A stretch of DNA of 64,000 bases from Hylemonella sp. (GTDB lineage: Bacteria > Pseudomonadota > Gammaproteobacteria > Burkholderiales > Burkholderiaceae_C). A program made the position numbers and the translations under genes. The notes beneath the pieces are model-generated. The model had not been told where the DNA came from. It ran no database searches and was given only the letters and a program-made list of their open reading frames with translations. Below, one piece after another: positions 1-64,000 of the stretch. Position 1 is the stretch's first letter. The number at the start of each line of letters is the position of its first letter. Where the stretch lies: contig JAUYQZ010000003.1 of the NCBI GenBank assembly GCA_030695415.1, positions 124,001 to 188,000 on the forward strand. The letters run 5' to 3'.

Positions 1-1115
1 CGGATCACCTCATCGCGCGTGCGGTTGTTGCCAGCCACATTGACACGGCGCACATAGGCACGACGCGAGGGCTCGGCCTGCAGCACCAGTGTCACCCGGC
101 TGGTGCTGCGGTCAATGTCGGGCACGGACTGGACGCGGGCGAAGGCATAGCCGAAACGCCCGAAATAATCCGTGAACGCCTTGACTGTCTCGGCCACCCG
201 GTCAGCGTTGTAGGCTTCGCCGGGGCGGATCGACACCAGCGCCTTGAACTCGTCCTCGCGTCCCAGGTAGTTGCCCGCCAGACGCACCCCGGCCACGACA
301 AAACGCTCGCCCTCGGTCACGTTGTGGGTGATGGAAATATCCTGCTTGTTGGGGGCGATGGCGACCTGCGTCGAGTCAATCCGGAACTCCAGATAGCCCC
401 GAGCCAGGTAATAAGAGCGCATCGTCTCGATGTCGGCATTGAGCTTGGCTCGCGAATAGCGGTCGGACTTGGTGTACCAGCTCATCCAGTTGCCAGTGTC
501 CAGGTCGAACAGGTTGCGCAAGGTGGACTCGGAGAACGCCTTGTTGCCGACGATACGGATCTCGCTGATCCTGGCCGGCTCGCCTTCGCTGACGGTGAAG
601 GCCAGGCTCACGCGGTTGCGCTCGACCGGTGTCACGGTGCTGACCACCTCGGCCGCGTATAGGCTGCGGTTGATGTACTGGCGCTTGAGCTCCTGCTCGG
701 CGCGGTCCAGCAGGGCCTTGTCGAAAGGTCGCCCCTCGGCCAGGCCGATGTCCTTCAGCGCCTTGGTCAGCACAGCCTTATCGAACTCGCGGGTCCCGAT
801 GAACTCGACGCCAGCCACGCTCGGCCGCTCCTCGACCACCACCACCAGCACGTCGCCTTTGATCTCCAGCCGCACGTCGGTGAAAAGGCCCAGGGCAAAC
901 AGAGCACGGATCGATGCGGTGCCCTTCTCGTCGCTGTAGGCATCCCCCACGCGCAAGGGCATGGAGGCGAACACGGTACCCGGTTCGACGCGTTGCAAGC
1001 CCTCGACCTGGATGTCGCTGATCTTGAAGGGCTCAGCGGCCCAGGCCATGTGCGCAGCCATCAACAGGGTTGCCACCAGGGCGGCGGCACGCAGGCTATA
1101 TCGTTTGAATTGCAT
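1..1115 (-). CDS. bamA: Outer membrane protein assembly factor BamA (partial, N-terminal part)
   Basis: The first about 371 residues of BamA, the outer-membrane Omp85 protein that folds and inserts beta-barrel proteins. The ATG at 1115 opens a signal peptide (MQFKRYSLRAAALVATLLMA, then AHMAWA before the mature AEPFKI). The mature part reads as successive POTRA repeats: FKISDIQVEGLQRVEPGTV starts POTRA1, and VAGVEFIGTREFDKAVL and ARISEIRIVGNKAFSESTL open later ones. The C-terminal barrel lies beyond base 1. It is the last gene visible of the minus-strand rpsB-to-bamA operon, 46 bases after rseP, the usual betaproteobacterial order. The frame is intact up to the window edge. Confidence 0.95.
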   Translation of the reverse strand, partial: MQFKRYSLRAAALVATLLMAAHMAWAAEPFKISDIQVEGLQRVEPGTVFASMPLRVGDAYSDEKGTASIRALFALGLFTDVRLEIKGDVLVVVVEERPSVAGVEFIGTREFDKAVLTKALKDIGLAEGRPFDKALLDRAEQELKRQYINRSLYAAEVVSTVTPVERNRVSLAFTVSEGEPARISEIRIVGNKAFSESTLRNLFDLDTGNWMSWYTKSDRYSRAKLNADIETMRSYYLARGYLEFRIDSTQVAIAPNKQDISITHNVTEGERFVVAGVRLAGNYLGREDEFKALVSIRPGEAYNADRVAETVKAFTDYFGRFGYAFARVQSVPDIDRSTSRVTLVLQAEPSRRAYVRRVNVAGNNRTRDEVI

Positions 1116-1161
1116 CGGTCAACTTGAAATTTGGCTGGGGCACACCGTCGGGTCCGGTGGT

Positions 1162-2523
1162 TCAGCCCAGGAGACGGGCCAGGTCATTGAACAACGCGAT
1201 GGACATCATGAGCGCCAACACGGCAACACCGGCGCGCTGCATGCGCTCCAGCCAGACATCCGCCACGGGCTTGCCTGTCACACCCTCCCAAAGATAATAC
1301 ATCAGGTGTCCGCCATCGAGCACCGGCAAGGGCAGCAGGTTGAGCACGCCCAGGCTGACACTGATCAGTGCCAGAAAGACCAGATATTGCGTCAGCCCCA
1401 TGCTGGCGGACCGTCCGGCGTAATCGGCGATGGTCAACGGACCGCTGAGGTTTTTCAGCGAAGCCTCACCCACCAGCATGCGGCCCAGGGTGCGCACGGT
1501 CAGCAGTGACACGTCCCAGGTCTTCTCGACGCCCAGCCACAGGCCTTCCAGCACGCCGTGCTGCACCATGATCATCTCGGGAGCGGCCCCCACATAGGCA
1601 CCGATGCGCCCGACCACCGCTGCGCCCTGCTGCTGGACTTCGGGGGTCACGTCCAGGGTGATGATGGCACCCTTGCGCTCGATGCGCCAGCTCTTCGTCA
1701 GGGCCTGCCCCTCCCGCACGGAGGCGCGGATCAGCTCGCGCAGCTGTCGCCCGTCCTTCACGATCACCCCGCCCAGGTCCAGCACCAGATCGCCCGGCCG
1801 CAGGCCGGCACGATCGGCAGCGCTGCCCGGCACGATGTCACCGATCTCCGGCCGGCTCAGCGGCGCGACGATGCCGATGCGCTCGAACAGCTGGGCATCC
1901 GCATCGCTCACCGCCATGCTCGCCAGCGGCAGCACGACCTCGGTCGGGGCGCGTGCGCGCGCATCGCTCAGCTCCAGGCGCACATCGCGCCCCTCCAGCG
2001 CCCCGCGCGTCAGCAGCCAGCGCACATCCTCGAACGAGGCCATGGCCTTGAGTTCGCCCCCGTCAAAACCAGCCCGCTCGACGCGCTCGCCGCCCCGCAA
2101 GCCGGCCCGCTCTGCGACGGACGCGGCCACCGGAGCGCCCAGCACCGCGCTGGCCATCTGCACGCCACTCCAGTTGACCACGGCATACAGCAGCACGGCC
2201 AGCAGCAGGTTGGCCAGCGGGCCGGCGGCCACGATGAGCGCCCGCGAGCGCAGCGGCTGGGTGTTGAATGCCAGATGCCGCTCTCCGGATGCCACCGGCG
2301 CCTCCCGCTCGTCGAGCATTCGCACATAGCCGCCCAGCGGAAAGGCGCCCAGCACGAACTCGGTCGGCGAACCCTTGGGCTGCCAGCGCAGCAGGGTGTG
2401 GCCAAAACCGACCGAGAAGCGCAGCACCTTGACGCCACAGGCCACGGCCATGCGGTAGTGCCCGTACTCATGGATGGCGATCAGCAGCCCCAGGGCCACG
2501 ATGAAGGCAACAACAGTCAGCAT
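1162..2523 (-). CDS. rseP: Intramembrane zinc metalloprotease RseP (site-2 protease)
   Basis: A 453-residue inner-membrane protease that cleaves anti-sigma factors such as RseA within the membrane and clears signal-peptide remnants. The zinc motif HEYGH is at residues 18-22 in the first membrane helix; the second metal site, in NLLPLPVLDGGH, is near the C-terminus. Two PDZ domains lie between; the second is clear ([20 protein letters not shown]). The ATG at 2523 is preceded by AAGGA at a good distance; a longer upstream extension would run into the 3' part of dxr and is not needed. It sits between dxr and bamA, so the protease and the main outer-membrane assembly factor share a transcript. 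Confidence 0.95.
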   Translation of the reverse strand: MLTVVAFIVALGLLIAIHEYGHYRMAVACGVKVLRFSVGFGHTLLRWQPKGSPTEFVLGAFPLGGYVRMLDEREAPVASGERHLAFNTQPLRSRALIVAAGPLANLLLAVLLYAVVNWSGVQMASAVLGAPVAASVAERAGLRGGERVERAGFDGGELKAMASFEDVRWLLTRGALEGRDVRLELSDARARAPTEVVLPLASMAVSDADAQLFERIGIVAPLSRPEIGDIVPGSAADRAGLRPGDLVLDLGGVIVKDGRQLRELIRASVREGQALTKSWRIERKGAIITLDVTPEVQQQGAAVVGRIGAYVGAAPEMIMVQHGVLEGLWLGVEKTWDVSLLTVRTLGRMLVGEASLKNLSGPLTIADYAGRSASMGLTQYLVFLALISVSLGVLNLLPLPVLDGGHLMYYLWEGVTGKPVADVWLERMQRAGVAVLALMMSIALFNDLARLLG

Positions 2524-2539
2524 GTCAGTCCTTTGGCGT

Positions 2540-3742
2540 TCAGGCTGTGAAGCTGCGTACGCACTGCTGCGCCGCCGCACGCGACTGTGCATCCAGCGCC
2601 AGCAAGTCGTCCAGGGAGCCAGGCGCCGACGGCACAACGGCTTCCAGTGTGCCGAGGTTGACGGCATGAATCTGGTCGAAGCGGATACGCCGCTCCAGGA
2701 AAGCCGCGACCGCCACCTCGTTGGCGGCATTGAGCACGGCCGTGGTTCCCGACGGGCCGCGCAGCGCGTCCCAGGCCAGGCCGATGCCGGGGAAACGCTG
2801 TGCATGCCCGGGCGCATCCATGGACTCGAAGGTCATGGCCGACAGCGTGCGGAAGTCCAGCGCCGCCGCCCCCGACGCCATGCGCTCGGGCCAGGACAAG
2901 CCATAGGCGATGGGAACCCGCATGTCGGGCGTGCCGAGCTGCGCCACCACCGAGTGATCGCTGTACTGAACCATGGAATGGATCACGCTCTGCGGGTGTA
3001 TCACCACCTCCAGCCGCTGCGGCTCCAGGCCGAACAAATAGCGCGCCTCGATCACCTCCAGCGCCTTGTTCATCATGGTGGCCGAGTCGACCGAGATCTT
3101 GCGTCCCATCACCCAGTTCGGGTGGGCGCAGGCCTGCTCCGGCGTGACCTCGCGCAAGGTCTGCGGATCACGCGTGCGAAACGGACCGCCGGACGCCGTC
3201 AGGATGATCTTGTCAACGCGACGCGCCCAGGTGGACGGGTCTTCGGGAAGTGACTGGAAGATGGCCGAATGTTCGCTGTCGATCGGCAGCAGCGTGGCGC
3301 CTCCCGTGCGCACCGCCTGCATGAAGAACTCGCCGCCGACCACCAGCGCCTCCTTGTTGGCCAGCAGCAGGCGCTTGCCGGCTCGCGCCGCTGCCAGGCA
3401 CGGCGCCAGGCCGGCTGCGCCGACGATGGCGGCCATGACGGCGTCCACCTCCTCGTGCGCGGCCACCTCGCTGAGGGCGGTCTCGCCAACCAGCACCTGA
3501 GTCTTCGCGCCCGCCTGGCCCAGGCGCTCGGCGAGCTGCGTGGCGTGCACGGCGCTGACCATCACAGCGAACCGGGGCTGGACCTGCAGACATTGCTGCA
3601 GCATCAAGTCCACCTGCGTGGCCGCCGTCAGGGCAAAGACTTCAAAGCGATCCGGGTGGCGAGCCAGTACGTCCAGGGTGCTCGTTCCGATGGAGCCGGT
3701 GGAGCCGAGGATGGCGACCCGTTGGCGTGTCGGCTGTTTCAT
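2540..3742 (-). CDS. dxr: 1-deoxy-D-xylulose-5-phosphate reductoisomerase
   Basis: A 400-residue cytoplasmic enzyme that converts DXP to 2-C-methyl-D-erythritol 4-phosphate with NADPH, the committed step of the MEP isoprenoid pathway. The NADPH-binding loop GSTGSIG is at residues 13-19. The metal-binding block LLPIDSEHSAIFQ and the active-site stretch TASGGPFR are intact, and SVDSATMMNKALEVIEA is the family signature. Length matches the family. The start ATG at 3742 shares a base with the cdsA stop codon (TGATG), which indicates translational coupling. With uppS and cdsA alongside, the operon joins isoprenoid supply with lipid-carrier and phospholipid synthesis. Confidence 0.96.
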   Translation of the reverse strand: MKQPTRQRVAILGSTGSIGTSTLDVLARHPDRFEVFALTAATQVDLMLQQCLQVQPRFAVMVSAVHATQLAERLGQAGAKTQVLVGETALSEVAAHEEVDAVMAAIVGAAGLAPCLAAARAGKRLLLANKEALVVGGEFFMQAVRTGGATLLPIDSEHSAIFQSLPEDPSTWARRVDKIILTASGGPFRTRDPQTLREVTPEQACAHPNWVMGRKISVDSATMMNKALEVIEARYLFGLEPQRLEVVIHPQSVIHSMVQYSDHSVVAQLGTPDMRVPIAYGLSWPERMASGAAALDFRTLSAMTFESMDAPGHAQRFPGIGLAWDALRGPSGTTAVLNAANEVAVAAFLERRIRFDQIHAVNLGTLEAVVPSAPGSLDDLLALDAQSRAAAQQCVRSFTA

Positions 3743-4596
3743 CAAGGCAGCACGGAATAAAACATCATGGCCAGCGGCAGCGTGGGCAAGAGGGCATCGA
3801 CGCGATCGAGCACGCCGCCATGGCCGGGCAAAAGGCGGCTGCTGTCCTTGGCGCCAGCGCTGCGCTTGACCAGCGATTCCACCAGGTCGCCCACCACGCT
3901 CATGGCCGCCAGGAAAAGCACGGCCAGCAGCAACAGGATCCAGCCCCCGAGGGACTGAAGATGACCGTACAGGCTGGGCGGCGGCAACACGCCGGCACGC
4001 TCCAGCGCCAGCCAGGCCAGCGCCAGCATCACCACGCCGGCCATGCCGCCCCACACCCCTTCCCAGCTCTTGCCCGGACTGATGGCCGGCGCCAGCCTGA
4101 CCTTGCTGAATCGGCCGCCCCAGGCCTTGCCGGCAAAGTAGGCGGCGACGTCAGCCATCCAGACCAGCACCAGAACGGAAAGCAGGAAGGTGATGCCCAC
4201 GTCGCGCGCCTGCACCACGGCCAGCCAGGTCAGCCACAGCGCCAGCCAGCCCCCGCCCAAGCGCAGTGCACGCGGCAGTTGACCCCAGCGCGTCACGCCC
4301 GCCTTGAGCAGCGCCGCACCGGTCAGCACCCAGGCCCCTCCGGCAACGATCCACAACATGGGCTGGGGGCTGGCCAGCAAGCCCAGATCCCAGGCCATGA
4401 CACAGGCCACCAGACAGGCGAAGGCCCCGATCCAGGCACCATACAGACCCAGGCCGTTGAGCCGCGCCCACTCCCAGGCCGCAGCGGCAATCAGCGCCAG
4501 CGTGACCAGACGCCAGTAAACCGTTTCGGCGTGGAACAGCGCCGGCAGCAGGATCAGCAGGAGGATGACGGCCGTGATGATGCGCTGCTTGAGCAT
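3742..4596 (-). CDS. cdsA: Phosphatidate cytidylyltransferase
   Basis: A 284-residue polytopic inner-membrane enzyme that makes CDP-diacylglycerol from phosphatidic acid and CTP, the precursor of bacterial phospholipids. About eight hydrophobic segments are visible from the N-terminus (MLKQRIITAVILLLILLPAL). The CDS signature near the C-terminus is complete: SVVGDLVESLVKRSAGAKD followed by LPGHGGVLDRVDALL. The loop PAISPGKSWEGVWGG is also typical. The start follows GAGGA at a suitable distance and is 9 bases from the uppS stop; the stop overlaps the dxr start. Confidence 0.95.
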   Translation of the reverse strand: MLKQRIITAVILLLILLPALFHAETVYWRLVTLALIAAAAWEWARLNGLGLYGAWIGAFACLVACVMAWDLGLLASPQPMLWIVAGGAWVLTGAALLKAGVTRWGQLPRALRLGGGWLALWLTWLAVVQARDVGITFLLSVLVLVWMADVAAYFAGKAWGGRFSKVRLAPAISPGKSWEGVWGGMAGVVMLALAWLALERAGVLPPPSLYGHLQSLGGWILLLLAVLFLAAMSVVGDLVESLVKRSAGAKDSSRLLPGHGGVLDRVDALLPTLPLAMMFYSVLP

Positions 4597-4605
4597 GAGG
4601 ATTCC

Positions 4606-5322
4606 TCAGGCGACCTTCTGGCCATTGGCCACGGGCGCCAGCTGGTCGGAAGTCTTCCCGTAGCGGCGCTCGCGCCGGGTGAACTCAGCGATGGCGCGGT
4701 CAAGCTCGGCTTCGTCGAAGTCGGGCCACAGCTTGTCACTGAAAAAGAGCTCGGCATAGGCCGCCTGCCAGAGCAGGAAGTTGCTCAGGCGCAGCTCACC
4801 CCCCGTACGGATGATGAGGTCGGGATCGGGAACATGGCTCATGGCCATGGCCTGGTGCAGCGAAACCTCGGTGATGGCGCGACCCTGTGCCGCCAGGCTG
4901 GCCGCTGCCTGGGCGATATCCCAGCGTCCGCCGTAGTTGAAGCACACGTTCAGAATGAGCCGGCTGTTGGCGGCCGTGGCGAGCTCCGCCTGCTCCAGGC
5001 CCTTGCGCAGCTTGTCCGACAGGCCGGCACGCTCGCCCACGAAATGCAGGCGTGCGCCATCCTTGAGCAGTTGCGGGACTTCCTTGCCCAGGGCCGAGGC
5101 CAGCAATTCCATGAGCCCGGACACCTCGTCCGCCGGGCGGTTCCAGTTCTCGGAGGAAAAAGCAAAGACCGTCAGTACCGCCACGCCACGGTCCAGACAG
5201 GCCCGGATGCAGCGGCGCAGGCTTTCCATGCCCTGGCGGTGACCAGCCAGGCGCGGCAGGAAGCGCTTGGTGGCCCAGCGGCCATTGCCATCCATGACGA
5301 TGGCGATGTGTTGCGGCGTCAT
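4606..5322 (-). CDS. uppS: Undecaprenyl diphosphate synthase (cis-prenyltransferase)
   Basis: A 238-residue cytoplasmic enzyme that condenses isopentenyl diphosphate with farnesyl diphosphate to give C55 undecaprenyl diphosphate, the lipid carrier for peptidoglycan and surface polysaccharide. The catalytic Asp is in the N-terminal motif MDGNGRWA (Asp11 here). The FNYGGRWDI block and the C-terminal RTGGELRLSNFLLWQ block, followed by DKLWPDFDE, are intact. The ATG at 5322 is chosen because the family begins just before the HIAIVMDGNGRW block; an upstream in-frame start would add about 20 unconserved residues. It precedes cdsA in the operon. Confidence 0.95.
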   Translation of the reverse strand: MTPQHIAIVMDGNGRWATKRFLPRLAGHRQGMESLRRCIRACLDRGVAVLTVFAFSSENWNRPADEVSGLMELLASALGKEVPQLLKDGARLHFVGERAGLSDKLRKGLEQAELATAANSRLILNVCFNYGGRWDIAQAAASLAAQGRAITEVSLHQAMAMSHVPDPDLIIRTGGELRLSNFLLWQAAYAELFFSDKLWPDFDEAELDRAIAEFTRRERRYGKTSDQLAPVANGQKVA

Positions 5323-5413
5323 ACAGCTTGAACGTTCAGGGTTGGGCGTGGAACGTGGTGGAGCGCGGAGCCGGCTGTTCACGCTGAACGCTCAGCGCCA
5401 GACGCTCAAGCGC

Positions 5414-5974
5414 TCAGACGGCCATGACTTCCTGTTCCTTGGAAGCCACCAACTGGTCGATCGTGACGACGTGTTTGTCGGTCAGCTTCTGGATGTCGGC
5501 CTCGGAACGCTTCTGGTCGTCCTCGGACACGGTCTTGTCCTTGACCAGCTTCTTGACGGCCTCATTGGCGTCGCGGCGCAGGTTACGCACGGCAATCTTG
5601 GCGTTCTCCCCCTCGGTACGCACCAGCTTGGTCATTTCCTTGCGGCGCTCCTCGCTCATGGGCGGCATGGGCACACGGATCAGGTCACCCATGGAGGCCG
5701 GGTTCAGGCCCAGCTCACTCTCGCGGATGGCCTTCTCGATCTTGGCGCCCATGCCCTTTTCCCAGGGCTGCACGCTGATGGTTCGGGCGTCGAGCAGGTT
5801 CACGTTGGCGACCTGGCTCAGCGGCACCGTGGCGCCGTAGTAATCGACCTGCACGGAATCGAGCATCGACGGATTGGCGCGGCCGGTGCGGATCTTGGAC
5901 AGGTGGCTCTTCAGGGCCTCGATGGACTGGTCCATCTTGGCTTCCATGGTTTTCTTGATGTCTGCAATCGTCAT
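5414..5974 (-). CDS. frr: Ribosome recycling factor
   Basis: A 186-residue protein that, with EF-G, splits the post-termination ribosome. The sequence matches the family over its full length: the N-terminal three-helix-bundle strand ([20 protein letters not shown]), the [14 protein letters not shown] block of domain II, and the C-terminal helix rich in charged residues ([28 protein letters not shown]). The start ATG follows AGGAG. It lies between pyrH (33 bases) and uppS (91 bases), the conserved position. Confidence 0.97.
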
Positions 5975-6006
5975 GCTTTGCTCCTCTGCGGCATCAGCGG
6001 CTGCGC

Positions 6007-6729
6007 TCAGGCGTAGACCAGCGTGCCCTCGTCTTCACCCATCACGACGCGCTTGAGCGCGCCGTGCTTGAAAATGGAAAACACCTTGATCGGCAGCTTC
6101 TGGTCGCGGCACAGCGCAAAGGCCGTCGCGTCCATGATGCCGAGGTTCTTCGAAATCGCTTCGTCGAAGGAGATCTTGCTGTAGCGGGTGGCCGTCTTGT
6201 CCTTGTTCGGATCGGCGCTGTAGACACCGTCCACCTTGGTGGCCTTGAGCACCATCTCTGCCCCGATCTCGGCACCGCGCAGGGCCGCAGCCGTGTCGGT
6301 GGTGAAGAAAGGGTTGCCCGTTCCGGCCGCGAAGATCACGACCTTGCCCTCTTCGAGGTACTGCAGGGCCTTGGGACGCACATAAGGCTCGACCACCTGC
6401 TCGATGGCGATGGCCGACATCACACGCGCCGTCAGGCCCGCCTTGTTCATCGTGTCGGCCAGCGCCAGCGCGTTCATCACGGTGGCGAGCATGCCCATAT
6501 AGTCCGCCGTGGCCCGGTCCATACCGACCGAACCACCCGCCACACCGCGGAAGATGTTGCCACCACCGATGACGACGGCCACCTCCACCCCCAGGTGCGT
6601 GATCTCGGCCACCTCCTGCACCATGCGCTGGATGGTCGCATGGTTGATACCGAAGGCATCGTCGCCCATCAGGGCCTCCCCGGACAGCTTAAGCAGAATA
6701 CGCTTGTAGGCTGGCTTGGGGACGGACAT
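6007..6729 (-). CDS. pyrH: Uridylate kinase (UMP kinase)
   Basis: A 240-residue cytoplasmic hexameric enzyme of the amino-acid-kinase fold that phosphorylates UMP to UDP. Motifs seen are [13 protein letters not shown] at the N-terminus, the glycine-rich [11 protein letters not shown], the [13 protein letters not shown] block and the nucleotide-binding [16 protein letters not shown]. The ATG at 6729 follows AAGGAG-like sequence and gives the standard family start. It is the third gene of the rpsB-tsf-pyrH-frr series, as is common in proteobacteria. Confidence 0.96.
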
Positions 6730-6823
6730 GAAGGGCTCCTTGCAGGTGGTGGTGATACGCGATCCGGACAGACGGAATTTACAGGATTTCGCTGGCCGAG
6801 CCGTCGCTCGGCCAGTGGGACTG

Positions 6824-7747
6824 TCAGCCCGCCTGCTTGGCGGCGGCCACCTGGGCAGCCACTTCGGCGGCGAAGTCGTCAACCTTCTTCTCGATGCCCT
6901 CGCCCACCACGTACAGGGTGAAGCCCTTGACGGTGGTGCCGGCGGCCTTGAGCATCTGCTCGACGGTCTGCTTGTCGTTCTTCACGAAGGGCTGGTTGAA
7001 CAGCGACACTTCCTTCAGGAACTTCTGCACACCGCCCTCGATGCGCTTGGCGACGATGTCGGCAGGCTGCACGGGCTTGCCAGCCGCTTCAGCGGTCTTG
7101 CGATCTTCTTCGGCCTTGCCCGCGGCAACAGCACGCTCTTTCTCAATCAGTTCTGCCGGCACGTCAGCGCTGGTCAGCGCCACGGGCTTCATGGCGGCCA
7201 CGTGCATGGCGACGTCCTTGGCGGCCGTCTCGTCACCCTCAAACTCCACGATCACACCGATGCGCGTGCCGTGCAAGTAGGCGGCCAGCTTGGCGCCGGA
7301 GGAGAAGTGCTTGAAACGACGGAAGCTCATGTTCTCGCCGATCTTGCCGATCAGGCCCTTGCGCACGTCTTCCAGCGTGGGGCCAAAGCCGTCCTGGCTG
7401 TAGGGCAGTGCGCCCAGGGCGGCCACATCGGCCGGCTTGTGCTTGGCGATCAGCTCGGCAGCGGCCTTGGCCACGGCCAGGAAGCTGTCGTTCTTGGTCA
7501 CGAAGTCGGTCTCGCAGTTCACTTCGATCAGGGCGCCGGTGCTGCCGCTGATGGAGCTGGCGACCACGCCTTCGGCGGTCACGCGCGAGGCGGCCTTGCC
7601 GGCCTTGGTCCCCAGCTTCACGCGCAGCAGCTCCTCGGCCTTGGCCATGTCGCCCTCGGCTTCGGTCAGCGCCTTCTTGCATTCCATCATCGGGGCGTCG
7701 GTCTTGCCGCGCAGTTCGGCGACCATGCTTGCGGTAATTGCAGCCAT
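6824..7747 (-). CDS. tsf: Translation elongation factor Ts
   Basis: A 307-residue guanine-nucleotide exchange factor for EF-Tu. The N-terminal UBA-like domain ([24 protein letters not shown]) and the core signature [13 protein letters not shown] are present, and the coiled-coil region ([20 protein letters not shown]) and C-terminal module match the family. It lies 85 bases downstream of rpsB, separated by a terminator-like hairpin, so its level may be lower than S2 by partial read-through. This arrangement is known from the rpsB-tsf operon of E. coli. Confidence 0.96.
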
Positions 7748-7787
7748 CTTCTTACTCCGTCATCAATTCAAATATCAGGTTGGGGCT

Positions 7788-7810
7788 AAAAAAAAGGGGC
7801 GCAGCGCCCC
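7788..7810 (-). terminator. Intrinsic terminator or attenuator between rpsB and tsf
   Basis: Read on the minus strand, a perfect stem (GGGGCGC / GCGCCCC) is followed by a run of eight T residues, 22 bases after the rpsB stop codon and 40 bases before the tsf start. The form is that of a Rho-independent terminator. Because tsf has no obvious promoter of its own in the short gap, partial read-through is the likely outcome. Confidence 0.75.
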
Positions 7811-7832
7811 TTTCTTCAGGGTCGGGCGTAGC

Positions 7833-8585
7833 TCAGGCGGAAGCTTCGTTCACTTCCACGAACTCGTCGCCGCTCTCGGAGGCCACGGCCTTGACCACAT
7901 CATCCACGGCGTTGGCACGGCCTTCCAGGATGGCGTCGGCGATGCCGCGGGCGTACAGCGTGACGGCCTTGGACGAATCGTCGTTGCCCGGGATCACGTA
8001 GTCGATGCCTTCGGGGGAGTGGTTGGAGTCGACCACGCCGATCAGCGGGATGCCCAGCTTCTTGGCTTCGGCAATGGCGATCTTGTGGTAGCCGACGTCG
8101 ATCACGAAGATGGCGTCCGGCAGGGTATTCATGTCCTGGATCCCGCCGATGTCACGCTCCAGCTTGTCCAGCTCGCGAGCGAACATCAGCTGCTCCTTCT
8201 TGCTCATCGCGTCCAGGCCGGTTTCCTGCTGGGCCTTCATGTCCTTCAGACGCTTGATCGAGGTCTTGACGGTCTTGAAGTTGGTCAGCATGCCACCCAA
8301 CCAGCGCTGGTCGACGAAGGGCACGCCGGCGCGCTGGGCTTCAGCAGCCACGGTCTCGCGGGCGGTGCGCTTGGTGCCCACCATCAGGATGGTGCCGCGC
8401 TTGGCAGCCAGTTGCTTGGCAAACTTGGCTGCGTCCTGGAACATCGGCAGCGATTTTTCCAGGTTGATGATGTGGATCTTGTTGCGATGGCCGAAAATGA
8501 AGGGGGCCATCTTGGGGTTCCAGAAGCGGGTTTGGTGGCCAAAATGGACACCGGCTTCCAGCATTTGACGCATGGTCACGGACAT
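7833..8585 (-). CDS. rpsB: 30S ribosomal protein S2
   Basis: A 250-residue ribosomal protein bound between the head and body of the 30S subunit. The family start [20 protein letters not shown] is followed by the signature [20 protein letters not shown], and the second signature region ([13 protein letters not shown]) and the [20 protein letters not shown] block near the C-terminus are complete. It is the promoter-proximal gene of the operon and is divergent from an amidase gene. The start ATG is preceded by AGGAATT. Confidence 0.98.
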
Positions 8586-8738
8586 GTGATTAATTCCTGA
8601 GGTTGGGTCTAAAATCCGGTCCTCTTTGCAAATGACGTCTGGCGCCAGTTGCAACACCTGGATGGACCGGTTTGCGATTTACTTTGCGGCTGCTGGTGCG
8701 GAACGCACCTGCTGTTCCAGCAAAGCCTTGCGACTATA
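8586..8738 (-). promoter_or_regulatory. rpsB promoter and structured 5' leader
   Basis: On the minus strand a good -10 box (TATAGT, 8738-8733) lies about 150 bases upstream of the rpsB ATG; no strong -35 is visible. Transcription from here would give a leader of about 140 bases. Near its 5' end are two small perfect hairpins: GCTG/CAGC (8711-8721) and GGTGCG/CGCACC with a TTC loop (8695-8709). S2 operons in other proteobacteria are autoregulated through the leader, so a similar role is plausible here but not shown. Confidence 0.45.
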
Positions 8739-8755
8739 ACACACGCCCTGTCCCA

Positions 8756-10123
8756 ATGACGCCCGCCCAGGACCTCCACAGCACCCGTCAGCGCCTTCTG
8801 TCCGGCCTGAGCACCGCCCGGACCGAAATCGAGCTGACCATCACCCACGCCACGTCCCGGGTCTGCGAACACGCCTTTATCCAGACCGACTTCGACGGCG
8901 CCCGCGCCCAGGCGGCGGCGGCCGATCCGGCCCGCCAGCCCCTGGCCGGGCTGGCGGTTTCGGTCAAGGACCTGTTCGACGTCGCCGGGCAGGTCAGCCG
9001 CGCCGGCTCTCTGGTGCTGAACGACGCGGCGCCGGCCCGCCAGGACGCCGTGGCCGTGGCCCGGCTGCGTGCCGCCGGCGCTGCGCTGATCGGCCGGACC
9101 AACATGACCGAATTCGCCTATTCCGGGGTCGGCATCAATCCGCATTACGGCACCCCGGCCAACGCAGCAGCCACCGACCTGCCGCGCGTGCCGGGCGGCT
9201 CGTCCAGCGGAGCGGCCGTTTCCGTCGCCACGGGCGCCGCCTTCGTCGGTCTGGGCTCGGACACGGGCGGCTCCATCCGCATCCCGGCCGCCCTGCAGGG
9301 TATCGTGGGCTTCAAGAGCACCCAGCGCCTGGTTCCCCTGGACGGCACGGTGCCCCTGTCCTTCACGCTCGACACGGTCTGCGCCATGACGCGCACGGTG
9401 CGCGACGCCATCACCGCGCACGAGATTCTGGCCGCACGCCGCGTGGTCCGCAGCCATGCGCCGCTGGCGCACTACAGGATGGCTGTCGTGCCGCACGTGA
9501 TGTTCGACGGCATCGACACCACCGTGGCACATGCCTTCGAGCGCACGCTGCAAGCCCTGCGCGATGCCGGCGCCCGTATCGAGGAGATTCCCCTGCCCGC
9601 GCTGGGTGAACTGGCTGGCCTGCAGGCTAGCGGCGGTTTTGCCGCGGCCGAGGGCTACGCCTGGCATCGCCACCTGCTGGCGGACCATGCCGGCCGGTAC
9701 GACCCGCGCGTCCTGTCCCGCATCCAGCGTGGCGCCACCATCAGCGCGGCCGACTACATCGACCTGCGGCAGGCGCGGCGCAGCTGGATCGCCCGGGTCG
9801 AGCAGGCCCTGGCCGGATACGACGTCGTGCTCTCGCCCACCGTGCCTGTCGTGGCACCCCCGCTGGCCGGGGTGCTGCCCGGCACTGGCCAGGATGCGGC
9901 GCAAGACGCCGCGCGCGATGAAGCCTTCTTTCGCATCAACGGCCTGCTGCTGCGCAACCCCAGCGTGGTGAACATGCTGGACGGCTGCGCGATCTCCCTG
10001 CCCTGCCACGCGCCGGGCGAGCTTGCGGTGGGTCTGATGGTCTGGCAGGGCGCGATGCGCGATGATGTGGTCCTGAACACCGCGCAGCAGATCGAGAATC
10101 TGCTGCGTCCACAACAACCATAA
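8756..10123 (+). CDS. Amidase signature family hydrolase (GatA-like amidase)
   Basis: A 455-residue cytoplasmic amidase. The Ser-cisSer-Lys triad of the amidase signature family is visible: Lys71 in SVKDLFDVAG, the serine cluster GGSSSG at 147-152, and the nucleophile Ser173 in SDTGGSIRIP. No signal peptide is present. The ATG at 8756 fits the family start; an upstream in-frame start would place coding sequence over the rpsB promoter. It is a stand-alone gene without gatB or gatC beside it, so it is more likely a small-molecule amidase than a subunit of the Gln-tRNA amidotransferase. The substrate cannot be read from sequence. It runs 47 bases ahead of dadA and may be co-transcribed. Confidence 0.85.
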   Translation: MTPAQDLHSTRQRLLSGLSTARTEIELTITHATSRVCEHAFIQTDFDGARAQAAAADPARQPLAGLAVSVKDLFDVAGQVSRAGSLVLNDAAPARQDAVAVARLRAAGAALIGRTNMTEFAYSGVGINPHYGTPANAAATDLPRVPGGSSSGAAVSVATGAAFVGLGSDTGGSIRIPAALQGIVGFKSTQRLVPLDGTVPLSFTLDTVCAMTRTVRDAITAHEILAARRVVRSHAPLAHYRMAVVPHVMFDGIDTTVAHAFERTLQALRDAGARIEEIPLPALGELAGLQASGGFAAAEGYAWHRHLLADHAGRYDPRVLSRIQRGATISAADYIDLRQARRSWIARVEQALAGYDVVLSPTVPVVAPPLAGVLPGTGQDAAQDAARDEAFFRINGLLLRNPSVVNMLDGCAISLPCHAPGELAVGLMVWQGAMRDDVVLNTAQQIENLLRPQQP

Positions 10124-10170
10124 TCCCCATCCCGACGGTCAATCCGGCCGGCGGGAACCTCACCTCTCAC

Positions 10171-11424
10171 ATGAAAATTGCAGTCATCGGCGCCGGCATC
10201 ATCGGCGTCACCACCGCTTGGGAACTCGCCCGCGACGGCCATGAAGTCACCGTCTTCGAGCGGCGCATCGCAGCAGCCGAGGAGGGCAGCTTTGCCAACA
10301 CCGGCATCCTTGCCCCCGGCTACATCGCCCCCTGGGCCTCGCCTGGCATGCCTTTCAAGATCCTGCGCCACCTGTTGCTGCGCCACGCGCCGGTGCAGTT
10401 TTCACTGCCCCTGCGCGGCAGTGACCTGGCCTGGATGTGGAAGTCCTGGCGTGCCTGCGCCGGCGACACCTACCTGCGAAACCGCCAAAACCTCCAGGGA
10501 CTGGCCCGCTACACCCGCACGCGCCTGCATGAGCTGGCCGCTGAACTGGAACTTGATTTCGACCGCAGCCAGGGCCTGCTGGTCCTGCTGCGCTCCGAGC
10601 GTGACCACGCCCTGCTGCGCCCCGGCCTGCAGTTGCTGCGCGACCAGGGCCTGGCCCACCGCGAAGTCAGCGCCGAGGAAGCGCGCACCATCGAGCCAGC
10701 CCTGAACCCCGACACCACCTTCCACGGCGCCCTGCACCTGCCCGATGACGAAGTTGCGAACTGCCGGCAGTTTGTCTTGCTGCTGAAGAACGCGGCGCTG
10801 GCCCGAGGCGTGCAATTTGACTTCGGTACCACGGTCGAGAGCCTGGCACCCGGCCAGGGCATGGAGGTCCAGCTCGCTGGCGAAGCGCGGCCGCGGCAGT
10901 TCGACGCAGCCGTGCTGTGCGCCGGGGTTGACTCGGCCCGGCTGCTGCGCCCCCTGGGCGTGAAGATTCCGCTGGCCACGGTTTATGGCTACTCGGTCAG
11001 CGCCAACGTGCGCGAACCGCTGAACGCCCCGCGCAGCGCCGTCATGGACGAGCGCTACAAGGTGGCCATTGCACGCCTGGGCAACCGGGTGCGCGTGGGA
11101 GGGGGCGCCGAACTGGGCGGCCGTGCCGAGCGACAGAGCAAGACCGCCCTGCAGACCCTGTACAAGGTGCTGCACGACTGGTTCCCCGGCGCAGCCATCA
11201 CGTCCAGCGGTGTGCAGACCTGGAAGGGCGCACGCGCCATGCTGCCCGATGGTCCGCCCCTGCTGGGCGCCAGTGGCATCCCGGGCCTGTGGCTGAACTG
11301 CGGCCACGGCGCCAGTGGCTGGGCCCTGGGCTGTGGCTCCGCCCGCGCCCTGGCCGACCTGATGGGCGGCCACCGGCCCGACGTCGCGCTGGACGGCTTT
11401 GGCATCGACCGACTGCGTGCCTGA
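10171..11424 (+). CDS. dadA: D-amino-acid dehydrogenase (DadA-type FAD oxidoreductase)
   Basis: A 417-residue FAD-dependent oxidoreductase of the DAO family. The N-terminal dinucleotide-binding motif is GAGIIG (residues 7-12), followed by TAWELARDGHEVTVFERR. The C-terminal LWLNCGHGASGWALGCGSAR block matches DadA. DadA oxidises D-amino acids to 2-oxo acids and passes electrons to the respiratory chain at the inner membrane. No alanine racemase gene lies beside it, so the exact substrate (D-Ala or another D-amino acid) is an inference. It is preceded by an amidase gene and followed by an HDOD gene after 46 bases. Confidence 0.85.
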   Translation: MKIAVIGAGIIGVTTAWELARDGHEVTVFERRIAAAEEGSFANTGILAPGYIAPWASPGMPFKILRHLLLRHAPVQFSLPLRGSDLAWMWKSWRACAGDTYLRNRQNLQGLARYTRTRLHELAAELELDFDRSQGLLVLLRSERDHALLRPGLQLLRDQGLAHREVSAEEARTIEPALNPDTTFHGALHLPDDEVANCRQFVLLLKNAALARGVQFDFGTTVESLAPGQGMEVQLAGEARPRQFDAAVLCAGVDSARLLRPLGVKIPLATVYGYSVSANVREPLNAPRSAVMDERYKVAIARLGNRVRVGGGAELGGRAERQSKTALQTLYKVLHDWFPGAAITSSGVQTWKGARAMLPDGPPLLGASGIPGLWLNCGHGASGWALGCGSARALADLMGGHRPDVALDGFGIDRLRA

Positions 11425-11470
11425 AAAGAGATTGTGTACAGTAGGCGTCATCCCGATAGACAATGTCACC

Positions 11471-12319
11471 ATGAGCCCCGAACTGTCGCAAAAGCTGGCC
11501 GCCGCCGTCGATCGCATGCCGGCCTTCCCCAAAAGTGTGCAGGCCATCCTGGACCTGACCCGCGACGTGAACTGCACGCCCAAGGACCTGGTGCAGGTGA
11601 TCGACAAGGACCCGGTGGTCACGGTCAAGATCCTCAAGGTCGTCAATTCGGCCTACTACAGCCTGCCCAAGCAGATCACATCGATCAACCACGCCGTGGT
11701 CTTCCTCGGCTTCAACACCATCAAGAATCTGGCCCTGGGCATCGCCGCCATCGGCATGCTGCCCAAGAGCAATGCCGCCGGCTTCGATGTGCAGAAATAC
11801 CTGCTGCACTCGCTGGCCACGGCCAATATCGCCAAGAAGATCGCCAGCGATGTGGATGGCGCGGACCCGATGGACTGCTTCATCGCCGGCCTGCTGCATG
11901 ACTTCGGCAAGGTGGTCTTCGCCCAGTTCCTGCCTGAAGAGTTCCGCCAGGCCCTGGAGGTCTGCCAGCGGGATGGAAGTTCGCTGCACGAGGCGCTGCG
12001 CCAGACCATCGGTGTGGACCACGCGGTGGTGGGCGGCATGCTGGTGGAGAAGTGGCGCTTCGCCCCCAACCTCATCGAGACCATCCAGAACATGCATGGC
12101 GACGATCTGAAGGACACGCCCATGGTGGCCTGCGTCTTCGCCGCCAACCAGATCAGCAAGAAACTGCAGTTCGGTTTCGGTGGCAACCACTACGTGGAAG
12201 CGCTCTCCCCTGCCATGGCCAAGCGGCTCGGTGGCGACCTTGACCAGGTCATCTCCGGGCTCGGCGACCTTCAGCCTCTCTTCGAGGAAGCGCAGGTCTT
12301 CTCGAAGCTTGAATCATGA
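11471..12319 (+). CDS. HDOD domain signalling protein
   Basis: A 282-residue protein made almost wholly of one HDOD domain, a relative of HD phosphohydrolases found in bacterial signalling. It starts MSPELSQKLAAAVDRMPAFP and shows the LVQVIDKDPVVTVKILKVVN segment typical of HDOD. An HD dipeptide is present in GLLHDFGK (His143-Asp144). The full phosphohydrolase metal set is uncertain, as usual for HDOD. No receiver, GGDEF or other output domain is attached. The ATG at 11471 is chosen as the family start; a -10-like GACAAT ends 6 bases before it. The stop overlaps the next gene by 4 bases, so the two are probably translated together. Confidence 0.85.
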   Translation: MSPELSQKLAAAVDRMPAFPKSVQAILDLTRDVNCTPKDLVQVIDKDPVVTVKILKVVNSAYYSLPKQITSINHAVVFLGFNTIKNLALGIAAIGMLPKSNAAGFDVQKYLLHSLATANIAKKIASDVDGADPMDCFIAGLLHDFGKVVFAQFLPEEFRQALEVCQRDGSSLHEALRQTIGVDHAVVGGMLVEKWRFAPNLIETIQNMHGDDLKDTPMVACVFAANQISKKLQFGFGGNHYVEALSPAMAKRLGGDLDQVISGLGDLQPLFEEAQVFSKLES

Positions 12320-13203
12320 AAATCAAGTTCTGGGGTGTTCGCGGCTCGATCGCATCGCCTGGGCCGCACACGGTGCGCTACGGTGGCAACACCACCTGCA
12401 TCGAGGTGCGCACCGACAACAACGAACTCATCATCCTGGATGCCGGCACCGGGATCTTCCCGCTCTCGCAGACCCTGCTGGCCGAGTTGCCGGTGCAGGC
12501 CAACGTGTTCATCAGCCACTCGCACTGGGACCACATCCAGGGCCTGCCCTTCTTCATTCCCAACTTCATACCCGGCAATGTCCTGCGCCTGCACGGTGCC
12601 TACGACCCGGTCTCGGGCCAGGGCGTGGAGCAGGTCATGTCGGTCCAGCTGCAGTACAGCTACTTCCCGGTGCGTGAGGCCGAGATGAAGGGCAGCATCG
12701 AATACGTCACGCTGATGCCCGAGCAGAGCATCCAGGTGGGCAGCGCAACCATCACGCCCTATCTGCTCAACCACCCGGTCATCAACTTTGGCTACCGCAT
12801 CGAGGCGGGCGGCAAGTCGGTCTTCTTCACCGGGGACCATGAGCCGCCGTACAACATCTACTCGCCGCAGGATCCCGAGTACGCCGAATACCAGTCCTTC
12901 GTCGATGAAAAGCAGGCCGCCATCGTCCGCGGCATGCAGGGCGTGGATGTTCTGATCGCCGACACCTCTTACACCGCGCAGGAGTATCCAGCCAAGGTCG
13001 GCTGGGGCCACGGCACCTTCGCCTCCAGCATCCAGTACGCCGTGCAGGCCGGGGCCAAGGTCCTCTACTGCACGCACCACGAACCCACGCGCAGCGACGA
13101 TGCGCTGGAGACCGTCTTCGCACAGGCCCTGGCCGCCAACCCCGTCCCCCCCGACGGACCGAACATACGGCTGGCCAGTGAAGGCCACAGCTACGAATTC
13201 TGA
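12316..13203 (+). CDS. Metallo-beta-lactamase-fold hydrolase
   Basis: A 295-residue MBL-fold protein. The metal-binding motif HSHWDH is at residues 68-73, LDAGTG at 42-47 is a typical preceding loop, FFTGDHE supplies a further metal ligand, and a late histidine pair occurs in CTHHEPTRSDD. The start MKIKFWGVRGSIASPGPHTV is characteristic of a conserved MBL subgroup (GVRGS), often near cyclic-nucleotide or HDOD signalling genes. The ATG overlaps the HDOD stop (ATGA). The substrate is unknown; a cyclic-nucleotide phosphodiesterase or similar phosphoesterase is possible. Confidence 0.8.
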   Translation: MKIKFWGVRGSIASPGPHTVRYGGNTTCIEVRTDNNELIILDAGTGIFPLSQTLLAELPVQANVFISHSHWDHIQGLPFFIPNFIPGNVLRLHGAYDPVSGQGVEQVMSVQLQYSYFPVREAEMKGSIEYVTLMPEQSIQVGSATITPYLLNHPVINFGYRIEAGGKSVFFTGDHEPPYNIYSPQDPEYAEYQSFVDEKQAAIVRGMQGVDVLIADTSYTAQEYPAKVGWGHGTFASSIQYAVQAGAKVLYCTHHEPTRSDDALETVFAQALAANPVPPDGPNIRLASEGHSYEF

Positions 13204-13218
13204 GCCGGGCCAGGCTTC

Positions 13219-14661
13219 ATGCAGTGCATCGTTCCCGGCGTGTCTCATCCGCTGCACAGCGCAGCGGCCACGCGCGTCCTGGAAGCCGCACTGGCGGCCA
13301 GCCTGCCACCCCACACGCTGATGCAGCGCGCCGGTCTGGCCACGGCACGGCTGGCACTGGCACTGGCGCCGCATGCGCACCGCTTCTGGATCGCCTGCGG
13401 TCCGGGCAACAATGGTGGCGACGGCCTGGAAGCGGCCATGCATCTGCAGCAATGGGGCAAGACGCCCCTGATCACCTGGCTCGGTACCCCCGACAGCGTT
13501 CCCGCCGATGCCCGTGCCTCGCACTCGCGGGCCGTGTCGGCCGGCGTGCGCTTTGTAGACGCGCCGCCGGAAGACTGCGATGCCTGTATCGACGCCATGC
13601 TCGGCACGGGCGCGAGCCGCGCGCCCGCTGGGCGCATGGCCGAGTGGATCGCCCGCATCAACACCCTGCAGGTACCGGTGCTGGCGGTGGACCTGCCATC
13701 GGGCCTGAATGCCGACACCGGAACTGCCGCCGCGCCCTGTGCGCGCGCCAGCCATACCCTGAGCCTGCTGACCCTCAAGCCCGGGCTCTACACCGCGCAA
13801 GGGCGCGACCAGACCGGCCGGGTCTGGTTCGAGTCCTTGGGAGCTGACCTGGCGGACCAGGCCCCGCAAGCGTGCCTTGGCGGTGCCCCCGAGCTTGTCG
13901 CACGCGAGCATGCCACCCACAAGGGCAGCTACGGTGACGTGGCCATCGTCGGCGGCGCACCCGGCATGAGTGGCGCGGCCCTACTCGCCGCCAGCGCGGC
14001 ACTGCAACACGGTGCCGGCCGCGTCTACGTGGTGTTGCTCGACGGCGGCAACCTGGGTGTCGCCCCCGACCAGCCCGAGCTGATGTTCCGCACGCCAGAG
14101 GCCATGGATCCCGCCACGCTGACCGTGGTTGCCGGTTGCGGTGGTGGCGGTGCCATCGCGGCGCAGCTGGCACGCCTGCTATCCACGGCACCCCGTCTGG
14201 TGCTGGACGCCGACGCGCTCAATGCCGTGGCCCGGGACAGCCAGCTGGCCACCTTGCTGCGGGCACGCACCGGCCGTCAGCGCGAGACCGTCCTGACGCC
14301 GCATCCGCTGGAAGCGGCACGCCTGCTGGACCGAACGACCATCGAGGTACAGCAAGACCGGCCGGCCGCTGCGCGGCAGCTGGCGCAGCAGTTTGCCTGC
14401 ACGGTGGTGTTGAAGGGCTCGGGCACGGTGATTGCCGCGCCAGCTGAAACACCCGTCATCAATCCCACGGGCAACGCGCGCCTGGCCACGGCGGGTACGG
14501 GCGACGTGCTGGCCGGCCTGATCGGTGCACGCCTGGCGCGGGGTGAGACTGCTTTTGATGCGGCTTGCGCCGCCGTCTGGCTGCATGGACAGGCGGCAGA
14601 TGCCTGGCCAGCCGGAACGCCGCTGACCGCCGGCGCGCTGGCCCAGGCCGTGGCCGGCTGA
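13219..14661 (+). CDS. nnr: Bifunctional NAD(P)H-hydrate epimerase / ADP-dependent dehydratase
   Basis: A 480-residue cytoplasmic metabolite-repair enzyme. The N-terminal YjeF_N domain (about 1-215) epimerises R-NAD(P)HX; its motif GPGNNGGDG is at residues 61-69 and LAVDLPSGLNADTG follows. The C-terminal carbohydrate-kinase-like domain (about 225-480) dehydrates S-NAD(P)HX; HKGSYGDVAIVGGAPGMSGA, LTPHPLEAARLL and the terminal GTGDVLAGLIGA are complete. Both halves look functional. It follows the MBL gene by 15 bases and ends 4 bases from a converging SDR gene. Confidence 0.93.
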   Translation: MQCIVPGVSHPLHSAAATRVLEAALAASLPPHTLMQRAGLATARLALALAPHAHRFWIACGPGNNGGDGLEAAMHLQQWGKTPLITWLGTPDSVPADARASHSRAVSAGVRFVDAPPEDCDACIDAMLGTGASRAPAGRMAEWIARINTLQVPVLAVDLPSGLNADTGTAAAPCARASHTLSLLTLKPGLYTAQGRDQTGRVWFESLGADLADQAPQACLGGAPELVAREHATHKGSYGDVAIVGGAPGMSGAALLAASAALQHGAGRVYVVLLDGGNLGVAPDQPELMFRTPEAMDPATLTVVAGCGGGGAIAAQLARLLSTAPRLVLDADALNAVARDSQLATLLRARTGRQRETVLTPHPLEAARLLDRTTIEVQQDRPAAARQLAQQFACTVVLKGSGTVIAAPAETPVINPTGNARLATAGTGDVLAGLIGARLARGETAFDAACAAVWLHGQAADAWPAGTPLTAGALAQAVAG

Positions 14662-14665
14662 CGCG

Positions 14666-15421
14666 TCAGCCGCGCCCGACAAAGGGCATCTTCGTCGCCA
14701 TCACCGTGTGGAAGAGCACATTGACCTCAAGCGGCAGATTGGCCATGTAGAGCACCGACTGGCCAACGATGTCCACATCCATCAGGGGCTCCACCGCGAT
14801 GTCCCCATTGGCCTGCGGTACGCCCTGGGCCATGCGAGCCGCCAGATCGGTGGCGGCATTGCCGATGTCGATCTGACCGACCGCAATGTCGTAGGGTCGG
14901 CCGTCCAGCGAAGCCGCCTTGGTCAGGCCCATGACACCGTGCTTGGTGGCGGTATAGGCGATCGAATTGGGTCGCGGTGCGTGGGCCGAGATCGAGCCGT
15001 TGTTGATGATGCGCCCGCCGCGCGGGCTCTGGGCCTTCATCACGCGGAATGCATTCTGGATGCACAGGAACATGCCGGTGAGGTTCACATCCACCACACC
15101 CTGCCACTGCGCCACCGTCAACTCCTCCAGCGGTACGCCAGGTGCGCCCATGCCAGCGTTGTTGAACAGCACGTCCACACGGCCCCAAGCCTGCACGGTG
15201 GCGTCAAACAACGCCCGCACGGCCTCCGGCTTGGCCACGTCGGTCGGCAGCACCAGGGCGCGTGCACCGGCGCCGCTGGTCGCGGCAACCGCCTCCAGCA
15301 GTTCGTGCCGGCGTCCGGCGAGCGCCACGCTGTAACCATCGGCCAGGAGGGCCAGCGCCGCCGCCTTGCCGATGCCCGTGCCAGCGCCCGTCACGATGGC
15401 GACCTTCTTCATACCGATCAT
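14666..15421 (-). CDS. Short-chain dehydrogenase/reductase
   Basis: A 251-residue Rossmann-fold SDR. The cofactor motif TGAGTGIG is at residues 11-18, NNAGMG follows, and the catalytic Ser and Tyr-x3-Lys are in [12 protein letters not shown] and AYTATKHG. An Arg pair (GRR) after the second strand suggests NADP(H) preference. I chose the ATG at 15421 because GGGGAGA lies 9 bases upstream; a TTG two codons earlier and an ATG three codons later are alternatives. The substrate is not evident. It is convergent with nnr and lies 27 bases after rnr, so it is probably co-transcribed with rnr. Confidence 0.8.
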
Positions 15422-15448
15422 CTTCAACGGTCTCCCCGTATCAAGCCA

Positions 15449-17731
15449 TCAACGCCGCGTGTTGCGCCCCTTGCCCCGGGCCTTGTCCGTGACCTTTTTG
15501 GCCGCAGCCTTGACCGAGGCCTTGAGCGCCTGGATGGGCGAAGGCAAGCTGCGCATGCCCGCATCGCCGGCCTTGTTGTTGCGCGCACCGCGTTTGCCCG
15601 ATGACTTGCGCGACGCGCCGCCGGCCTCGTCGCCCGTCTCGGGCGCCAGCCCCTTGTCGCGCAACGCGCGCGCGGTCAGCTCCTCGCCCTCGCGCACCAG
15701 GCGGAAGTCGATGCGCCGGCCATCGAGGTCCACCCGGCTGACCTGCACCCGCACCCGCGTGCCGATGGCGTAGCGGATACCCGTGCGCTCGCCGCGCAAC
15801 TCCTGGCGCGCCTCGTCGAAGCGGAAGTACTCACCACCGAGCTCGGTGATGTGGATCAGCCCCTCCACGTACATGGCGTCCAGCGTGACGAACAGTCCGA
15901 AGCTGGTGGCCGACGTGACCACGCCGCCAAACTCCTCGCCCAGATGCTCGCGCATGTACTTGCACTTGAGCCAGGCCTCCACGTCGCGACTGGCCTCGTC
16001 GGCGCGGCGCTCGTTGGCGCTGCAGTGCAGGCCAGCAGCCTGCCAGGCCATGAGTTCGGCGCTGACCTTCTTCGGCTTCTCGCCGCCGGCCTTGAGCTTG
16101 GCGGCCTCACTCTTCTCGATCCGCTTCGAAAGCTTGGCATGCGCCTCACCCGGCGTCGGCAGAACCGGCAGGTGATAGCGCGTCTTGCCCAGGATGGCCT
16201 TGATCACGCGATGCACCAGCAGATCGGGGTAGCGCCGGATGGGGCTGGTGAAGTGGGTGTAGGCCTCGAAAGCCAGGCCGAAGTGGCCGCTGTTGTGCGG
16301 TGTGTAGATGGCCTGCTGCATGGAGCGCAGCAGCATGGAGTGGATCTGCTGTGCGTCCGGGCGCTCCTTGGTGGCAATGGCAATCGCCTGGAACTCCGCT
16401 GGCGAGGGATCCTCGCTGATGGTCAGGCCCACACCGGTGACCTTGAGGTAGTTACGCAGCAGCTCGTTCTTCTCGGGCGTTGGCCCCTCGTGTACTCGGA
16501 ACAGGCCGGCATGCTTGCTCTGGCCGATGAAGTCGGCGCTGCAGACGTTGGCCGCCAGCATGGCTTCCTCGATCAGGCGGTGCGCCTCGTTGCGCGTGCG
16601 CGGCACGATCTTTTCAATCCGGCCGCTCTCGTCACAGATGATCTGCGTCTCGGTGGTCTCGAAATCGACCGCGCCACGCTTGGCACGCGCAGCCAGCAGG
16701 GCGCGGTAGACGTCGTGCAGGTTCAGCAGATCCTGGATGCGGTCCTTGCGCTTGGCCGCTTCCGGCCCGCGCGTGTTAGCCAGAATCGCCGCCACCTCGG
16801 TGTAGGTGAAGCGCGCGTGGCTGTGCATCACGGCCGGGTAGAACTGGTAGGCCGTGACCTCGCCCTCGCTGCTCACGAACATGTCGCAGACCATGCACAG
16901 GCGGTCCACGTCCGGATTCAGCGAGCACAGGCCGTTGGAGAGCTTCTCCGGCAGCATGGGGATCACGCGGCGCGGAAAGTAGACGCTGGTGGCGCGTTCG
17001 TAGGCATCGACGTCGATCGGCGTGCCGGTCTCCACGTAGTGGCTGACGTCGGCGATCGCCACCAGCAGGCGCCAGCCTTGCTGGGCGCTCCTGCCGCGGC
17101 CCTGAGTGGACGGCTCGCAGTAGACGGCATCATCGAAATCGCGCGCGTCTTCGCCGTCGATGGTGACCAGCGGGACGTCGGTCAGGTCGACGCGGTGCTG
17201 GCTGTCCTGCTCCCTCACCTTGTCGGGCAGACCGCGTGCCTGCGCGATGCAGGCCTCGGAGAACTCGTGGGGCACGCTGTACTTGCGCACCGCGATCTCG
17301 ATCTCCATACCCGGATCATCGACCTCGCCGAGCACTTCCTTGATGCGTCCCACGGGCTGACCGAACAGCGCCGGCGGCTCGACCAGTTCGACCACCACCA
17401 CCTGGCCAGCCTTGGCTTGCCCGGTGGCGCTCTTGGGGATCAGGATGTCCTGGCCATAGCGCTTGTCCTCGGGCGCCACCAGCCAGACACCGCCCTCCTG
17501 CAGCAGGCGGCCGATGATGGGCTGCGGGGCGCGCTCCATGATCTCCACCACGCGCCCCTCGGGCCGGCCCTTGCGGTCCAGGCGCACCACCCGCGCCTTG
17601 ACGCGGTCCTTGTGCAGCACGGCGCGCATCTCGTTGGGCGGCAGGTAGATGTCGGGCTCGCCGTCATCACGCACCACAAAACCATGACCATCACGGTGTC
17701 CGTTGATGGTCCCTTCAATTTCTTCCAGCAG
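15449..17731 (-). CDS. rnr: Ribonuclease R (start codon unresolved)
   Basis: A processive 3'-to-5' exoribonuclease of about 760 residues. The N-terminal cold-shock/HTH part contains GTINGHRDGHGFVVRDDG. The RNB catalytic block includes TIDGEDARDFDDAVYCE with its metal-binding aspartates, and HYTHFTSPIRRYPDLLVHR is the family signature. A C-terminal S1 domain (VTSATSFGLFVTLDAMYVEG) precedes a basic tail (KSSGKRGARNNK). The start is odd: between the antisense tRNA-Leu gene (ends at 17781 on this side) and the conserved GTINGHR block there is no in-frame ATG, GTG or TTG. I end the call at a CTG (17731). In-frame GTG codons at 17866 and 17863 and a TTG at 17899 would make the N-terminus antisense to the tRNA. 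Confidence 0.85.
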   Translation of the reverse strand: MLEEIEGTINGHRDGHGFVVRDDGEPDIYLPPNEMRAVLHKDRVKARVVRLDRKGRPEGRVVEIMERAPQPIIGRLLQEGGVWLVAPEDKRYGQDILIPKSATGQAKAGQVVVVELVEPPALFGQPVGRIKEVLGEVDDPGMEIEIAVRKYSVPHEFSEACIAQARGLPDKVREQDSQHRVDLTDVPLVTIDGEDARDFDDAVYCEPSTQGRGRSAQQGWRLLVAIADVSHYVETGTPIDVDAYERATSVYFPRRVIPMLPEKLSNGLCSLNPDVDRLCMVCDMFVSSEGEVTAYQFYPAVMHSHARFTYTEVAAILANTRGPEAAKRKDRIQDLLNLHDVYRALLAARAKRGAVDFETTETQIICDESGRIEKIVPRTRNEAHRLIEEAMLAANVCSADFIGQSKHAGLFRVHEGPTPEKNELLRNYLKVTGVGLTISEDPSPAEFQAIAIATKERPDAQQIHSMLLRSMQQAIYTPHNSGHFGLAFEAYTHFTSPIRRYPDLLVHRVIKAILGKTRYHLPVLPTPGEAHAKLSKRIEKSEAAKLKAGGEKPKKVSAELMAWQAAGLHCSANERRADEASRDVEAWLKCKYMREHLGEEFGGVVTSATSFGLFVTLDAMYVEGLIHITELGGEYFRFDEARQELRGERTGIRYAIGTRVRVQVSRVDLDGRRIDFRLVREGEELTARALRDKGLAPETGDEAGGASRKSSGKRGARNNKAGDAGMRSLPSPIQALKASVKAAAKKVTDKARGKGRNTRR

Positions 17732-17780
17732 TCCGCTGGATCGCTCTAAATTTCTGATATGATTCTCGCTTTCCTGAGAT

Positions 17781-17865
<85 letters not shown>

Positions 17866-17874
17866 CAAATATAC

Positions 17875-17897
17875 GGTAAAACCATTGAGGTTTTACC
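17875..17897 (+). repeat. Perfect 9-bp inverted repeat after tRNA-Leu
   Basis: GGTAAAACC and GGTTTTACC are separated by five bases, 9 bases downstream of the tRNA CCA end. No T-run follows directly. It could be a 3'-processing hairpin or simply part of the trailer preceding the terminator. Confidence 0.5.
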
Positions 17898-17904
17898 AAC
17901 GAAA

Positions 17905-17930
17905 GCCGCTGAGACCTCAGCGGCTTTTTT
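17905..17930 (+). terminator. Intrinsic terminator of tRNA-Leu
   Basis: A nine-base perfect stem (GCCGCTGAG / CTCAGCGGC) with a two-base gap is followed by six T residues, 40 bases beyond the tRNA. This is a typical Rho-independent terminator. Confidence 0.85.
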
Positions 17931-17974
17931 CATGGGCCGGCCCGCAAGGCACCGGCCGCTCTGACGAACATCGC

Positions 17975-19375
17975 TCAAACCGGCACCGCCACCAGGTCAT
18001 GGCCCTGCGTGCCGACGATGCGCGCACGCGTGAACTCCCCGACCTTCAGCGTCTTGCTGATCTTCTCCGGCGGCAAAAGCTGCACCAGACCATCGATCTC
18101 CGGTGCATCGGCGTAGCTCCGGCCCACGCCGCCCTTGCGGCCCAGGGCAGGCGCCGAATCGACCAGCACCTGCATGGTGGCGCCGATGCGGCGCTGCAGT
18201 CGCGCGGTGGACACCTCCTCGGCCACGGCCATGAACCGGGCCCGGCGCTCCTCGCGCAGCGCTTCGGGCAGCATGCCCGGCAGCTCGTTGGCCGCCGCGC
18301 CCTGCACCGGGCTGTAGGCAAAACAGCCGGCCCGGTCGATCTGCGCCTCGCGCATGAAACCCAGCAGGTGCTCGAATTCCTCTTCGGTCTCGCCCGGGAA
18401 ACCGGCGATGAAGGTGCTGCGGATCACCAGCTCGGGGCAGATCTCGCGCCAGCGCTGGATGCGCTCCAGATTGCGCTCGCCGCTGGCCGGGCGCTTCATG
18501 CGCCGCAGCACCTCGGGGTGGCTGTGCTGGAACGGCACGTCCAGATAAGGCAGCACCTTGCCCGCCGCCATCAAGGGCAGGATGTCATCCACATGCGGGT
18601 AGGGGTAGACGTAGTGCAGCCGCACCCATGCGCCGTGCGCCTCGGCCAGTTCGCCCAGGGCCTGTACCAGGTCCAGCATGCGTGTCTTGACCGGCTTGCC
18701 GTCCCAGAAACCGGTACGGTACTTCACGTCCACACCATACGCCGAGGTGTCCTGGCTGATCACCAGCAACTCCTTCACGCCGCCTTCGAACAGGGCCCTG
18801 GCTTCTTTCAGCACATCACCGACCGGGCGCGACACCAGGTCCCCGCGCATGGACGGGATGATGCAGAAGGTGCAACGGTGGTTGCAGCCCTCGCTGATCT
18901 TCAGGTAGGCATAGTGGCGCGGCGTCAGCTTGAGTCCGGCCGCCCCGAAGGCACCCGGCACCAAGTCGATGAAGGGGTCGTGCGGTTTGGGCAGGTGCGC
19001 GTGCACCGCGTCCATCACCTCCTGCGTGGCATGCGGCCCGGTCACGGCCAGCACGCTGGGGTGCATTTGCTTGACCATATTGCCGCCACCCTCACCGGTC
19101 TTGGCGCCCAGGCAGCCGGTCACGATGACCCGGCCATTCTCGGCCAGCGCCTCGCCAATGGTGTCCAGGCTCTCCTTGACCGCATCGTCGATGAAGCCGC
19201 AGGTGTTGACGATGACCAGATCGGCGCCCTGAAAGGTCTTGGCGGTCTGGTAGCCCTCGGCGCTGAGCTGGGTGAGGATCAGTTCGGAATCGGTCAGGGC
19301 TTTGGGGCAACCCAGGCTGACAAAACCGATCTTCGGCGCAGGCGCGGTGGTATTCGGGGACAGGACTTCACTCAT
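17975..19375 (-). CDS. rimO: Ribosomal protein S12 methylthiotransferase RimO
   Basis: A 466-residue radical-SAM enzyme that methylthiolates an aspartate of ribosomal protein S12. The N-terminal MTTase domain has the cysteines of its auxiliary cluster in [22 protein letters not shown] and TGCLGAK. The radical-SAM CxxxCxxC is in [17 protein letters not shown]. The C-terminal TRAM domain ends near the stop. The SLGCPK start distinguishes RimO from MiaB. It is monocistronic or shares a transcript with phaR, whose stop is 28 bases upstream. Confidence 0.95.
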
Positions 19376-19403
19376 GCCCGTATTGTCCCAGTATTCGGTG
19401 ACC

Positions 19404-19937
19404 TCAGCGTTTCAAGCCGAAGGACTCCATCATCTGCTCGGTTTGTTTCTGCATCTGCTCCTGCATCTGCTGGTACAGGTTCTTGGACTGCTCGAGGTTC
19501 TGCGTCACCAGCCCTTGCATCATGGGCGTCTGCATGGCCATGAACTGCGTCCACATCTCAGGACTCAGCCCCTTGGATTGCTCGGAGAGCTTGGTTTGCA
19601 CGTCCTGCAAGGACTGGATGTTCTTCTCAAGGTAGCCACCCATGAGACCCTGCATGGCCTGGCCGTAGAAACGGATGATGTTGGAGAGCACCGAGGCGCT
19701 GAACATGGGCGATCCGCCAGCCTCTTCTTCCAGAATGATCTGGAGCAGGATGCTGCGCGTCAGGTCTTCGCTGGTCTTGGCGTCCCGCACCACGAAGGGG
19801 TCGCTGGCCATGACCAGTTGCTTGATTTCCGTCAGCGTGATGTAGCTTGAGGTGCGGGTGTCGTACAGACGGCGGTTGGGATACTTCTTGATGATCCGCT
19901 CGGCACCCGGAGCGGTCTCGCCTTTTTTTTCTTTCAT
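19404..19937 (-). CDS. phaR: Polyhydroxyalkanoate synthesis repressor PhaR
   Basis: A 177-residue regulator that binds PHA granules and the phasin promoter region, releasing phasin expression when polymer is present. The N-terminal DNA-binding domain shows [20 protein letters not shown], a hallmark of the family, followed by the PHB accumulation regulatory domain. The C-terminal part is rich in Gln and Met ([19 protein letters not shown]), as in other betaproteobacterial PhaR proteins. The start follows GGAGATCAGGGC. No PHA synthase lies in the window, but a PHA granule-region protein (56710-57003) and a biosynthetic-type thiolase (50874-52058) are present. Confidence 0.92.
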
Positions 19938-20068
19938 GCCCTGATCTCCTGTGCTCGGTCTTGCGAACCGCGCTCATGTACTGCGCTGCAACACATTCTA
20001 GGAAGCCGGATGCGCCACCGCCCCAAGGTTTACCCTGAGAGCGGATGGCGACAAGACGGAAAAGGATT

Positions 20069-20145
20069 TGGTAGGCGCGATTGGACTCGAACCAACGACC
20101 CCCACCATGTCAAGGTGGTGCTCTAACCAGCTGAGCTACGCGCCT
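20069..20145 (-). tRNA. tRNA-Val (anticodon GAC)
   Basis: A 77-base tRNA on the minus strand with an encoded CCA. The acceptor stem AGGCGCG pairs with CGCGCCT, followed by ACCA. The D arm reads GCTCAGCTGGTTAGAGC, and the anticodon stem CCACC/GGTGG encloses TTGACAT, giving GAC. The T arm is regular (GTTGG TTCGAGT CCAAT). Confidence 0.96.
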
Positions 20146-20240
20146 GAGAATTCGTTCGAGACCGCGAGTATAGCAGCAAACTTCGCCTCTCTTTTCACTT
20201 CGCCGCCAGAACGCGAGAGAAAAGAAGCGCTGCGCCATAA

Positions 20241-20256
20241 TTGACGTTAACGTCAA
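20241..20256. promoter_or_regulatory. 16-bp perfect palindrome upstream of SDR gene (operator candidate)
   Basis: TTGACGTTAACGTCAA is perfectly palindromic and is followed by a further half-site (CGTCAA). It ends 22 bases before the ATG of the SDR gene at 20279. Symmetric ACGT-n-ACGT sites of this kind are bound by MerR-type regulators of branched-chain or fatty acid catabolism (LiuR-like) in proteobacteria. The regulator assignment is inference; no such gene is in the window. Confidence 0.5.
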
Positions 20257-20278
20257 CGTCAAAACACAGGAGCATTTC

Positions 20279-21037
20279 ATGCAGATCGCAGGCAAGGTAT
20301 TCATCGTCACCGGCGGCGCTTCGGGCCTCGGTGAAGGTACGGCACGCATGCTGGCAGCCAGCGGCGGCAAGGTCGTCATTGCCGACATGCAGGCCGACAA
20401 GGGCGAAGCCGTCGCCAGGGACATCGGTGGTGCCTTCGTCAAATGCGACGTGAGCCAGGAAGCCGACGCGCAGGCCGTGGTGGCCCGGGCCGTCTCGCTG
20501 GGCAAGCTCATGGGCCTGGTCAACTGCGCCGGCATCGCCCCGGCCGAGAAGACCGTCGGCAAGAACGGCGCGCACGCGCTGTCCACCTTCAGTCGCACCA
20601 TCACGGTCAACCTGATCGGCAGCTTCAACATGATCCGCCTGGCCGCCGACGCCATGTGCAAGAACGAACCCGAAGCCACCGGCGAGCGCGGCGTGCTGAT
20701 CTCCACCGCCAGCGTGGCCGCCTATGACGGCCAGATCGGCCAGGCCGCCTACAGCGCCTCCAAGGGCGGCGTCGTCGGCATGACGCTGCCGATCGCGCGC
20801 GATCTGGCGCGCAACGGCATCCGCAATATGACCATCGCCCCCGGCATCTTCGGAACCCCCATGCTCTTCGGCATGCCGCAGGAGGTGCAGGACGCGCTGG
20901 CCGCCAGCGTGCCCTTCCCCAGCCGCCTGGGCACGCCCGAGGACTACGCCAAGCTGGCGAAGCACATCTTCGAGAACGACATGCTCAACGGCGAGGTGAT
21001 CCGCCTGGACGGCGCCATCCGCCTGGCGCCGCGCTGA
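20279..21037 (+). CDS. SDR family, 3-hydroxyacyl-CoA dehydrogenase type II-like
   Basis: A 252-residue SDR resembling the HSD17B10 / short-chain 3-hydroxyacyl-CoA dehydrogenase group. The cofactor motif TGGASGLG and an Asp after strand two (IADMQAD) suggest NAD preference; [34 protein letters not shown] (Ser and Tyr) and the following KGG complete the active site. The [17 protein letters not shown] loop is typical of acyl-CoA-acting members. The likely role is a fatty-acid or branched-chain beta-oxidation step. A good ribosome site (ACAGGAG) precedes the ATG, and an operator-like palindrome lies just upstream. Confidence 0.8.
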
Positions 21038-21060
21038 GTCCGCAGGACCGGGGAGCCCCG

Positions 21061-22926
21061 ATGCGCAGCACACGGCATCTCGCGGTCCTGCTGCTGGTGG
21101 GCCTGCTCCTGCCGGCGTCTCACGCCCAGGCGAAATCACCTGCGCCCTCCACCGGCGTACCGACCCAACCCGAAGCGGCCAGCGCCCAGCGTGCCAAGCC
21201 CGGCTGGTCCAGCAAGAAGTTTGCGGTGGCGGCGGCGCATCCGCTGGCCGTCGACGCGGGCTACCGGATGCTCAAGGCCGGTGGCAGCGCTGTCGATGCG
21301 GCCGTGGCCGTGCAGATGGTGCTCACCCTGGTCGAGCCCCAGTCCAGCGGCATCGGCGGCGGCGCTTTCATGCTGCACCATGACGGCCACATCACCGAGG
21401 CTTACGACGGCCGCGAAACCGCGCCCTCGGATGCCGATGAAGACCTTTTCCTCGATGCCCAGCGCCAGCCCCTGAGCTTCCAGGCCGCCGCCCTCGGCGG
21501 GCGCGCGGTCGGCACCCCAGGCGTGCTGCATATGCTGGAACTGGCCCACCGCCAGCATGGCCGCCTGCCCTGGCAACAGCTCTTCGAGCCGGCCATCACC
21601 CTGGCCGAAGAGGGGTTCCCGGTCGGCCCACGCCTGCACGCCCTGCTCTCCGACGCCATGGCCTTGCGGCAGGACCCGGTGGCTGCCGCTCATTTCTTCG
21701 ACGAGAGTGGCCGGCCCTGGCCCGTGGGGCATCGCTTGCGCAACCCGGAACTGGCAGCGGTGCTGCGCCGCATCGCCATCGGAGGGGCACGCATCTTTTA
21801 CGAGGGCGAACTGGCCGAGGCGATCGTGCGCACCGTGCGCGAACACCCGGCCAATCCGGGCCGTCTCACGCGGGCCGATCTGGCCGGCTACGAGGCCCTG
21901 GTGCGTGCCCCGCTGTGCTTTGTGCACAGTGCGCGGCCCGTTCATTCCAAAGGCGCACGCCAGCGCGACCTCCGCATCTGCGGCATGCCCCCTCCCAGCT
22001 CGGGCACGCTGGCCATGGGGCAGATCCTGGGCCTGCTGGCCCACACGCCGGCTTCCGGCTTACAGCTGCAGCGCAGCCCCTCGGGCCTGTTGCCGGGGCC
22101 CGACTGGCTGCACCTCTACACCGAAGCCTCCCGCCTGGCTTTTGCCGACCGCGCCGTCTACGTGGCGGATCCGGATTACGTGCCGCCACCGGGCAGCAGC
22201 TGGATGAGCCTGCTCGACACAGACTACCTGGCACAGCGCGCGGCGCTGATTGGCAGCGGCCCGGGTGCGCGGCGCATGCCCGAGGCACCCGCGGGCATCC
22301 CCGCTGGCGTGCAGCAAAGCCTGGGGCCCATGCCCGAGCAGGCCGAGTACGGTACATCGCACATCAGCATCGTCGATGGCCAGGGCCGCGCCCTGGCCAT
22401 GACCAGCAGCATCGAAGCGGCCTGGGGAGCGCACCTCATGGTCAACCGTGGCCAGGGGTTGAGCGGCGGCTTTCTGCTGAACAACCAGCTCACCGACTTC
22501 AGCTTCGTTCCGCGCAGCGAATCGGGGGCTCCCATCGCCAACCGCGTCGAGCCGCGCAAGCGGCCGCGCTCGTCCATGACGCCGGTGCTGGTCTTTGACC
22601 GGCCCGGCGGTGAGTTCCTGCTCAGTGGCGGCAGCCCGGGCGGCGCCTACATCATCCATTACACGAGCAAGCTGCTCTATGGCACGCTGCATTGGGGTCT
22701 GGACGTTCAGCAAGCCATCAACCTGCCCAACTTCGCGGCCTTTGGCGGCCCGGTCCTGCTGGAGGATCGGCGCTTCCCCCCGGGCACGGCAGAGGCGCTG
22801 CGCCAGCGCGGCCACCGTGTGCAGGAGCAGGCGCTGACCAGCGGCCTGCAGGCCATCGAGGTGCGCGGCAAGGGCCTCTTTGGTGGCGCCGACCCGCGGC
22901 GCGAGGGCACGGTCAAGGGCGACTGA
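21061..22926 (+). CDS. ggt: Gamma-glutamyltransferase
   Basis: A 621-residue periplasmic enzyme made as a proenzyme that cuts itself into two subunits and then transfers or hydrolyses the gamma-glutamyl group of glutathione. Residues 1-24 form a signal peptide (MRSTRHLAVLLLVGLLLPAS then HAQA). The large subunit has SGGSAVDAAVAVQMVLTLVE-type sequence and YDGRETAP. The autoprocessing nucleophile is Thr432 in EYGTSHISIVDGQG. The small subunit carries NRVEPRKRPRSSMTP and LSGGSPGG. It follows the SDR stop by 23 bases and may be on the same transcript. Confidence 0.92.
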   Translation: MRSTRHLAVLLLVGLLLPASHAQAKSPAPSTGVPTQPEAASAQRAKPGWSSKKFAVAAAHPLAVDAGYRMLKAGGSAVDAAVAVQMVLTLVEPQSSGIGGGAFMLHHDGHITEAYDGRETAPSDADEDLFLDAQRQPLSFQAAALGGRAVGTPGVLHMLELAHRQHGRLPWQQLFEPAITLAEEGFPVGPRLHALLSDAMALRQDPVAAAHFFDESGRPWPVGHRLRNPELAAVLRRIAIGGARIFYEGELAEAIVRTVREHPANPGRLTRADLAGYEALVRAPLCFVHSARPVHSKGARQRDLRICGMPPPSSGTLAMGQILGLLAHTPASGLQLQRSPSGLLPGPDWLHLYTEASRLAFADRAVYVADPDYVPPPGSSWMSLLDTDYLAQRAALIGSGPGARRMPEAPAGIPAGVQQSLGPMPEQAEYGTSHISIVDGQGRALAMTSSIEAAWGAHLMVNRGQGLSGGFLLNNQLTDFSFVPRSESGAPIANRVEPRKRPRSSMTPVLVFDRPGGEFLLSGGSPGGAYIIHYTSKLLYGTLHWGLDVQQAINLPNFAAFGGPVLLEDRRFPPGTAEALRQRGHRVQEQALTSGLQAIEVRGKGLFGGADPRREGTVKGD

Positions 22927-22948
22927 TTCCCGGCCCAGCCGGGGTTTC

Positions 22949-22954
22949 TACAAT
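22949..22954 (+). promoter_or_regulatory. -10-like box abutting the dnaG start
   Basis: TACAAT ends 6 bases before the dnaG ATG (22961), which would put the transcription start at or next to the start codon. No Shine-Dalgarno sequence is visible and the -35 region is weak. It suggests a leaderless dnaG transcript. Confidence 0.4.
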
Positions 22955-22960
22955 CGGCGC

Positions 22961-24835
22961 ATGGCCATCCCCCAGTCCTTCATCCAGGAGTTGCTCGCGC
23001 GCGCTGACGTCGTCGAGATCGTCGGCCGCACCGTGCAGCTCAAGAAGGGCGGCGCCAACTTCATGGGCCTTTGCCCCTTCCACGGCGAGAAGTCCCCCTC
23101 CTTCACGGTCAGCCCGACCAAGCAGTTCTATCACTGCTTCGGCTGCGGCAAGCACGGCGACGCGATCAATTTCCTGATGGAGCAGACCGGCATGAGCTTC
23201 ATCGAAGCCGTGCGCGATCTGGCCCAGCAGTACGGCATGCAAGTCCCGGAGGACGAGGCCAGCCCGCAGGACCGCGCGCGCGCCGCCGAACAGCGCCAGA
23301 AACAGGCCACCCTGAGCGACGTGCTGGAAAAAGCGGGCGAGGCCTGGCGCAAGCAACTCAAGAACTCGCCCCGGGCGGTCGACTACCTCAAGGGGCGCGG
23401 CCTGTCCGGCGAAATCGCCAAGGCGTTCGGCCTGGGCTACGCCCCGGAAGGTTGGCGCTCGCTGGCCAGCGTGTTCCCGCAGTACGACGATCCGCTGCTG
23501 GTGGAGTCGGGCCTGGTCATCACCAACGCCGACGACAACGGCGGCGAGGAGAAGCGTTACGACCGCTTTCGCGATCGCATCATGTTCCCCATCCGCAACG
23601 TCAAGGGTGAGTGCATCGGTTTCGGCGGACGCGTGCTGGGCGACGAGAAGCCCAAGTACCTGAATTCGCCCGAGACGCCGGTCTTCAGCAAGGGGCACGA
23701 GCTCTACGGCCTCTTTGAAGCCCGCAACGCCATCCGCGACGCCGGTTACGTGCTGGTGACCGAGGGCTATATGGACGTGGTGGCCCTGGCCCAGCTCGGT
23801 TTCCCCAATGCGGTGGCCACGCTGGGCACGGCCTGCACCACCGACCATGTGCAGAAGCTCTTCCGCTTCACCGACTCGGTCGTCTTCAGCTTCGACGGCG
23901 ACGCCGCCGGCCGGCGTGCCGCGCGGCGTGCACTCGACGGCGCCCTGCCCTACGCCAGCGACGTGCGCAGCATCAAGTTCCTGTTCCTGCCCGCCGAGCA
24001 TGACCCGGACAGCTACATCCGTGAGAACGGCCGCGAAGCCTTTGCTCGCGCCGTCGGCGAGGCCATGCCGCTGAGCCGGTTCCTGATCGAGGCCGCGCGC
24101 GAGGGCTGCGAGCTCTCCAGCGCGGAAGGGCGGGCCCGCCTGGCCAGCAACGCCAAGCCGCTCTGGGTCCAGATGCCTGACGGCGCCCTGAAGCGACAGC
24201 TGCTCAAGGAGATCGCCGGGCAGGTGAAGGTGGAGGCCCAGGAACTGCTGGAGCTGTGGGGCAGCGCCAAGAGCACGGGCGGCGCGCCGCCTGCAGGCAC
24301 GGGCGCCGCGCCGCGCCGTGACCACCGGCCCGCGCCTCGAAGCTCCCGGCGTCTGCCCATCCGTCCGGCCATGGAAGCCGGGGCGAGCAATATTGCCCGC
24401 CTCGTCTTCCGCAACCCGGGCTTCTGGGAACAGCTGACCGCGGCCGACCATGAGGTCCTGTGCCGGCTCGAAGGCGCTTTCGGCGACCTATTCCGCTGGA
24501 TCGACAGCCAGGTGCACGAGCATGGCGCGCAACCCATGGCGGCCCTGCTGGCGGGCATGGGTGGACAGGCCTTTGAGCCGCAGGCACGCCAGCTCATCGA
24601 ATTCGACAACCTGCAGCCCCTGGGCCGCCAGATCGAAGACCCGGAAACGCCGCTGTCGGACCTGCGGGTCGCGGTGACCCGGCTGCACCTGGAAGCGATC
24701 GACATGGAGCTCAAGCAGGTTCAGTCCCTCTCATCGAGCGACGGCACCCGGATCGAGCAGGAAAAACAGCTGATCCAGCAGCAGCTGGCCTACAAGAAAT
24801 CGTTGCATGAGCTGGGGAAACCGCTGCCGACATGA
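22961..24835 (+). CDS. dnaG: DNA primase
   Basis: A 624-residue RNA polymerase that makes primers at the replication fork. The CHC2 zinc finger is at the N-terminus: Cys38 and His41 in LCPFHGEKSPSF, Cys59 and Cys62 in FYHCFGCGKHGD. The TOPRIM core follows (LVTEGYMDVVALAQ with its Glu, and SFDGDAAGRRAARRA with the Asp-x-Asp). The C-terminal helicase-binding domain ends the protein. A Pro/Arg-rich linker near residues 440-465 separates core and C-terminal domain. The ATG at 22961 gives the family start (MAIPQSFIQELLARADVVEI). It is followed by rpoD, part of the classic macromolecular-synthesis arrangement but without rpsU. Confidence 0.96.
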   Translation: MAIPQSFIQELLARADVVEIVGRTVQLKKGGANFMGLCPFHGEKSPSFTVSPTKQFYHCFGCGKHGDAINFLMEQTGMSFIEAVRDLAQQYGMQVPEDEASPQDRARAAEQRQKQATLSDVLEKAGEAWRKQLKNSPRAVDYLKGRGLSGEIAKAFGLGYAPEGWRSLASVFPQYDDPLLVESGLVITNADDNGGEEKRYDRFRDRIMFPIRNVKGECIGFGGRVLGDEKPKYLNSPETPVFSKGHELYGLFEARNAIRDAGYVLVTEGYMDVVALAQLGFPNAVATLGTACTTDHVQKLFRFTDSVVFSFDGDAAGRRAARRALDGALPYASDVRSIKFLFLPAEHDPDSYIRENGREAFARAVGEAMPLSRFLIEAAREGCELSSAEGRARLASNAKPLWVQMPDGALKRQLLKEIAGQVKVEAQELLELWGSAKSTGGAPPAGTGAAPRRDHRPAPRSSRRLPIRPAMEAGASNIARLVFRNPGFWEQLTAADHEVLCRLEGAFGDLFRWIDSQVHEHGAQPMAALLAGMGGQAFEPQARQLIEFDNLQPLGRQIEDPETPLSDLRVAVTRLHLEAIDMELKQVQSLSSSDGTRIEQEKQLIQQQLAYKKSLHELGKPLPT

Positions 24836-24855
24836 GCCAACGACCCGCCCCAACA

Positions 24856-24883
24856 TTGAATTTCCGGAATCGCCGGGTATAAT
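24856..24883 (+). promoter_or_regulatory. Sigma-70 promoter of rpoD
   Basis: TTGAAT (24856-24861) and a consensus TATAAT (24878-24883) are separated by 16 bases in the gap between dnaG and rpoD. Transcription would start near 24890, giving a 5' leader of about 210 bases ahead of the rpoD ATG at 25101. This allows rpoD expression independent of dnaG. Confidence 0.75.
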
Positions 24884-25100
24884 CCAATCCTGATTTCGGC
24901 AAGAGCGACAGCAGCACCTCCGGGCCAGGCCAACCGTAGCCACAGCGCACGACCGGCCACCTTACCGCAAGGACTGCACTCCAAATGTTCGCCCTCTCAT
25001 CTTGCCTCTGAGGATTTCTCCTCTGCCTCCCTAACCGCGCCGGTTTATCGGTGCTGTGTTTGTTTCTTTGTGCCAGTTTTTGATGTTTCGAGGTTGATCC

Positions 25101-27533
<2,433 letters not shown>

Positions 27534-27618
27534 TTGTTGTCTTCAGGCTCTGTTTGAGAAGGCCCGCTGCGTGCGAGCTTTTTCTTTCTTTGCGTTGCGA
27601 TTTATGTTTGCGTGGCAG

Positions 27619-28121
27619 GCCGGGTCTCGCCCCGGCGGGCGACTCACTTTCTCTTGCTTCGCCAAGAGAAAGTAAGCAAAGAGAAGGCGAGCCGAAGTCA
27701 GGGCCCCTGCGGGGTACCTTGCGCTGCTCGCATCGGGCGGGGTCGGGCTAAACTCGCTGCGCTCAAACAACGCCCGCCCTGATCCGCCCGCTGCTGCGCT
27801 GCTCAGCCCTGCCACACGGCATAGGGAGCCAAACAGCCGAACCCCACAAGTACGCGCCATGGCGCGTACTTGTTGTCTTTGGTTTTGGCTTTGGTCTTCG
27901 GGCTCCCCCGCCGTCATGAGGAGGCGAGTAGCGCAGAACTGAGCGGATCAAGGGGCGCGCATGTTTGAGCGCAGCGAGTTTGCGCGCACCCCGCTCAGGT
28001 CGAGCAACGCAGCGTGCCCGTAGCGCAGCGGAGGGTCGACGAATCCGGCTCGCCTTTCTTTTGGGTACTTTGCTTTGGCGAAGCAAAGAAAAGTACCTCG
28101 CCCGCCGGGGCGAGACCCGGC
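27619..28121. repeat. Composite palindromic repeat element, copy A
   Basis: About 503 bases between rpoD and dnaE built as nested inverted repeats. Each end has a GCCGGG/CCCGGC hairpin (27619-27636 and 28104-28121) and an AT-richer hairpin (27646-27673: ACTTTCTCTTG/CAAGAGAAAGT; 28064-28097: 14-bp arms, one mismatch). Inside, a 19-mer AAACTCGCTGCGCTCAAAC (27750-27768) recurs inverted at 27963-27981. The centre is a perfect 28-bp palindrome (27846-27873; half arm ACAAGTACGCGCCA). Its left half matches, inverted, the right half of copy B (27691-27840 versus 32016-32163) with fewer than ten differences by eye. No transposase is encoded. The remaining flanks (27534-27618 and 28122-28155) hold nothing I recognise. 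Confidence 0.85.
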
Positions 28122-28155
28122 AAAGCAGCCCTGCCAGCCAGGCAGAGCAAAGAAG

Positions 28156-31100
28156 TCACTCGTAAACGATCACAGCCTTCCCCAGGTCAGCCTGTGCCAT
28201 CCACCCCGCCAACGCCGCATCACTGGGATAGAACTTCGCATCCTCCCCCAGCTGCAGTTCGGCCGCTGCACCCAGCCCCGGCCCCTGGCGGCGCAAGGTC
28301 AGGCGCACACCCAGGCCGCGCAGCAGTTCACCCTGCTCGGTCATCTCGCGTTTCGGGGGATGCTCGGCCACCAGCCGCTGCACGTCGGGCGCACGTCCGT
28401 TGACGGCCACGCGCAGGTACTTGCCGAAGCGGCAGCGCGCGGCCTCCAGGCTCCAGACCTGGTTGATGTTGAGTTGCAGGCCACCGGAGAAACGGTCGGG
28501 CATGACCTTGGCCATGACGATGATGAGTTCGTCGTCTTTCAGCAGGTTGCGGTTGGCGTTCATCAGCGCCTCGTCCACGCGGGCGTCAAGCACGGCGGTC
28601 TTGTCGTCGAGCTTGAACAGGGCCAATTTGCCGCGCTGGCCGTTGATGACCCGAAAATCCGACACGATGCCCGCCAGCAGCTGCGGCTCGCGGGTGTCGA
28701 TCAGGTCGGCCAGCTCGCGCTTCGCGAAGCGCCGCACCTCCAGCGCCACTTCATCGAACAGGTGGCCCGAGAGGTAAAAGCCCACCGCCGTCTTCTCGTG
28801 CGTGAGGCGTTCCTTGACACCCCAGGGCAAGGACTCCACCAGCTCCGGCTCCTGAGTGCTGGCACCGTGGCTATCGTCGCCCAGGTCGAACAGGCCGCCC
28901 TGGTTGACGTTGGCGGCCGTGGCATTGGCGAAGTCGAAGGCGCGGTCGACCGAGGCCACCAGGGAGGCCCGGTTGAGCTGCAGGGAATCGAAAGCGCCGG
29001 CCTTGATCAGCGCCTCGACGCTGCGCTTGTTCAGGCGGGTGCGGTCCACGCGCACGCAGAAGTCGTACAGGCTGGTGAAGGGGCCGCCTTCTTCGCGGGC
29101 TTTCACGATGGCCTCGATGGCCTGCTGGCCCGTGCCCTTGACGGCCCCCAGACCGTAGCGGATGGCCTTGTCGGAAATGGGCTCGAAGCGGTAATGGCCA
29201 CGGTTCACATCTGGCGACTCGAAAGTCATGCCCATCTTCAGGGCGTCTTCGAACAGCACCTTTAGCTTGTCGGTGTCGTCCATTTCCACGGTCATGTTCG
29301 CGCAGAAGAACTCGGCCGTGTAGTGCACCTTGAGCCAGGCCGTGTGATAGGCCAGCAGCGAGTAGGCGGCGGCGTGCGACTTGTTGAAGCCGTAACCCGC
29401 GAACTTCTCCATCAGGTCGAAGACCTCGTCGGCCTTGTCCTGGGGGATGTTGTGGGTGGCCAGGGCACCGGCGCGAAATTTTTCGCGGTGCTCGGCCATC
29501 TCCTCGGCCTTCTTCTTGCCCATGGCGCGGCGCAGCAGGTCGGCGCCGCCCAGCGAGTAGCCGCCCAGGATCTGCGCGGTCTGCATCACCTGCTCCTGGT
29601 AGACCATGATGCCGTAGGTCTCGCTGAGCATCTCGGCGACCGCCGGGTGCGGGTATTCGACTTCTTCCCGCCCATGTTTGCGTGCAACGAAACTCGGGAT
29701 CAGGTCCATGGGGCCCGGGCGGTACAGGGCGTTGAGCGCAATCAGGTCTTCCAGCCGGGTGGGCTTGGCATCGCGCAGCATGCCCTGCATGCCGCGGCTT
29801 TCAAACTGGAACACCGCTTCCGTCTTGCCTTCCTGGAAGAGCTGGTAGGTCGGTTTGTCCTTGAGCGGAATGTTCTCGAAGGCGAAGTTCTCCTGGCCCG
29901 GATGGCGCGCCATGATGAACTCGCGCGCGATCTCCAGGATGGTCAGCGTGGCCAGGCCCAGGAAGTCGAACTTCACCAGGCCCACGGCCTCCACGTCGTC
30001 CTTGTCGTACTGGCTGACGGCCGCATCGCTGCCGGGCTGCTGGTAGAGCGGGCAGAAGTCGGTCAGCTTGCCCGGGGCGATCAGCACGCCGCCGGCATGC
30101 ATGCCGACGTTGCGCGTCAGGCCTTCGAGCTTCTGGGCCAGCGCCAGCAGGGTCTTGACCTCGTCTTCCTTGTCCAGCCGTTCGGCCAGGATGGGCTCGG
30201 CCTGGATGGCGTCGGCAATGGTGATGTGCTGGCCCGGCTTGTTGGGGATGAGCTTGGAGATGCCGTCGCAGAAGGTGTAGCTCATGTCGAGCACGCGGCC
30301 CACGTCACGGATGGCGGCGCGCGCGGCCATGGTGCCGAAAGTGGCGATCTGGCTGACCGCCTCCTTGCCGTACTTGTCCTTCACGTAGTCGATCACGCGG
30401 TCGCGGTTGGCCTGGCAGAAGTCGATGTCGAAGTCGGGCATCGAGACGCGCTCCGGGTTCAGGAAACGCTCAAACAGCAGCTTGTATTCCAGCGGATCGA
30501 GATCGGTGATCTTCAGCGCATAGGCCACCAGCGAGCCGGCACCGGAGCCACGGCCCGGCCCCACGGGGCAGCCATTGGCCTTGGCCCACTGGATGAAGTC
30601 GCCCACGATCAGGAAGTAGCCCGGGAAACCCATCTTCAGGATGGTGTTGATCTCGAACTCCAGACGTTCCACGTAACGCGGCCGTTCGGCATCGCGCTTG
30701 GCTGCGTCGGGGTAGAGGTGGGTCAGCCGTTCCTCCAGGCCCTCGAAGGAGACCTTGCGGAAATACTCCTCGATGCTGAGTCCGCCGGGGATGGGGAAGT
30801 TGGGCAACTGCGGCTTGCCCAGCACGAGCGTGAGATTGCAGCGCTTGGCGATCTCCACGGTATTGGCCACGGCGCTGGGCAGGTCGGCGAACAGCGCCTG
30901 CATCTGCTGGGCGTTCTTGAAGTACTGCTCGCGCGTGAACTTGCGCACCCGGCGCGGGTTGCCCAGGATCTCGCCTTCAGAAATGCAGACGCGCGCCTCG
31001 TGCGCCTCGTAGTCGTCGGGCGTGGCGAACTGCACCGGGTGGGTGGCCACCACGGGCAGCTTCATGCGCGCAGCCAGTTGTACCGCAGCGGCGACGTGGG

Positions 31101-31629
31101 CCTCGTCGTCGGGACGACCGGCGCGCTGCAGTTCCAGATAGAAACGGTGCGGGAAGATCGTCGCCAGTTGCAGCGCCGCCTCGTGCGCGCGCTCGGCGTC
31201 GCCCTGCACCAGGGCCTGGCCTACGGCACCACTGTGCGCACCGGAGAGCGCAATCAGACCCTCGTGCAATTCCTTCAGCCAGGCCAGCTTGACCACGGCC
31301 TGGGCCTTCACCACATTGCCGGTCCAGGCGCGCGCGAGGATCTCGGAGAGGTTCAGATAGCCCTGCGTGTTCTGCACCAGCAGCAGCAGGCGCGAGGTGG
31401 CCAGCAGGTCTTGCCCCAGGCCCTCGAGCATGATCTCGACACCGATCAGGGGCTTGACGCCCTTGCCACGCGCTTCCTTGTAGAACTTGATGGCCCCGAA
31501 CAGGTTGTTCAGGTCGGTGATGGCCAGCGCCGGCTGGCCGTCCTGGGCGGCGGCCCGGGCGATGTCCTCGATACGGACGGTGCCGTCAACGACGGAAAAC
31601 TCGGTGTGCAGGCGCAGGTGGGTGAACAT
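28156..31629 (-). CDS. dnaE: DNA polymerase III subunit alpha
   Basis: The 1157-residue catalytic subunit of the replicative polymerase. The N-terminal PHP domain begins FTHLRLHTEFSVVDGTVRIE. The palm carries the catalytic aspartates in MPDFDIDFCQANRDRVIDYV, and GPGRGSGAGSLVAYAL precedes them. The finger and helix-hairpin-helix parts (GYGFNKSHAAAYSLLAYHTA; AFDSLQLNRASL) are intact, and a C-terminal OB-fold (LLAGIVSDFRVINGQRGKLA) is present. Length and architecture fit the proteobacterial DnaE1 class. The gene stands alone on the minus strand, flanked on both sides by inverted copies of a large palindromic repeat. A TAAAAT box ends 9 bases before the ATG. Confidence 0.97.
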   Translation of the reverse strand: MFTHLRLHTEFSVVDGTVRIEDIARAAAQDGQPALAITDLNNLFGAIKFYKEARGKGVKPLIGVEIMLEGLGQDLLATSRLLLLVQNTQGYLNLSEILARAWTGNVVKAQAVVKLAWLKELHEGLIALSGAHSGAVGQALVQGDAERAHEAALQLATIFPHRFYLELQRAGRPDDEAHVAAAVQLAARMKLPVVATHPVQFATPDDYEAHEARVCISEGEILGNPRRVRKFTREQYFKNAQQMQALFADLPSAVANTVEIAKRCNLTLVLGKPQLPNFPIPGGLSIEEYFRKVSFEGLEERLTHLYPDAAKRDAERPRYVERLEFEINTILKMGFPGYFLIVGDFIQWAKANGCPVGPGRGSGAGSLVAYALKITDLDPLEYKLLFERFLNPERVSMPDFDIDFCQANRDRVIDYVKDKYGKEAVSQIATFGTMAARAAIRDVGRVLDMSYTFCDGISKLIPNKPGQHITIADAIQAEPILAERLDKEDEVKTLLALAQKLEGLTRNVGMHAGGVLIAPGKLTDFCPLYQQPGSDAAVSQYDKDDVEAVGLVKFDFLGLATLTILEIAREFIMARHPGQENFAFENIPLKDKPTYQLFQEGKTEAVFQFESRGMQGMLRDAKPTRLEDLIALNALYRPGPMDLIPSFVARKHGREEVEYPHPAVAEMLSETYGIMVYQEQVMQTAQILGGYSLGGADLLRRAMGKKKAEEMAEHREKFRAGALATHNIPQDKADEVFDLMEKFAGYGFNKSHAAAYSLLAYHTAWLKVHYTAEFFCANMTVEMDDTDKLKVLFEDALKMGMTFESPDVNRGHYRFEPISDKAIRYGLGAVKGTGQQAIEAIVKAREEGGPFTSLYDFCVRVDRTRLNKRSVEALIKAGAFDSLQLNRASLVASVDRAFDFANATAANVNQGGLFDLGDDSHGASTQEPELVESLPWGVKERLTHEKTAVGFYLSGHLFDEVALEVRRFAKRELADLIDTREPQLLAGIVSDFRVINGQRGKLALFKLDDKTAVLDARVDEALMNANRNLLKDDELIIVMAKVMPDRFSGGLQLNINQVWSLEAARCRFGKYLRVAVNGRAPDVQRLVAEHPPKREMTEQGELLRGLGVRLTLRRQGPGLGAAAELQLGEDAKFYPSDAALAGWMAQADLGKAVIVYE

Positions 31630-31638
31630 ATGGATTTG

Positions 31639-31644
31639 ATTTTA
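31639..31644 (-). promoter_or_regulatory. -10-like box just upstream of dnaE
   Basis: TAAAAT on the minus strand ends 9 bases before the dnaE ATG, so the transcript would have at most a few untranslated bases. It lies between the start codon and repeat copy B. Confidence 0.35.
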
Positions 31645-31711
31645 GTAGGCTGGCGCTTGCCCCTTCTCAGGGTTCCTCCTCTTTGGTGCAGCTTTTCCGC
31701 TAGCTTGGCAT

Positions 31712-32286
31712 TGTCGGGATGTGCGCCCGACAGCGCAGTAACTTTCTTTTGCTTCGCCGAAAAGAAAGTCACCAAAGAAAAGGCGAGCCGGATTCGTCGA
31801 CCCTCCGCTTGCGCTACGGGCACGCTGCGTTGCTCGGGATCGGCGGGAAGCGCAGAAACTCGCTGCGCTCAAACATCTGCGCTTCTTTTTCCGCCGCTCC
31901 CTGCGCTACTCGCCTCCTCATGACGGCGGGGGACGGATACCCAAACCCAAGCCCAAAACAACAAGGACGCACCATGGCGCGTCCTTGTGAAGTTCGGTTG
32001 TGGGGTTCTTGCTGTCGGCTGTTTGGTCCCTATGCCGTGTGGCAGGGCTGAGCAGCGCAGCGGCGGGCGGATGAGAGCGGGCGTTGTTTGAGCGCAGCGA
32101 GTTTAGCCCGACCCCGACCGATGCGAGCAGCGCAAGGAACCCCGAAGGGGCCCTGACTTCGGCTCGCCTTTGGCGTTTGCGTAACTTCGCTACGCGAAGT
32201 GAGCAAACTCCCACTCCGTGACCTTTCGGTTACCTTGCTTTGGCGAAGCAAAGAAAAGTACCTCGCCCGCCGGGGCGAGACCCGCC
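31712..32286. repeat. Composite palindromic repeat element, copy B (inverted relative to A)
   Basis: About 575 bases in the divergent gap between dnaE and trhO, with the same parts as copy A in reverse order. The outer left hairpin is TGTCGGG/CCCGACA (31712-31732), the next hairpin ACTTTCTTTT/AAAAGAAAGT begins near 31741. The 19-mer AAACTCGCTGCGCTCAAAC is at 31856-31874 and its inverse at 32086-32104. The central 28-bp palindrome (31961-31988; half arm ACAAGGACGC) has one mismatched pair. An extra hairpin module absent from A lies at 32175-32208 (ACTTCGC/GCGAAGT extended by GTTTGC/GCAAAC). Short open frames across it are not coding-like. The leftover flanks hold the dnaE and trhO start regions. 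Confidence 0.85.
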
Positions 32287-32326
32287 TTGCCACGCAAACA
32301 AACCCATCACGCAAAACGCAAGAAAC

Positions 32327-32332
32327 TAGAAT
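32327..32332 (+). promoter_or_regulatory. -10-like box abutting the trhO start
   Basis: TAGAAT ends 7 bases before the GTG start of trhO at 32340, consistent with a leaderless or near-leaderless transcript. No clear -35 or ribosome site is visible. Confidence 0.4.
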
Positions 32333-32339
32333 CACTCGC

Positions 32340-33107
32340 GTGAACGACATCCTCAACATTTCGGCCTATAAATTCGTTCCCCTGCCCGACGCCCACGCCT
32401 TGCGCGAGCGCCTACATGAACGCGCCGTGGCTATGGACCTCAAGGGCACGGTGCTGCTGGCCGAGGAAGGGATCAACCTCTTCCTGGCCGGTCCGGGGCC
32501 GGCGGTGCGCGAGTTCGTCGCATATTTGCAGGCTGATCCGCGCTTTGCCGACCTCGTGCCAAAGGAAAGCTGGTCGGCCCGTCAGCCCTTTCGCAAGATG
32601 CTGGTCAAGGTCAAGCGCGAGATCATCCGCATGAATCACCCCACCATCCGGCCGGCCGCAGGCCGGGCGCCTGCCGTGCCGGCGGCGACCGTGAAGCGCT
32701 GGCTGGACCAGGGACACGACGATGCTGGACGCGACGTCGTGACGCTGGACACGCGCAATGCTTTCGAGATCGACCACGGCACGTTCGAAGGGGCGATCGA
32801 CTGGCGCATCCACAAGTTTTCCGACTTTCCGCAGGCGCTGCACGAGCACCAGACCGAGCTCCAGGGCAAGACCGTGGTGAGTTTCTGCACTGGTGGCATC
32901 CGCTGCGAGAAGGCGGCGCTGCTCATGCAGGAGGCCGGGCTGGACCATGTCTACCAACTCGAGGGCGGCATCCTCAAATACTTCGAGGAGACCGGCGGTG
33001 CACACTTTCGGGGCGAATGCTTTGTCTTCGACGAGCGCGAAGCCCTGGGGGCCGATCTGCGCGCACGGAGCGAGCAGGCATTTCGAGACATATTTCACCC
33101 AAACTGA
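32340..33107 (+). CDS. trhO: tRNA uridine(34) hydroxylase TrhO (rhodanese-related)
   Basis: A 255-residue protein of the YceA/TrhO family, which hydroxylates uridine 34 of certain tRNAs in an oxygen-dependent way. The N-terminal acylphosphatase-like part has [15 protein letters not shown] and [20 protein letters not shown]. The rhodanese domain has [20 protein letters not shown] and the active-site loop [16 protein letters not shown] with the expected Cys. A GTG at 32340 is the start because the first ATG lies well inside the conserved N-terminal domain. Upstream lies repeat copy B. Confidence 0.9.
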
Positions 33108-33202
33108 CATCTGCCACCCGCCGGGGCCCTTGATGCGGGCATCACCTCGGGTACGATCAAATGAGGTCCGGCGCTCTCCAAGCCGCCGGAGCGACCGTCC
33201 TC

Positions 33203-34207
33203 ATGCGCACACAACAGCCTGCTCCTGCATCCTGTCGCCCTCGCCCGCCATCGGCTGGGAGACGTCGGGCTGTGCTGTCCGCCATGACCCTGCCCTGGCT
33301 GCTGCCGCTGGCCGCCTGTGCGCCGCGGCGCCCGCTGGTCCTGGCTGGTCACCCCTGGCCCGGCTATGAGCCCATGTTTCTGGCGCGCACACTGGGCTAC
33401 CTGCCGGCCCAGGTGGAATTGCTGGACGCCGCGAGTATTCAGGAGTCGCTGCAGCTCCTGCGTGAGGGCCGGGCCGATGGCGCCATGCTCACGCTGGATG
33501 AAGCCCTCTTGCTGCGCGACCAGGGCGTGTCCCTGCAAATCGTGCTGGTCTTCGACATCTCGCGTGGCGCCGACATGCTGCTGGCCCGCCCCGGGCTGAG
33601 CGACCTGCCCGCCTTGCGCAACAGACGCGTGGGCGTGGAGGACTCAACGCTGGGCTCTCTGATGCTGACGCTGATCCTGGAGAAAGCCGGCCTGACGCGC
33701 AAAGACATCGTGGTGCAGCTTATCCCTCACGATCAACACGAAGCGGCCTGGACAGGCGGGCGGCTCGATGCCCTGGTCACTTACGAACCAGTGGCCGGGC
33801 GGCTGATCGCCCGCGGCGCGCGCCAGCTCTTGACCACGCGCGAGTTGCCCGACACCATCTTTGACGTTCTGGCCGTTCGCACTGAGGCACTCACGACGCA
33901 CGCCGACAGTCTGCGCGCCGGTCTGCAAGCGTACTTCAAGGCCCTGGCCTACCTGCGGCAAAACCCCTGGGACGCCGCCTACCGCGTTGCCCCAAGGCTG
34001 CAGATCAGCGCCGAAGCCCTGATCGAGTCGCTGCGCGGACTGGAGCTCCCGGACCAGATCGGCAACCTGAGCTATCTCTCGGTCCCCGACGGCCCCCTGC
34101 TCAAGGCCGCCCGAAGACTGTCAGCCATTCTGCTGCAGGCGGGCCTGCTGAAGCAGCCCCTGGACGCCGCGCAACTGGTGTCCAGCAACTACCTGCCCAA
34201 ACGATGA
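33203..34207 (+). CDS. Solitary ABC-type solute-binding lipoprotein (SsuA/Thi5-like)
   Basis: A 334-residue periplasmic binding protein of the nitrate/sulfonate/thiamine-precursor class. After a basic N-terminus (GRRRAVLSA) and a hydrophobic stretch comes a lipobox LAAC with Cys39, so it is probably a lipoprotein. The mature part shows the fold's landmarks: VLAGHPWPGYEPMFLARTLG, LLREGRADGAMLTLDEALLL, RNRRVGVEDSTLGSLMLTLI and GRLDALVTYEPVAGRL. No permease or ATPase gene is nearby. Its stop overlaps the next gene by 4 bases (ATGA), linking it to a cyclic-di-GMP enzyme, which suggests a sensory rather than uptake role. The start at 33203 is chosen to keep a normal signal peptide; an ATG at 33161 is possible. 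Confidence 0.8.
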   Translation: MRTQQPAPASCRPRPPSAGRRRAVLSAMTLPWLLPLAACAPRRPLVLAGHPWPGYEPMFLARTLGYLPAQVELLDAASIQESLQLLREGRADGAMLTLDEALLLRDQGVSLQIVLVFDISRGADMLLARPGLSDLPALRNRRVGVEDSTLGSLMLTLILEKAGLTRKDIVVQLIPHDQHEAAWTGGRLDALVTYEPVAGRLIARGARQLLTTRELPDTIFDVLAVRTEALTTHADSLRAGLQAYFKALAYLRQNPWDAAYRVAPRLQISAEALIESLRGLELPDQIGNLSYLSVPDGPLLKAARRLSAILLQAGLLKQPLDAAQLVSSNYLPKR

Positions 34208-36927
34208 GGCCCCGCCCGCGTCTCTCAGCCTGCCGCGCCGCCCTGGCCGGCCTGCTGCTGACTGTGCTGACGGCGCAGGCTCAAGCCCAGAGCAACGAGA
34301 TCACCGTGGGCGTGCTGTCCTTCCGGCCCAAGGCGCTTGCCGAGGCCCAGTGGCGCCCGCTGACCGAGCATCTCAACCGCACCGTGCCTGAATCCCGCTT
34401 CGTGCTGCGGATCTACGACTACCCGGAGCAGCAGGAGGCCGTGCGCCAGCAGGCCGTGGACCTGCTGATCACGCAACCGGGCGAGTATGTGCGTCTGGTG
34501 CACGAAAACGGCCTGTCCTCGCCGCTGGCCACCCTGATCCAGCTTGAGCAGGGACAGCCGGTACGGGCCATGGGCGGCGTGATCCTCGCGCGCAGCGATC
34601 GCCTTGATCTGCGCGAACTGGGTGACCTGCAGGGCAAGCGCATCGCGGTGCCCAACGTACTGTCTTTTGGCGCCTACCAGGTCCAGGCCGGTGAACTGGC
34701 TCGTACCGGCACCCGGCCGCTGGACCTCCTGGAGACCGGCGTGCCGCAGGATCTGACCGTGCAGGCCGTCGTGGACAGGCTGGCCGATGCGGCCTACGTG
34801 CGCACCGGCCTGATCGAACAGATGGCCCGCGAAGGCCGGCTCGATCTGCGGCAGGTGAAGGTGCTGAACGCCCAGAATTACCCAGGCTATCCCTTCGCGC
34901 TGTCGACCCGCCTCTACCCGGAATGGCCCGTCATCGCCATGCCCCACCTGGGTGAACGCTCGGCCGTGCGCGTCGCTGGTGCCCTGCTCTCCCTACCGCA
35001 CGGCGGCGAAACGGTACGCCGCATGGGCATTTACGGCTTCGCCACCCCGGCCGACTACGAGCCGGTGCGCGCCATGATGCGCGAACTGCGTGTTCCCCCT
35101 TTCGACAAGCCCCTGCCGATCTCGTGGCTGGACATCTGGCAGCAAAACCGGCTGCTGATCGCCAGCATGGTGCTGATCCTGCTGATGCTCGTGCTCATGG
35201 CCCTGCGGGAGATCTGGCTGCGCCAGCGCATCGCGTCCTTCAGCAATGCCATGGGCGAAGGCATGTTCGTGCTCGACCGCCTGGGCCGCGCCACCTACAT
35301 CAACCGGGCGGCCTGCCGACTGCTGGGCTACCAGCGCGAGTCGCTGCTGGGTCGGCAACTGCTGCCCCTGATCACGTCGCCCGCAGCCCGCGCACAGTAC
35401 CCGGGCGGCAGCAATCCGCTGCTCGACCCACAACGCTGGCAGCAGCCCTATGAAGGCGAGAACGTTTTTGTCAGTGCCAGCGGCAAGAGCTTTCCGGTCG
35501 AAGTCAGCAGCCGCCCGGTGCGGCGCAAGGACCGATTCGTACGCACGGTCGCCGTTTTCTCCGACATCTCGGAACGCAAGTCCCACAGCGACCACGTCTA
35601 CCAGCTGGCCTACCACGACGCCCTCACCGGCCTGCCCAACCGCCGCCTGCTGTTCGAACGCTTGCAGGAAAGCCTGGGGCGGAACAAGGGCACCCATCGC
35701 GGAGCCCTGCTGTTCTCGGACCTGGACCGTTTCAAGCAGATCAACGACACGCTGGGCCACAAGGTCGGCGATGCGTTGCTGCAGGCCGTGGCCGGGCGCA
35801 TGCTGCGCAAGGTCGGCGAGCTGGGCCTGGTGGCACACACCGGTGGCGATGAATTCGCGGTGCTGCTGGACACCTTGGATGCCGACCCCGAACGCGCCAG
35901 TGCGCAGGCGCGCAGCCTGGCCGAGAAACTGCTCGAAAGCATGCGCGAGCCCTTCGGCATCGACCACCAGTACCACCTGGTGTCGGTCAGCATTGGCGTG
36001 GCGCTGTTCGACGGCCCCGACACTGGCGCCGACGAACTGATCAAGCGCGCCGAGATTGCCATGTACGAGGCGAAGGCCGGCGGGCGCAATGCCATCCGCT
36101 TCTTCGACCACGACATCGCCTTGCAACTCGGCCAACGCGTGGCGCTGGAAGCCGATTTGCACCAGGCGCTGGCCCAGCAGCAATTCTGCGTGCACTACCA
36201 GCCGCAGTTCGACAGCAGCGGGCGCATGGTCGGCGCGGAAGCGCTGGTGCGTTGGCAGCATCCGCAGCGGGGCCTGGTGATGCCGGGGCAGTTCATCACC
36301 GTCGCTGAGGAGACGGGCCTGATCCTGCCGCTGGGCCTTTGGGTGCTGGAACAGGTCTGCCAGCAGATCCAGCGCTGGCGCGGTCAACCGGTATTGGGCG
36401 AGCTGGTGATCTCGGTCAACCTCTGCGTCCACCAGATCCTGCAGGCCAATTTCGTCGAGAGCGTGACTTCGGTGTTGATGGCCACCGGCGCCGATCCCCG
36501 CCGGCTGCAGCTGGAGCTGACCGAAAGCGTGCTGGCTCACAACATTGACGACGCCACCGACAAGATGCATCGGCTGGTGGCGCTGGGCGTGCAGTTCGCG
36601 CTGGACGACTTTGGCACCGGCTACTCCTCGCTGAGCTACCTCAAGCGTTTGCCCATCCAGCAGCTCAAGATCGACGCCTCTTTCGTGCGCGACCTGCAGA
36701 CCGACCCGAACGACGTGGTCATCACCCAGACCATCATCGCCCTGGGTCAGAGCCTGGGGCTGGAGGTGATCGCCGAAGGCGTTGAAACCGAAGCCCAGCG
36801 CGACATCCTGGTGCAGCAGGGCTGCCGTCTGTTCCAGGGCTATTTCTATGCCCGGCCTCAAGCTTTGGCCGATTTGGTCGATCTCGTTCGTAAAGCGCAC
36901 CCGCTTCCTCAGGAGTCTCCCCCATGA
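34204..36927 (+). CDS. Membrane cyclic-di-GMP enzyme: PhnD-like sensor, PAS, GGDEF, EAL
   Basis: A 907-residue protein. A signal peptide (about 1-28, ending AQAQA) leads into a periplasmic PhnD-type binding domain (about 31-300: [50 protein letters not shown]). One membrane helix (about 313-335) is followed by a PAS domain ([20 protein letters not shown]), a GGDEF domain with intact GGDEF at 547-551, and an EAL domain with EAL at 679-681 and [20 protein letters not shown] and EGVET all present. Both synthesis and hydrolysis of cyclic-di-GMP are thus possible. It overlaps its neighbours by 4 bases on both sides. The ligand is unknown; phosphate-like or organic anions bind related domains. Confidence 0.9.
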
Positions 36928-38885
36928 CCGGTTTTTTCGGGCCCGCCACGGCCTTGATGGCGCGCCTGCGCTTCAGTTACAAGTTCGCCCTCTCCGGCCT
37001 CGTGGCCCTCGCCCTGCTTCTCTACATGGGCCTCTCCCAGCTCTCGGCCCTGCAGTCCCGCGTGAGCATGATCGCCTCGGAACGTGCCGCCGTGGCCCTC
37101 ATGGCCGACCTGGTCGAATGGAACAAGGTGCTGATTGAAAGCCGGCGCATCACCATCACGGCGGCCCCGGGTGACCAGGGCGTGCGCCAGCGCTTCAAGG
37201 ACAACGCCAGGGCCGTGGACGCCGTGCTCAAGCGCATTGAAGACGGCGTGAAGGCCTCTTCCCCGTGGTTCGACATGGGCAAGGAGTTCAAGGGCCTACA
37301 GGACGGCTGGACCGAACTGCAAAAGAAGGTCGATGCCCTGCCGCTGGATGCCGACTTCGCCCAGAAGGCCTTCGGCGCGCACGCACCGGAATACGGCCGC
37401 CTCTATGCCTTCATGCGCGACATGGGAAACCGCTCCCGCATGTCGCTGGACCCGGACCTAGACCTGTTCTACCTGGGCTACCCGCTGGCCAACAACACAC
37501 CCACCACCGCTGGCATCGCCGTGCGCATGGCCGCCTATTCCGCGCTCAACGTCTCGCGCGGTGAGATCAAGCCCGGCGACAAGGTGTTCTATGAAGTGAC
37601 CGAGGCGCGCCTGAGCGACACCTTCAGTACGGTCGAGACCATGCTCTCCCAGGCCATGAAGGCCAACCCCGAGGTGGAGAAGAAGCTCAGCAAGAATTTC
37701 GACACACTCAAGTCCAGCGCCAAGGAGTTCATCGCCTTCACGCGCAAGAACTTCACAACAGCGGACACCATCGGTGTCACGCAGCAACAGGCCGGCCAGG
37801 CAGCGCAGGCTACCATCGACGCGGCCTGGGCGCTGGTGGAGGCCAACCGCAAGGTCATGGATGAGCTGCTGGCCGAGCGCTCCAGCATCGCCGTCACCAA
37901 ACGCAACCTGCTGGGCATCGTCCTGAGCCTGGCCATCCTGGTCTCGATCTACTTCTACATGGGCATGTACTACGGCATCACGGGTGCAATGCAACAGGCC
38001 AGGCACGCTGGTCGCGCGATTGCCGCTGGCGAGCTGGGCACGGTGCCCGAGCCGAGCACGCGCGACGAGTTTGCCGACTTGATGGTTGACCTGCGTAGCG
38101 CAGACCGCTCCCTGATGGGCATCATCAGCAACGTCAAGGGCGCCGCAGAGTCCATCGCCACCGCCTCCTCGGAAATTGCCCAGGGCAATGCCGACCTCAG
38201 TCAGCGTACGGAGCAGCAGGCGGGCTCGCTGGAGCAGACGGCCTCGGCCATGGGCAGCCTCACGCAGACCGTGCAGCACAGTGCTGACAACGCACGCCAG
38301 GCCTCGCAGCTGGCGGCCACCGCCTCCCAGGTGGCCGCGCGCGGCGGTGAGGCTGTGGGTGAGGTCGTGCGGACCATGGCCGGTATCCAGAATGCATCGA
38401 AAAAGATCAACGACATCATTGGCGTGATCGACGGCATCGCCTTCCAGACCAACATCCTCGCGCTCAATGCAGCGGTGGAAGCCGCGCGCGCCGGCGAGCA
38501 GGGTCGTGGTTTTGCCGTAGTGGCCGGCGAAGTGCGTTTGCTGGCGCAGCGCAGCGCCGAAGCAGCCAAGGAAATCAAGGCCCTGATTTCCGACAGCGTG
38601 GGCCAGGTGGACAAGGGCTCAAACCTGGTCGGCGACGCCGGTAACACCATGGGCGAGATCGTGGCCCAGGTCAAGCGCGTGACCGACCTGATCGGCGAGA
38701 TCAGCGCGGCCACGGTGGAGCAGTCCTCGGGAATCGCCCGCGTCAACGACTCGATCACCGGCATCGACCAGATGACGCAGCAGAACTCGGCACTGGTCGA
38801 AGAATCTGCCGCGGCGGCGGCCAGTCTGCGCGATCAGGCCAACCGTCTCAACGAGATGGTCAGCGTGTTCAAGATCACGAACTGA
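36924..38885 (+). CDS. Methyl-accepting chemotaxis protein
   Basis: A 653-residue chemoreceptor. It has an N-terminal membrane helix ([20 protein letters not shown]), a periplasmic ligand domain of about 300 residues, and a second helix ([20 protein letters not shown]). A HAMP-like segment and the cytoplasmic coiled coil follow, with the conserved hairpin tip [39 protein letters not shown]. The C-terminus ends VFKITN, without a CheR-docking pentapeptide. Its ATG overlaps the stop of the cyclic-di-GMP gene (ATGA), so receptor, second-messenger enzyme and binding protein form one coupled operon. No che genes lie in the window. Confidence 0.93.
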
Positions 38886-38923
38886 TCAACGACCGCGAGG
38901 TCCCCCGGGTCGCGCCGATTGCC

Positions 38924-39805
38924 TCAGGCCAGGAAACGTCTCTCGGGCAGGGGCATGAATTCGGTCTCGCCCGGAACCTGGCCCAGGCGCTGGGCTTGCC
39001 AGTCCTCAGCCGCCTGCGCGATGCGCTCGCGGCGAGCGGAGACGAAGTTCCACCACATGTGTCGCGGTGCATCCAGCGGTGCGCCGCCGATCACCATCAG
39101 GCGCGTGTCCTCGACGCCGATCAGCTCCGCGCCCGCCGGGCTCAGCACGGCCATCTGCTGCGCCGCCAGGACCTGGCCATCCAGGGTCAACGCTCCCTGC
39201 ACCACGTAGACCGCCAGCTCGGGGGCCAGCGGGGGCAAGGCCAGCCGGCCCTTGGCCGCAAGCTGCAGGTCGAGGTAGAGCGTGGGCGACAAGGTCCGTA
39301 CCGATGAACGCAGGCCCCAGGCCTCGCCCACCAGAACGCGCACGGTCGCATCGTCCACCCGCCCTTCGGGAATCTCATCGGCTGGCGTGTGCGCAAAGGA
39401 GGGCTCCGCCTCCTCGTGCTCGCGCGGCAAGGCCACCCAGAGCTGCAGGCCGTGCAGGGTGTAGGTGCTGCTGAGCAGGGATTCGGGGCGGCGCTCGGAA
39501 TGCACGATGCCACGCCCTGCGGTCATCCAGTTGATGGCGCCCGGCTCGATGAGCTGCGATGAGCCGACGCTGTCGCGGTGCATCATGGCGCCCTCAAACA
39601 GGTAGGTCACCGTGGCCAGGCCGATGTGCGGGTGCGCCCGCACATCGTGCTCGGCCCCGGGGGTTTCCAGCGCCGGGCCGAAGTGGTCAAAGAAGACGAA
39701 GGGGCCGACCGAGCGCCGAGCCGCCGCCGGCAACAGGCGCCGCACCATGAAACCTCCGCCCAGATCCTTCTGCTGTCCAGTGAGGATGTGCGCTGGCGAA
39801 GTCAT
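38924..39805 (-). CDS. Pirin family protein (pirin A)
   Basis: A 293-residue double-cupin protein. The pirin N-terminal signature is clear: GPFVFFDHFGPA, then VRAHPHIGLATVTYLFEGAM with the metal-binding histidines, and NWMTAGRGIVHSERR. Some bacterial pirins oxidise quercetin-type flavonoids or modulate metabolic enzymes; the actual role here is unknown. It is the last gene of a minus-strand set with a WrbA-like flavoprotein and a second pirin, divergent from a LysR gene. Confidence 0.88.
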   Translation of the reverse strand: MTSPAHILTGQQKDLGGGFMVRRLLPAAARRSVGPFVFFDHFGPALETPGAEHDVRAHPHIGLATVTYLFEGAMMHRDSVGSSQLIEPGAINWMTAGRGIVHSERRPESLLSSTYTLHGLQLWVALPREHEEAEPSFAHTPADEIPEGRVDDATVRVLVGEAWGLRSSVRTLSPTLYLDLQLAAKGRLALPPLAPELAVYVVQGALTLDGQVLAAQQMAVLSPAGAELIGVEDTRLMVIGGAPLDAPRHMWWNFVSARRERIAQAAEDWQAQRLGQVPGETEFMPLPERRFLA

Positions 39806-39843
39806 GGCGTGGGCTGTCCAGGCTGAAACAGGCCCTGTTCGCC

Positions 39844-40398
39844 TCAGGCACGCAGCCGGGCGGTCACCTCAGCCACGCGCTTGCCGAACTGCCTGGCGGT
39901 TTCCAGGTCACCCGGCAGCATCTCGGCAACGCTGGCGTCCGAGGGGGTGGTGGCCATGGCACCGGCCGAGGAGCCCACATAGTTCAGGTCGTTGCGCTGC
40001 GACGCCTTGGCGTTGCTGGGCATCATCCCGGTGCCGACCCAGATGGCGCCGTGTTGCATGGCCAGCGTGATCAGGTAGTGCAGGGTGGAGTGCTTGTCGC
40101 CGTTCATGGTGGCGCTGTTCGTGAAGCCGGCCATGACCTTGTCTTTCCAGGCCTGGGTGAACCAGGCCTTGCTCGAGGCGTCGGCGAATTTCTTGAACTG
40201 CCAGCTCACGGAACCCATGTAGGTGGGGCTGCCCATGATGATGGCATCCGCGGCGTTCAGGGTGTCCCAGCCCCCTTCGGGCAGGTTGCCGTCGGCATCG
40301 ATGGCCACCAGCTGTGCGCCGGCACCGTCTGCCACGGCTTGCGCCATGCGCTGCGTGTGGCCATAACCCGAATGAAAGACAAGGGCGACTTTGGACAT
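39844..40398 (-). CDS. Flavodoxin-family NAD(P)H-quinone oxidoreductase (WrbA-like)
   Basis: A 184-residue flavodoxin-fold protein. It starts MSKVALVFHSGYGHTQRMAQ, the phosphate-binding loop for FMN, and continues with DAIIMGSPTYMGSVSWQFKK and a TNSATMNGDKHSTLHYLITL segment. Related proteins reduce quinones by two electrons, avoiding semiquinone radicals. The ATG at 40398 follows GGAGTTCTCTC and matches the family start. It lies between two pirin genes, consistent with a quinone or phenolic stress operon. Confidence 0.85.
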   Translation of the reverse strand: MSKVALVFHSGYGHTQRMAQAVADGAGAQLVAIDADGNLPEGGWDTLNAADAIIMGSPTYMGSVSWQFKKFADASSKAWFTQAWKDKVMAGFTNSATMNGDKHSTLHYLITLAMQHGAIWVGTGMMPSNAKASQRNDLNYVGSSAGAMATTPSDASVAEMLPGDLETARQFGKRVAEVTARLRA

Positions 40399-40500
40399 GA
40401 GAGAACTCCGATTTAAAAGTTGAAAAAAAGTGGGTTCCCGTGGCACGGGCAGAAGAGTGGACCGGGCGCCTTCCGCTGTGGCGCCCGGCGTCAACGAAGC

Positions 40501-41202
40501 TCAGGCCGCCAGGTCGAAGACCAGCACTTCGGCATCCTTGCCGGCCTTGAGCTCGAGGCGGCTTTCTGCGGCCAGCAGGGCGGCGTCACCGCCGCTCAGG
40601 CGCTGTCCATTGACCTCCAGCTCGCCGCGCACCAGATGCACGTAGGCCTTGCGCGCCGGGTCCAGCGCCAGCGTGGTGGTCTCGGCGCCATCGAACAGGC
40701 CGGCGTAGAGCCGCGCATCGGCATGCAGGGTCACGGAACCCTCGGCGGCATCCGGTGAGGCCACCAGGCGCAGCGCACCGCGCTTCTCGGGGGTGGCAAA
40801 AGTCTTCTGCTCGTAGCTCGCCGGAATACCTGTCACGTTGGGCTGGATCCAGATCTGGAAGAAGTGCGTGGTGTCCTTGGGCGCGTGGTTGTACTCGCTG
40901 TGCATCACGCCGTTGCCGGCGCTCATGCGCTGCACGTCGCCCGGCGGGATGGCGCGGCCGTTGCCCATATTGTCCTTGTGCGCGAGTTCGCCCGAGAGCA
41001 CGTAGCTGATGATCTCCATGTCGCGATGCCCATGCGTGCCGAAACCGGTGCCCGGGGCGATGCGGTCCTCGTTGATGACGCGCAGATTGCCCCAGCCCAT
41101 GTGCTGCGGGTCGTAGTAGCCGGCAAAGGAAAAACTGTGGAAGGATTTCAGCCAGCCGTGATCGGCGTAGCCGCGGTCTTGCGATTTTCGGAGGGTCAGC
41201 AT
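40501..41202 (-). CDS. Pirin family protein (YhaK/YhhW-like)
   Basis: A 233-residue bicupin. It begins with LRKSQDRGYADHGWLKSFHS followed by FSFAGYYDPQHMGWGNLRVI, typical of the YhhW/YhaK branch. The metal-binding set is in FGTHGHRDMEIISYVLSGEL with a further His in MSAGNGVMHSEYNH. It may be a quercetinase-like dioxygenase, which is family knowledge and not shown here. It is the first gene of the operon and is transcribed away from the LysR gene at 41324. Confidence 0.88.
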   Translation of the reverse strand: MLTLRKSQDRGYADHGWLKSFHSFSFAGYYDPQHMGWGNLRVINEDRIAPGTGFGTHGHRDMEIISYVLSGELAHKDNMGNGRAIPPGDVQRMSAGNGVMHSEYNHAPKDTTHFFQIWIQPNVTGIPASYEQKTFATPEKRGALRLVASPDAAEGSVTLHADARLYAGLFDGAETTTLALDPARKAYVHLVRGELEVNGQRLSGGDAALLAAESRLELKAGKDAEVLVFDLAA

Positions 41203-41323
41203 GGTGGGTGCTCTTGCTTGAATGGCTTTGAGAATGACCCTGACTTTAGGCCCTCGACCTGCTTTTGCCGTCCACCGCCTTTGATGGCATCATTCAAATT
41301 AATTCAATATAAACAGATTGATC
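41203..41323. promoter_or_regulatory. Divergent promoter region of pirin operon and LysR gene
   Basis: A 121-base gap, more AT-rich towards the LysR side. A direct repeat ATTCAA occurs at 41292-41297 and 41302-41307, one helical turn apart, and a TATAAA box (41308-41313) lies 10 bases before the LysR ATG. This arrangement suits autoregulation and control of the pirin operon by the LysR protein. The binding site itself is an inference. Confidence 0.4.
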
Positions 41324-42268
41324 ATGCAAACCGCCCGTGACGTGCTGACCCCCGACGCCCTCGCCATGCTGCAGGCCATCGAGGAAGCCGGCAGCTTTGC
41401 CGCCGCAGCGCGCGCCCTGGGTGTCGTGCCCAGCGCACTGACCTACCGCGTGCGCCAGATCGAGGACGCGCTGGACGTGTTGCTCTACGACCGCAGCTCG
41501 CGCCAGGCCCGACTCACCGCGGCAGGCGCCGAACTGCTGCGCGAGGGCCAGCGCCTGCTCACCGAGATCGACGCCGTGGCCAACCGGGTCAAGCGCGTGG
41601 CCACCGGCTGGGAATCCCAACTCACCCTGGCCATCGACAGCATCATCTCCAAGGCCACCGTGATGGAGTTGTGCGAAAGCTTCTTTGCGCTGGGCGCGCC
41701 CACCCGCCTGAAGCTGCGCGAGGAAACCCTGTCCGGGACGCTGGAGACGCTGAGCTCCGGCCTGGCCGACATCGCCATCGGGGTGGCTCTGGAGTCCAAC
41801 ACCAGCGCCGGCATCCAGGGCAAGCCTCTCGGATCGGTCAGCTTCGTCTACGCCGTGGCACCCCATCACCCCCTGTCCACCGCGCCCGAGCCCCTGACGG
41901 ACGCCTTGCTGCTGACCCACCGCGCCGTCGCCGTGGCCGATTCGGCGCAGCGGGGCGCCGGCCAGACCATCGGCCTGCTGGCCGGGCAGGACGTGTTCAC
42001 CGTGGCCAGCATGCAGGGCAAGCTCGACGCGCAACTGCGAGGCCTGGGCGGCGGCTTCCTGCCCGAATGCATGGCGCGGCCTCACATCGATGCCGGGCAT
42101 CTGGTGGTTCGCAGAACCGAGCGGCCCCAGCGCGTGATCCGCGTGGGCTACGCCTGGCGCGGGGGCACCGAACGCACGCCCGGCCGCGCACTGCAGTGGT
42201 GGCTCAAGCAGTTGGAGAGCCCGGCAACGCGCAGCGCGCTGCTGGGGCCCGTGCATTGGCGACAGTGA
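41324..42268 (+). CDS. LysR family transcriptional regulator
   Basis: A 314-residue LysR-type regulator. The winged helix-turn-helix is at the N-terminus (LAMLQAIEEAGSFAAAARAL then GVVPSALTYRVRQIEDALDV), followed by the coiled linker and a substrate-binding-like effector domain. The ATG at 41324 is chosen; a TTG two codons earlier is possible. It is divergent from the pirin/WrbA/pirin operon, which is the usual sign of its target. A decayed copy of its 3' end lies at 43322-43450. Confidence 0.92.
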   Translation: MQTARDVLTPDALAMLQAIEEAGSFAAAARALGVVPSALTYRVRQIEDALDVLLYDRSSRQARLTAAGAELLREGQRLLTEIDAVANRVKRVATGWESQLTLAIDSIISKATVMELCESFFALGAPTRLKLREETLSGTLETLSSGLADIAIGVALESNTSAGIQGKPLGSVSFVYAVAPHHPLSTAPEPLTDALLLTHRAVAVADSAQRGAGQTIGLLAGQDVFTVASMQGKLDAQLRGLGGGFLPECMARPHIDAGHLVVRRTERPQRVIRVGYAWRGGTERTPGRALQWWLKQLESPATRSALLGPVHWRQ

Positions 42269-42336
42269 CGTGCCCGGATCCAAGAAACAAGCCACAGGGG
42301 ACGGCAGTCCCAGGAAAAGCCTGCCCCCGGCACTGC

Positions 42337-42342
42337 CATAAT
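42337..42342 (+). promoter_or_regulatory. -10-like box abutting the JmjC-like gene
   Basis: CATAAT ends 7 bases before the ATG at 42350, with no ribosome site between. It fits the leaderless pattern seen at other genes in this window. Confidence 0.35.
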
Positions 42343-42349
42343 TCCCCCT

Positions 42350-43249
42350 ATGGCTAACCTCGACAAACTCACCCAGTTTTTTCTCCAGGCTCGCTCTGAG
42401 GCAGACAAGCCATTTGTCCGCCAGAAAGAGGCCATTACGCCGTCCGACTACTTCTCCCTGAAGCGTGTCAAGGAGCTGCTGAGCAACCCGCTGCTCACGC
42501 CCGAATGGGTTCAGGTCACCCTGAAGGGGAAACCCTTGCCGCTGGAGAGCGACTACCTGTGGAAGATGGTTCAGGTGAAGAAGCTCTGCTTTCTGGACAA
42601 GGCGAGGATGGACGAGGCGATTTCCAAGGGCGCCTCCGTCGTGCTGGAGGGCCTGGATATTCTGGATCCCGGGCTTCATGCCGTCTGTGCGGAGATCGAT
42701 GCGCAACTGCCCTGCGCCATCAGCAACTGTGAGGCCTTCTTCTCGCAGAGAAACAATGAGGCCTACGGCGGTCATTGCGACAGTGACGACGTCCTCGTGA
42801 TGCAGCTCGAGGGCCAGAAGCGCTGGAGAATCCACCAGCCTCAGCCGCGACGGTATGTGGGCAACTCCCCCATGAATGAGCAGCAGATGGGCCCTCTGCT
42901 GGCAGAACTTGTCATGAATCCGGGCGACATCATGTTCCTGCGGGCGGGGGTTCCCCACCGCTGCATCACCGAGGTTCCCTACAGCCTTCACCTTTCATTT
43001 GATCTCTGCGATCGCACGCCCAACATTGAAGAAATCACCCAAGCGGCCAATCAAGTGCATGCCGAACGCCTCGCCCCCATGAATGCCCCGGCACCGGAGG
43101 TGGTGGACCATTACATCCAGCATCTGAAGTCCGAGCGGTTTACCAAACTGCTGACGGATGCAACGGCGAACAAGAAGACCCAGGCGACGCGATTTCGCCA
43201 GCAGATGGGCAAGGTCGGGAAGATCACCGCGTTCGACAAATTCCTATAG
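42350..43249 (+). CDS. JmjC / cupin-type oxygenase-like protein
   Basis: A 299-residue protein resembling the cupin_8/JmjC group of Fe(II) and 2-oxoglutarate oxygenases that includes ribosomal-protein hydroxylases. The metal triad is visible: His and Asp in YGGHCDSDDVLVMQLEGQKR and a later His in LRAGVPHRCITE. The segment MNPGDIMFLRAG is also typical. The C-terminal part (VHAERLAPMNAPAPEVVDHY) is less familiar. Its base composition appears less G+C-rich than its neighbours, and it is bracketed by an intact LysR gene and a fragment of a LysR-like gene, which hints at acquisition. The substrate is unknown. Confidence 0.7.
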   Translation: MANLDKLTQFFLQARSEADKPFVRQKEAITPSDYFSLKRVKELLSNPLLTPEWVQVTLKGKPLPLESDYLWKMVQVKKLCFLDKARMDEAISKGASVVLEGLDILDPGLHAVCAEIDAQLPCAISNCEAFFSQRNNEAYGGHCDSDDVLVMQLEGQKRWRIHQPQPRRYVGNSPMNEQQMGPLLAELVMNPGDIMFLRAGVPHRCITEVPYSLHLSFDLCDRTPNIEEITQAANQVHAERLAPMNAPAPEVVDHYIQHLKSERFTKLLTDATANKKTQATRFRQQMGKVGKITAFDKFL

Positions 43250-43321
43250 GTGCAAGGGCGCGAGCGCTGTCGGCGCCTGCACTGAGGCGCCGCCGCGCGG
43301 ATCGCCTGAAAACGCCTCAAA

Positions 43322-43450
43322 GGCCTGGGCGGCAGCTTGTTGCCGGACGGCATGGCGCGACCTCTCATCGCTGCCGGGCACCGGGTGGTTCGCAGAACCT
43401 AGCGGCCCGCGCGTCGGATCCTCATGGGCTCCGCGTGGCCGGTGCGCACC
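43322..43450 (+). pseudogene. Decayed fragment of a LysR-type gene (3' part)
   Basis: The stretch from GGCCTGGGCGGCAGCTTG onward aligns with the 3' part of the LysR gene near 42040-42170. In frame it reads GLGGSLLPDGMARPLIAAGH then RVVRRT, against GLGGGFLPECMARPHIDAGH and LVVRRTE in the intact gene. The next codon is TAG where the intact gene has GAG, and small indels follow. It cannot encode a protein by itself. A 7-bp GC hairpin without a T-run (43271-43292) lies just before it; the rest of the 43250-43533 gap shows nothing else. Confidence 0.8.
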
Positions 43451-43533
43451 TGAGAAGCCGGGGGGCGCCATCCCTACGTTACAGTGGCAGTGACGCTGCC
43501 AATAAACCAGACACAAGAACGGAGACCGCCAAC

Positions 43534-44592
43534 ATGAAATCCGCGCAACACTACGCCGTCATCGGCGCCGGCATGGCCGGCGTGGCCTGCGCCCGCACCC
43601 TGGTGCAGGCAGGCCACAAGGTCACGCTGTTTGAGAAGAGCCGCGGCGCGGGCGGCCGCATGGCGACGCGCGAGACGGAATTCGGCAGCTTCGACCACGG
43701 CACCCAGTACTTCACCGTGCGCAACCCCCTGTTTGCCCGTGCCCTGGAAACCGTGCCCGGCCTGTGCCGCCCCTGGAGCGCGAATGCCGTGCGCGTGCTC
43801 GATCCACTGGGTCGCGTGGTGGCCGCCCCGCTGCCCACGCGCGAATCGCATTGGGTCGCCACACCGGGCATGAACGCGCTGGTGCAGCGCTGGGCCCAGC
43901 CCCTGCTGGACAGCGGCGCGATCGAGCTGCAGACCCGGGTGGTGAAGATCGAACGTGATGCCCTGGACGGGCGTCGCTGGCAGCTTCACACCGAAGGCAT
44001 GGACGACAGCCGCCACGTGCACTCCGGATTCGACGGCGCGCTGCTGGCCATGCCCAGCGTGCAGGCCCACGAGTTGCTGCGCAACTCGAAGCAGGCACCC
44101 GCCCTGGCCGAGCGCATCGCCGAGGTCAAGGTGGCGCCCTGCTGGACGTTGATGGTGGCCTTCCCGCAAGCCATGCAGCCCGGCTTGTCCGCCCTCGGGC
44201 CGCAGTGGAACGCGGCGCGCAGCACGCACCATCGCATTGCCTGGCTGGCACGCGAATCGAGCAAGCCCCAGCGCGGCCCCATCGAACGCTGGACCATACA
44301 GGCCAGCCCGGCCTGGTCCCAGGAGCACCTCAACGATGACCCGGAGCGCGTGCAGGCCAAGCTGCTCAGGGCGTTTGCCGAGGTCACCGGCATCCGCGCC
44401 GAACCCAGCTACGCCACCGTGCATCGCTGGCATTACGCCCAGACCACCCAGCCCCTGGACCAGAGCCACCTGTGGGACACGGCCTCGCACATCGGCGCCT
44501 GCGGTGACTGGTGCCTGGGCCACCGTGTGGAAGACGCCTTTGTCTCCGGCCTGGAACTGGCGCTCAAGGTCTGCTCAGGCCGCCTGGGCTGA
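43534..44592 (+). CDS. FAD-dependent oxidoreductase (renalase-like)
   Basis: A 352-residue flavoprotein of the amine-oxidase-like/renalase superfamily. The FAD motif is GAGMAG in YAVIGAGMAGVACARTLVQA, followed by FEKSRGAGGRMATRETEFGS and FDHGTQYFTVRNP, which mark this group. The C-terminal motif GACGDWCLGHRVEDAFVSGL contacts FAD. Its substrate is unknown; bacterial renalases oxidise isomeric dihydropyridine forms of NAD(P)H, which is a possibility. The ATG at 43534 has GGAGA upstream and gives the family start. Confidence 0.82.
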   Translation: MKSAQHYAVIGAGMAGVACARTLVQAGHKVTLFEKSRGAGGRMATRETEFGSFDHGTQYFTVRNPLFARALETVPGLCRPWSANAVRVLDPLGRVVAAPLPTRESHWVATPGMNALVQRWAQPLLDSGAIELQTRVVKIERDALDGRRWQLHTEGMDDSRHVHSGFDGALLAMPSVQAHELLRNSKQAPALAERIAEVKVAPCWTLMVAFPQAMQPGLSALGPQWNAARSTHHRIAWLARESSKPQRGPIERWTIQASPAWSQEHLNDDPERVQAKLLRAFAEVTGIRAEPSYATVHRWHYAQTTQPLDQSHLWDTASHIGACGDWCLGHRVEDAFVSGLELALKVCSGRLG

Positions 44593-44697
44593 GCCGGCCG
44601 GAGGCCGGCCGCCACCGCAGAGCGTTTCGGCCCTGCACAGGTTCACAGCCGGCCCCGCTGACCACGAACGGGCCATCGCCGCCCTCTTCGCCCAGTC

Positions 44698-45585
44698 GTG
44701 ACTTACCTCGGCCGCTTCGCCCCCTCCCCCACGGGCCCGCTGCACGCCGGCTCGCTGGTGGCCGCGCTGGCCAGCTGGCTCGACGCCCGCGCGCACGGCG
44801 GTCGCTGGCTGGTCCGCATCGAGGACGTCGATGCCCCACGCTGCGTGCCCGGTGCCGACCGCATCATCCTGCAGCAGCTGGCCGACTGCGGCCTGCTGCC
44901 GGACGCGCCCCCGCTCTACCAGTCGCAACGCAGCGCGCTTTACCAGCGGGCGCTGGACGAATTGGTGGCGCACGACCTCGCCTACCCTTGCGCCTGCAGT
45001 CGCCGCGACATCGAAGCCGAGCTGCTGCGCCTGGGGCACAGCAAACCGCGCCACGGTGAGCTGGTCTATCCCGGCACCTGCCGCGAGGGTTTGCACGGAC
45101 GCGAGCCACGGGCCTGGCGCCTGCGCGTGAACGCCGGCAGCGTGGCCTGGACCGACCGCCGTCTGGGCCCGCAAACGCAGAACGTCGAACAGGAGGTGGG
45201 CGACTTCGTGCTCCGGCGGGCTGACGGCTGTTTCGCCTACCAGCTGGCCGTGGTGGTGGACGACGGCGCGCAGGGCATCAGCCACATCGTGCGCGGCGCG
45301 GACCTGGCTGACAACACGGCGCGGCAGATCCTGCTGCAAGGCGCACTGTCCCTGCCCACACCGGTCTATCTGCACACGCCCCTGGTACTGGGCGCCAATG
45401 GCGAGAAACTCAGCAAGCAGAATGGCGCGCAGGCGCTGGACACCAGCGAGCCGCGGGCCGCGCTCAAGACAGCCGCATCCGCCCTGGGCCTGCAGGTGAC
45501 AGGCGCGACCGTCGGGGACTGCTTGAGCGTCGCCACGGCGCAATGGGCCGCGCTCTGGAAACCGGCCGTTAAAATCGGTCCGTGA
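44698..45585 (+). CDS. gluQ: Glutamyl-Q tRNA(Asp) synthetase
   Basis: A 295-residue paralogue of the catalytic half of glutamyl-tRNA synthetase that attaches glutamate to queuosine 34 of tRNA-Asp. It starts [20 protein letters not shown] with the HIGH-like PLHAGSL, has [13 protein letters not shown], a zinc site (YPCACSRRD and YPGTCREG), and the KMSKS-equivalent [10 protein letters not shown]. It lacks an anticodon-binding domain, which separates it from GltX. The start is GTG at 44698. It overlaps trmB by 4 bases (GTGA), so two tRNA-modification genes are coupled. Confidence 0.93.
45570..45575 (+). promoter_or_regulatory. -10-like box abutting the trmB start
   Basis: TAAAAT, inside the 3' end of gluQ, ends 6 bases before the trmB GTG at 45582. 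It may give trmB a leaderless transcript in addition to coupling with gluQ. Confidence 0.35.
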
Positions 45586-46346
45586 CCGATACCCCCAAGC
45601 TCCCCGAACAAGACGCCCAGCCGTCCCCCCCGCCCAAAGACCGGCGCCGCCTGCCCCCGCCCGGCGTGGACTTCCCCAAGACCATCAAGAGCTTCGTCAA
45701 GCGCGCCGGCCGCACCACCAGCGGCCAAACCAAGGCCTTCGAGCTTTACGGACCGCGCTTTGTGCTGCCCTACACCGGCGCGCCCCTTGACCGCACGGCG
45801 GTCTTCGGTGCCGAGGCTGCCGGGCAAGCGCTGATCCTGGAGATCGGCTTCGGCATGGGCGACGCCACCGCGTCCATCGCCGAGTTGATGCCACAAAAGA
45901 ACTTCCTGGGCTGCGAGGTGCACGAACCCGGGGTGGGCGCGTTGCTCAAGCACATCGGCGAGCGCGAACTCAGCAACATCCGCATCCTGCAGCACGACGC
46001 GGTCGAAGTCATCGACCACATGCTGCCGCTGCAAAGCCTGGACGGCGTGCACATCTTCTTCCCCGACCCCTGGCACAAGACCAAGCACCACAAGCGCCGC
46101 CTGCTGCAGGCACCGCTGTTGGCCAAGCTGGCCGCGCGCCTCAAGCCCGGCGGCTATCTGCACTGCGCCACGGACTGGGAGCCCTATGCCCAGCAGATGC
46201 TGGCGGTGCTGGAGGCCGAACCCTTGCTGAAGAACAGCGCCGAGGGCTACGCGCCCAAGCCCGACTACCGCCCGCTGACCAAGTTCGAGAAACGCGGCCT
46301 GCGCCTGGGCCATGGCGTCTGGGACCTCGTGTTCACGCGCGTCTGA
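45582..46346 (+). CDS. trmB: tRNA (guanine-N7-)-methyltransferase
   Basis: A 254-residue SAM-dependent enzyme that makes m7G46 in tRNA. The SAM-binding motif is [19 protein letters not shown], and the family signature [18 protein letters not shown] is complete. The N-terminal about 35 residues are Pro-rich and variable, as is common. The GTG start overlaps the gluQ stop. A pseudouridine synthase gene follows 6 bases later. Confidence 0.94.
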
Positions 46347-46352
46347 TTCGCC

Positions 46353-47267
46353 ATGACGCGCCCGCCGCATCGCATCATCCCGCCGATGCGCGACGGCGTC
46401 AGCGCCAGCTGCGTGGCCCTGCCGCACGGCCCCTGGCCGCTGCTCATCGACTTCCTGGCCGAGCGGCTGCCCGCCGTCAGCACCACGCAGTGGCTGCAGC
46501 GCATGGCGCAGGGCCGCGTGCTCGACGAACACGGCGCAGCACTGGCGCCCGAGGCGCCCTTGCAGCCAGGCACGCGCGTCTACTATTACCGCGAGCTCGA
46601 GGCCGAGACCCTCATTCCCTTTCAGGAAGACATCGTCTACCAGGACGCGCACCTGCTGGTCGCCGACAAGCCGCACTTCCTGCCGGTCACGCCCACCGGT
46701 CGCTACGTGCAGCAGACCCTGCTGGTGCGCCTGAAGCACCGCACCGGCATCGAACACCTGAGCCCCATCCACCGCATCGACCGCGAGACCGCCGGCCTGG
46801 TGGTGTTCAGCGTGCGGCCGCAGGACCGCGGGGCCTACCAGGCGCTGTTTCGCGAGCAGGTGGTGGACAAGGACTACGAGGCCATCGCCCCGCTGCGTCC
46901 CGATCTGCCGCTGCCCGCCGTACACCGCAGCCGCATCGAAGCGGACGAACAGTTCTTCCGCCAGCGCGAGGTGCCGGGGGAGCCCAACAGCGAGACGCAG
47001 ATCGAGCTGATCGAGGCGCTGGGCGAACTGGCGCGCTACCGCCTGCGCCCGCGCAGCGGCAAGACGCACCAGCTGCGCGTGCACATGGACGCGCTGGGCC
47101 GCCCCATCGTGGGCGACCTGTTTTATCCCGAGGTCGTCCACGGCCCCGGCAGTACCGATGAGGACTGGAGCCGCCCGCTCCAGCTGCTGGCCCGCGCGCT
47201 GGCCTTCACCGACCCCGTCACCGGCGAGCGACGCCATTTTCAGAGCCGGCGCCAGCTGCTTGGGTGA
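46353..47267 (+). CDS. RluA-family pseudouridine synthase
   Basis: A 304-residue enzyme that isomerises uridine to pseudouridine in rRNA or tRNA. The catalytic Asp is in SPIHRIDRETAGLVVF, preceded by LLVADKPHFLPVTPTG, and the later RLRPRSGKTHQLRVHMDALG is typical. An N-terminal S4-like part is weak. It resembles the RluA/YqcB-like branch; the exact target base cannot be told from sequence. It follows trmB directly, making a small RNA-modification run (gluQ, trmB, this gene). Confidence 0.9.
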   Translation: MTRPPHRIIPPMRDGVSASCVALPHGPWPLLIDFLAERLPAVSTTQWLQRMAQGRVLDEHGAALAPEAPLQPGTRVYYYRELEAETLIPFQEDIVYQDAHLLVADKPHFLPVTPTGRYVQQTLLVRLKHRTGIEHLSPIHRIDRETAGLVVFSVRPQDRGAYQALFREQVVDKDYEAIAPLRPDLPLPAVHRSRIEADEQFFRQREVPGEPNSETQIELIEALGELARYRLRPRSGKTHQLRVHMDALGRPIVGDLFYPEVVHGPGSTDEDWSRPLQLLARALAFTDPVTGERRHFQSRRQLLG

Positions 47268-47329
47268 CACGTCTTGAAACAGGATCGCAAGGTTCGCCGG
47301 CGATACTGCCAGGCACCAGCCGCACCCCG

Positions 47330-48058
47330 ATGCACACCATGAAAACACTCACCACCCTGCTCGCCTTCACTACGGCCCTGGCCCAGCCCGTCCTGGCCGG
47401 CGACCTCTCGGCACTCGGCAACCTCAGTCAGTCTGAATTCCGCACAGTCTCCGAGGACCTCGGCGCCGCCTTCAGCTACAAGCCCATCGCCCCGACCGAG
47501 GCACAAGGCATCACGGGTTTCGACATCGGTCTCGAAGTCACCGGCACCGATATCTCCCGCAGCGCTGGTGCCCTGTCCAGGGCCGGCGCCAGTGACAGCA
47601 GCATGAACACCCTGCTGGTTCCGAAACTGCATCTGCACAAGGGCCTGCCGCTCGGGATCGACGTGGGCGCCTTCATTGCCAACATCCAGGCCATCAACGC
47701 CAATCTCTATGGCGCCGAAGTGCGCTATGCCCTGCTCGACGGCGGCGTGGCCACGCCGGCCATCGGCGTGCGCGGCGCCTACACGCAGCTCACCGGCGTC
47801 AACCAGCTCGCCTTCAGCACGCGCAGCCTGGACATCTCCATTTCCAAGGGCTTCACCGTGCTCACGCCCTACGCCGGCGTCGGCCAGGTCTGGGTCACCA
47901 GCTCGCCGAATGCCGGCAGCCTTGCGGGCGAAAGCTTCAGCCAGGGCAAGCTCTTTGTCGGGCTCAACGTGAACCTGGGACTGCTCAACCTGGCCCTGGA
48001 AACCGACCGGACCGGCAACACCACCTCCTGGGGCATGAAGGCAGGCCTGCGCTGGTAA
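47330..48058 (+). CDS. Exported beta-rich protein, probable outer-membrane barrel
   Basis: A protein of about 242 residues that I do not recognise as a named family. A signal peptide ([20 protein letters not shown], starting at the second Met, 47339) precedes a mature region of alternating polar and hydrophobic residues ([65 protein letters not shown]), ending in GMKAGLRW with a terminal aromatic residue, as in outer-membrane barrels. The start could be 47330 or 47339; neither has a clear ribosome site. It stands between the pseudouridine synthase and a Bug gene. Confidence 0.7.
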
Positions 48059-48190
48059 TCGCCCGACGCCATGGGGCCATCATTTTTTCCGATGGGCGCT
48101 AAGTAGAAACCAGCGGCCAGTGCCCAGCCCTGCCCCCTACACTGCGCAATCGCCGGCCCGTGGCGGGCTGCGTCCACCTGAGGAGATTCC

Positions 48191-49165
48191 ATGTCATTCA
48201 CGATCAAGACGCTCGCCCTTGCGCTGGGCACGCTGCTGGCGACCGGCACCGCCCTGGCCCAGGGCAACTGGCCGAGCAAGCCCCTGACCATGGTGGTGGG
48301 CTTTGCGCCCGGCGGAGCCACTGATGCGGTCGCGCGCATCATCGCCAAGCACCTGGGCGATGAGCTCAAGCAGAACGTGGTGGTGGACAACAAGGCCGGG
48401 GCCGGGGGCAATATCGCCACCGACTTCGTGGCTCGCGCCGAAGCCGACGGCCACACCCTGCTGCTGGGCAGCGTGGGTTCGCTCACGGTGGCGCCGCACA
48501 TGGTCGCCAAGCTGCCCTACAAGCCCTTGGAGGACTTCGCGCCCGTCACCATGGCCGTGGTCTTCTCCAACGTGCTGGTCGTCAAACCCGAACTGCCGGT
48601 CAAGAACCTGGCTGACTACGTGAAGCTGGCCAAGGCCCAGCCCGGCAAGCTGACCTATGCCTCGCCCGGCATCGGCGGCGCGGGCCACCTGGCCGGCGAG
48701 TTCCTGAAACAGCGCGCCGACATCGACCTCACCCACGTCGCCTACCGCGGCGGCGGCCCGGCCATGCTGGCCTTGCTCGGCGGAGAGGTCGACTCCTTCA
48801 TGTCCACGCCGCCGACGGCCGGTCCGCACATGAAAACCGGCAAGGTCCGCGCCATCGCCACCACGGGCCTCAAGCGCGACCCGCTGATGCCCGACGTGCC
48901 CACGGTCGCCGAACAGGGCTACCCCGGTTTCGACACGCTGAACTGGTATGCCTACGTGGTGCCCGCCAAGACGCCCAAGGCCGTGGTGGACCGGCTCAAC
49001 CAGGTGCTGGTCAAGATCCTGAACGACCCTGCCGTGGCCAAGGAGCTCGAACTCAAGGGCCTGTCGCCCAGCCCCAGCACCCCGGCTGAACTGGCCACCT
49101 ACATGAAGCGCGAGTACGACAACTGGGCCGTGGTGGTCAAGAAGGCCGGCATCAAGCCGGAATGA
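48191..49165 (+). CDS. Bug-family (TctC-like) periplasmic solute-binding protein
   Basis: A 324-residue periplasmic receptor of the Bordetella uptake gene family, greatly expanded in Burkholderiales. A signal peptide (MSFTIKTLALALGTLLATGT then ALAQ) precedes the mature WPSKPLTMVVGFAPGGATDA. Further hallmarks are VVVDNKAGAGGNIATDFVAR, HVAYRGGGPAMLALLGGEVD and a late VPTVAEQGYPGFDTLNWY. Many such receptors are orphans without the TctAB permease, and none is present here. The ligand is probably a small carboxylate, by family analogy. A good ribosome site (GAGGAG) precedes the ATG. Confidence 0.93.
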   Translation: MSFTIKTLALALGTLLATGTALAQGNWPSKPLTMVVGFAPGGATDAVARIIAKHLGDELKQNVVVDNKAGAGGNIATDFVARAEADGHTLLLGSVGSLTVAPHMVAKLPYKPLEDFAPVTMAVVFSNVLVVKPELPVKNLADYVKLAKAQPGKLTYASPGIGGAGHLAGEFLKQRADIDLTHVAYRGGGPAMLALLGGEVDSFMSTPPTAGPHMKTGKVRAIATTGLKRDPLMPDVPTVAEQGYPGFDTLNWYAYVVPAKTPKAVVDRLNQVLVKILNDPAVAKELELKGLSPSPSTPAELATYMKREYDNWAVVVKKAGIKPE

Positions 49166-49316
49166 GCCGCTGAGCCGGGGAGCGCGATCCGCGCCTGGCA
49201 GGGGTCCCGCGCTTCCTTACAAAAAGCGGAAGAGGCCAGACGAATCAAGGCGGCACGTTCCGGTCAAATGTCACCAAACCTGGCCCGGAAGACCTCGCAT
49301 GGACCGGGGCCCGTCC

Positions 49317-49322
49317 TAGAAT
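49317..49322 (+). promoter_or_regulatory. -10-like box abutting the PAS-GGDEF gene
   Basis: TAGAAT ends 6 bases before the ATG at 49329, again placing the likely transcription start at the start codon. The 163-base gap to the Bug gene shows no other feature. Confidence 0.4.
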
Positions 49323-49328
49323 GAACCG

Positions 49329-50852
49329 ATGAGTTCTTTGCGGACCGGACCCATTTCCTTGCTGGATCTCCAGAACGATCCGGTCCTGATCCGTTTTTTC
49401 TGGCTGGCCTCCTTCATCTTCACGGCGGTCGGCGCTGCCCACCTGTTCACCCACCTGCAGACGACCCCGCCACCGCTGTGGCGCATCGCCATGAGCATCG
49501 CCCTCATCATGATGGGGCTGATCGCCAACCTGCTCATGTTCAGAAGGCGGCACGTCGCGGCCTTCAAGCTGATGATCTGGGGTGGCTGGGTCATCATCAC
49601 CTCGGTCACCGTCGTCAGCGGGGGCATCTATTCGCCCAACCTGATGATCTATCCGCTGCTCATCATTGCCGGCGGCTGGCTGCTGAGCATTCAAACCGGC
49701 ATCGTGCTGTCCGTCCTGAGCGCCCTGGCCATTGCGTGCCTGGCCCTGGCCCAGGTGAGCGGCCGCTTGCCCCCCACCCAGACGGCCCCCATCTCCGTCG
49801 CGGCCACGACGGCGGTCGCCATGGTCATCGCCGCGGCCCTGTGCGCGATCTTCTTTGCCAAGAGTTATCTTGGCCGCTTCAACGAGGTGCGCCAGCTCGG
49901 TACCGACCTGCAAAAAAGCCAGGACCAGCTGGCCTATGTCCTGTCAGTGGCGCGGGAGAGCGTCTGGAGCTGGGACGTGCGCCAGGACGTGGTCGTGCAT
50001 GACCGCAACTGGTGCGACGTCCTGCAGCTCGACGAGAAGTACCTGCAGCACAGCAGCGAGGGTTTCACGGCCCTGGTGCACGAGGCAGACCGCGAGCGCA
50101 TGCGGGAACAGCTGCGCAAGTGCCTCGAGGGCGGCGGTGCCTACCGCAGCGAACACCGCATGCTGCGCAGCGATGGCCGCACCATCTGGGTACGCGACCG
50201 GGCCGACGTCTTCGAGCGCGATGCACAGGGGCAGGCGCTGCAGGTGATCGGCAGCACCGCCGAAATCACCGAACGCAAGCAGATGGAAGCGCAGGTCCAC
50301 CAGCTGGCCTTCTACGACGCGCTAACCCGCCTGCCCAACCGGCGCCTCTTCCATGACCGCCTGAACCAGGCCATGACCGCCAGCAAGCGCACGGGCTTCC
50401 ATGGCGCCCTCATGCTGCTGGACCTGGACAACTTCAAACCCCTCAACGATGCCCACGGCCACGCGGCGGGCGACCTGCTGCTGCTGGAGGTGGCGCAGCG
50501 ACTCAAAAGCTGTGTGCGCGACAGCGACACCGTGGCGCGTCTGGGCGGGGATGAGTTCGTCGTGATCCTGGCGGAACTCAAGGCGCCGGTCGATGAGTCC
50601 ATCGCCGTGGCCACCAGCGTGGCGGAGAAGATCCGCGCTTCGCTCGGCGCGCCCTACCTCCTGAGCCCGAACGATGGGGCGCCGCAGGGCAGCGCCATTG
50701 AACACCGCTGCTCCGCCAGCATCGGGGTGACGCTCTTCCTCGGTCAGCAGACCAGCCAGGACGAACTGCTCAAGCAGGCCGACGCCGCCATGTACCGGGC
50801 CAAGGAAGCCGGACGCAACCGGATCCAGCTGGCCGAACAGCTGCCGGGGTGA
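49329..50852 (+). CDS. Membrane PAS-GGDEF diguanylate cyclase
   Basis: A 507-residue protein. The first about 190 residues hold roughly six membrane helices (FFWLASFIFTAVGAAHLF; IAMSIALIMMGLIANLLMF; LLIIAGGWLLSI; VSVAATTAVAMVIAAALCAI-like). A PAS domain with a PAC-like end follows (ESVWSWDVRQDVVVHDRNWC to VIGSTAEITERKQMEAQ). The GGDEF domain has an intact GGDEF at residues 406-410 and FYDALTRLPNRRLFHDRL at its start, so it should make cyclic-di-GMP. No EAL domain. The inhibitory RxxD site is not evident. It is convergent with the thiolase gene. Confidence 0.9.
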   Translation: MSSLRTGPISLLDLQNDPVLIRFFWLASFIFTAVGAAHLFTHLQTTPPPLWRIAMSIALIMMGLIANLLMFRRRHVAAFKLMIWGGWVIITSVTVVSGGIYSPNLMIYPLLIIAGGWLLSIQTGIVLSVLSALAIACLALAQVSGRLPPTQTAPISVAATTAVAMVIAAALCAIFFAKSYLGRFNEVRQLGTDLQKSQDQLAYVLSVARESVWSWDVRQDVVVHDRNWCDVLQLDEKYLQHSSEGFTALVHEADRERMREQLRKCLEGGGAYRSEHRMLRSDGRTIWVRDRADVFERDAQGQALQVIGSTAEITERKQMEAQVHQLAFYDALTRLPNRRLFHDRLNQAMTASKRTGFHGALMLLDLDNFKPLNDAHGHAAGDLLLLEVAQRLKSCVRDSDTVARLGGDEFVVILAELKAPVDESIAVATSVAEKIRASLGAPYLLSPNDGAPQGSAIEHRCSASIGVTLFLGQQTSQDELLKQADAAMYRAKEAGRNRIQLAEQLPG

Positions 50853-50873
50853 CCCGGTGTCTGGCTGGTACGC

Positions 50874-52058
50874 TCAGACCCGCTCGAAGATCGCGGCGAT
50901 ACCCTGCCCGCCACCGATGCACATGGTGACCAGGGCGTAACGGCCCTGAATGCGCTGCAGCTCGTACAAGGCCTTCACCGTGATCAGCGCACCCGTAGCG
51001 CCGATGGGGTGGCCCAGCGAGATGCCCGAGCCGTTGGGGTTGACCTTGGCCGGGTCCAGACCCAGGTCCTTGCTCACGGCGCAGGCCTGGGCCGCGAAAG
51101 CCTCGTTGGCCTCGATCACGTCCAGGTCCTTCAATGTCAGGCCGGCCTTCTGCAGCGCCTTCTGCGTGGCCGGGACCGGGCCGATGCCCATGTACTTGGG
51201 ATCCACGCCGGCGTGGGCGTAGGCCACCAGGCGTGCCATGGGCTTGAGACCACGGGCCTTCGCGGTGCCCGCCTCCATCAACACCACGGCAGCGGCCGCA
51301 TCGTTGATGCCCGAGGCATTGCCCGCCGTCACCGTGCCGTTCTCCTTGGCGAAGACCGGCTTGAGCTTGGCCATGTCGTCCAGGGTGGCACCGGGGCGGA
51401 AGTGCTCGTCGGTGGCGTAGGCCACCTCGCCCTTCTTGCTCTTGAGCATCACGGGCACGATCTGGTCCTTGAAAAGACCGCCCGCCGTGGCGCGTTCGGC
51501 GCGGTTGTGGCTCTCCACGGCCAGTGCGTCCTGCTGCTCGCGGGTGATGCCCCACTTGGTGGCGATGTTCTCGGCCGTCACCCCCATGTGGATGGTGTGG
51601 AAGGGATCGTGCAGCGCGCCGATCATCATGTCCACCATCTTGGTGTCACCCATGCGGGCGCCCCAGCGCATATTGAGCGAGGCAAAGGGCGCGCGGCTCA
51701 TGTTCTCGGCACCGCCGCCGATGGCGATGTCCGTGTCGCCCAGCAGGATGGACTGGCTGGCCGAGACGATGGCCTGCAAGCCGGAGCCGCACAGGCGGTT
51801 CACGTTGTAGGCCGGCGTCCCCTGGGCGCAGCCGCCGTTGATGGCGGCCACCCGCGAAAGGTACATATCCTTGGGCTCGGTGTTGACCACATGGCCGAAG
51901 ACCACATGGCCCACATCCTCGCCGGCCACACTGGCGCGGCGCAACGATTCGCGCACGACCAGCGCGCCCAGTTCGGTGGGCGGCACGTCCTTGAGGCTGC
52001 CGCCAAAGGTACCGATGGCGGTGCGCACAGCGCTGACGACGACGACTTCACGTTGCAT
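50874..52058 (-). CDS. Acetyl-CoA C-acetyltransferase (thiolase)
   Basis: A 394-residue thiolase. The nucleophilic Cys90 is in NVNRLCGSGLQAIV, the catalytic His in SGISLGHPIGATGA, and the second Cys in MCIGGGQGIAAIFERV. NEAFAAQA is intact. It may serve PHA precursor synthesis (PhaA/BktB-like) or beta-oxidation; sequence alone does not decide. The ATG at 52058 follows GGAG and gives the family start (MQREVVVVSAVRTAIGTFGG). It is 135 bases downstream of the PAS-GGDEF gene stop and probably has its own promoter. Confidence 0.92.
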   Translation of the reverse strand: MQREVVVVSAVRTAIGTFGGSLKDVPPTELGALVVRESLRRASVAGEDVGHVVFGHVVNTEPKDMYLSRVAAINGGCAQGTPAYNVNRLCGSGLQAIVSASQSILLGDTDIAIGGGAENMSRAPFASLNMRWGARMGDTKMVDMMIGALHDPFHTIHMGVTAENIATKWGITREQQDALAVESHNRAERATAGGLFKDQIVPVMLKSKKGEVAYATDEHFRPGATLDDMAKLKPVFAKENGTVTAGNASGINDAAAAVVLMEAGTAKARGLKPMARLVAYAHAGVDPKYMGIGPVPATQKALQKAGLTLKDLDVIEANEAFAAQACAVSKDLGLDPAKVNPNGSGISLGHPIGATGALITVKALYELQRIQGRYALVTMCIGGGQGIAAIFERV

Positions 52059-52193
52059 GATGAACTCCGGAGGTGATGACGATGGCCATAGGATAACGGC
52101 TCGGGCCCAGGGCCTGTTGGCCGTGATTCTCCAGGTGTGCTGCGGCCAGGAAGGCCAAGCGGGGTGTTGCGCGGACGGGCGGATCAAGCCCCC

Positions 52194-53123
52194 TCAGGGG
52201 CTGGTCACCGTACGATTGCGCCCCTGCGACTTGGCGGCGTAAACCGCCTCGTCCGCGCGTTTTACCAGCCGCGCCAGAAAGTCCGGTGCTGCCTCGTGCG
52301 GGCCACTGACAAGCCCCACGCTGACCGTGATGTGGCCTGCCGCGGTACGCACCCGCTCGATATGCTCATGCACCCGCTGAGCAACCCGCGCAGCCGCCTG
52401 GGCGTCCGCATCGGGCAGCCAGATGACGAATTCCTCACCGCCGTAGCGCGCCACGAGATCGGTGCCGCGGGCGCTGGCCTGCAACTGCCGAGCCACGGCA
52501 ATCAGCGCACGATCTCCCTCAGGATGACCATGCAGATCGTTGATGCGCTTGAAGTGGTCCACATCGACCATCAACAGCGAGGCGGCAGCCCCCTCACCCT
52601 CCCGCAGCTGCCACTGCTGCGCGGCAAGCTCCAGCGCACGGCGGTTCTTCAGGCCCGTCAGCGGATCGGACAGACTCAGTTCGGAGAGGTGGCGATTCTG
52701 TTCTTCCACCTGAGCATTGCTGGCGGCCAGACGCTGCGCCAGGCTCTGGGCGTCGGCGCGCGCCCGGATCAGCTCGGCCTCGAAGCGGCTGCGCTCGCGC
52801 GCCACGAAGAAAGCCCAGATGATGGTATCGACCCCTTCATTGCGCTTGCGCACGGCATTGACCATCACCGGCACCGGTTCGCCGTCGGCACCGACCAGGT
52901 GCAGATAGATCTCACGCACCACCGCGGCGTGATGTAGCGTAGGAAAAAGATGGGTCTGGCTGAAGATGCGTGACGCTGGCGTGAGCAGCGCATCCACAGA
53001 CCGGCCCTGCCAGGACGCCTCCTCAGCGCCGACGAGCGCGAGGAACTCGCGGTTCAGGCGCACGATATGCCCTTGCAGATCGGTGATCATCACCGCGCAA
53101 GGGATGTCGTCGACCGCCAGCAT
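52194..53123 (-). CDS. PAS-GGDEF diguanylate cyclase, partner of an RsbQ-like hydrolase
   Basis: A 309-residue soluble protein. An N-terminal PAS domain (about 5-110: DDIPCAVMITDLQGHIVRLN) is joined by a coiled coil (about 112-150) to a GGDEF domain with the active variant GGEEF at 228-232 and SDPLTGLKNRRALE. No membrane segment. It starts 21 bases after the stop of a hydrolase closely like B. subtilis RsbQ, so it fits the known RsbQ-PAS two-protein sensing module with a cyclic-di-GMP output in place of the RsbP phosphatase. Confidence 0.9.
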   Translation of the reverse strand: MLAVDDIPCAVMITDLQGHIVRLNREFLALVGAEEASWQGRSVDALLTPASRIFSQTHLFPTLHHAAVVREIYLHLVGADGEPVPVMVNAVRKRNEGVDTIIWAFFVARERSRFEAELIRARADAQSLAQRLAASNAQVEEQNRHLSELSLSDPLTGLKNRRALELAAQQWQLREGEGAAASLLMVDVDHFKRINDLHGHPEGDRALIAVARQLQASARGTDLVARYGGEEFVIWLPDADAQAAARVAQRVHEHIERVRTAAGHITVSVGLVSGPHEAAPDFLARLVKRADEAVYAAKSQGRNRTVTSP

Positions 53124-53144
53124 GCATGCTTTCCCGGAATCCGC

Positions 53145-53957
53145 TCAGGCCTGGGAAAAGTAGCGCTGCATGGCATCCACCACGAGGTGCGGATGGCTCA
53201 TGTGTGCACAATGCCCCGTCACATCCAGGACTTCCAGCGTGCTGCGCTGGAGCTGGCGCTGCAGGTAGTCGCCCACCGACAGGGGGGCCAGCGCATCGTT
53301 GCGGTGCTGCAGCACCAGACAGGGATGCGATAGGCGGGGCAATTCAGCGCGGTTGTCGGCAAAGAAGGTGGCCTGCGCGAACAGCCTCGCCGCCAGCGGG
53401 TCGGTTGAACAGAAGCTGTCCGACAATTCACCGGACAGGCTGTCTTTCTGCGGCTCGCCCGCCACGACGGGCGCCAGGTAACTGGCCCAGCCCATGTAGT
53501 TCTGTTCCATGAGATCGATCAACCCCTCGAGGTCCTTGCGCTCAAACCCGCCCACGTAATCGGGCGGATGGTTGATGAAGCACGGCGACGGCCCGACCAG
53601 CACCAGGCTGTCAAACAAGCTGGGGCGGGCAATGGCGGCAAGCATGCCGATGCTGGCACTGACCGAATGACCCACAAAATGCACCCCGCTCTGGATGCCC
53701 AACGCATCGCAGACATCCAGCACATCCTGGGCATAGCCCTCGAGGCGCGCGTATCTGACAGGATCGAACGCGGCCAGATCAGACTTGCCACTGCCCACGT
53801 AATCGAAGAGCACCTGCCGGTGTGTCCCCTCGAACGCCGGCGTGATATGCCGCCACATGCGCTGGCTGCAGCCAAAACCATGGGCATAGAGAAGAACCGG
53901 TGCGTCCGACTGCTGCGCCTCCATGACCGAAACGTTGTTTCGTTTCAGGATGTTCAT
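53145..53957 (-). CDS. RsbQ-like alpha/beta hydrolase
   Basis: A 270-residue alpha/beta-hydrolase. The nucleophile elbow is GHSVS with Ser98; the acid is in LQHRNDALAP and the His in VTGHCAHMSHP. Long stretches match B. subtilis RsbQ as I recall it: VLFDYVGSGKSDL, LEGYAQDVLDVC, LVGPSPCFIN, PPDYVGGFE and FCSTDPLAARLFA. RsbQ is needed for energy-stress signalling through the PAS domain of RsbP, probably by making or delivering a small ligand. Here the partner is the PAS-GGDEF protein immediately downstream. The ATG follows AGGAGACGGATGA. The 238-base gap upstream to the divergent thiolase-like gene shows no other feature. Confidence 0.88.
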   Translation of the reverse strand: MNILKRNNVSVMEAQQSDAPVLLYAHGFGCSQRMWRHITPAFEGTHRQVLFDYVGSGKSDLAAFDPVRYARLEGYAQDVLDVCDALGIQSGVHFVGHSVSASIGMLAAIARPSLFDSLVLVGPSPCFINHPPDYVGGFERKDLEGLIDLMEQNYMGWASYLAPVVAGEPQKDSLSGELSDSFCSTDPLAARLFAQATFFADNRAELPRLSHPCLVLQHRNDALAPLSVGDYLQRQLQRSTLEVLDVTGHCAHMSHPHLVVDAMQRYFSQA

Positions 53958-54195
53958 TCATCCGTCTCCTGTTGAGGGCCGGTCGCTCCGGCATCGATGC
54001 GGGCCAGTCTACTTCAAAGCCTTGAACTCACAGCGCAGATTCGCAGCATCCCTTTGCGAAAACGTGCGTTCTCCACGACTCTGGCGGAACAGCCGCATGG
54101 AGTTACTGATCTCCTCCCGTCCCTGCCACGATCTGGCGCCAACCCTGATGCGGGCAGTGATAAGCTGGTGAAGTCTGTTCCGCACGGAGTTCCCC

Positions 54196-55380
54196 ATGTC
54201 CAGCCACGTCCTCGTCGCCGGTGTCGGCATGATCGCTTTTGCCAAACCGGGCGCCAACCGCCCCTACCCCGAGATGGCCGCCGAGGCCGTGCGCGCCGCG
54301 CTGGCCGATGCCGGCCTCGACTACGCGCAGATCCAGCAGGCCTATGTGGGCTACGTCTACGGCGACTCCACCGCCGGCCAGCGCGCGCTCTACGAGGTGG
54401 GCATGAACGGCATCCCCATCGTCAACGTCAACAACAACTGCTCCACCGGCTCCACCGCCCTCTTCCTGGCCCGCCAGGCCGTGGCCAGCGGCGCCGCCGA
54501 CTGCGTGCTGGCTCTGGGCTTCGAGCACATGAGCCCCGGCGCCCTGGGTGCGGTCTTCGGCGACCGGCCCTCGCCCTTCGACCGCTTCGATAGCGCCACC
54601 GAAGAGCTGGTGGGCCACGCCGAGATCCCGTTGGCCCTGCGCTACTTCGGCGGCGCCGGCCTGGCCCATATGCAGCAGTACGGCACCAAGCTGGAAACCT
54701 TTGCCGCCATCCGCGCCAAGGCCAGCCGCCACGCCGCGCACAACCCGCTGGCCCTGTTCCGCAAGGAAGTCAGCACCGAAGACGTGATGGCCGCGCCCAT
54801 GCTGTGGGACGGTGTGATGACCCGCCTGATGGCCTGCCCGCCCACCTGCGGCGCCGCCGCGGCCGTGATCTGCTCCGAGGCCTTTGCGCAGAAACACGGC
54901 CTGGACCGTTCGGTGCGCATCCGCGCCCAGGCCATGACCACCGACACCAACAAGACTTTCGAGGCGCACGACATGCGTGAGGTGGTGGGTTACTCCATGG
55001 CGAAGGAGGCCGCGCGTCAGGTCTACGAGCAGGCCGGCATCGGCCCGCAGGACGTGGACGTGGTCGAGTTGCACGACTGCTTCGCGCAGAACGAACTCAT
55101 CAGCTACGAAGCCCTGGGCCTGTGCCCCGAGGGCGGCGCCGAGAAGTTCGTGATGGACGGCGACAACAGCTACGGCGGGAAATACGTCACCAACCCTTCG
55201 GGCGGCCTGCTCAGCAAGGGCCACCCGCTGGGCGCCACAGGCCTGGCGCAATGCACGGAACTCGTGCAGCAGTTGCGCGGCCAGGCCGGAGCCCGCCAGG
55301 TGCCCGACGCGCGCCTGGCCCTGCAGCACAACCTGGGCCTGGGTGGCGCCTGCGTTGTGACGCTGTACGAGCGCGTTTGA
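54196..55380 (+). CDS. SCP-x-type thiolase / lipid-transfer protein
   Basis: A 394-residue member of the thiolase superfamily, non-decarboxylating SCP-x branch. The thiolase nucleophile region is NVNNNCSTGSTALFLARQAV with the expected Cys, the catalytic His is in SKGHPLGATGLAQCTELV, and LHDCFAQNELISYEALGLC is a hallmark of this branch. Such proteins often work with a DUF35 partner in side-chain beta-oxidation of sterols or similar CoA esters; no DUF35 gene is beside it. A GGAG ribosome site precedes the ATG. It converges on a fasciclin gene. Confidence 0.85.
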   Translation: MSSHVLVAGVGMIAFAKPGANRPYPEMAAEAVRAALADAGLDYAQIQQAYVGYVYGDSTAGQRALYEVGMNGIPIVNVNNNCSTGSTALFLARQAVASGAADCVLALGFEHMSPGALGAVFGDRPSPFDRFDSATEELVGHAEIPLALRYFGGAGLAHMQQYGTKLETFAAIRAKASRHAAHNPLALFRKEVSTEDVMAAPMLWDGVMTRLMACPPTCGAAAAVICSEAFAQKHGLDRSVRIRAQAMTTDTNKTFEAHDMREVVGYSMAKEAARQVYEQAGIGPQDVDVVELHDCFAQNELISYEALGLCPEGGAEKFVMDGDNSYGGKYVTNPSGGLLSKGHPLGATGLAQCTELVQQLRGQAGARQVPDARLALQHNLGLGGACVVTLYERV

Positions 55381-55387
55381 TCGACGC

Positions 55388-55413
55388 AAAAAAAAGCCCC
55401 TCACAAGAGGGGC
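55388..55413 (-). terminator. Intrinsic terminator after the fasciclin gene
   Basis: On the minus strand GCCCCTC/GAGGGGC form a 7-bp stem with a 4-base loop followed by eight T residues, 21 bases after the fasciclin stop codon. The same hairpin lies 15 bases after the plus-strand thiolase stop but lacks a T-run in that direction. Confidence 0.85.
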
Positions 55414-55434
55414 CAAGTCGGAGCACACCGAAAA

Positions 55435-55887
55435 TTACTTGGGCATGATCACGGTGTCGATCACGTGGATCACGCCGTTGTCGGTCGCGATGTCGGTCTT
55501 CACCACATTCGCGTTGTCAACCTTGACTCCGCCCATGGTGCTGACGGTCAGCTCGGAACCCTGCACCGTCTTGACCTTGCCGGCCTTGACGTTGGCGGCC
55601 ATCACCTTGCCCGGCACCACGTGGTAGGTCAGCACCTTGGTCAGTGCTGCCTTGTCCTTGAGCAGGGCGTCCAGTTGGGCCTTGGGGATCTTGGCGAAGG
55701 CTTCGTCGGTCGGTGCGAAGACCGTGAACGGGCCCGGCCCCTTGAGCGTGTCGACCAGACCGGCGGCCTGCACGGCAGCCACCAGGGTCTTGAAGGAGCC
55801 AGCGGCGACGGCGGTGTCGACGATGTCGGCAGCTTGGGCAGTCAGGGCGCCAAAGCTCAGCAGGGATGCAATCAGGACTTTCTTCAT
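55435..55887 (-). CDS. Secreted fasciclin-domain protein
   Basis: A 150-residue exported protein with one FAS1 domain. A signal peptide ([19 protein letters not shown]) precedes [20 protein letters not shown]. The FAS1 boxes are [15 protein letters not shown] (H1-like) and the terminal [14 protein letters not shown] (H2). [10 protein letters not shown] lies between. Single FAS1 proteins are thought to act in adhesion or the cell surface; the function here is not known. The ATG at 55887 has GGAG six bases upstream. It is divergent from a TetR gene across a gap with several palindromes. Confidence 0.9.
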
Positions 55888-55962
55888 CTCGGACTCCAAT
55901 GTCTAAAGGGTTGGGGGATCCCGCTTGGGATGCGCCGCAACGTTGGGCGCAGACGGATAATA

Positions 55963-56018
55963 ACCGTTCGGTGTCATTTGATACCGCAAGGTATAATAAC
56001 TAACCAACCGGTGTGGTT
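55963..56018. promoter_or_regulatory. Three palindromes in the fasciclin/TetR divergent gap
   Basis: ACCGTTCGGT (55963-55972), ATACCGCAAGGTAT (55981-55994) and AACCA-N7-TGGTT centred on ACCGGT (56002-56018) lie in a 172-base divergent gap. The last has the ACCnACCGGT character of TetR-family operators, and a TATAGT box (56016-56021) overlaps it. Autoregulation by the TetR protein and control of the fasciclin gene are likely. Confidence 0.55.
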
Positions 56019-56059
56019 ATAGTCTTCCTGGGCCAATCCACGCCCCCTAAACGCCCGAT

Positions 56060-56695
56060 ATGAACGCTACTGTCCTCAAATCACCCACCGCACCGGCCCG
56101 GCGCAGCTTTCGCGAGCAGATGCATTTGGCCCGCGAAGACGCCATCGTCCAGGCCGTCAACCGCCTGCTGGCTGAAAAGGGCTTCGATGCGATGACCGTG
56201 GACGAGGTGGCCGCCGAGGTGGGCATCGCCAAGGCCAGCCTTTACCGTCACTTTCCGAGCAAGGAAGACCTGGCGGCCGAGGCCATGGTGCGCACGCTGG
56301 AGCGCGCTCAGGCTTTTCTGGACGGGCTCGATACCAGCGCGCCGCCCGTGCAGAGCCTGCAGGCAGCCGTGCGTTGGATGCTGCAGGTGCAGTTGCAGGG
56401 TGAGATGCCCTCGCTGCCCAGCGCCAACTCCAGTCTGCGCGCTACGCTCATGACGCACCGCAGCTATATGGACCGGCTGATGGCCGTGAGTGAAAAACTC
56501 GGTGGCTGGATCGAGGCCGCGCAAGCCGAGGGTCGCCTGGACGCGACGCTGCCGCCCATCGTGGTGCTCTATACGCTGTATGCGCGCGCCTGCGATCCGG
56601 TGCCAGGCTTTCTGCGCAGCACGGGGGAGTACAGCGACGAACAGATCATCGAGCTGCTGTTGCGCACCTGTTTCCAGGGACTCACGGCGCGCTGA
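56060..56695 (+). CDS. TetR family transcriptional regulator
   Basis: A 211-residue regulator. The TetR helix-turn-helix is ILQ-free but clear: AIVQAVNRLLAEKGFDAMTV followed by DEVAAEVGIAKASLYRHFPS and KEDLAAEAM. The C-terminal ligand domain (about 85-205) is helical with no recognisable ligand signature. It is divergent from the fasciclin gene and faces operator-like palindromes. Confidence 0.92.
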   Translation: MNATVLKSPTAPARRSFREQMHLAREDAIVQAVNRLLAEKGFDAMTVDEVAAEVGIAKASLYRHFPSKEDLAAEAMVRTLERAQAFLDGLDTSAPPVQSLQAAVRWMLQVQLQGEMPSLPSANSSLRATLMTHRSYMDRLMAVSEKLGGWIEAAQAEGRLDATLPPIVVLYTLYARACDPVPGFLRSTGEYSDEQIIELLLRTCFQGLTAR

Positions 56696-56709
56696 TCGCG
56701 GCTACGCCC

Positions 56710-57003
56710 TCAGGCGGTACCCACCCAGCCATCGAGCCGGCGCTGCAGCTCGGCCTCGATGCGACCGCGGTAGGCGCTGAGCAAAAAACCCAGGGTGATC
56801 CGCAGCTCGAAAGCATCGGCACTCACACGCAGCTTGCCCTTGAGGCCCGGGCGCTCGAAATCGATGTGCTGGCCATCCGCCTGCGCCTGCACCGCGCACC
56901 GCAGGCCCCAGTCCTGCTCGGCCTGGGCCTGCCAGTCGCGCGCCAGTTGCAGCGCAGCGTCATGGCCAAGGGTGTGCGCACGGTGGATGTGGATGTCGGC
57001 CAT
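56710..57003 (-). CDS. Polyhydroxyalkanoic acid system family protein (small)
   Basis: A 97-residue protein of the PHA granule-region family, starting MADIHIHRAHTLGHDAALQL and containing WGLRCAVQAQADGQHIDFER and LKGKLRVSADAFELRITLGF. Such proteins are encoded near PHA genes or bind granules, but a biochemical role is not established. The ATG at 57003 is preferred because the conserved region begins there. It overlaps no neighbour and converges with the TetR gene. Confidence 0.75.
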   Translation of the reverse strand: MADIHIHRAHTLGHDAALQLARDWQAQAEQDWGLRCAVQAQADGQHIDFERPGLKGKLRVSADAFELRITLGFLLSAYRGRIEAELQRRLDGWVGTA

Positions 57004-57080
57004 GCGCCCAAGCTTAGCGGCGGCGCAAGCGGCCTGTGCCTCGAGGGGCTTTAGGCAGCAGGCCCACGGTTTGGGACCGG

Positions 57081-57791
57081 CTAGGTGCGGCGCCAGGCCG
57101 ACCCGGGCCGACAGCGTGCCCGGGTTGCAGGAGATCCGGCCAGCGGCAGGCCGGCGGCCCGCCATTCGCTCACGCCGTCAGTGGTCTTGCGCGCGCGGTA
57201 GCCCGACTGGCGCAACAGGTTCACGGCTTCGTCAGACATCAGGCAGAAAGGGCCGCGGCAGTAGGCGACGATCTCCACGTCCCGGGGCAGCTCGGACAGG
57301 CGCTGCGCGAGCTCTGGCAAGGGGACCGAGCGTGCATACGGCAGGTGTGCGGTGTTGAATTCCTCTGGCGGGCGCACGTCGATCACCACCACTTCGCCGC
57401 GCTTGGCCTGCGCCAGCAGTTCCTTGCGGCCCACGGTGGCCAGCAGGCCGGGCTCGGCCACCATCTTCTGCAGCGCCAGGTGCAACTCCACCAGATGCTC
57501 TTCGGCCACCTGGCGCAAGGTCACCCCCAGCTGGGCCACGTCCGCGCCGCTCAGGCTGTAGTAGATGCGCTTGCCTTCGCGCCGGGTCTGCACCAGGTGC
57601 GCGGCCTTGAGGGCCTTGAGATGGGCGCTGACCAGCTTGACGTCGACAGCCACGTCGGCCGCCACGGTTTCCACGGCCTTCTCGCCCTGGGCCAGCATTT
57701 CCAGGATCTCCAGCCGCTTGGGGCTGGACAGGGCCTTCCCAACGCGGGCCACCTGTTCGTACAGCAGATCCTTGAGCTTGCGATTGTTCAC
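57081..57791 (-). CDS. ArsR-family regulator fused to a rhodanese domain
   Basis: A 236-residue fusion. The N-terminal ArsR winged helix (about 10-90: SSPKRLEILEMLAQGEKAVE, VAVDVKLVSAHLKALKAAHL, REGKRIYYSL) lacks the ELCVCDL arsenite-binding motif of classical ArsR. A rhodanese domain follows (about 130-220: VVVIDVRPPEEFNTAHLPYA) with an active-site loop CRGPFC holding two cysteines. Such fusions are thought to respond to sulfur or persulfide species. It is divergent from a plus-strand run that ends in the arsenosugar genes. A 13-bp palindrome (57797-57809) lies just upstream of its ATG. Confidence 0.88.
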   Translation of the reverse strand: MNNRKLKDLLYEQVARVGKALSSPKRLEILEMLAQGEKAVETVAADVAVDVKLVSAHLKALKAAHLVQTRREGKRIYYSLSGADVAQLGVTLRQVAEEHLVELHLALQKMVAEPGLLATVGRKELLAQAKRGEVVVIDVRPPEEFNTAHLPYARSVPLPELAQRLSELPRDVEIVAYCRGPFCLMSDEAVNLLRQSGYRARKTTDGVSEWRAAGLPLAGSPATRARCRPGSAWRRT

Positions 57792-57898
57792 GGTTGACTT
57801 TCCGAAAGTTGATTGTTATTCTAACGAACGTTTGAATGTTTGCAAGTCATTTCCACAGCCCAGCCCGCGCGGCACGCCCCCACACAACGGAGACCTCC
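57792..57898. promoter_or_regulatory. Divergent promoter region with inverted repeats (ArsR-rhodanese / hydroxylase)
   Basis: ACTTTC-C-GAAAGT (57797-57809) lies next to the ArsR-rhodanese start, and ATTC-N12-GAAT (57818-57837) overlaps an AT-rich stretch that could hold both promoters. Operators in this position would let the regulator control itself and the plus-strand gene run. Confidence 0.5.
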
Positions 57899-58780
57899 AT
57901 GGATTTTGAACAGTTCGTCCTCGGGCACGAACCGGCCATCCGGCTCGGCTTCTTCCTTGGCATCTTCATCCTCGTGGCCCTGTGGGAGACCCTGGCGCCG
58001 CAGCGCGCCCGCCGGCTCACGCGGCTGTACCGATGGAGCAGCAACCTGGGCCTGGTCGTCCTCAATACGGTCGTCGTGCGCCTGCTGTTCCCGGCCGCCG
58101 CAGTTGGCGTCGCAGCCTTCGCCGCCGCCGAGGGCTGGGGCCTGCTGAACCATTACGCCGTGCCCTTCTGGCTGGCCGTACCGCTGGCCGTGGTCGCCAT
58201 GGACTTCGTCATCTGGCTGCAGCACGTCATGGTGCATGCCGTGCCGGCCCTGTGGCGCCTGCACCGGGTGCACCACGCCGATCTGGACTACGACCTGACG
58301 ACCGGCGCGCGCTTCCACCCCCTGGAGATCGTGCTGTCCATGCTGATCAAGTTCGCTGCCATCGTGGTGCTGGGCGCGCCGGTGCTCGCGGTGGTGATCT
58401 TCGAAGTCCTGCTCAACGCCACGGCCATGTTCAACCACGGCAACATCCGCCTGGGCGCCGGGGTGGACCGCGTGCTGCGCTGGTTCGTGGTGACGCCCGA
58501 TATGCACCGGGTTCACCACTCGGTGGAAGACGACGAGTGCAACTCCAACTTCGGCTTCAACCTGACCTGGTGGGACCGCCTCTTCGGCACCTACCGCGAG
58601 CAGCCGCGTGCCGGCCAGCTCGGCATGACCATCGGCATCCGCGGGCACGACGATGCGCGCGAGGTCAACCGCCTCGACGGCATGCTGCTGCTGCCCTTCC
58701 AGGGCGAGATCAGCGACTACGCCATCAACCGGCGCAACTTCGCCGAGGAAGAGCGCCGCGCGCAGGATCCCCACCGATGA
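57899..58780 (+). CDS. Sterol desaturase / fatty acid hydroxylase family membrane protein
   Basis: A 293-residue polytopic protein with four hydrophobic segments and the di-iron histidine boxes of the family: LQHVMVHAVP, LWRLHRVHHADLDYD, ARFHPLE, MFNHGN and MHRVHHSVEDDE. This suggests an oxygen-dependent C-H hydroxylase or desaturase acting on a lipid. The substrate is unknown. The ATG has CGGAGA upstream, and the stop overlaps the next start by 4 bases, coupling it to the TVP38-DUF1499 gene. Confidence 0.88.
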   Translation: MDFEQFVLGHEPAIRLGFFLGIFILVALWETLAPQRARRLTRLYRWSSNLGLVVLNTVVVRLLFPAAAVGVAAFAAAEGWGLLNHYAVPFWLAVPLAVVAMDFVIWLQHVMVHAVPALWRLHRVHHADLDYDLTTGARFHPLEIVLSMLIKFAAIVVLGAPVLAVVIFEVLLNATAMFNHGNIRLGAGVDRVLRWFVVTPDMHRVHHSVEDDECNSNFGFNLTWWDRLFGTYREQPRAGQLGMTIGIRGHDDAREVNRLDGMLLLPFQGEISDYAINRRNFAEEERRAQDPHR

Positions 58781-60210
58781 CGCGCATCCTGCCCCGCCTG
58801 CTGCTCGTCCTGGCACTGCTGGCGGCCATCGCCGCCGCCATCGTCTGGCGCGAGCGCTTCGACGCCGCCGCCCTGCAGGCCTGGGTGCAAGGGGCCGGTA
58901 CGGCCGGGCCGCTGCTCTTCATCGCCGTCTATGCCCTGGCCACCGTGCTCTTCCTGCCCGGCTCGGTCATCACGCTGGCCGGCGGCGCGCTGTTCGGCCC
59001 GTTCTGGGGCACGCTGTGGAACCTCAGCGGCGCCACGCTGGGCGCCGCGCTGGCCTTCCTGATCGCGCGCTACCTGGGCGCCGACTGGGTGGCACGCCGC
59101 GCCGGCCCGCGCCTGACCCGGCTCAACGAGGGCGTGGCGGCCGAAGGCTGGCGCTTCGTCGCCTTCGTGCGCCTGGTGCCGCTGTTCCCCTTCAACCTGC
59201 TGAACTATGCGCTGGGCCTGACGCGCGTGCCCTTCGGCGCCTACGTCTTGGCCTCCGCGCTCTTCATGCTGCCCGGCACCTTCGCCTACACCTGGCTGGG
59301 CTATGCCGGGCGCGAGGCGCTGGCCGGCGGCGAGGGCCTGGTGCGCAACGGGCTCATCGCACTGGCGCTGCTGGCCGCCACGGCTTTCCTGCCGCGCTGG
59401 ATCGGCCGGCTGCGTGCCGCCCGCAGTACCGGGCCCCTCACCCATCACCCTGAATCTGAAACATCTCCCATGACTGTCATCTCCCGTCCCTACTCCCACC
59501 CCGCCCTCGCCGGCCTGCTGCTGGGCCTCATCACCCTGACCATCGCTGTCATCGGCGGCATCGGCGCGCGCCAGGGCTGGTGGCATTTCCTGCCGGCCCT
59601 GCAATGGGCCGAGTGGGCGGCTTACGGTGCCGCGCTCGCGCTGGTGCTGTCCTTCACCGGCCTCGTACAGGCCCGCCCGGGGGCCCGCCGGCGCGGCCTC
59701 GTACTGGCCGTGCTGGGCACGCTGGCCTCGCTGCCGCTGGTACTCATGGCCATCCAGTGGGAATACGCCACCCGCGCCTATCCGCCGATCAACGACATCA
59801 GCACCGACACGCAGGACGCCCCGGTGTTCTGGGACATGCCCATCGCCACCGATTACCCCGGCGGCGCGGTCGCCGAGCAGCAGCGCGCGGCCTACCCCGA
59901 CCTGGTCCCGCTGCAGCTGGCGCTGGCGCCGGCGCAAGCCTACGAGTACGCGCTGGCCGTGGTGAAGGAACAAGGCTGGGAGATCGTCTCCACCGCGCCC
60001 GAGGAAGGCCGCATCGAGGCCATGGCCCGCAGCCGCCTGTACGGCTTCGTCGACGAAGTCGCCGTCCGCGTGAGCGCCGAGGGCAGCGGCGCCAAGGTGG
60101 ACGTGCGGTCGCGCTCGCGCACCGGCCGCATCGACCGCGGCGTCAATGCCAAACGCATCCGCGCCTACCTGGCGGCGGTGGCCGCACAGGCCGGACAAAT
60201 CCACAAATGA
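58777..60210 (+). CDS. TVP38/TMEM64 (DedA-like) membrane protein fused in frame to DUF1499
   Basis: A single open frame of 477 residues. Residues 1 to about 220 are a TVP38/DedA-superfamily membrane protein (LFLPGSVITLAGGALFGPFW, FVRLVPLFPFNLLNYALGLT). A polar linker (RSTGPLTHHPESETSPM) leads to a second part (from about 232) with three helices and a DUF1499 domain (PVFWDMPIATDYPGG, EGRIEAMARSRLYGFVDEVA). An ATG at 59470 opens exactly where a stand-alone DUF1499 protein would start, so separate or additional initiation there is possible. Functions are unknown; DedA-like proteins act as lipid scramblases or transporters. Confidence 0.8.
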   Translation: MTRILPRLLLVLALLAAIAAAIVWRERFDAAALQAWVQGAGTAGPLLFIAVYALATVLFLPGSVITLAGGALFGPFWGTLWNLSGATLGAALAFLIARYLGADWVARRAGPRLTRLNEGVAAEGWRFVAFVRLVPLFPFNLLNYALGLTRVPFGAYVLASALFMLPGTFAYTWLGYAGREALAGGEGLVRNGLIALALLAATAFLPRWIGRLRAARSTGPLTHHPESETSPMTVISRPYSHPALAGLLLGLITLTIAVIGGIGARQGWWHFLPALQWAEWAAYGAALALVLSFTGLVQARPGARRRGLVLAVLGTLASLPLVLMAIQWEYATRAYPPINDISTDTQDAPVFWDMPIATDYPGGAVAEQQRAAYPDLVPLQLALAPAQAYEYALAVVKEQGWEIVSTAPEEGRIEAMARSRLYGFVDEVAVRVSAEGSGAKVDVRSRSRTGRIDRGVNAKRIRAYLAAVAAQAGQIHK

Positions 60211-60295
60211 CCCCGGGTACGCCCATTTTGCGCACAATGTCCGACGACCGTTCCCTCACGGGAGCGGCCTCCCTTCATCTGAACGAGAGATCGAC

Positions 60296-61174
<879 letters not shown>

Positions 61175-61188
61175 GTTTTCACGCCACC

Positions 61189-62145
61189 ATGCACGACACC
61201 CTCACCCTGCTGCAGCAGGTCGCCTTCCCCGCCATTGATCGGCTGGGCACGGCCACCCTGCAGGTCAACCTCGGCTACCGCTGCAACCAGAGCTGCCTGC
61301 ACTGCCACGTCAACGCCGGGCCGAACCGCACGGAGATGATGGACGAGGAGCTGCTCGCCCTCATCCCGCAGGTGCTGGCCGCGCGCAAGATCGGCACGCT
61401 GGACTTGACCGGCGGTGCACCCGAGTTGCACCCCGGCTTTCGCGACCTGGTGCGCGCCGCCCGCGCGCTGGGCGTGCACGTGATCGACCGCTGCAATCTC
61501 ACCATCCTGCACGAGAGCGGCCACGAGGACCTGGCCGACTTCCTGGCCGCGCAACAGGTGGAGGTGATCGCCTCCCTGCCCTGTTACTCCGCCGCCAACG
61601 TGGACCGCCAGCGCGGCGACGGCGTGTTCGACAAGAGCATTGCCTCGCTGCAGCGGCTCAACGCCCTGGGCTACGGCAGGCCGGAATCCGGCCTGCGGCT
61701 CAACCTGGTCTACAACCCGCAGGGCCCCTCGCTGCCGCCCGACCAGCAGCGCCTGCAGGCCGACTACCAGCGCGAGCTGCACGCGCACTTCGGCATCGTG
61801 TTCAACGCGCTCTACGCACTGGCCAACATGCCCATCCAGCGCTTCGGCTCCACGCTGGTGTCCAAGGGCACGTTCGCGGACTACCTCGATCTGCTCCAGC
61901 ACAGCCACCTGAGTGCCAACCTGGCCGGCGTCATGTGCCGCACCCTGGTCAGCGTGGACTGGCAGGGCTGGCTCTACGACTGCGACTTCAACCAGCAGCT
62001 GAACCTGCCGCTGGGCACAGCCGGTGTGCGCCACCACCTGCGCGAGCTGCTGCAGGCCGACGTGGCCGGCGTGCCCATCCGCGTGGCCGGCCACTGCTAT
62101 GGCTGCACCGCCGGCCAGGGCAGCAGTTGCGGCGGCGCGCTCTAG
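61189..62145 (+). CDS. arsS: ArsS-type radical SAM protein (arsenosugar biosynthesis)
   Basis: A 318-residue radical-SAM enzyme. The cluster motif is CNQSCLHCHVNAGPNR, followed by IGTLDLTGGAPELHPGFRDL. A Cys-rich C-terminus (GHCYGCTAGQGSSCGGAL) is typical of ArsS and ends with Cys, not selenocysteine, since the frame has no internal TGA there. ArsS is thought to join a 5'-deoxyadenosyl unit to methylated arsenic on the way to arsenosugars. It lies between the MTAP-like gene and two glycosyltransferases. Confidence 0.88.
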   Translation: MHDTLTLLQQVAFPAIDRLGTATLQVNLGYRCNQSCLHCHVNAGPNRTEMMDEELLALIPQVLAARKIGTLDLTGGAPELHPGFRDLVRAARALGVHVIDRCNLTILHESGHEDLADFLAAQQVEVIASLPCYSAANVDRQRGDGVFDKSIASLQRLNALGYGRPESGLRLNLVYNPQGPSLPPDQQRLQADYQRELHAHFGIVFNALYALANMPIQRFGSTLVSKGTFADYLDLLQHSHLSANLAGVMCRTLVSVDWQGWLYDCDFNQQLNLPLGTAGVRHHLRELLQADVAGVPIRVAGHCYGCTAGQGSSCGGAL

Positions 62146-62156
62146 CCAGGAAGCGC

Positions 62157-62867
62157 ATGGCGCAGCCGACCCTGCACATCGTGATGCCGGTGCTCAACGA
62201 AGCCGCCGGCATCACGGCCACGCTGGGGCAGCTGCAGCCCCTGCTGGCGCGCGGTGCGCGGCTGGTGGTGGCCGACGGCGGCAGCAGCGACGGCACGCGC
62301 GATCTGGTCCACGCGTTCGCCGCACGCCGGTCCGGCGTGCAATGGCTGGATGCGCCGCGTGGCCGCGCACGGCAGATGAACGCCGGTGCACAAGTGTCTG
62401 TTGATGCGGGCGGCGAGACGCCCCTGCTCTTCCTGCACGCCGATACCGCACTGCCCTCCGATGCCGACAGCCTGATCGCCACCGCGCTGGCCGACGGCCG
62501 GCACCACTGGGGCCGCTTCGACGTCGCCATCCAGGGCCGGCACTGGCTGCTGCCGGTGATCGCCTTCTTCATGAACCGGCGCTCGCGCGCCAGCGGCATC
62601 GCCACCGGCGACCAGGCCCTGTTCATGACGCGCGCCGCGTTCGAGGCCGTCCGTGGTTTTCCCGACCAGCCGCTGATGGAAGACATCGAGATCTCGGCCC
62701 GTCTGAAGCGCCTCACCCCCCCGGCCTGCCTGCGCGCGCGCGCGCGCACCTCGGGCCGCCGTTGGGAGACGCACGGCGTCTGGCGCACGGTGCTGCTGAT
62801 GTGGCGGCTGCGCCTGGCCTACTGGCGCGGCGTGCCCGCGGCGCAACTGGCGGAGCGGTACCGGTGA
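62157..62867 (+). CDS. Family 2 glycosyltransferase, arsenosugar-associated (TIGR04283-like)
   Basis: A 236-residue GT-A glycosyltransferase. It starts MAQPTLHIVMPVLNEAAGIT and has ADGGSSDGT, APRGRARQMNAGAQ, FLHADTALP and GDQALFMTRAAFEAVRGFPD followed by LMEDIEIS, which define this small GT2 group. The ATG at 62157 has AGGA upstream. The stop overlaps the next GTG by 4 bases. Members occur next to arsS and arsM and are expected to transfer a sugar during arsenosugar assembly; the donor is not known. Confidence 0.85.
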   Translation: MAQPTLHIVMPVLNEAAGITATLGQLQPLLARGARLVVADGGSSDGTRDLVHAFAARRSGVQWLDAPRGRARQMNAGAQVSVDAGGETPLLFLHADTALPSDADSLIATALADGRHHWGRFDVAIQGRHWLLPVIAFFMNRRSRASGIATGDQALFMTRAAFEAVRGFPDQPLMEDIEISARLKRLTPPACLRARARTSGRRWETHGVWRTVLLMWRLRLAYWRGVPAAQLAERYR

Positions 62868-63484
62868 GCACGCCGCCCCGCCTCGTCGTCTTCGCCAAGG
62901 CGCCACAAGCCGGCCAGGCCAAGACCCGGCTGGCCCCGGCCCTGGGTGCCGAGGGCGCCGCCACGCTGGCGCGCGCATTGCTCCATCACGCCCTGACACA
63001 GGCCCTGGCCGCCGGTGTCGGCCCGGTGGAGCTGTGCATGAGCCCGGCACCGGACAGCGCCGCCTGGCAGGGCCTGCGCCTGCCCGCCGGCATCAGCCGG
63101 GCCGACCAGGGCGAGGGCGACCTCGGCGAGCGCATGGCCCGCGCCGTGCAACGCGTCACCACCGGGTTGCAGCAGCCCGTGCTGCTGTTCGGCACCGACT
63201 GCCCCGCACTCGATGCCACGCAGCTGCGCGCCGCCGCTGCGGCGCTGCACACACACGACGCCGTGCTGCTACCGGTGGCCGATGGCGGTTACGTGCTGAT
63301 CGGCCTGAAGGCGCCCTGCCCCGCCCTGTTCGAGCACATGCCCTGGAGCACGGCCACGGTGGCCGCACAAACATTGCAGCGCCTGGCTGCCCTGGGCCTG
63401 TCCACCTGGGTCGGCCCCACCCTGCACGACATTGACGAACCCGCCGATCTGCGCCATCTTCCCCCTCATCTCCAAGCGAACTGA
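62864..63484 (+). CDS. Arsenosugar-associated glycosyltransferase (TIGR04282-like)
   Basis: A 206-residue nucleotide-sugar-binding protein of the TIGR04282 type. It begins LVVFAKAPQAGQAKTRLAPA, similar to the nucleotidyltransferase-like P-loop of sugar-1-phosphate transferases, and contains LLFGTDCPALDATQLRAAA and LLPVADGGYVLIGLK. The start is GTG at 62864 overlapping the previous stop (GTGA). Together with the neighbouring GT it is a regular part of arsenosugar loci. Confidence 0.85.
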   Translation: MSTPPRLVVFAKAPQAGQAKTRLAPALGAEGAATLARALLHHALTQALAAGVGPVELCMSPAPDSAAWQGLRLPAGISRADQGEGDLGERMARAVQRVTTGLQQPVLLFGTDCPALDATQLRAAAAALHTHDAVLLPVADGGYVLIGLKAPCPALFEHMPWSTATVAAQTLQRLAALGLSTWVGPTLHDIDEPADLRHLPPHLQAN

Positions 63485-63486
63485 CC

Positions 63487-64000
63487 ATGCCTGACATCCC
63501 TTCGACCCACGACCTCGTCCAGGACTACTACGGCCGCCAATTGAGCGGCACGAACGACCTCAAGACCAGCGCCTGCTGCGACGTGAGCAGCCTGCCCGGC
63601 TGGCTCAAGCCCCTGCTGGCACGCATCCATCCCGAGGTGCTGTCGCGCTACTACGGCTGCGGCCTGGTCTGCCCGCCGCTGCTCGAAGGCTGCCGCGTGC
63701 TGGACCTGGGCTGCGGCTCGGGGCGCGACGTCTACGCGCTGGCGCAGCTGGTCGGCCCTACGGGCTCGGTGGTCGGCGTGGACATGACCGACGAGCAGCT
63801 GGCCGTGGCGCGCGCGCACCAGGCCCACCAGGCGCAGGTTTTCGGCTTTGACAACGTGCGCTTCCTGCACGGCTACATCGAGCGACTGGACGAACTCGGT
63901 CTGGAGCACGGCAGCTTCGACGTCATCGTCTCCAACTGCGTGGTCAACCTCTCGCCCGACAAGGACGCCGTGCTGGCCGGCGTGCAGCGCCTGCTCAAGC
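63487..64000 (+). CDS. arsM: ArsM-type arsenite methyltransferase (partial, N-terminal part)
   Basis: The first 171 residues of a SAM-dependent methyltransferase, cut by the window edge. It starts MPDIPSTHDLVQDYYGRQLS and has LKTSACCDVSS and the SAM motif RVLDLGCGSGRDVYALAQLV. Cysteines in KTSACC and SNCVVNLSPDKD fit those that bind arsenite in ArsM. The frame is open to base 64000. It closes the visible part of the arsenosugar cluster, 2 bases after the preceding stop. Confidence 0.85.
   Translation, partial: MPDIPSTHDLVQDYYGRQLSGTNDLKTSACCDVSSLPGWLKPLLARIHPEVLSRYYGCGLVCPPLLEGCRVLDLGCGSGRDVYALAQLVGPTGSVVGVDMTDEQLAVARAHQAHQAQVFGFDNVRFLHGYIERLDELGLEHGSFDVIVSNCVVNLSPDKDAVLAGVQRLLK

Follow-up and report, generated by a model that had tools for sequence, protein, structure and literature searches.

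Integron attC sites are recognised by shape as folded single strands, with variable stems and conserved unpaired features; they carry R and L boxes and are part of gene cassettes served by an integrase. The early promoters of phage N4, single-stranded DNA hairpins used by the virion RNA polymerase, are three in number and have short stems. In the cited account, these promoters are hairpins extruded by supercoiling that carry a C(GNA)G triloop with a sheared G-A pair; their stem bases are free if pairing is kept, and extrusion requires the closing pair together with the loop G and A (PMC4496689). REP, BIME and REPIN sequences are described as small extragenic palindromes, present many times per genome and often in inverted pairs, and REP sequences as single-stranded DNA hairpins whose strand is told by bulge and loop (PMC8266576, in which integron integrases are also mentioned; PMC6006769, PMC3733652, PMC3116915). 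Weinberg et al. (2010) reported STAXI as a repeated pseudoknot in bacterial DNA, possibly single-stranded, with UUCG loops and a location near DNA-manipulation genes (PMC2864571). At the level of the loop, GNA and GNNA mini-hairpins with at least two G-C pairs have been described as extraordinarily stable in DNA (PMC4686876).

We compared with these systems a repeat found twice in a window of 64,000 nucleotides from Hylemonella sp., the window being the whole stretch of DNA analysed. Like REP and REPIN sequences, it is extragenic, palindromic, multicopy and often arranged in inverted pairs; unlike REP, it combines freely varying, compensated stems with a constant tip and, frequently, a pseudoknot downstream. 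It resembles this family but departs from it in two defining features, as the GTAG/GTGG foot of REP is not enriched here and, whereas REPINs flank a RAYT gene, none of those examined lay near our cores. The C(GNA)G loop is shared with the N4 promoters, which, unlike the repeat, have neither a covarying multi-part fold nor dispersed copies. Variable stems and conserved non-stem features are shared with attC sites, but integrase families were not recurrent among the flanking reading frames scanned. STAXI is likewise a repeated pseudoknot but differs in its UUCG loops and in its place beside DNA-manipulation genes. No core matched Rfam at the gathering score in 18 loci; the best sub-threshold match in the window region was sraL, with 26.5 of 39 bits. 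A preliminary description of this DNA knew of no named element built in this way, and that view stands for Rfam and for the literature searched, among the matches listed.

Anatomy of the repeat

An exact 19-mer occurs at four sites in the window, where 100 shuffles led us to expect none, even with three mismatches tolerated. All four coordinates given in the preliminary description were exact, and the arms it named read as claimed at every position. Each 19-mer forms the tip of a hairpin, and the four hairpins are divided equally between two quasi-palindromic repeats of about 500 bp, which lie on either side of dnaE. In element A, two cores face outward, the left half being read on the minus strand and the right half on the plus strand. 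The features are as follows.

27620-28125, unstranded: element A, quasi-palindromic repeat of about 500 bp lying between rpoD and dnaE, on the 3' side of both
27620-27635, minus: small terminal hairpin at the left end of A, CCGGG/CCCGG
27643-27690, minus: A left core, hairpin I, stem 27663-27676 with 27643-27656
27686-27690 and 27659-27663, minus: A left core, pseudoknot strands X (TCGCC) and X' (GGCGA, loop part)
27677-27685, minus: A left core, T/C-rich linker of hairpin I
27744-27776, minus: A left core, inner stem P2, CGGGC 27772-27776 with GCCCG 27744-27748
27750-27768, minus: A left core, hairpin II tip (19-mer), mini-hairpin GCGCAGC 27756-27762
27846-27873, unstranded: central palindrome of A, ACAAGTACGCGCCATGGCGCGTACTTGT
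27939-27998, plus: A right core, stems P1 and P2 overall
27939-27946 with 27991-27998, plus: A right core, P1, CTGAGCGG with CCGCTCAG
27947-27951, plus: A right core, 5' bulge ATCAA between P1 and P2
27952-27960 with 27982-27992, plus: A right core, P2, GGGGCGCGC with GCGCGCACCCC, the P1/P2 border on the 3' side being ambiguous
27963-27981, plus: A right core, hairpin II tip (19-mer), mini-hairpin GCGCAGC 27969-27975
28050-28097, plus: A right core, hairpin I, linker and then stem 28064-28077 with 28084-28097
28050-28054 and 28077-28081, plus: A right core, pseudoknot strands X (TCGCC) and X' (GGCGA)
28104-28121, plus: small terminal hairpin at the right end of A, GCCGGG..CCCGGC
About 31720-32290, unstranded: element B, A-type repeat inverted relative to A, between the divergent dnaE and sulfurtransferase genes
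31738-31786, minus: B left core, hairpin I, stem 31760-31772 with 31738-31750
31782-31786 and 31754-31758, minus: B left core, pseudoknot strands X (TCGCC) and X' (GGCGA)
31847-31885, minus: B left core, inner stem P2, GAAGCGCAG 31877-31885 with CTGCGCTTC 31847-31855
31856-31874, minus: B left core, hairpin II tip (19-mer), mini-hairpin 31862-31868
31961-31988, unstranded: central palindrome of B
32078-32110, plus: B right core, inner stem P2, CGGGC 32078-32082 with GCCCG 32106-32110
32086-32104, plus: B right core, hairpin II tip (19-mer), mini-hairpin 32092-32098
32164-32262, plus: B right core, hairpin I with an extra hairpin module inserted (about 32169-32241)
32164-32168, 32242-32246 and 32249-32262, plus: B right core, X (TCGCC), X' (GGCGA) and the 3' stem strand of hairpin I

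Hairpin II has variable, covarying stems and a fixed tip and, separating P1 from P2, a 5' bulge, purine-rich for the most part, whose unpaired state persists across copies. Cores frequently stand in outward-facing pairs, with the minus-then-plus order in 23 of 43 neighbouring pairs. Pairing within the local stems was at least as good as pairing between the two halves in 24 of 24 paired elements, many of them close relatives, and better in 13, so that long-range pairing is not favoured as the conserved feature.

Covariation, loops and the pseudoknot

A stem of 5 bp is weak evidence by itself; the cross-genome tests decide. From 116 cross-phylum sites, 115 were distinct, and thinning left 74, a set free of the G.T-register bias discussed below. 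Among these 74, 66 paired at seven or more of eight stem positions, as opposed to 1.4% when arms were swapped with equal freedom of register; the poorly pairing sites were L098 (4/8), which is probably a chance match, and L134 and one L082 site (5/8 each). In a second test, 60 of 67 thinned sites were placed in two registers (the seven in other registers being excluded), and stem cells were paired in 93.1% and 90.7% of cases against 46.8% and 45.6% after shuffling, an excess reached in 0 of 500 shuffles; all nine stem pairs covaried, changing on both sides. The choice between these registers allowed G.T pairs, which favours both pairing and G.T in the 60-site covariation and G.T counts. Compared with swapped pairs, 83% of the 115 sites lay above the 95th percentile, and 22% of the 49 distinct sites (of 76) from the window's genus, where the test is weak because many copies have arms in common. 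Genus copies nevertheless include compensated arm changes around the fixed tip, such as GAAGCGCAG/CTGCGCTTC and GAAGTGCAG/CTGCACTTC, with an uncompensated change in a few (L281, L272), and some P2 arms differ wholly between sister copies. Overall, the earlier claim that an identical loop is framed by differing yet paired arms was borne out, and the covariation check proposed with it, under which unpaired arm changes would count against the design, was passed.

The same claim had placed the 19-mer in an exposed loop, and this part did not hold, as the 19-mer is itself structured and includes a GCGCAGC mini-hairpin (generally GCGNAGC, with N free), giving a tip composed of GTTTGAG, a GNA mini-hairpin and CGAGTTT. 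The best reading of the sequence comparisons is that selection acts on structure and tip. The N position was A, C, G or T inside a single genome (G031), and longer tips retained GNA or GNNA (CCCGCAGGG, CCCGTAGGG, CCCGGAGGG, CCGCAGG, CCGAAGG, GCGTAGC, GCGCTAGC, GCGTTAGC). The loop was GNA or GNNA, with N free and G-C closing pairs, in 362 of 366 tips, most of which had been retrieved via the tip itself; the four others, which fit less cleanly, were TGCAG twice, CTTTAG and one long tip, and in two tips the GNNA loop had T in third place. Judged by its letters, the tip agrees with the DNA mini-hairpin as the cited source defines it (PMC4686876). Downstream of the cores, GNA accounted for 21 of 93 triloops across phyla (background 200/3537) and, within the genus, for 35 of 60 (background 50/870). 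The mirror loop TNC was found there four and two times, respectively, and GNRA tetraloops were almost absent (three and none).

Mismatches within the arms were likewise distributed unequally between the strands. In 30-nt arms of the 115 cross-phylum sites, G.T outnumbered A.C by 97 to 35 and G.A outnumbered C.T by 119 to 18; in P2 alone, with the register set by Watson-Crick pairs only, the 74 sites gave 20 to 8 and 27 to 4. At the 49 genus sites, G.A exceeded C.T by 44 to 1 in P2, but G.T and A.C were reversed (10 vs 20 in 30-nt arms, 1 vs 3 in P2). Strand asymmetry is strong for G.A over C.T and for the loop types; that of G.T over A.C holds in the cross-phylum set and does not extend to the window's genus.

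In many copies a second hairpin, hairpin I, lies downstream, and its loop strand X' pairs with the upstream strand X. Not every copy shows this pseudoknot: one rule recognised hairpin I at only 52 of 116 sites and another at 123 of 208, by eye it is absent in G327, and some Flammeovirga copies of the CCTAGA type do not show a good X/X' match. For 38 distinct hairpins of the 52, counting Watson-Crick runs only, the mean X/X' run was 4.0, compared with 3.38 (sd 0.12) after swapping (0/200 swaps). The T/C-rich linker also tracked the purine strand of the stem (6.15 of 7 vs 5.61, sd 0.06, swapped; 0/500) in 68 distinct hairpins of the 123. This is suggestive of a pyrimidine-triplex-like arrangement, in a comparison where antiparallel matching nearly equals parallel (of 60 cases, 17 favour the parallel match, 4 favour the antiparallel one and 39 are equal).

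Distribution and neighbourhood

The exact 19-mer was found in at least 115 stretches from other genomes, covering about eight phyla as judged by record title, and it occurs with unrelated yet pairing arms far beyond the window's genus. Within that genus its presence is patchy (13 of 26 genomes). Allowing a free N, the tip was found in 10 of 398 Pseudomonadota genomes (own genome counted) and in 2 of 198 Bacteroidota (centre counted); the reversed-pattern control gave hits in five genomes and is not clean because the tip is almost mirror-symmetric. The own genome holds nine long copies, A and B among them, two half-length pieces and one contig-end fragment, and genome G034 has 17 tips. The tip appeared in only six stretches of the viral collection, and a phage origin was rejected. 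A plasmid-borne element was likewise rejected, as element A matched 6 of 72,556 plasmid records with no match place covering 80% of A, and no annotated feature lay beneath these six matches.

No common gene stood out in an all-against-all comparison of open reading frames from 115 core neighbourhoods, within the 25 largest clusters. By eye, the larger clusters looked repeat-derived or like common families. Pfam scans covered 161 of 180 flanking reading frames; of the 19 set aside manually, 15 came from loci named as Burkholderiales. The commonest families did not exceed 3 of the 80 frames in one batch or 2 of the 81 in the other, so no mobilising protein was found. Neither an integrase family nor a reverse transcriptase family, the mark of a retron, DGR or other RT-linked element, was recurrent among the 161 (singly seen families being partly listed).

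Explanations for the conserved fold

Our tentative preference, with a little less than an even chance of being right, is that A and B are copies of a non-autonomous, extragenic MITE- or REPIN-like repeat whose conserved content would be the fold of a single DNA strand, read in trans. The distribution is patchy, and the best reading is that what is conserved is neither sequence nor protein. The strand would fold as single-stranded DNA, exposed in replication or, by analogy with the N4 promoter hairpins, extruded from supercoiled DNA; a putative protein supplied in trans would read tip, bulge and pseudoknot, and would copy or move the element while accepting any stem that pairs. A broader proposal, possible but more doubtful, is that the repeats belong to a class spanning several phyla and made up of structured elements of single-stranded DNA, selected as a three-dimensional fold (a GNA-capped mini-hairpin, a freely varying stem, a purine bulge and a triplex-stabilised DNA pseudoknot) and spread in trans by a putative shape-reading protein.

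One rival is a non-coding RNA with a defined structure, or a mobile element carried as RNA, whose transcript would form hairpin, pseudoknot and triplex, bind an RNA-binding protein and be copied via retrotransposition; this seems to us unlikely but deserving of some weight. Among RNA folds, H-type pseudoknots whose U-rich linker lies along a stem rich in U-A pairs are well known, the telomerase-type triple helix being one example; GNA loops occur in RNA too, and the cross-phylum excess of G.T over A.C is expected of G-U pairs. However, that excess is missing in the genus, the loops belong to the GNA or GNNA type, two tips having T in third place, and GNRA is nearly missing, no core reached the Rfam gathering score in the 18 loci, and neither A nor B has a sigma70-like promoter, the type scanned. 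Orientation relative to genes is also mixed (upstream 48 same and 34 opposite; downstream 40 and 51). Loop and mismatch types, as read from the letters, thus lean to a DNA over an RNA strand, and since they do, the "protein or RNA partner" of the preliminary description is better worded as a protein that reads folded DNA.

The remaining explanations appear improbable. Template switching at forks is known to correct palindromes in bacteria, and such bookkeeping could maintain arm pairing even if the fold were not under selection, in which case the tip would be no more than the conserved core of a spreading repeat; the elements are indeed quasi-palindromes, and one switch could produce sister copies with wholly different P2 arms. 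Yet this correction has no strand preference, in contrast to the asymmetry of loops and G.A/C.T mismatches, the 5' bulge persists where correction would have removed it, and the logic of tip, bulge and pseudoknot is found again in distant phyla. To a host-side element (a bidirectional terminator or a nucleoid or gyrase site, spread passively and kept between genes) we give the same small weight: the two elements hold 4 and 5 terminator-like sites vs 0.9 and 1.4 in shuffles, and, of 55 sites flanked on each side by a gene no more than 600 bases away, 15 had convergent neighbours against 7 with divergent ones, but presence is patchy even inside the genus, a terminator requires neither fixed tip nor pseudoknot, and B lies between divergent genes, where it would be of little use. 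Least probable of all is a REP/REPIN family member moved by a RAYT (TnpA-REP, Y1 HUH) transposase. Dispersed extragenic palindromes, often in outward inverted pairs as in REPINs and BIMEs, agree with it, as do the Y1 genes that 25 of the 26 genus genomes and 17 of the 20 core-bearing ones possess; the former, however, carry them whether tip-bearing or not, and three of the latter, including G034 with its 17 tips, have no Y1 match. Moreover, GAGCGNAGCGA was absent within 1.5 kb of every one of 50 Y1 loci inspected out of 81 Y1 matches, and GT[AG]G in the 60 nt before the tip occurred 29 times at 74 sites (25 with one), against 39.7 (sd 6.0) when shuffled; Y1/RAYT was rejected as an adjacent partner.

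Nearly all nucleic-acid structure families supported by covariation are read as RNA, whereas the marks of DNA here are GNA/GNNA loops, strand specificity, no gene orientation and no promoter found, in several phyla. If the preferred reading of a folded DNA strand is true, evolution would maintain intricate folds of single-stranded DNA whose stems are free to vary. The repeat may also account for a set of extragenic palindromes that lack a name; the broader class would be a natural counterpart to the DNA aptamer and a DNA parallel of structured RNA families. The fixed 19-mer tip could serve as direct bait for fishing out the putative reader protein. A MITE, being derived from a DDE transposon, is marked by terminal inverted repeats and a target-site duplication. 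Among Flammeovirga copies and at the rpoD site (read in 14 of 21 loci, the other seven giving no match to the script anchor), no empty site with a clear target-site duplication was resolved. On visual inspection, about half of 25 Flammeovirga copies had inverted ends, as had all five Cellulophaga copies shown.

Elements A and B of the window

All four occurrences of the 19-mer GTTTGAGCGCAGCGAGTTT in the window were confirmed, where chance predicts none even with three mismatches, and the flanking arms claimed in the preliminary description were found as it gave them. Moreover, each pair of 19-mers sits within one larger quasi-palindrome of ~500 bp:

Element A: 27620-28125, orientation opposite to B, between rpoD and dnaE
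Element B: about 31720-32290, orientation opposite to A, between dnaE and a sulfurtransferase/TrhO-type gene

Nine long copies are present in the genome, A and B counted, the others being 82-88% identical to A, together with two half-length pieces and one contig-end fragment (copy search of 26 rows, palindrome matches on both strands included). RNA folding of A and B gave z-scores of -17.7 and -8.8 against shuffles, which is no evidence of function, as any long palindrome would fold so. Terminator-like sites exceeded shuffles in the two elements (4 vs 0.9 and 5 vs 1.4), and no sigma70-like promoter was found in either. The middle of both A (27846-27873) and B (31961-31988) holds a palindrome (ACAAGNACGCGCCATGG...) that is perfect or nearly so and terminator-like by score; several relatives' elements have it too. 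At 32169-32241, an extra hairpin module, absent from A, interrupts the right hairpin I of B; relative G013 (L322) carries a very similar insert.

A constant tip on covarying stems

Each element contains two outward-facing cores, in which the 19-mer forms the tip of a hairpin (hairpin II), often followed by a second one (hairpin I). The constant tip on differing yet pairing arms, first noticed in the window, withstood a covariation test across genomes: at least 7 of 8 positions paired in 66 of 74 sites, against 1.4% of swapped pairs. Where a 3-nt spacer precedes the tip (29 sites), pairing holds in 93.1% of 261 cells versus 46.8% (sd 2.5) when shuffled, doubly changed cells number 136 versus 41, both sides have changed in 9/9 stem pairs, and a one-column slide lowers pairing to 43-45%; the 31 sites with a 2-nt spacer gave 90.7% versus 45.6%, and 139 versus 42. 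The registers of both spacer sets were picked by pairing itself, while the swapped-arm test grants swapped arms equal register freedom. That arm changes preserve pairing was upheld between sister copies of the genus, where compensatory steps are visible, except for a few uncompensated changes (L281, L272). Finally, among 24 outward-facing core pairs, of which many are closely related, local pairing in the weaker stem was at least as good as pairing of arm with arm (better in 13, worse in 0); the conserved feature is the local hairpin.

A scan in which each species was represented by one genome found the exact 19-mer in at least 115 stretches. By title, the matches listed include Pseudomonadota, Bacteroidota, Bacillota and deltaproteobacteria of the Desulfobacterota kind, as well as Nitrospirales, Aquificaceae, Calditrichaeota and Melainabacteria; many carriers are metagenome bins, for which single taxon assignments may be wrong. 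Isolates with the 19-mer come at the least from Pseudomonadota, Bacteroidota and Bacillota; examples are Ralstonia, Methylophaga, Flammeovirga, Bacteroides luti, Selenomonas ruminantium HD4 and Hungatella effluvii. Between distant genomes among these matches, the arms are unrelated in sequence, yet they pair in nearly every row. The fold is real and cross-genome, with a constant tip and free, covarying stems; it is dispersed and extragenic, and one strand is favoured. Its distribution is patchy: the exact tip occurs in 13 of 26 genus genomes, the tip with a free N in 10/398 Pseudomonadota (the window's own genome counted) and 2/198 Bacteroidota (one being the centre genome itself), and the tip in 6 stretches of a viral collection. 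In draft genomes G027, G039 and G040, some tips lie close to a contig start, from a few dozen up to some hundreds of bases away; short-read assemblies may break at the elements, which may hence be under-counted.

Nature of the folded strand

The tip, GTTTGA-GCGNAGC-GAGTTT, holds a GNA loop closed by GC/GC, and all four bases occur as N within a single genome, G031. Rarer tips have a longer stem and keep GNA/GNNA (CCCGCAGGG, CCCGTAGGG, CCCGGAGGG, CCGCAGG, CCGAAGG, GCGTAGC, GCGCTAGC, GCGTTAGC); 4 of 366 tips lack a clean fit, in a set that includes repeats and was mostly retrieved by the tip sequence itself. Loops GCTA and GTTA have a pyrimidine as third base, which the RNA GNRA rule does not permit. 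Among small hairpins downstream, GNA accounts for 21/93 triloops in 122 cross-phylum regions (background 200/3537 in 706,550 bases) and for 35/60 in 70 genus regions (background 50/870 in 154,830 bases), while the mirror loop TNC occurs 4 and 2 times and GNRA tetraloops 3 and 0 times, respectively. In published work, DNA mini-hairpins that combine a GNA/GNNA loop with two or more G-C pairs are extraordinarily stable (PMC4686876). The phage N4 promoters offer a precedent for such DNA hairpins: their extrusion depends on the C-G closing pair together with G and A of the loop, happens at physiological supercoiling, and leaves non-conserved stem bases free if the hairpin is kept (PMC4496689). Overall, we lean towards the folded strand being DNA rather than RNA.

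Mismatches tolerable to a folded top strand outnumber their mirror images in the cross-phylum arms: in 30-nt arms of 115 sites among the matches listed, G.T vs A.C was 97 to 35 and G.A vs C.T 119 to 18. In the inner stem P2 alone (74 sites, register chosen by Watson-Crick pairs) the counts were 20 to 8 and 27 to 4; a separate count that admitted G.T in the register choice gave 19:5 and 22:6. The genus set (49 sites) supports this asymmetry in part only, as G.A vs C.T was 97 to 3 (44 to 1 in P2) and G.T vs A.C was reversed (10 to 20; 1 to 3 in P2). Pairing of purely mutational origin could also yield matched arms, but the G.A/C.T asymmetry argues against it, as does the persistence of a mostly purine-rich 5' bulge (GTTAAG, GGATCAA, GGAAAAA).

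Hairpin I, found 30-100 nt downstream of many of the cores listed with a T/C-rich 5' strand and an A/G-rich 3' strand, was recognised at 52/116 sites and, by another rule, at 123/208 distinct sites; by eye, it is absent from G327. Its loop is complementary to a strand just upstream (CTTGAT/ATCAAG, CTTGAC/GTCAAG, CTTGAA/TTCAAG, TCGCC/GGCGA, GCCC/GGGC), with a mean run of 4.0 versus 3.38 (sd 0.12) for swapped loops (0/200; 38 distinct hairpins), and some Flammeovirga copies (CCTAGA type) have no good match. The linker also runs parallel to the stem purine strand and matches it at 6.15 of 7 positions (vs 5.61, sd 0.06, when swapped; 0/500), the pattern expected of a third strand in a pyrimidine triplex. 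Such a triplex is only suggestive, because the antiparallel control was nearly as high (parallel better in 17/60, worse in 4/60). In Cellulophaga (L362, L364, L365; 3/5 copies shown), this linker holds a GC-rich insert of ~14 nt (cggccgccgctgcg), which the other two copies lack.

Known elements and genomic surroundings

The preliminary description knew of no named element of this design, and this was borne out: letter and concept searches of the open literature found no published description by title and abstract start among the matches listed, and at gathering score Rfam 15 matched neither any core in 18 loci nor the window region. REP/REPIN elements are nearest in style, and their TnpA-REP (Y1/RAYT) transposases are the obvious candidates for a partner; their genes occur in 17/20 core-bearing genomes and in 25/26 genus genomes, tip present or absent alike. 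However, no core lay within 1.5 kb of the 50 loci examined (of 81 Y1 matches), and the GT[AG]G foot was not enriched 5' of the tip; with neither RAYT linkage nor the GTAG foot found, the element is not filed under REP/REPIN.

Non-autonomous mobility is likely. By eye, short inverted ends enclose roughly half of the Flammeovirga copies (25 in all) and 5/5 Cellulophaga copies shown, with no clear target duplication at either. No Pfam family recurs beside cores (maximum 3/80 or 2/81 flanking ORFs), and neighbouring genes show no evident preference in orientation (same vs opposite: 48 vs 34 upstream, 40 vs 51 downstream). At the rpoD site (L318-L336, the region downstream of rpoD in the genus), 14 of 21 relatives' loci were readable. 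There the arm composition and orientation of the element differ between species, and other species have a remnant or no element at all, a pattern resembling repeated landing or exchange at one site.

In Bacteroides luti, all 17 tips lie within one 58-kb stretch of contig G034:C22 (L227-L231). Looser matching gives 23 hairpins over about 76 kb, with strands alternating except at three points, GTTAAG types mostly on - and GAAAAG/GTAAAG types mostly on +. The stretch looks like a cassette array, and genes or small modules lie between the hairpins, named by eye as AAA ATPases, Abi-like, HTH plus nucleotidyltransferase-like and VirE-like primase.
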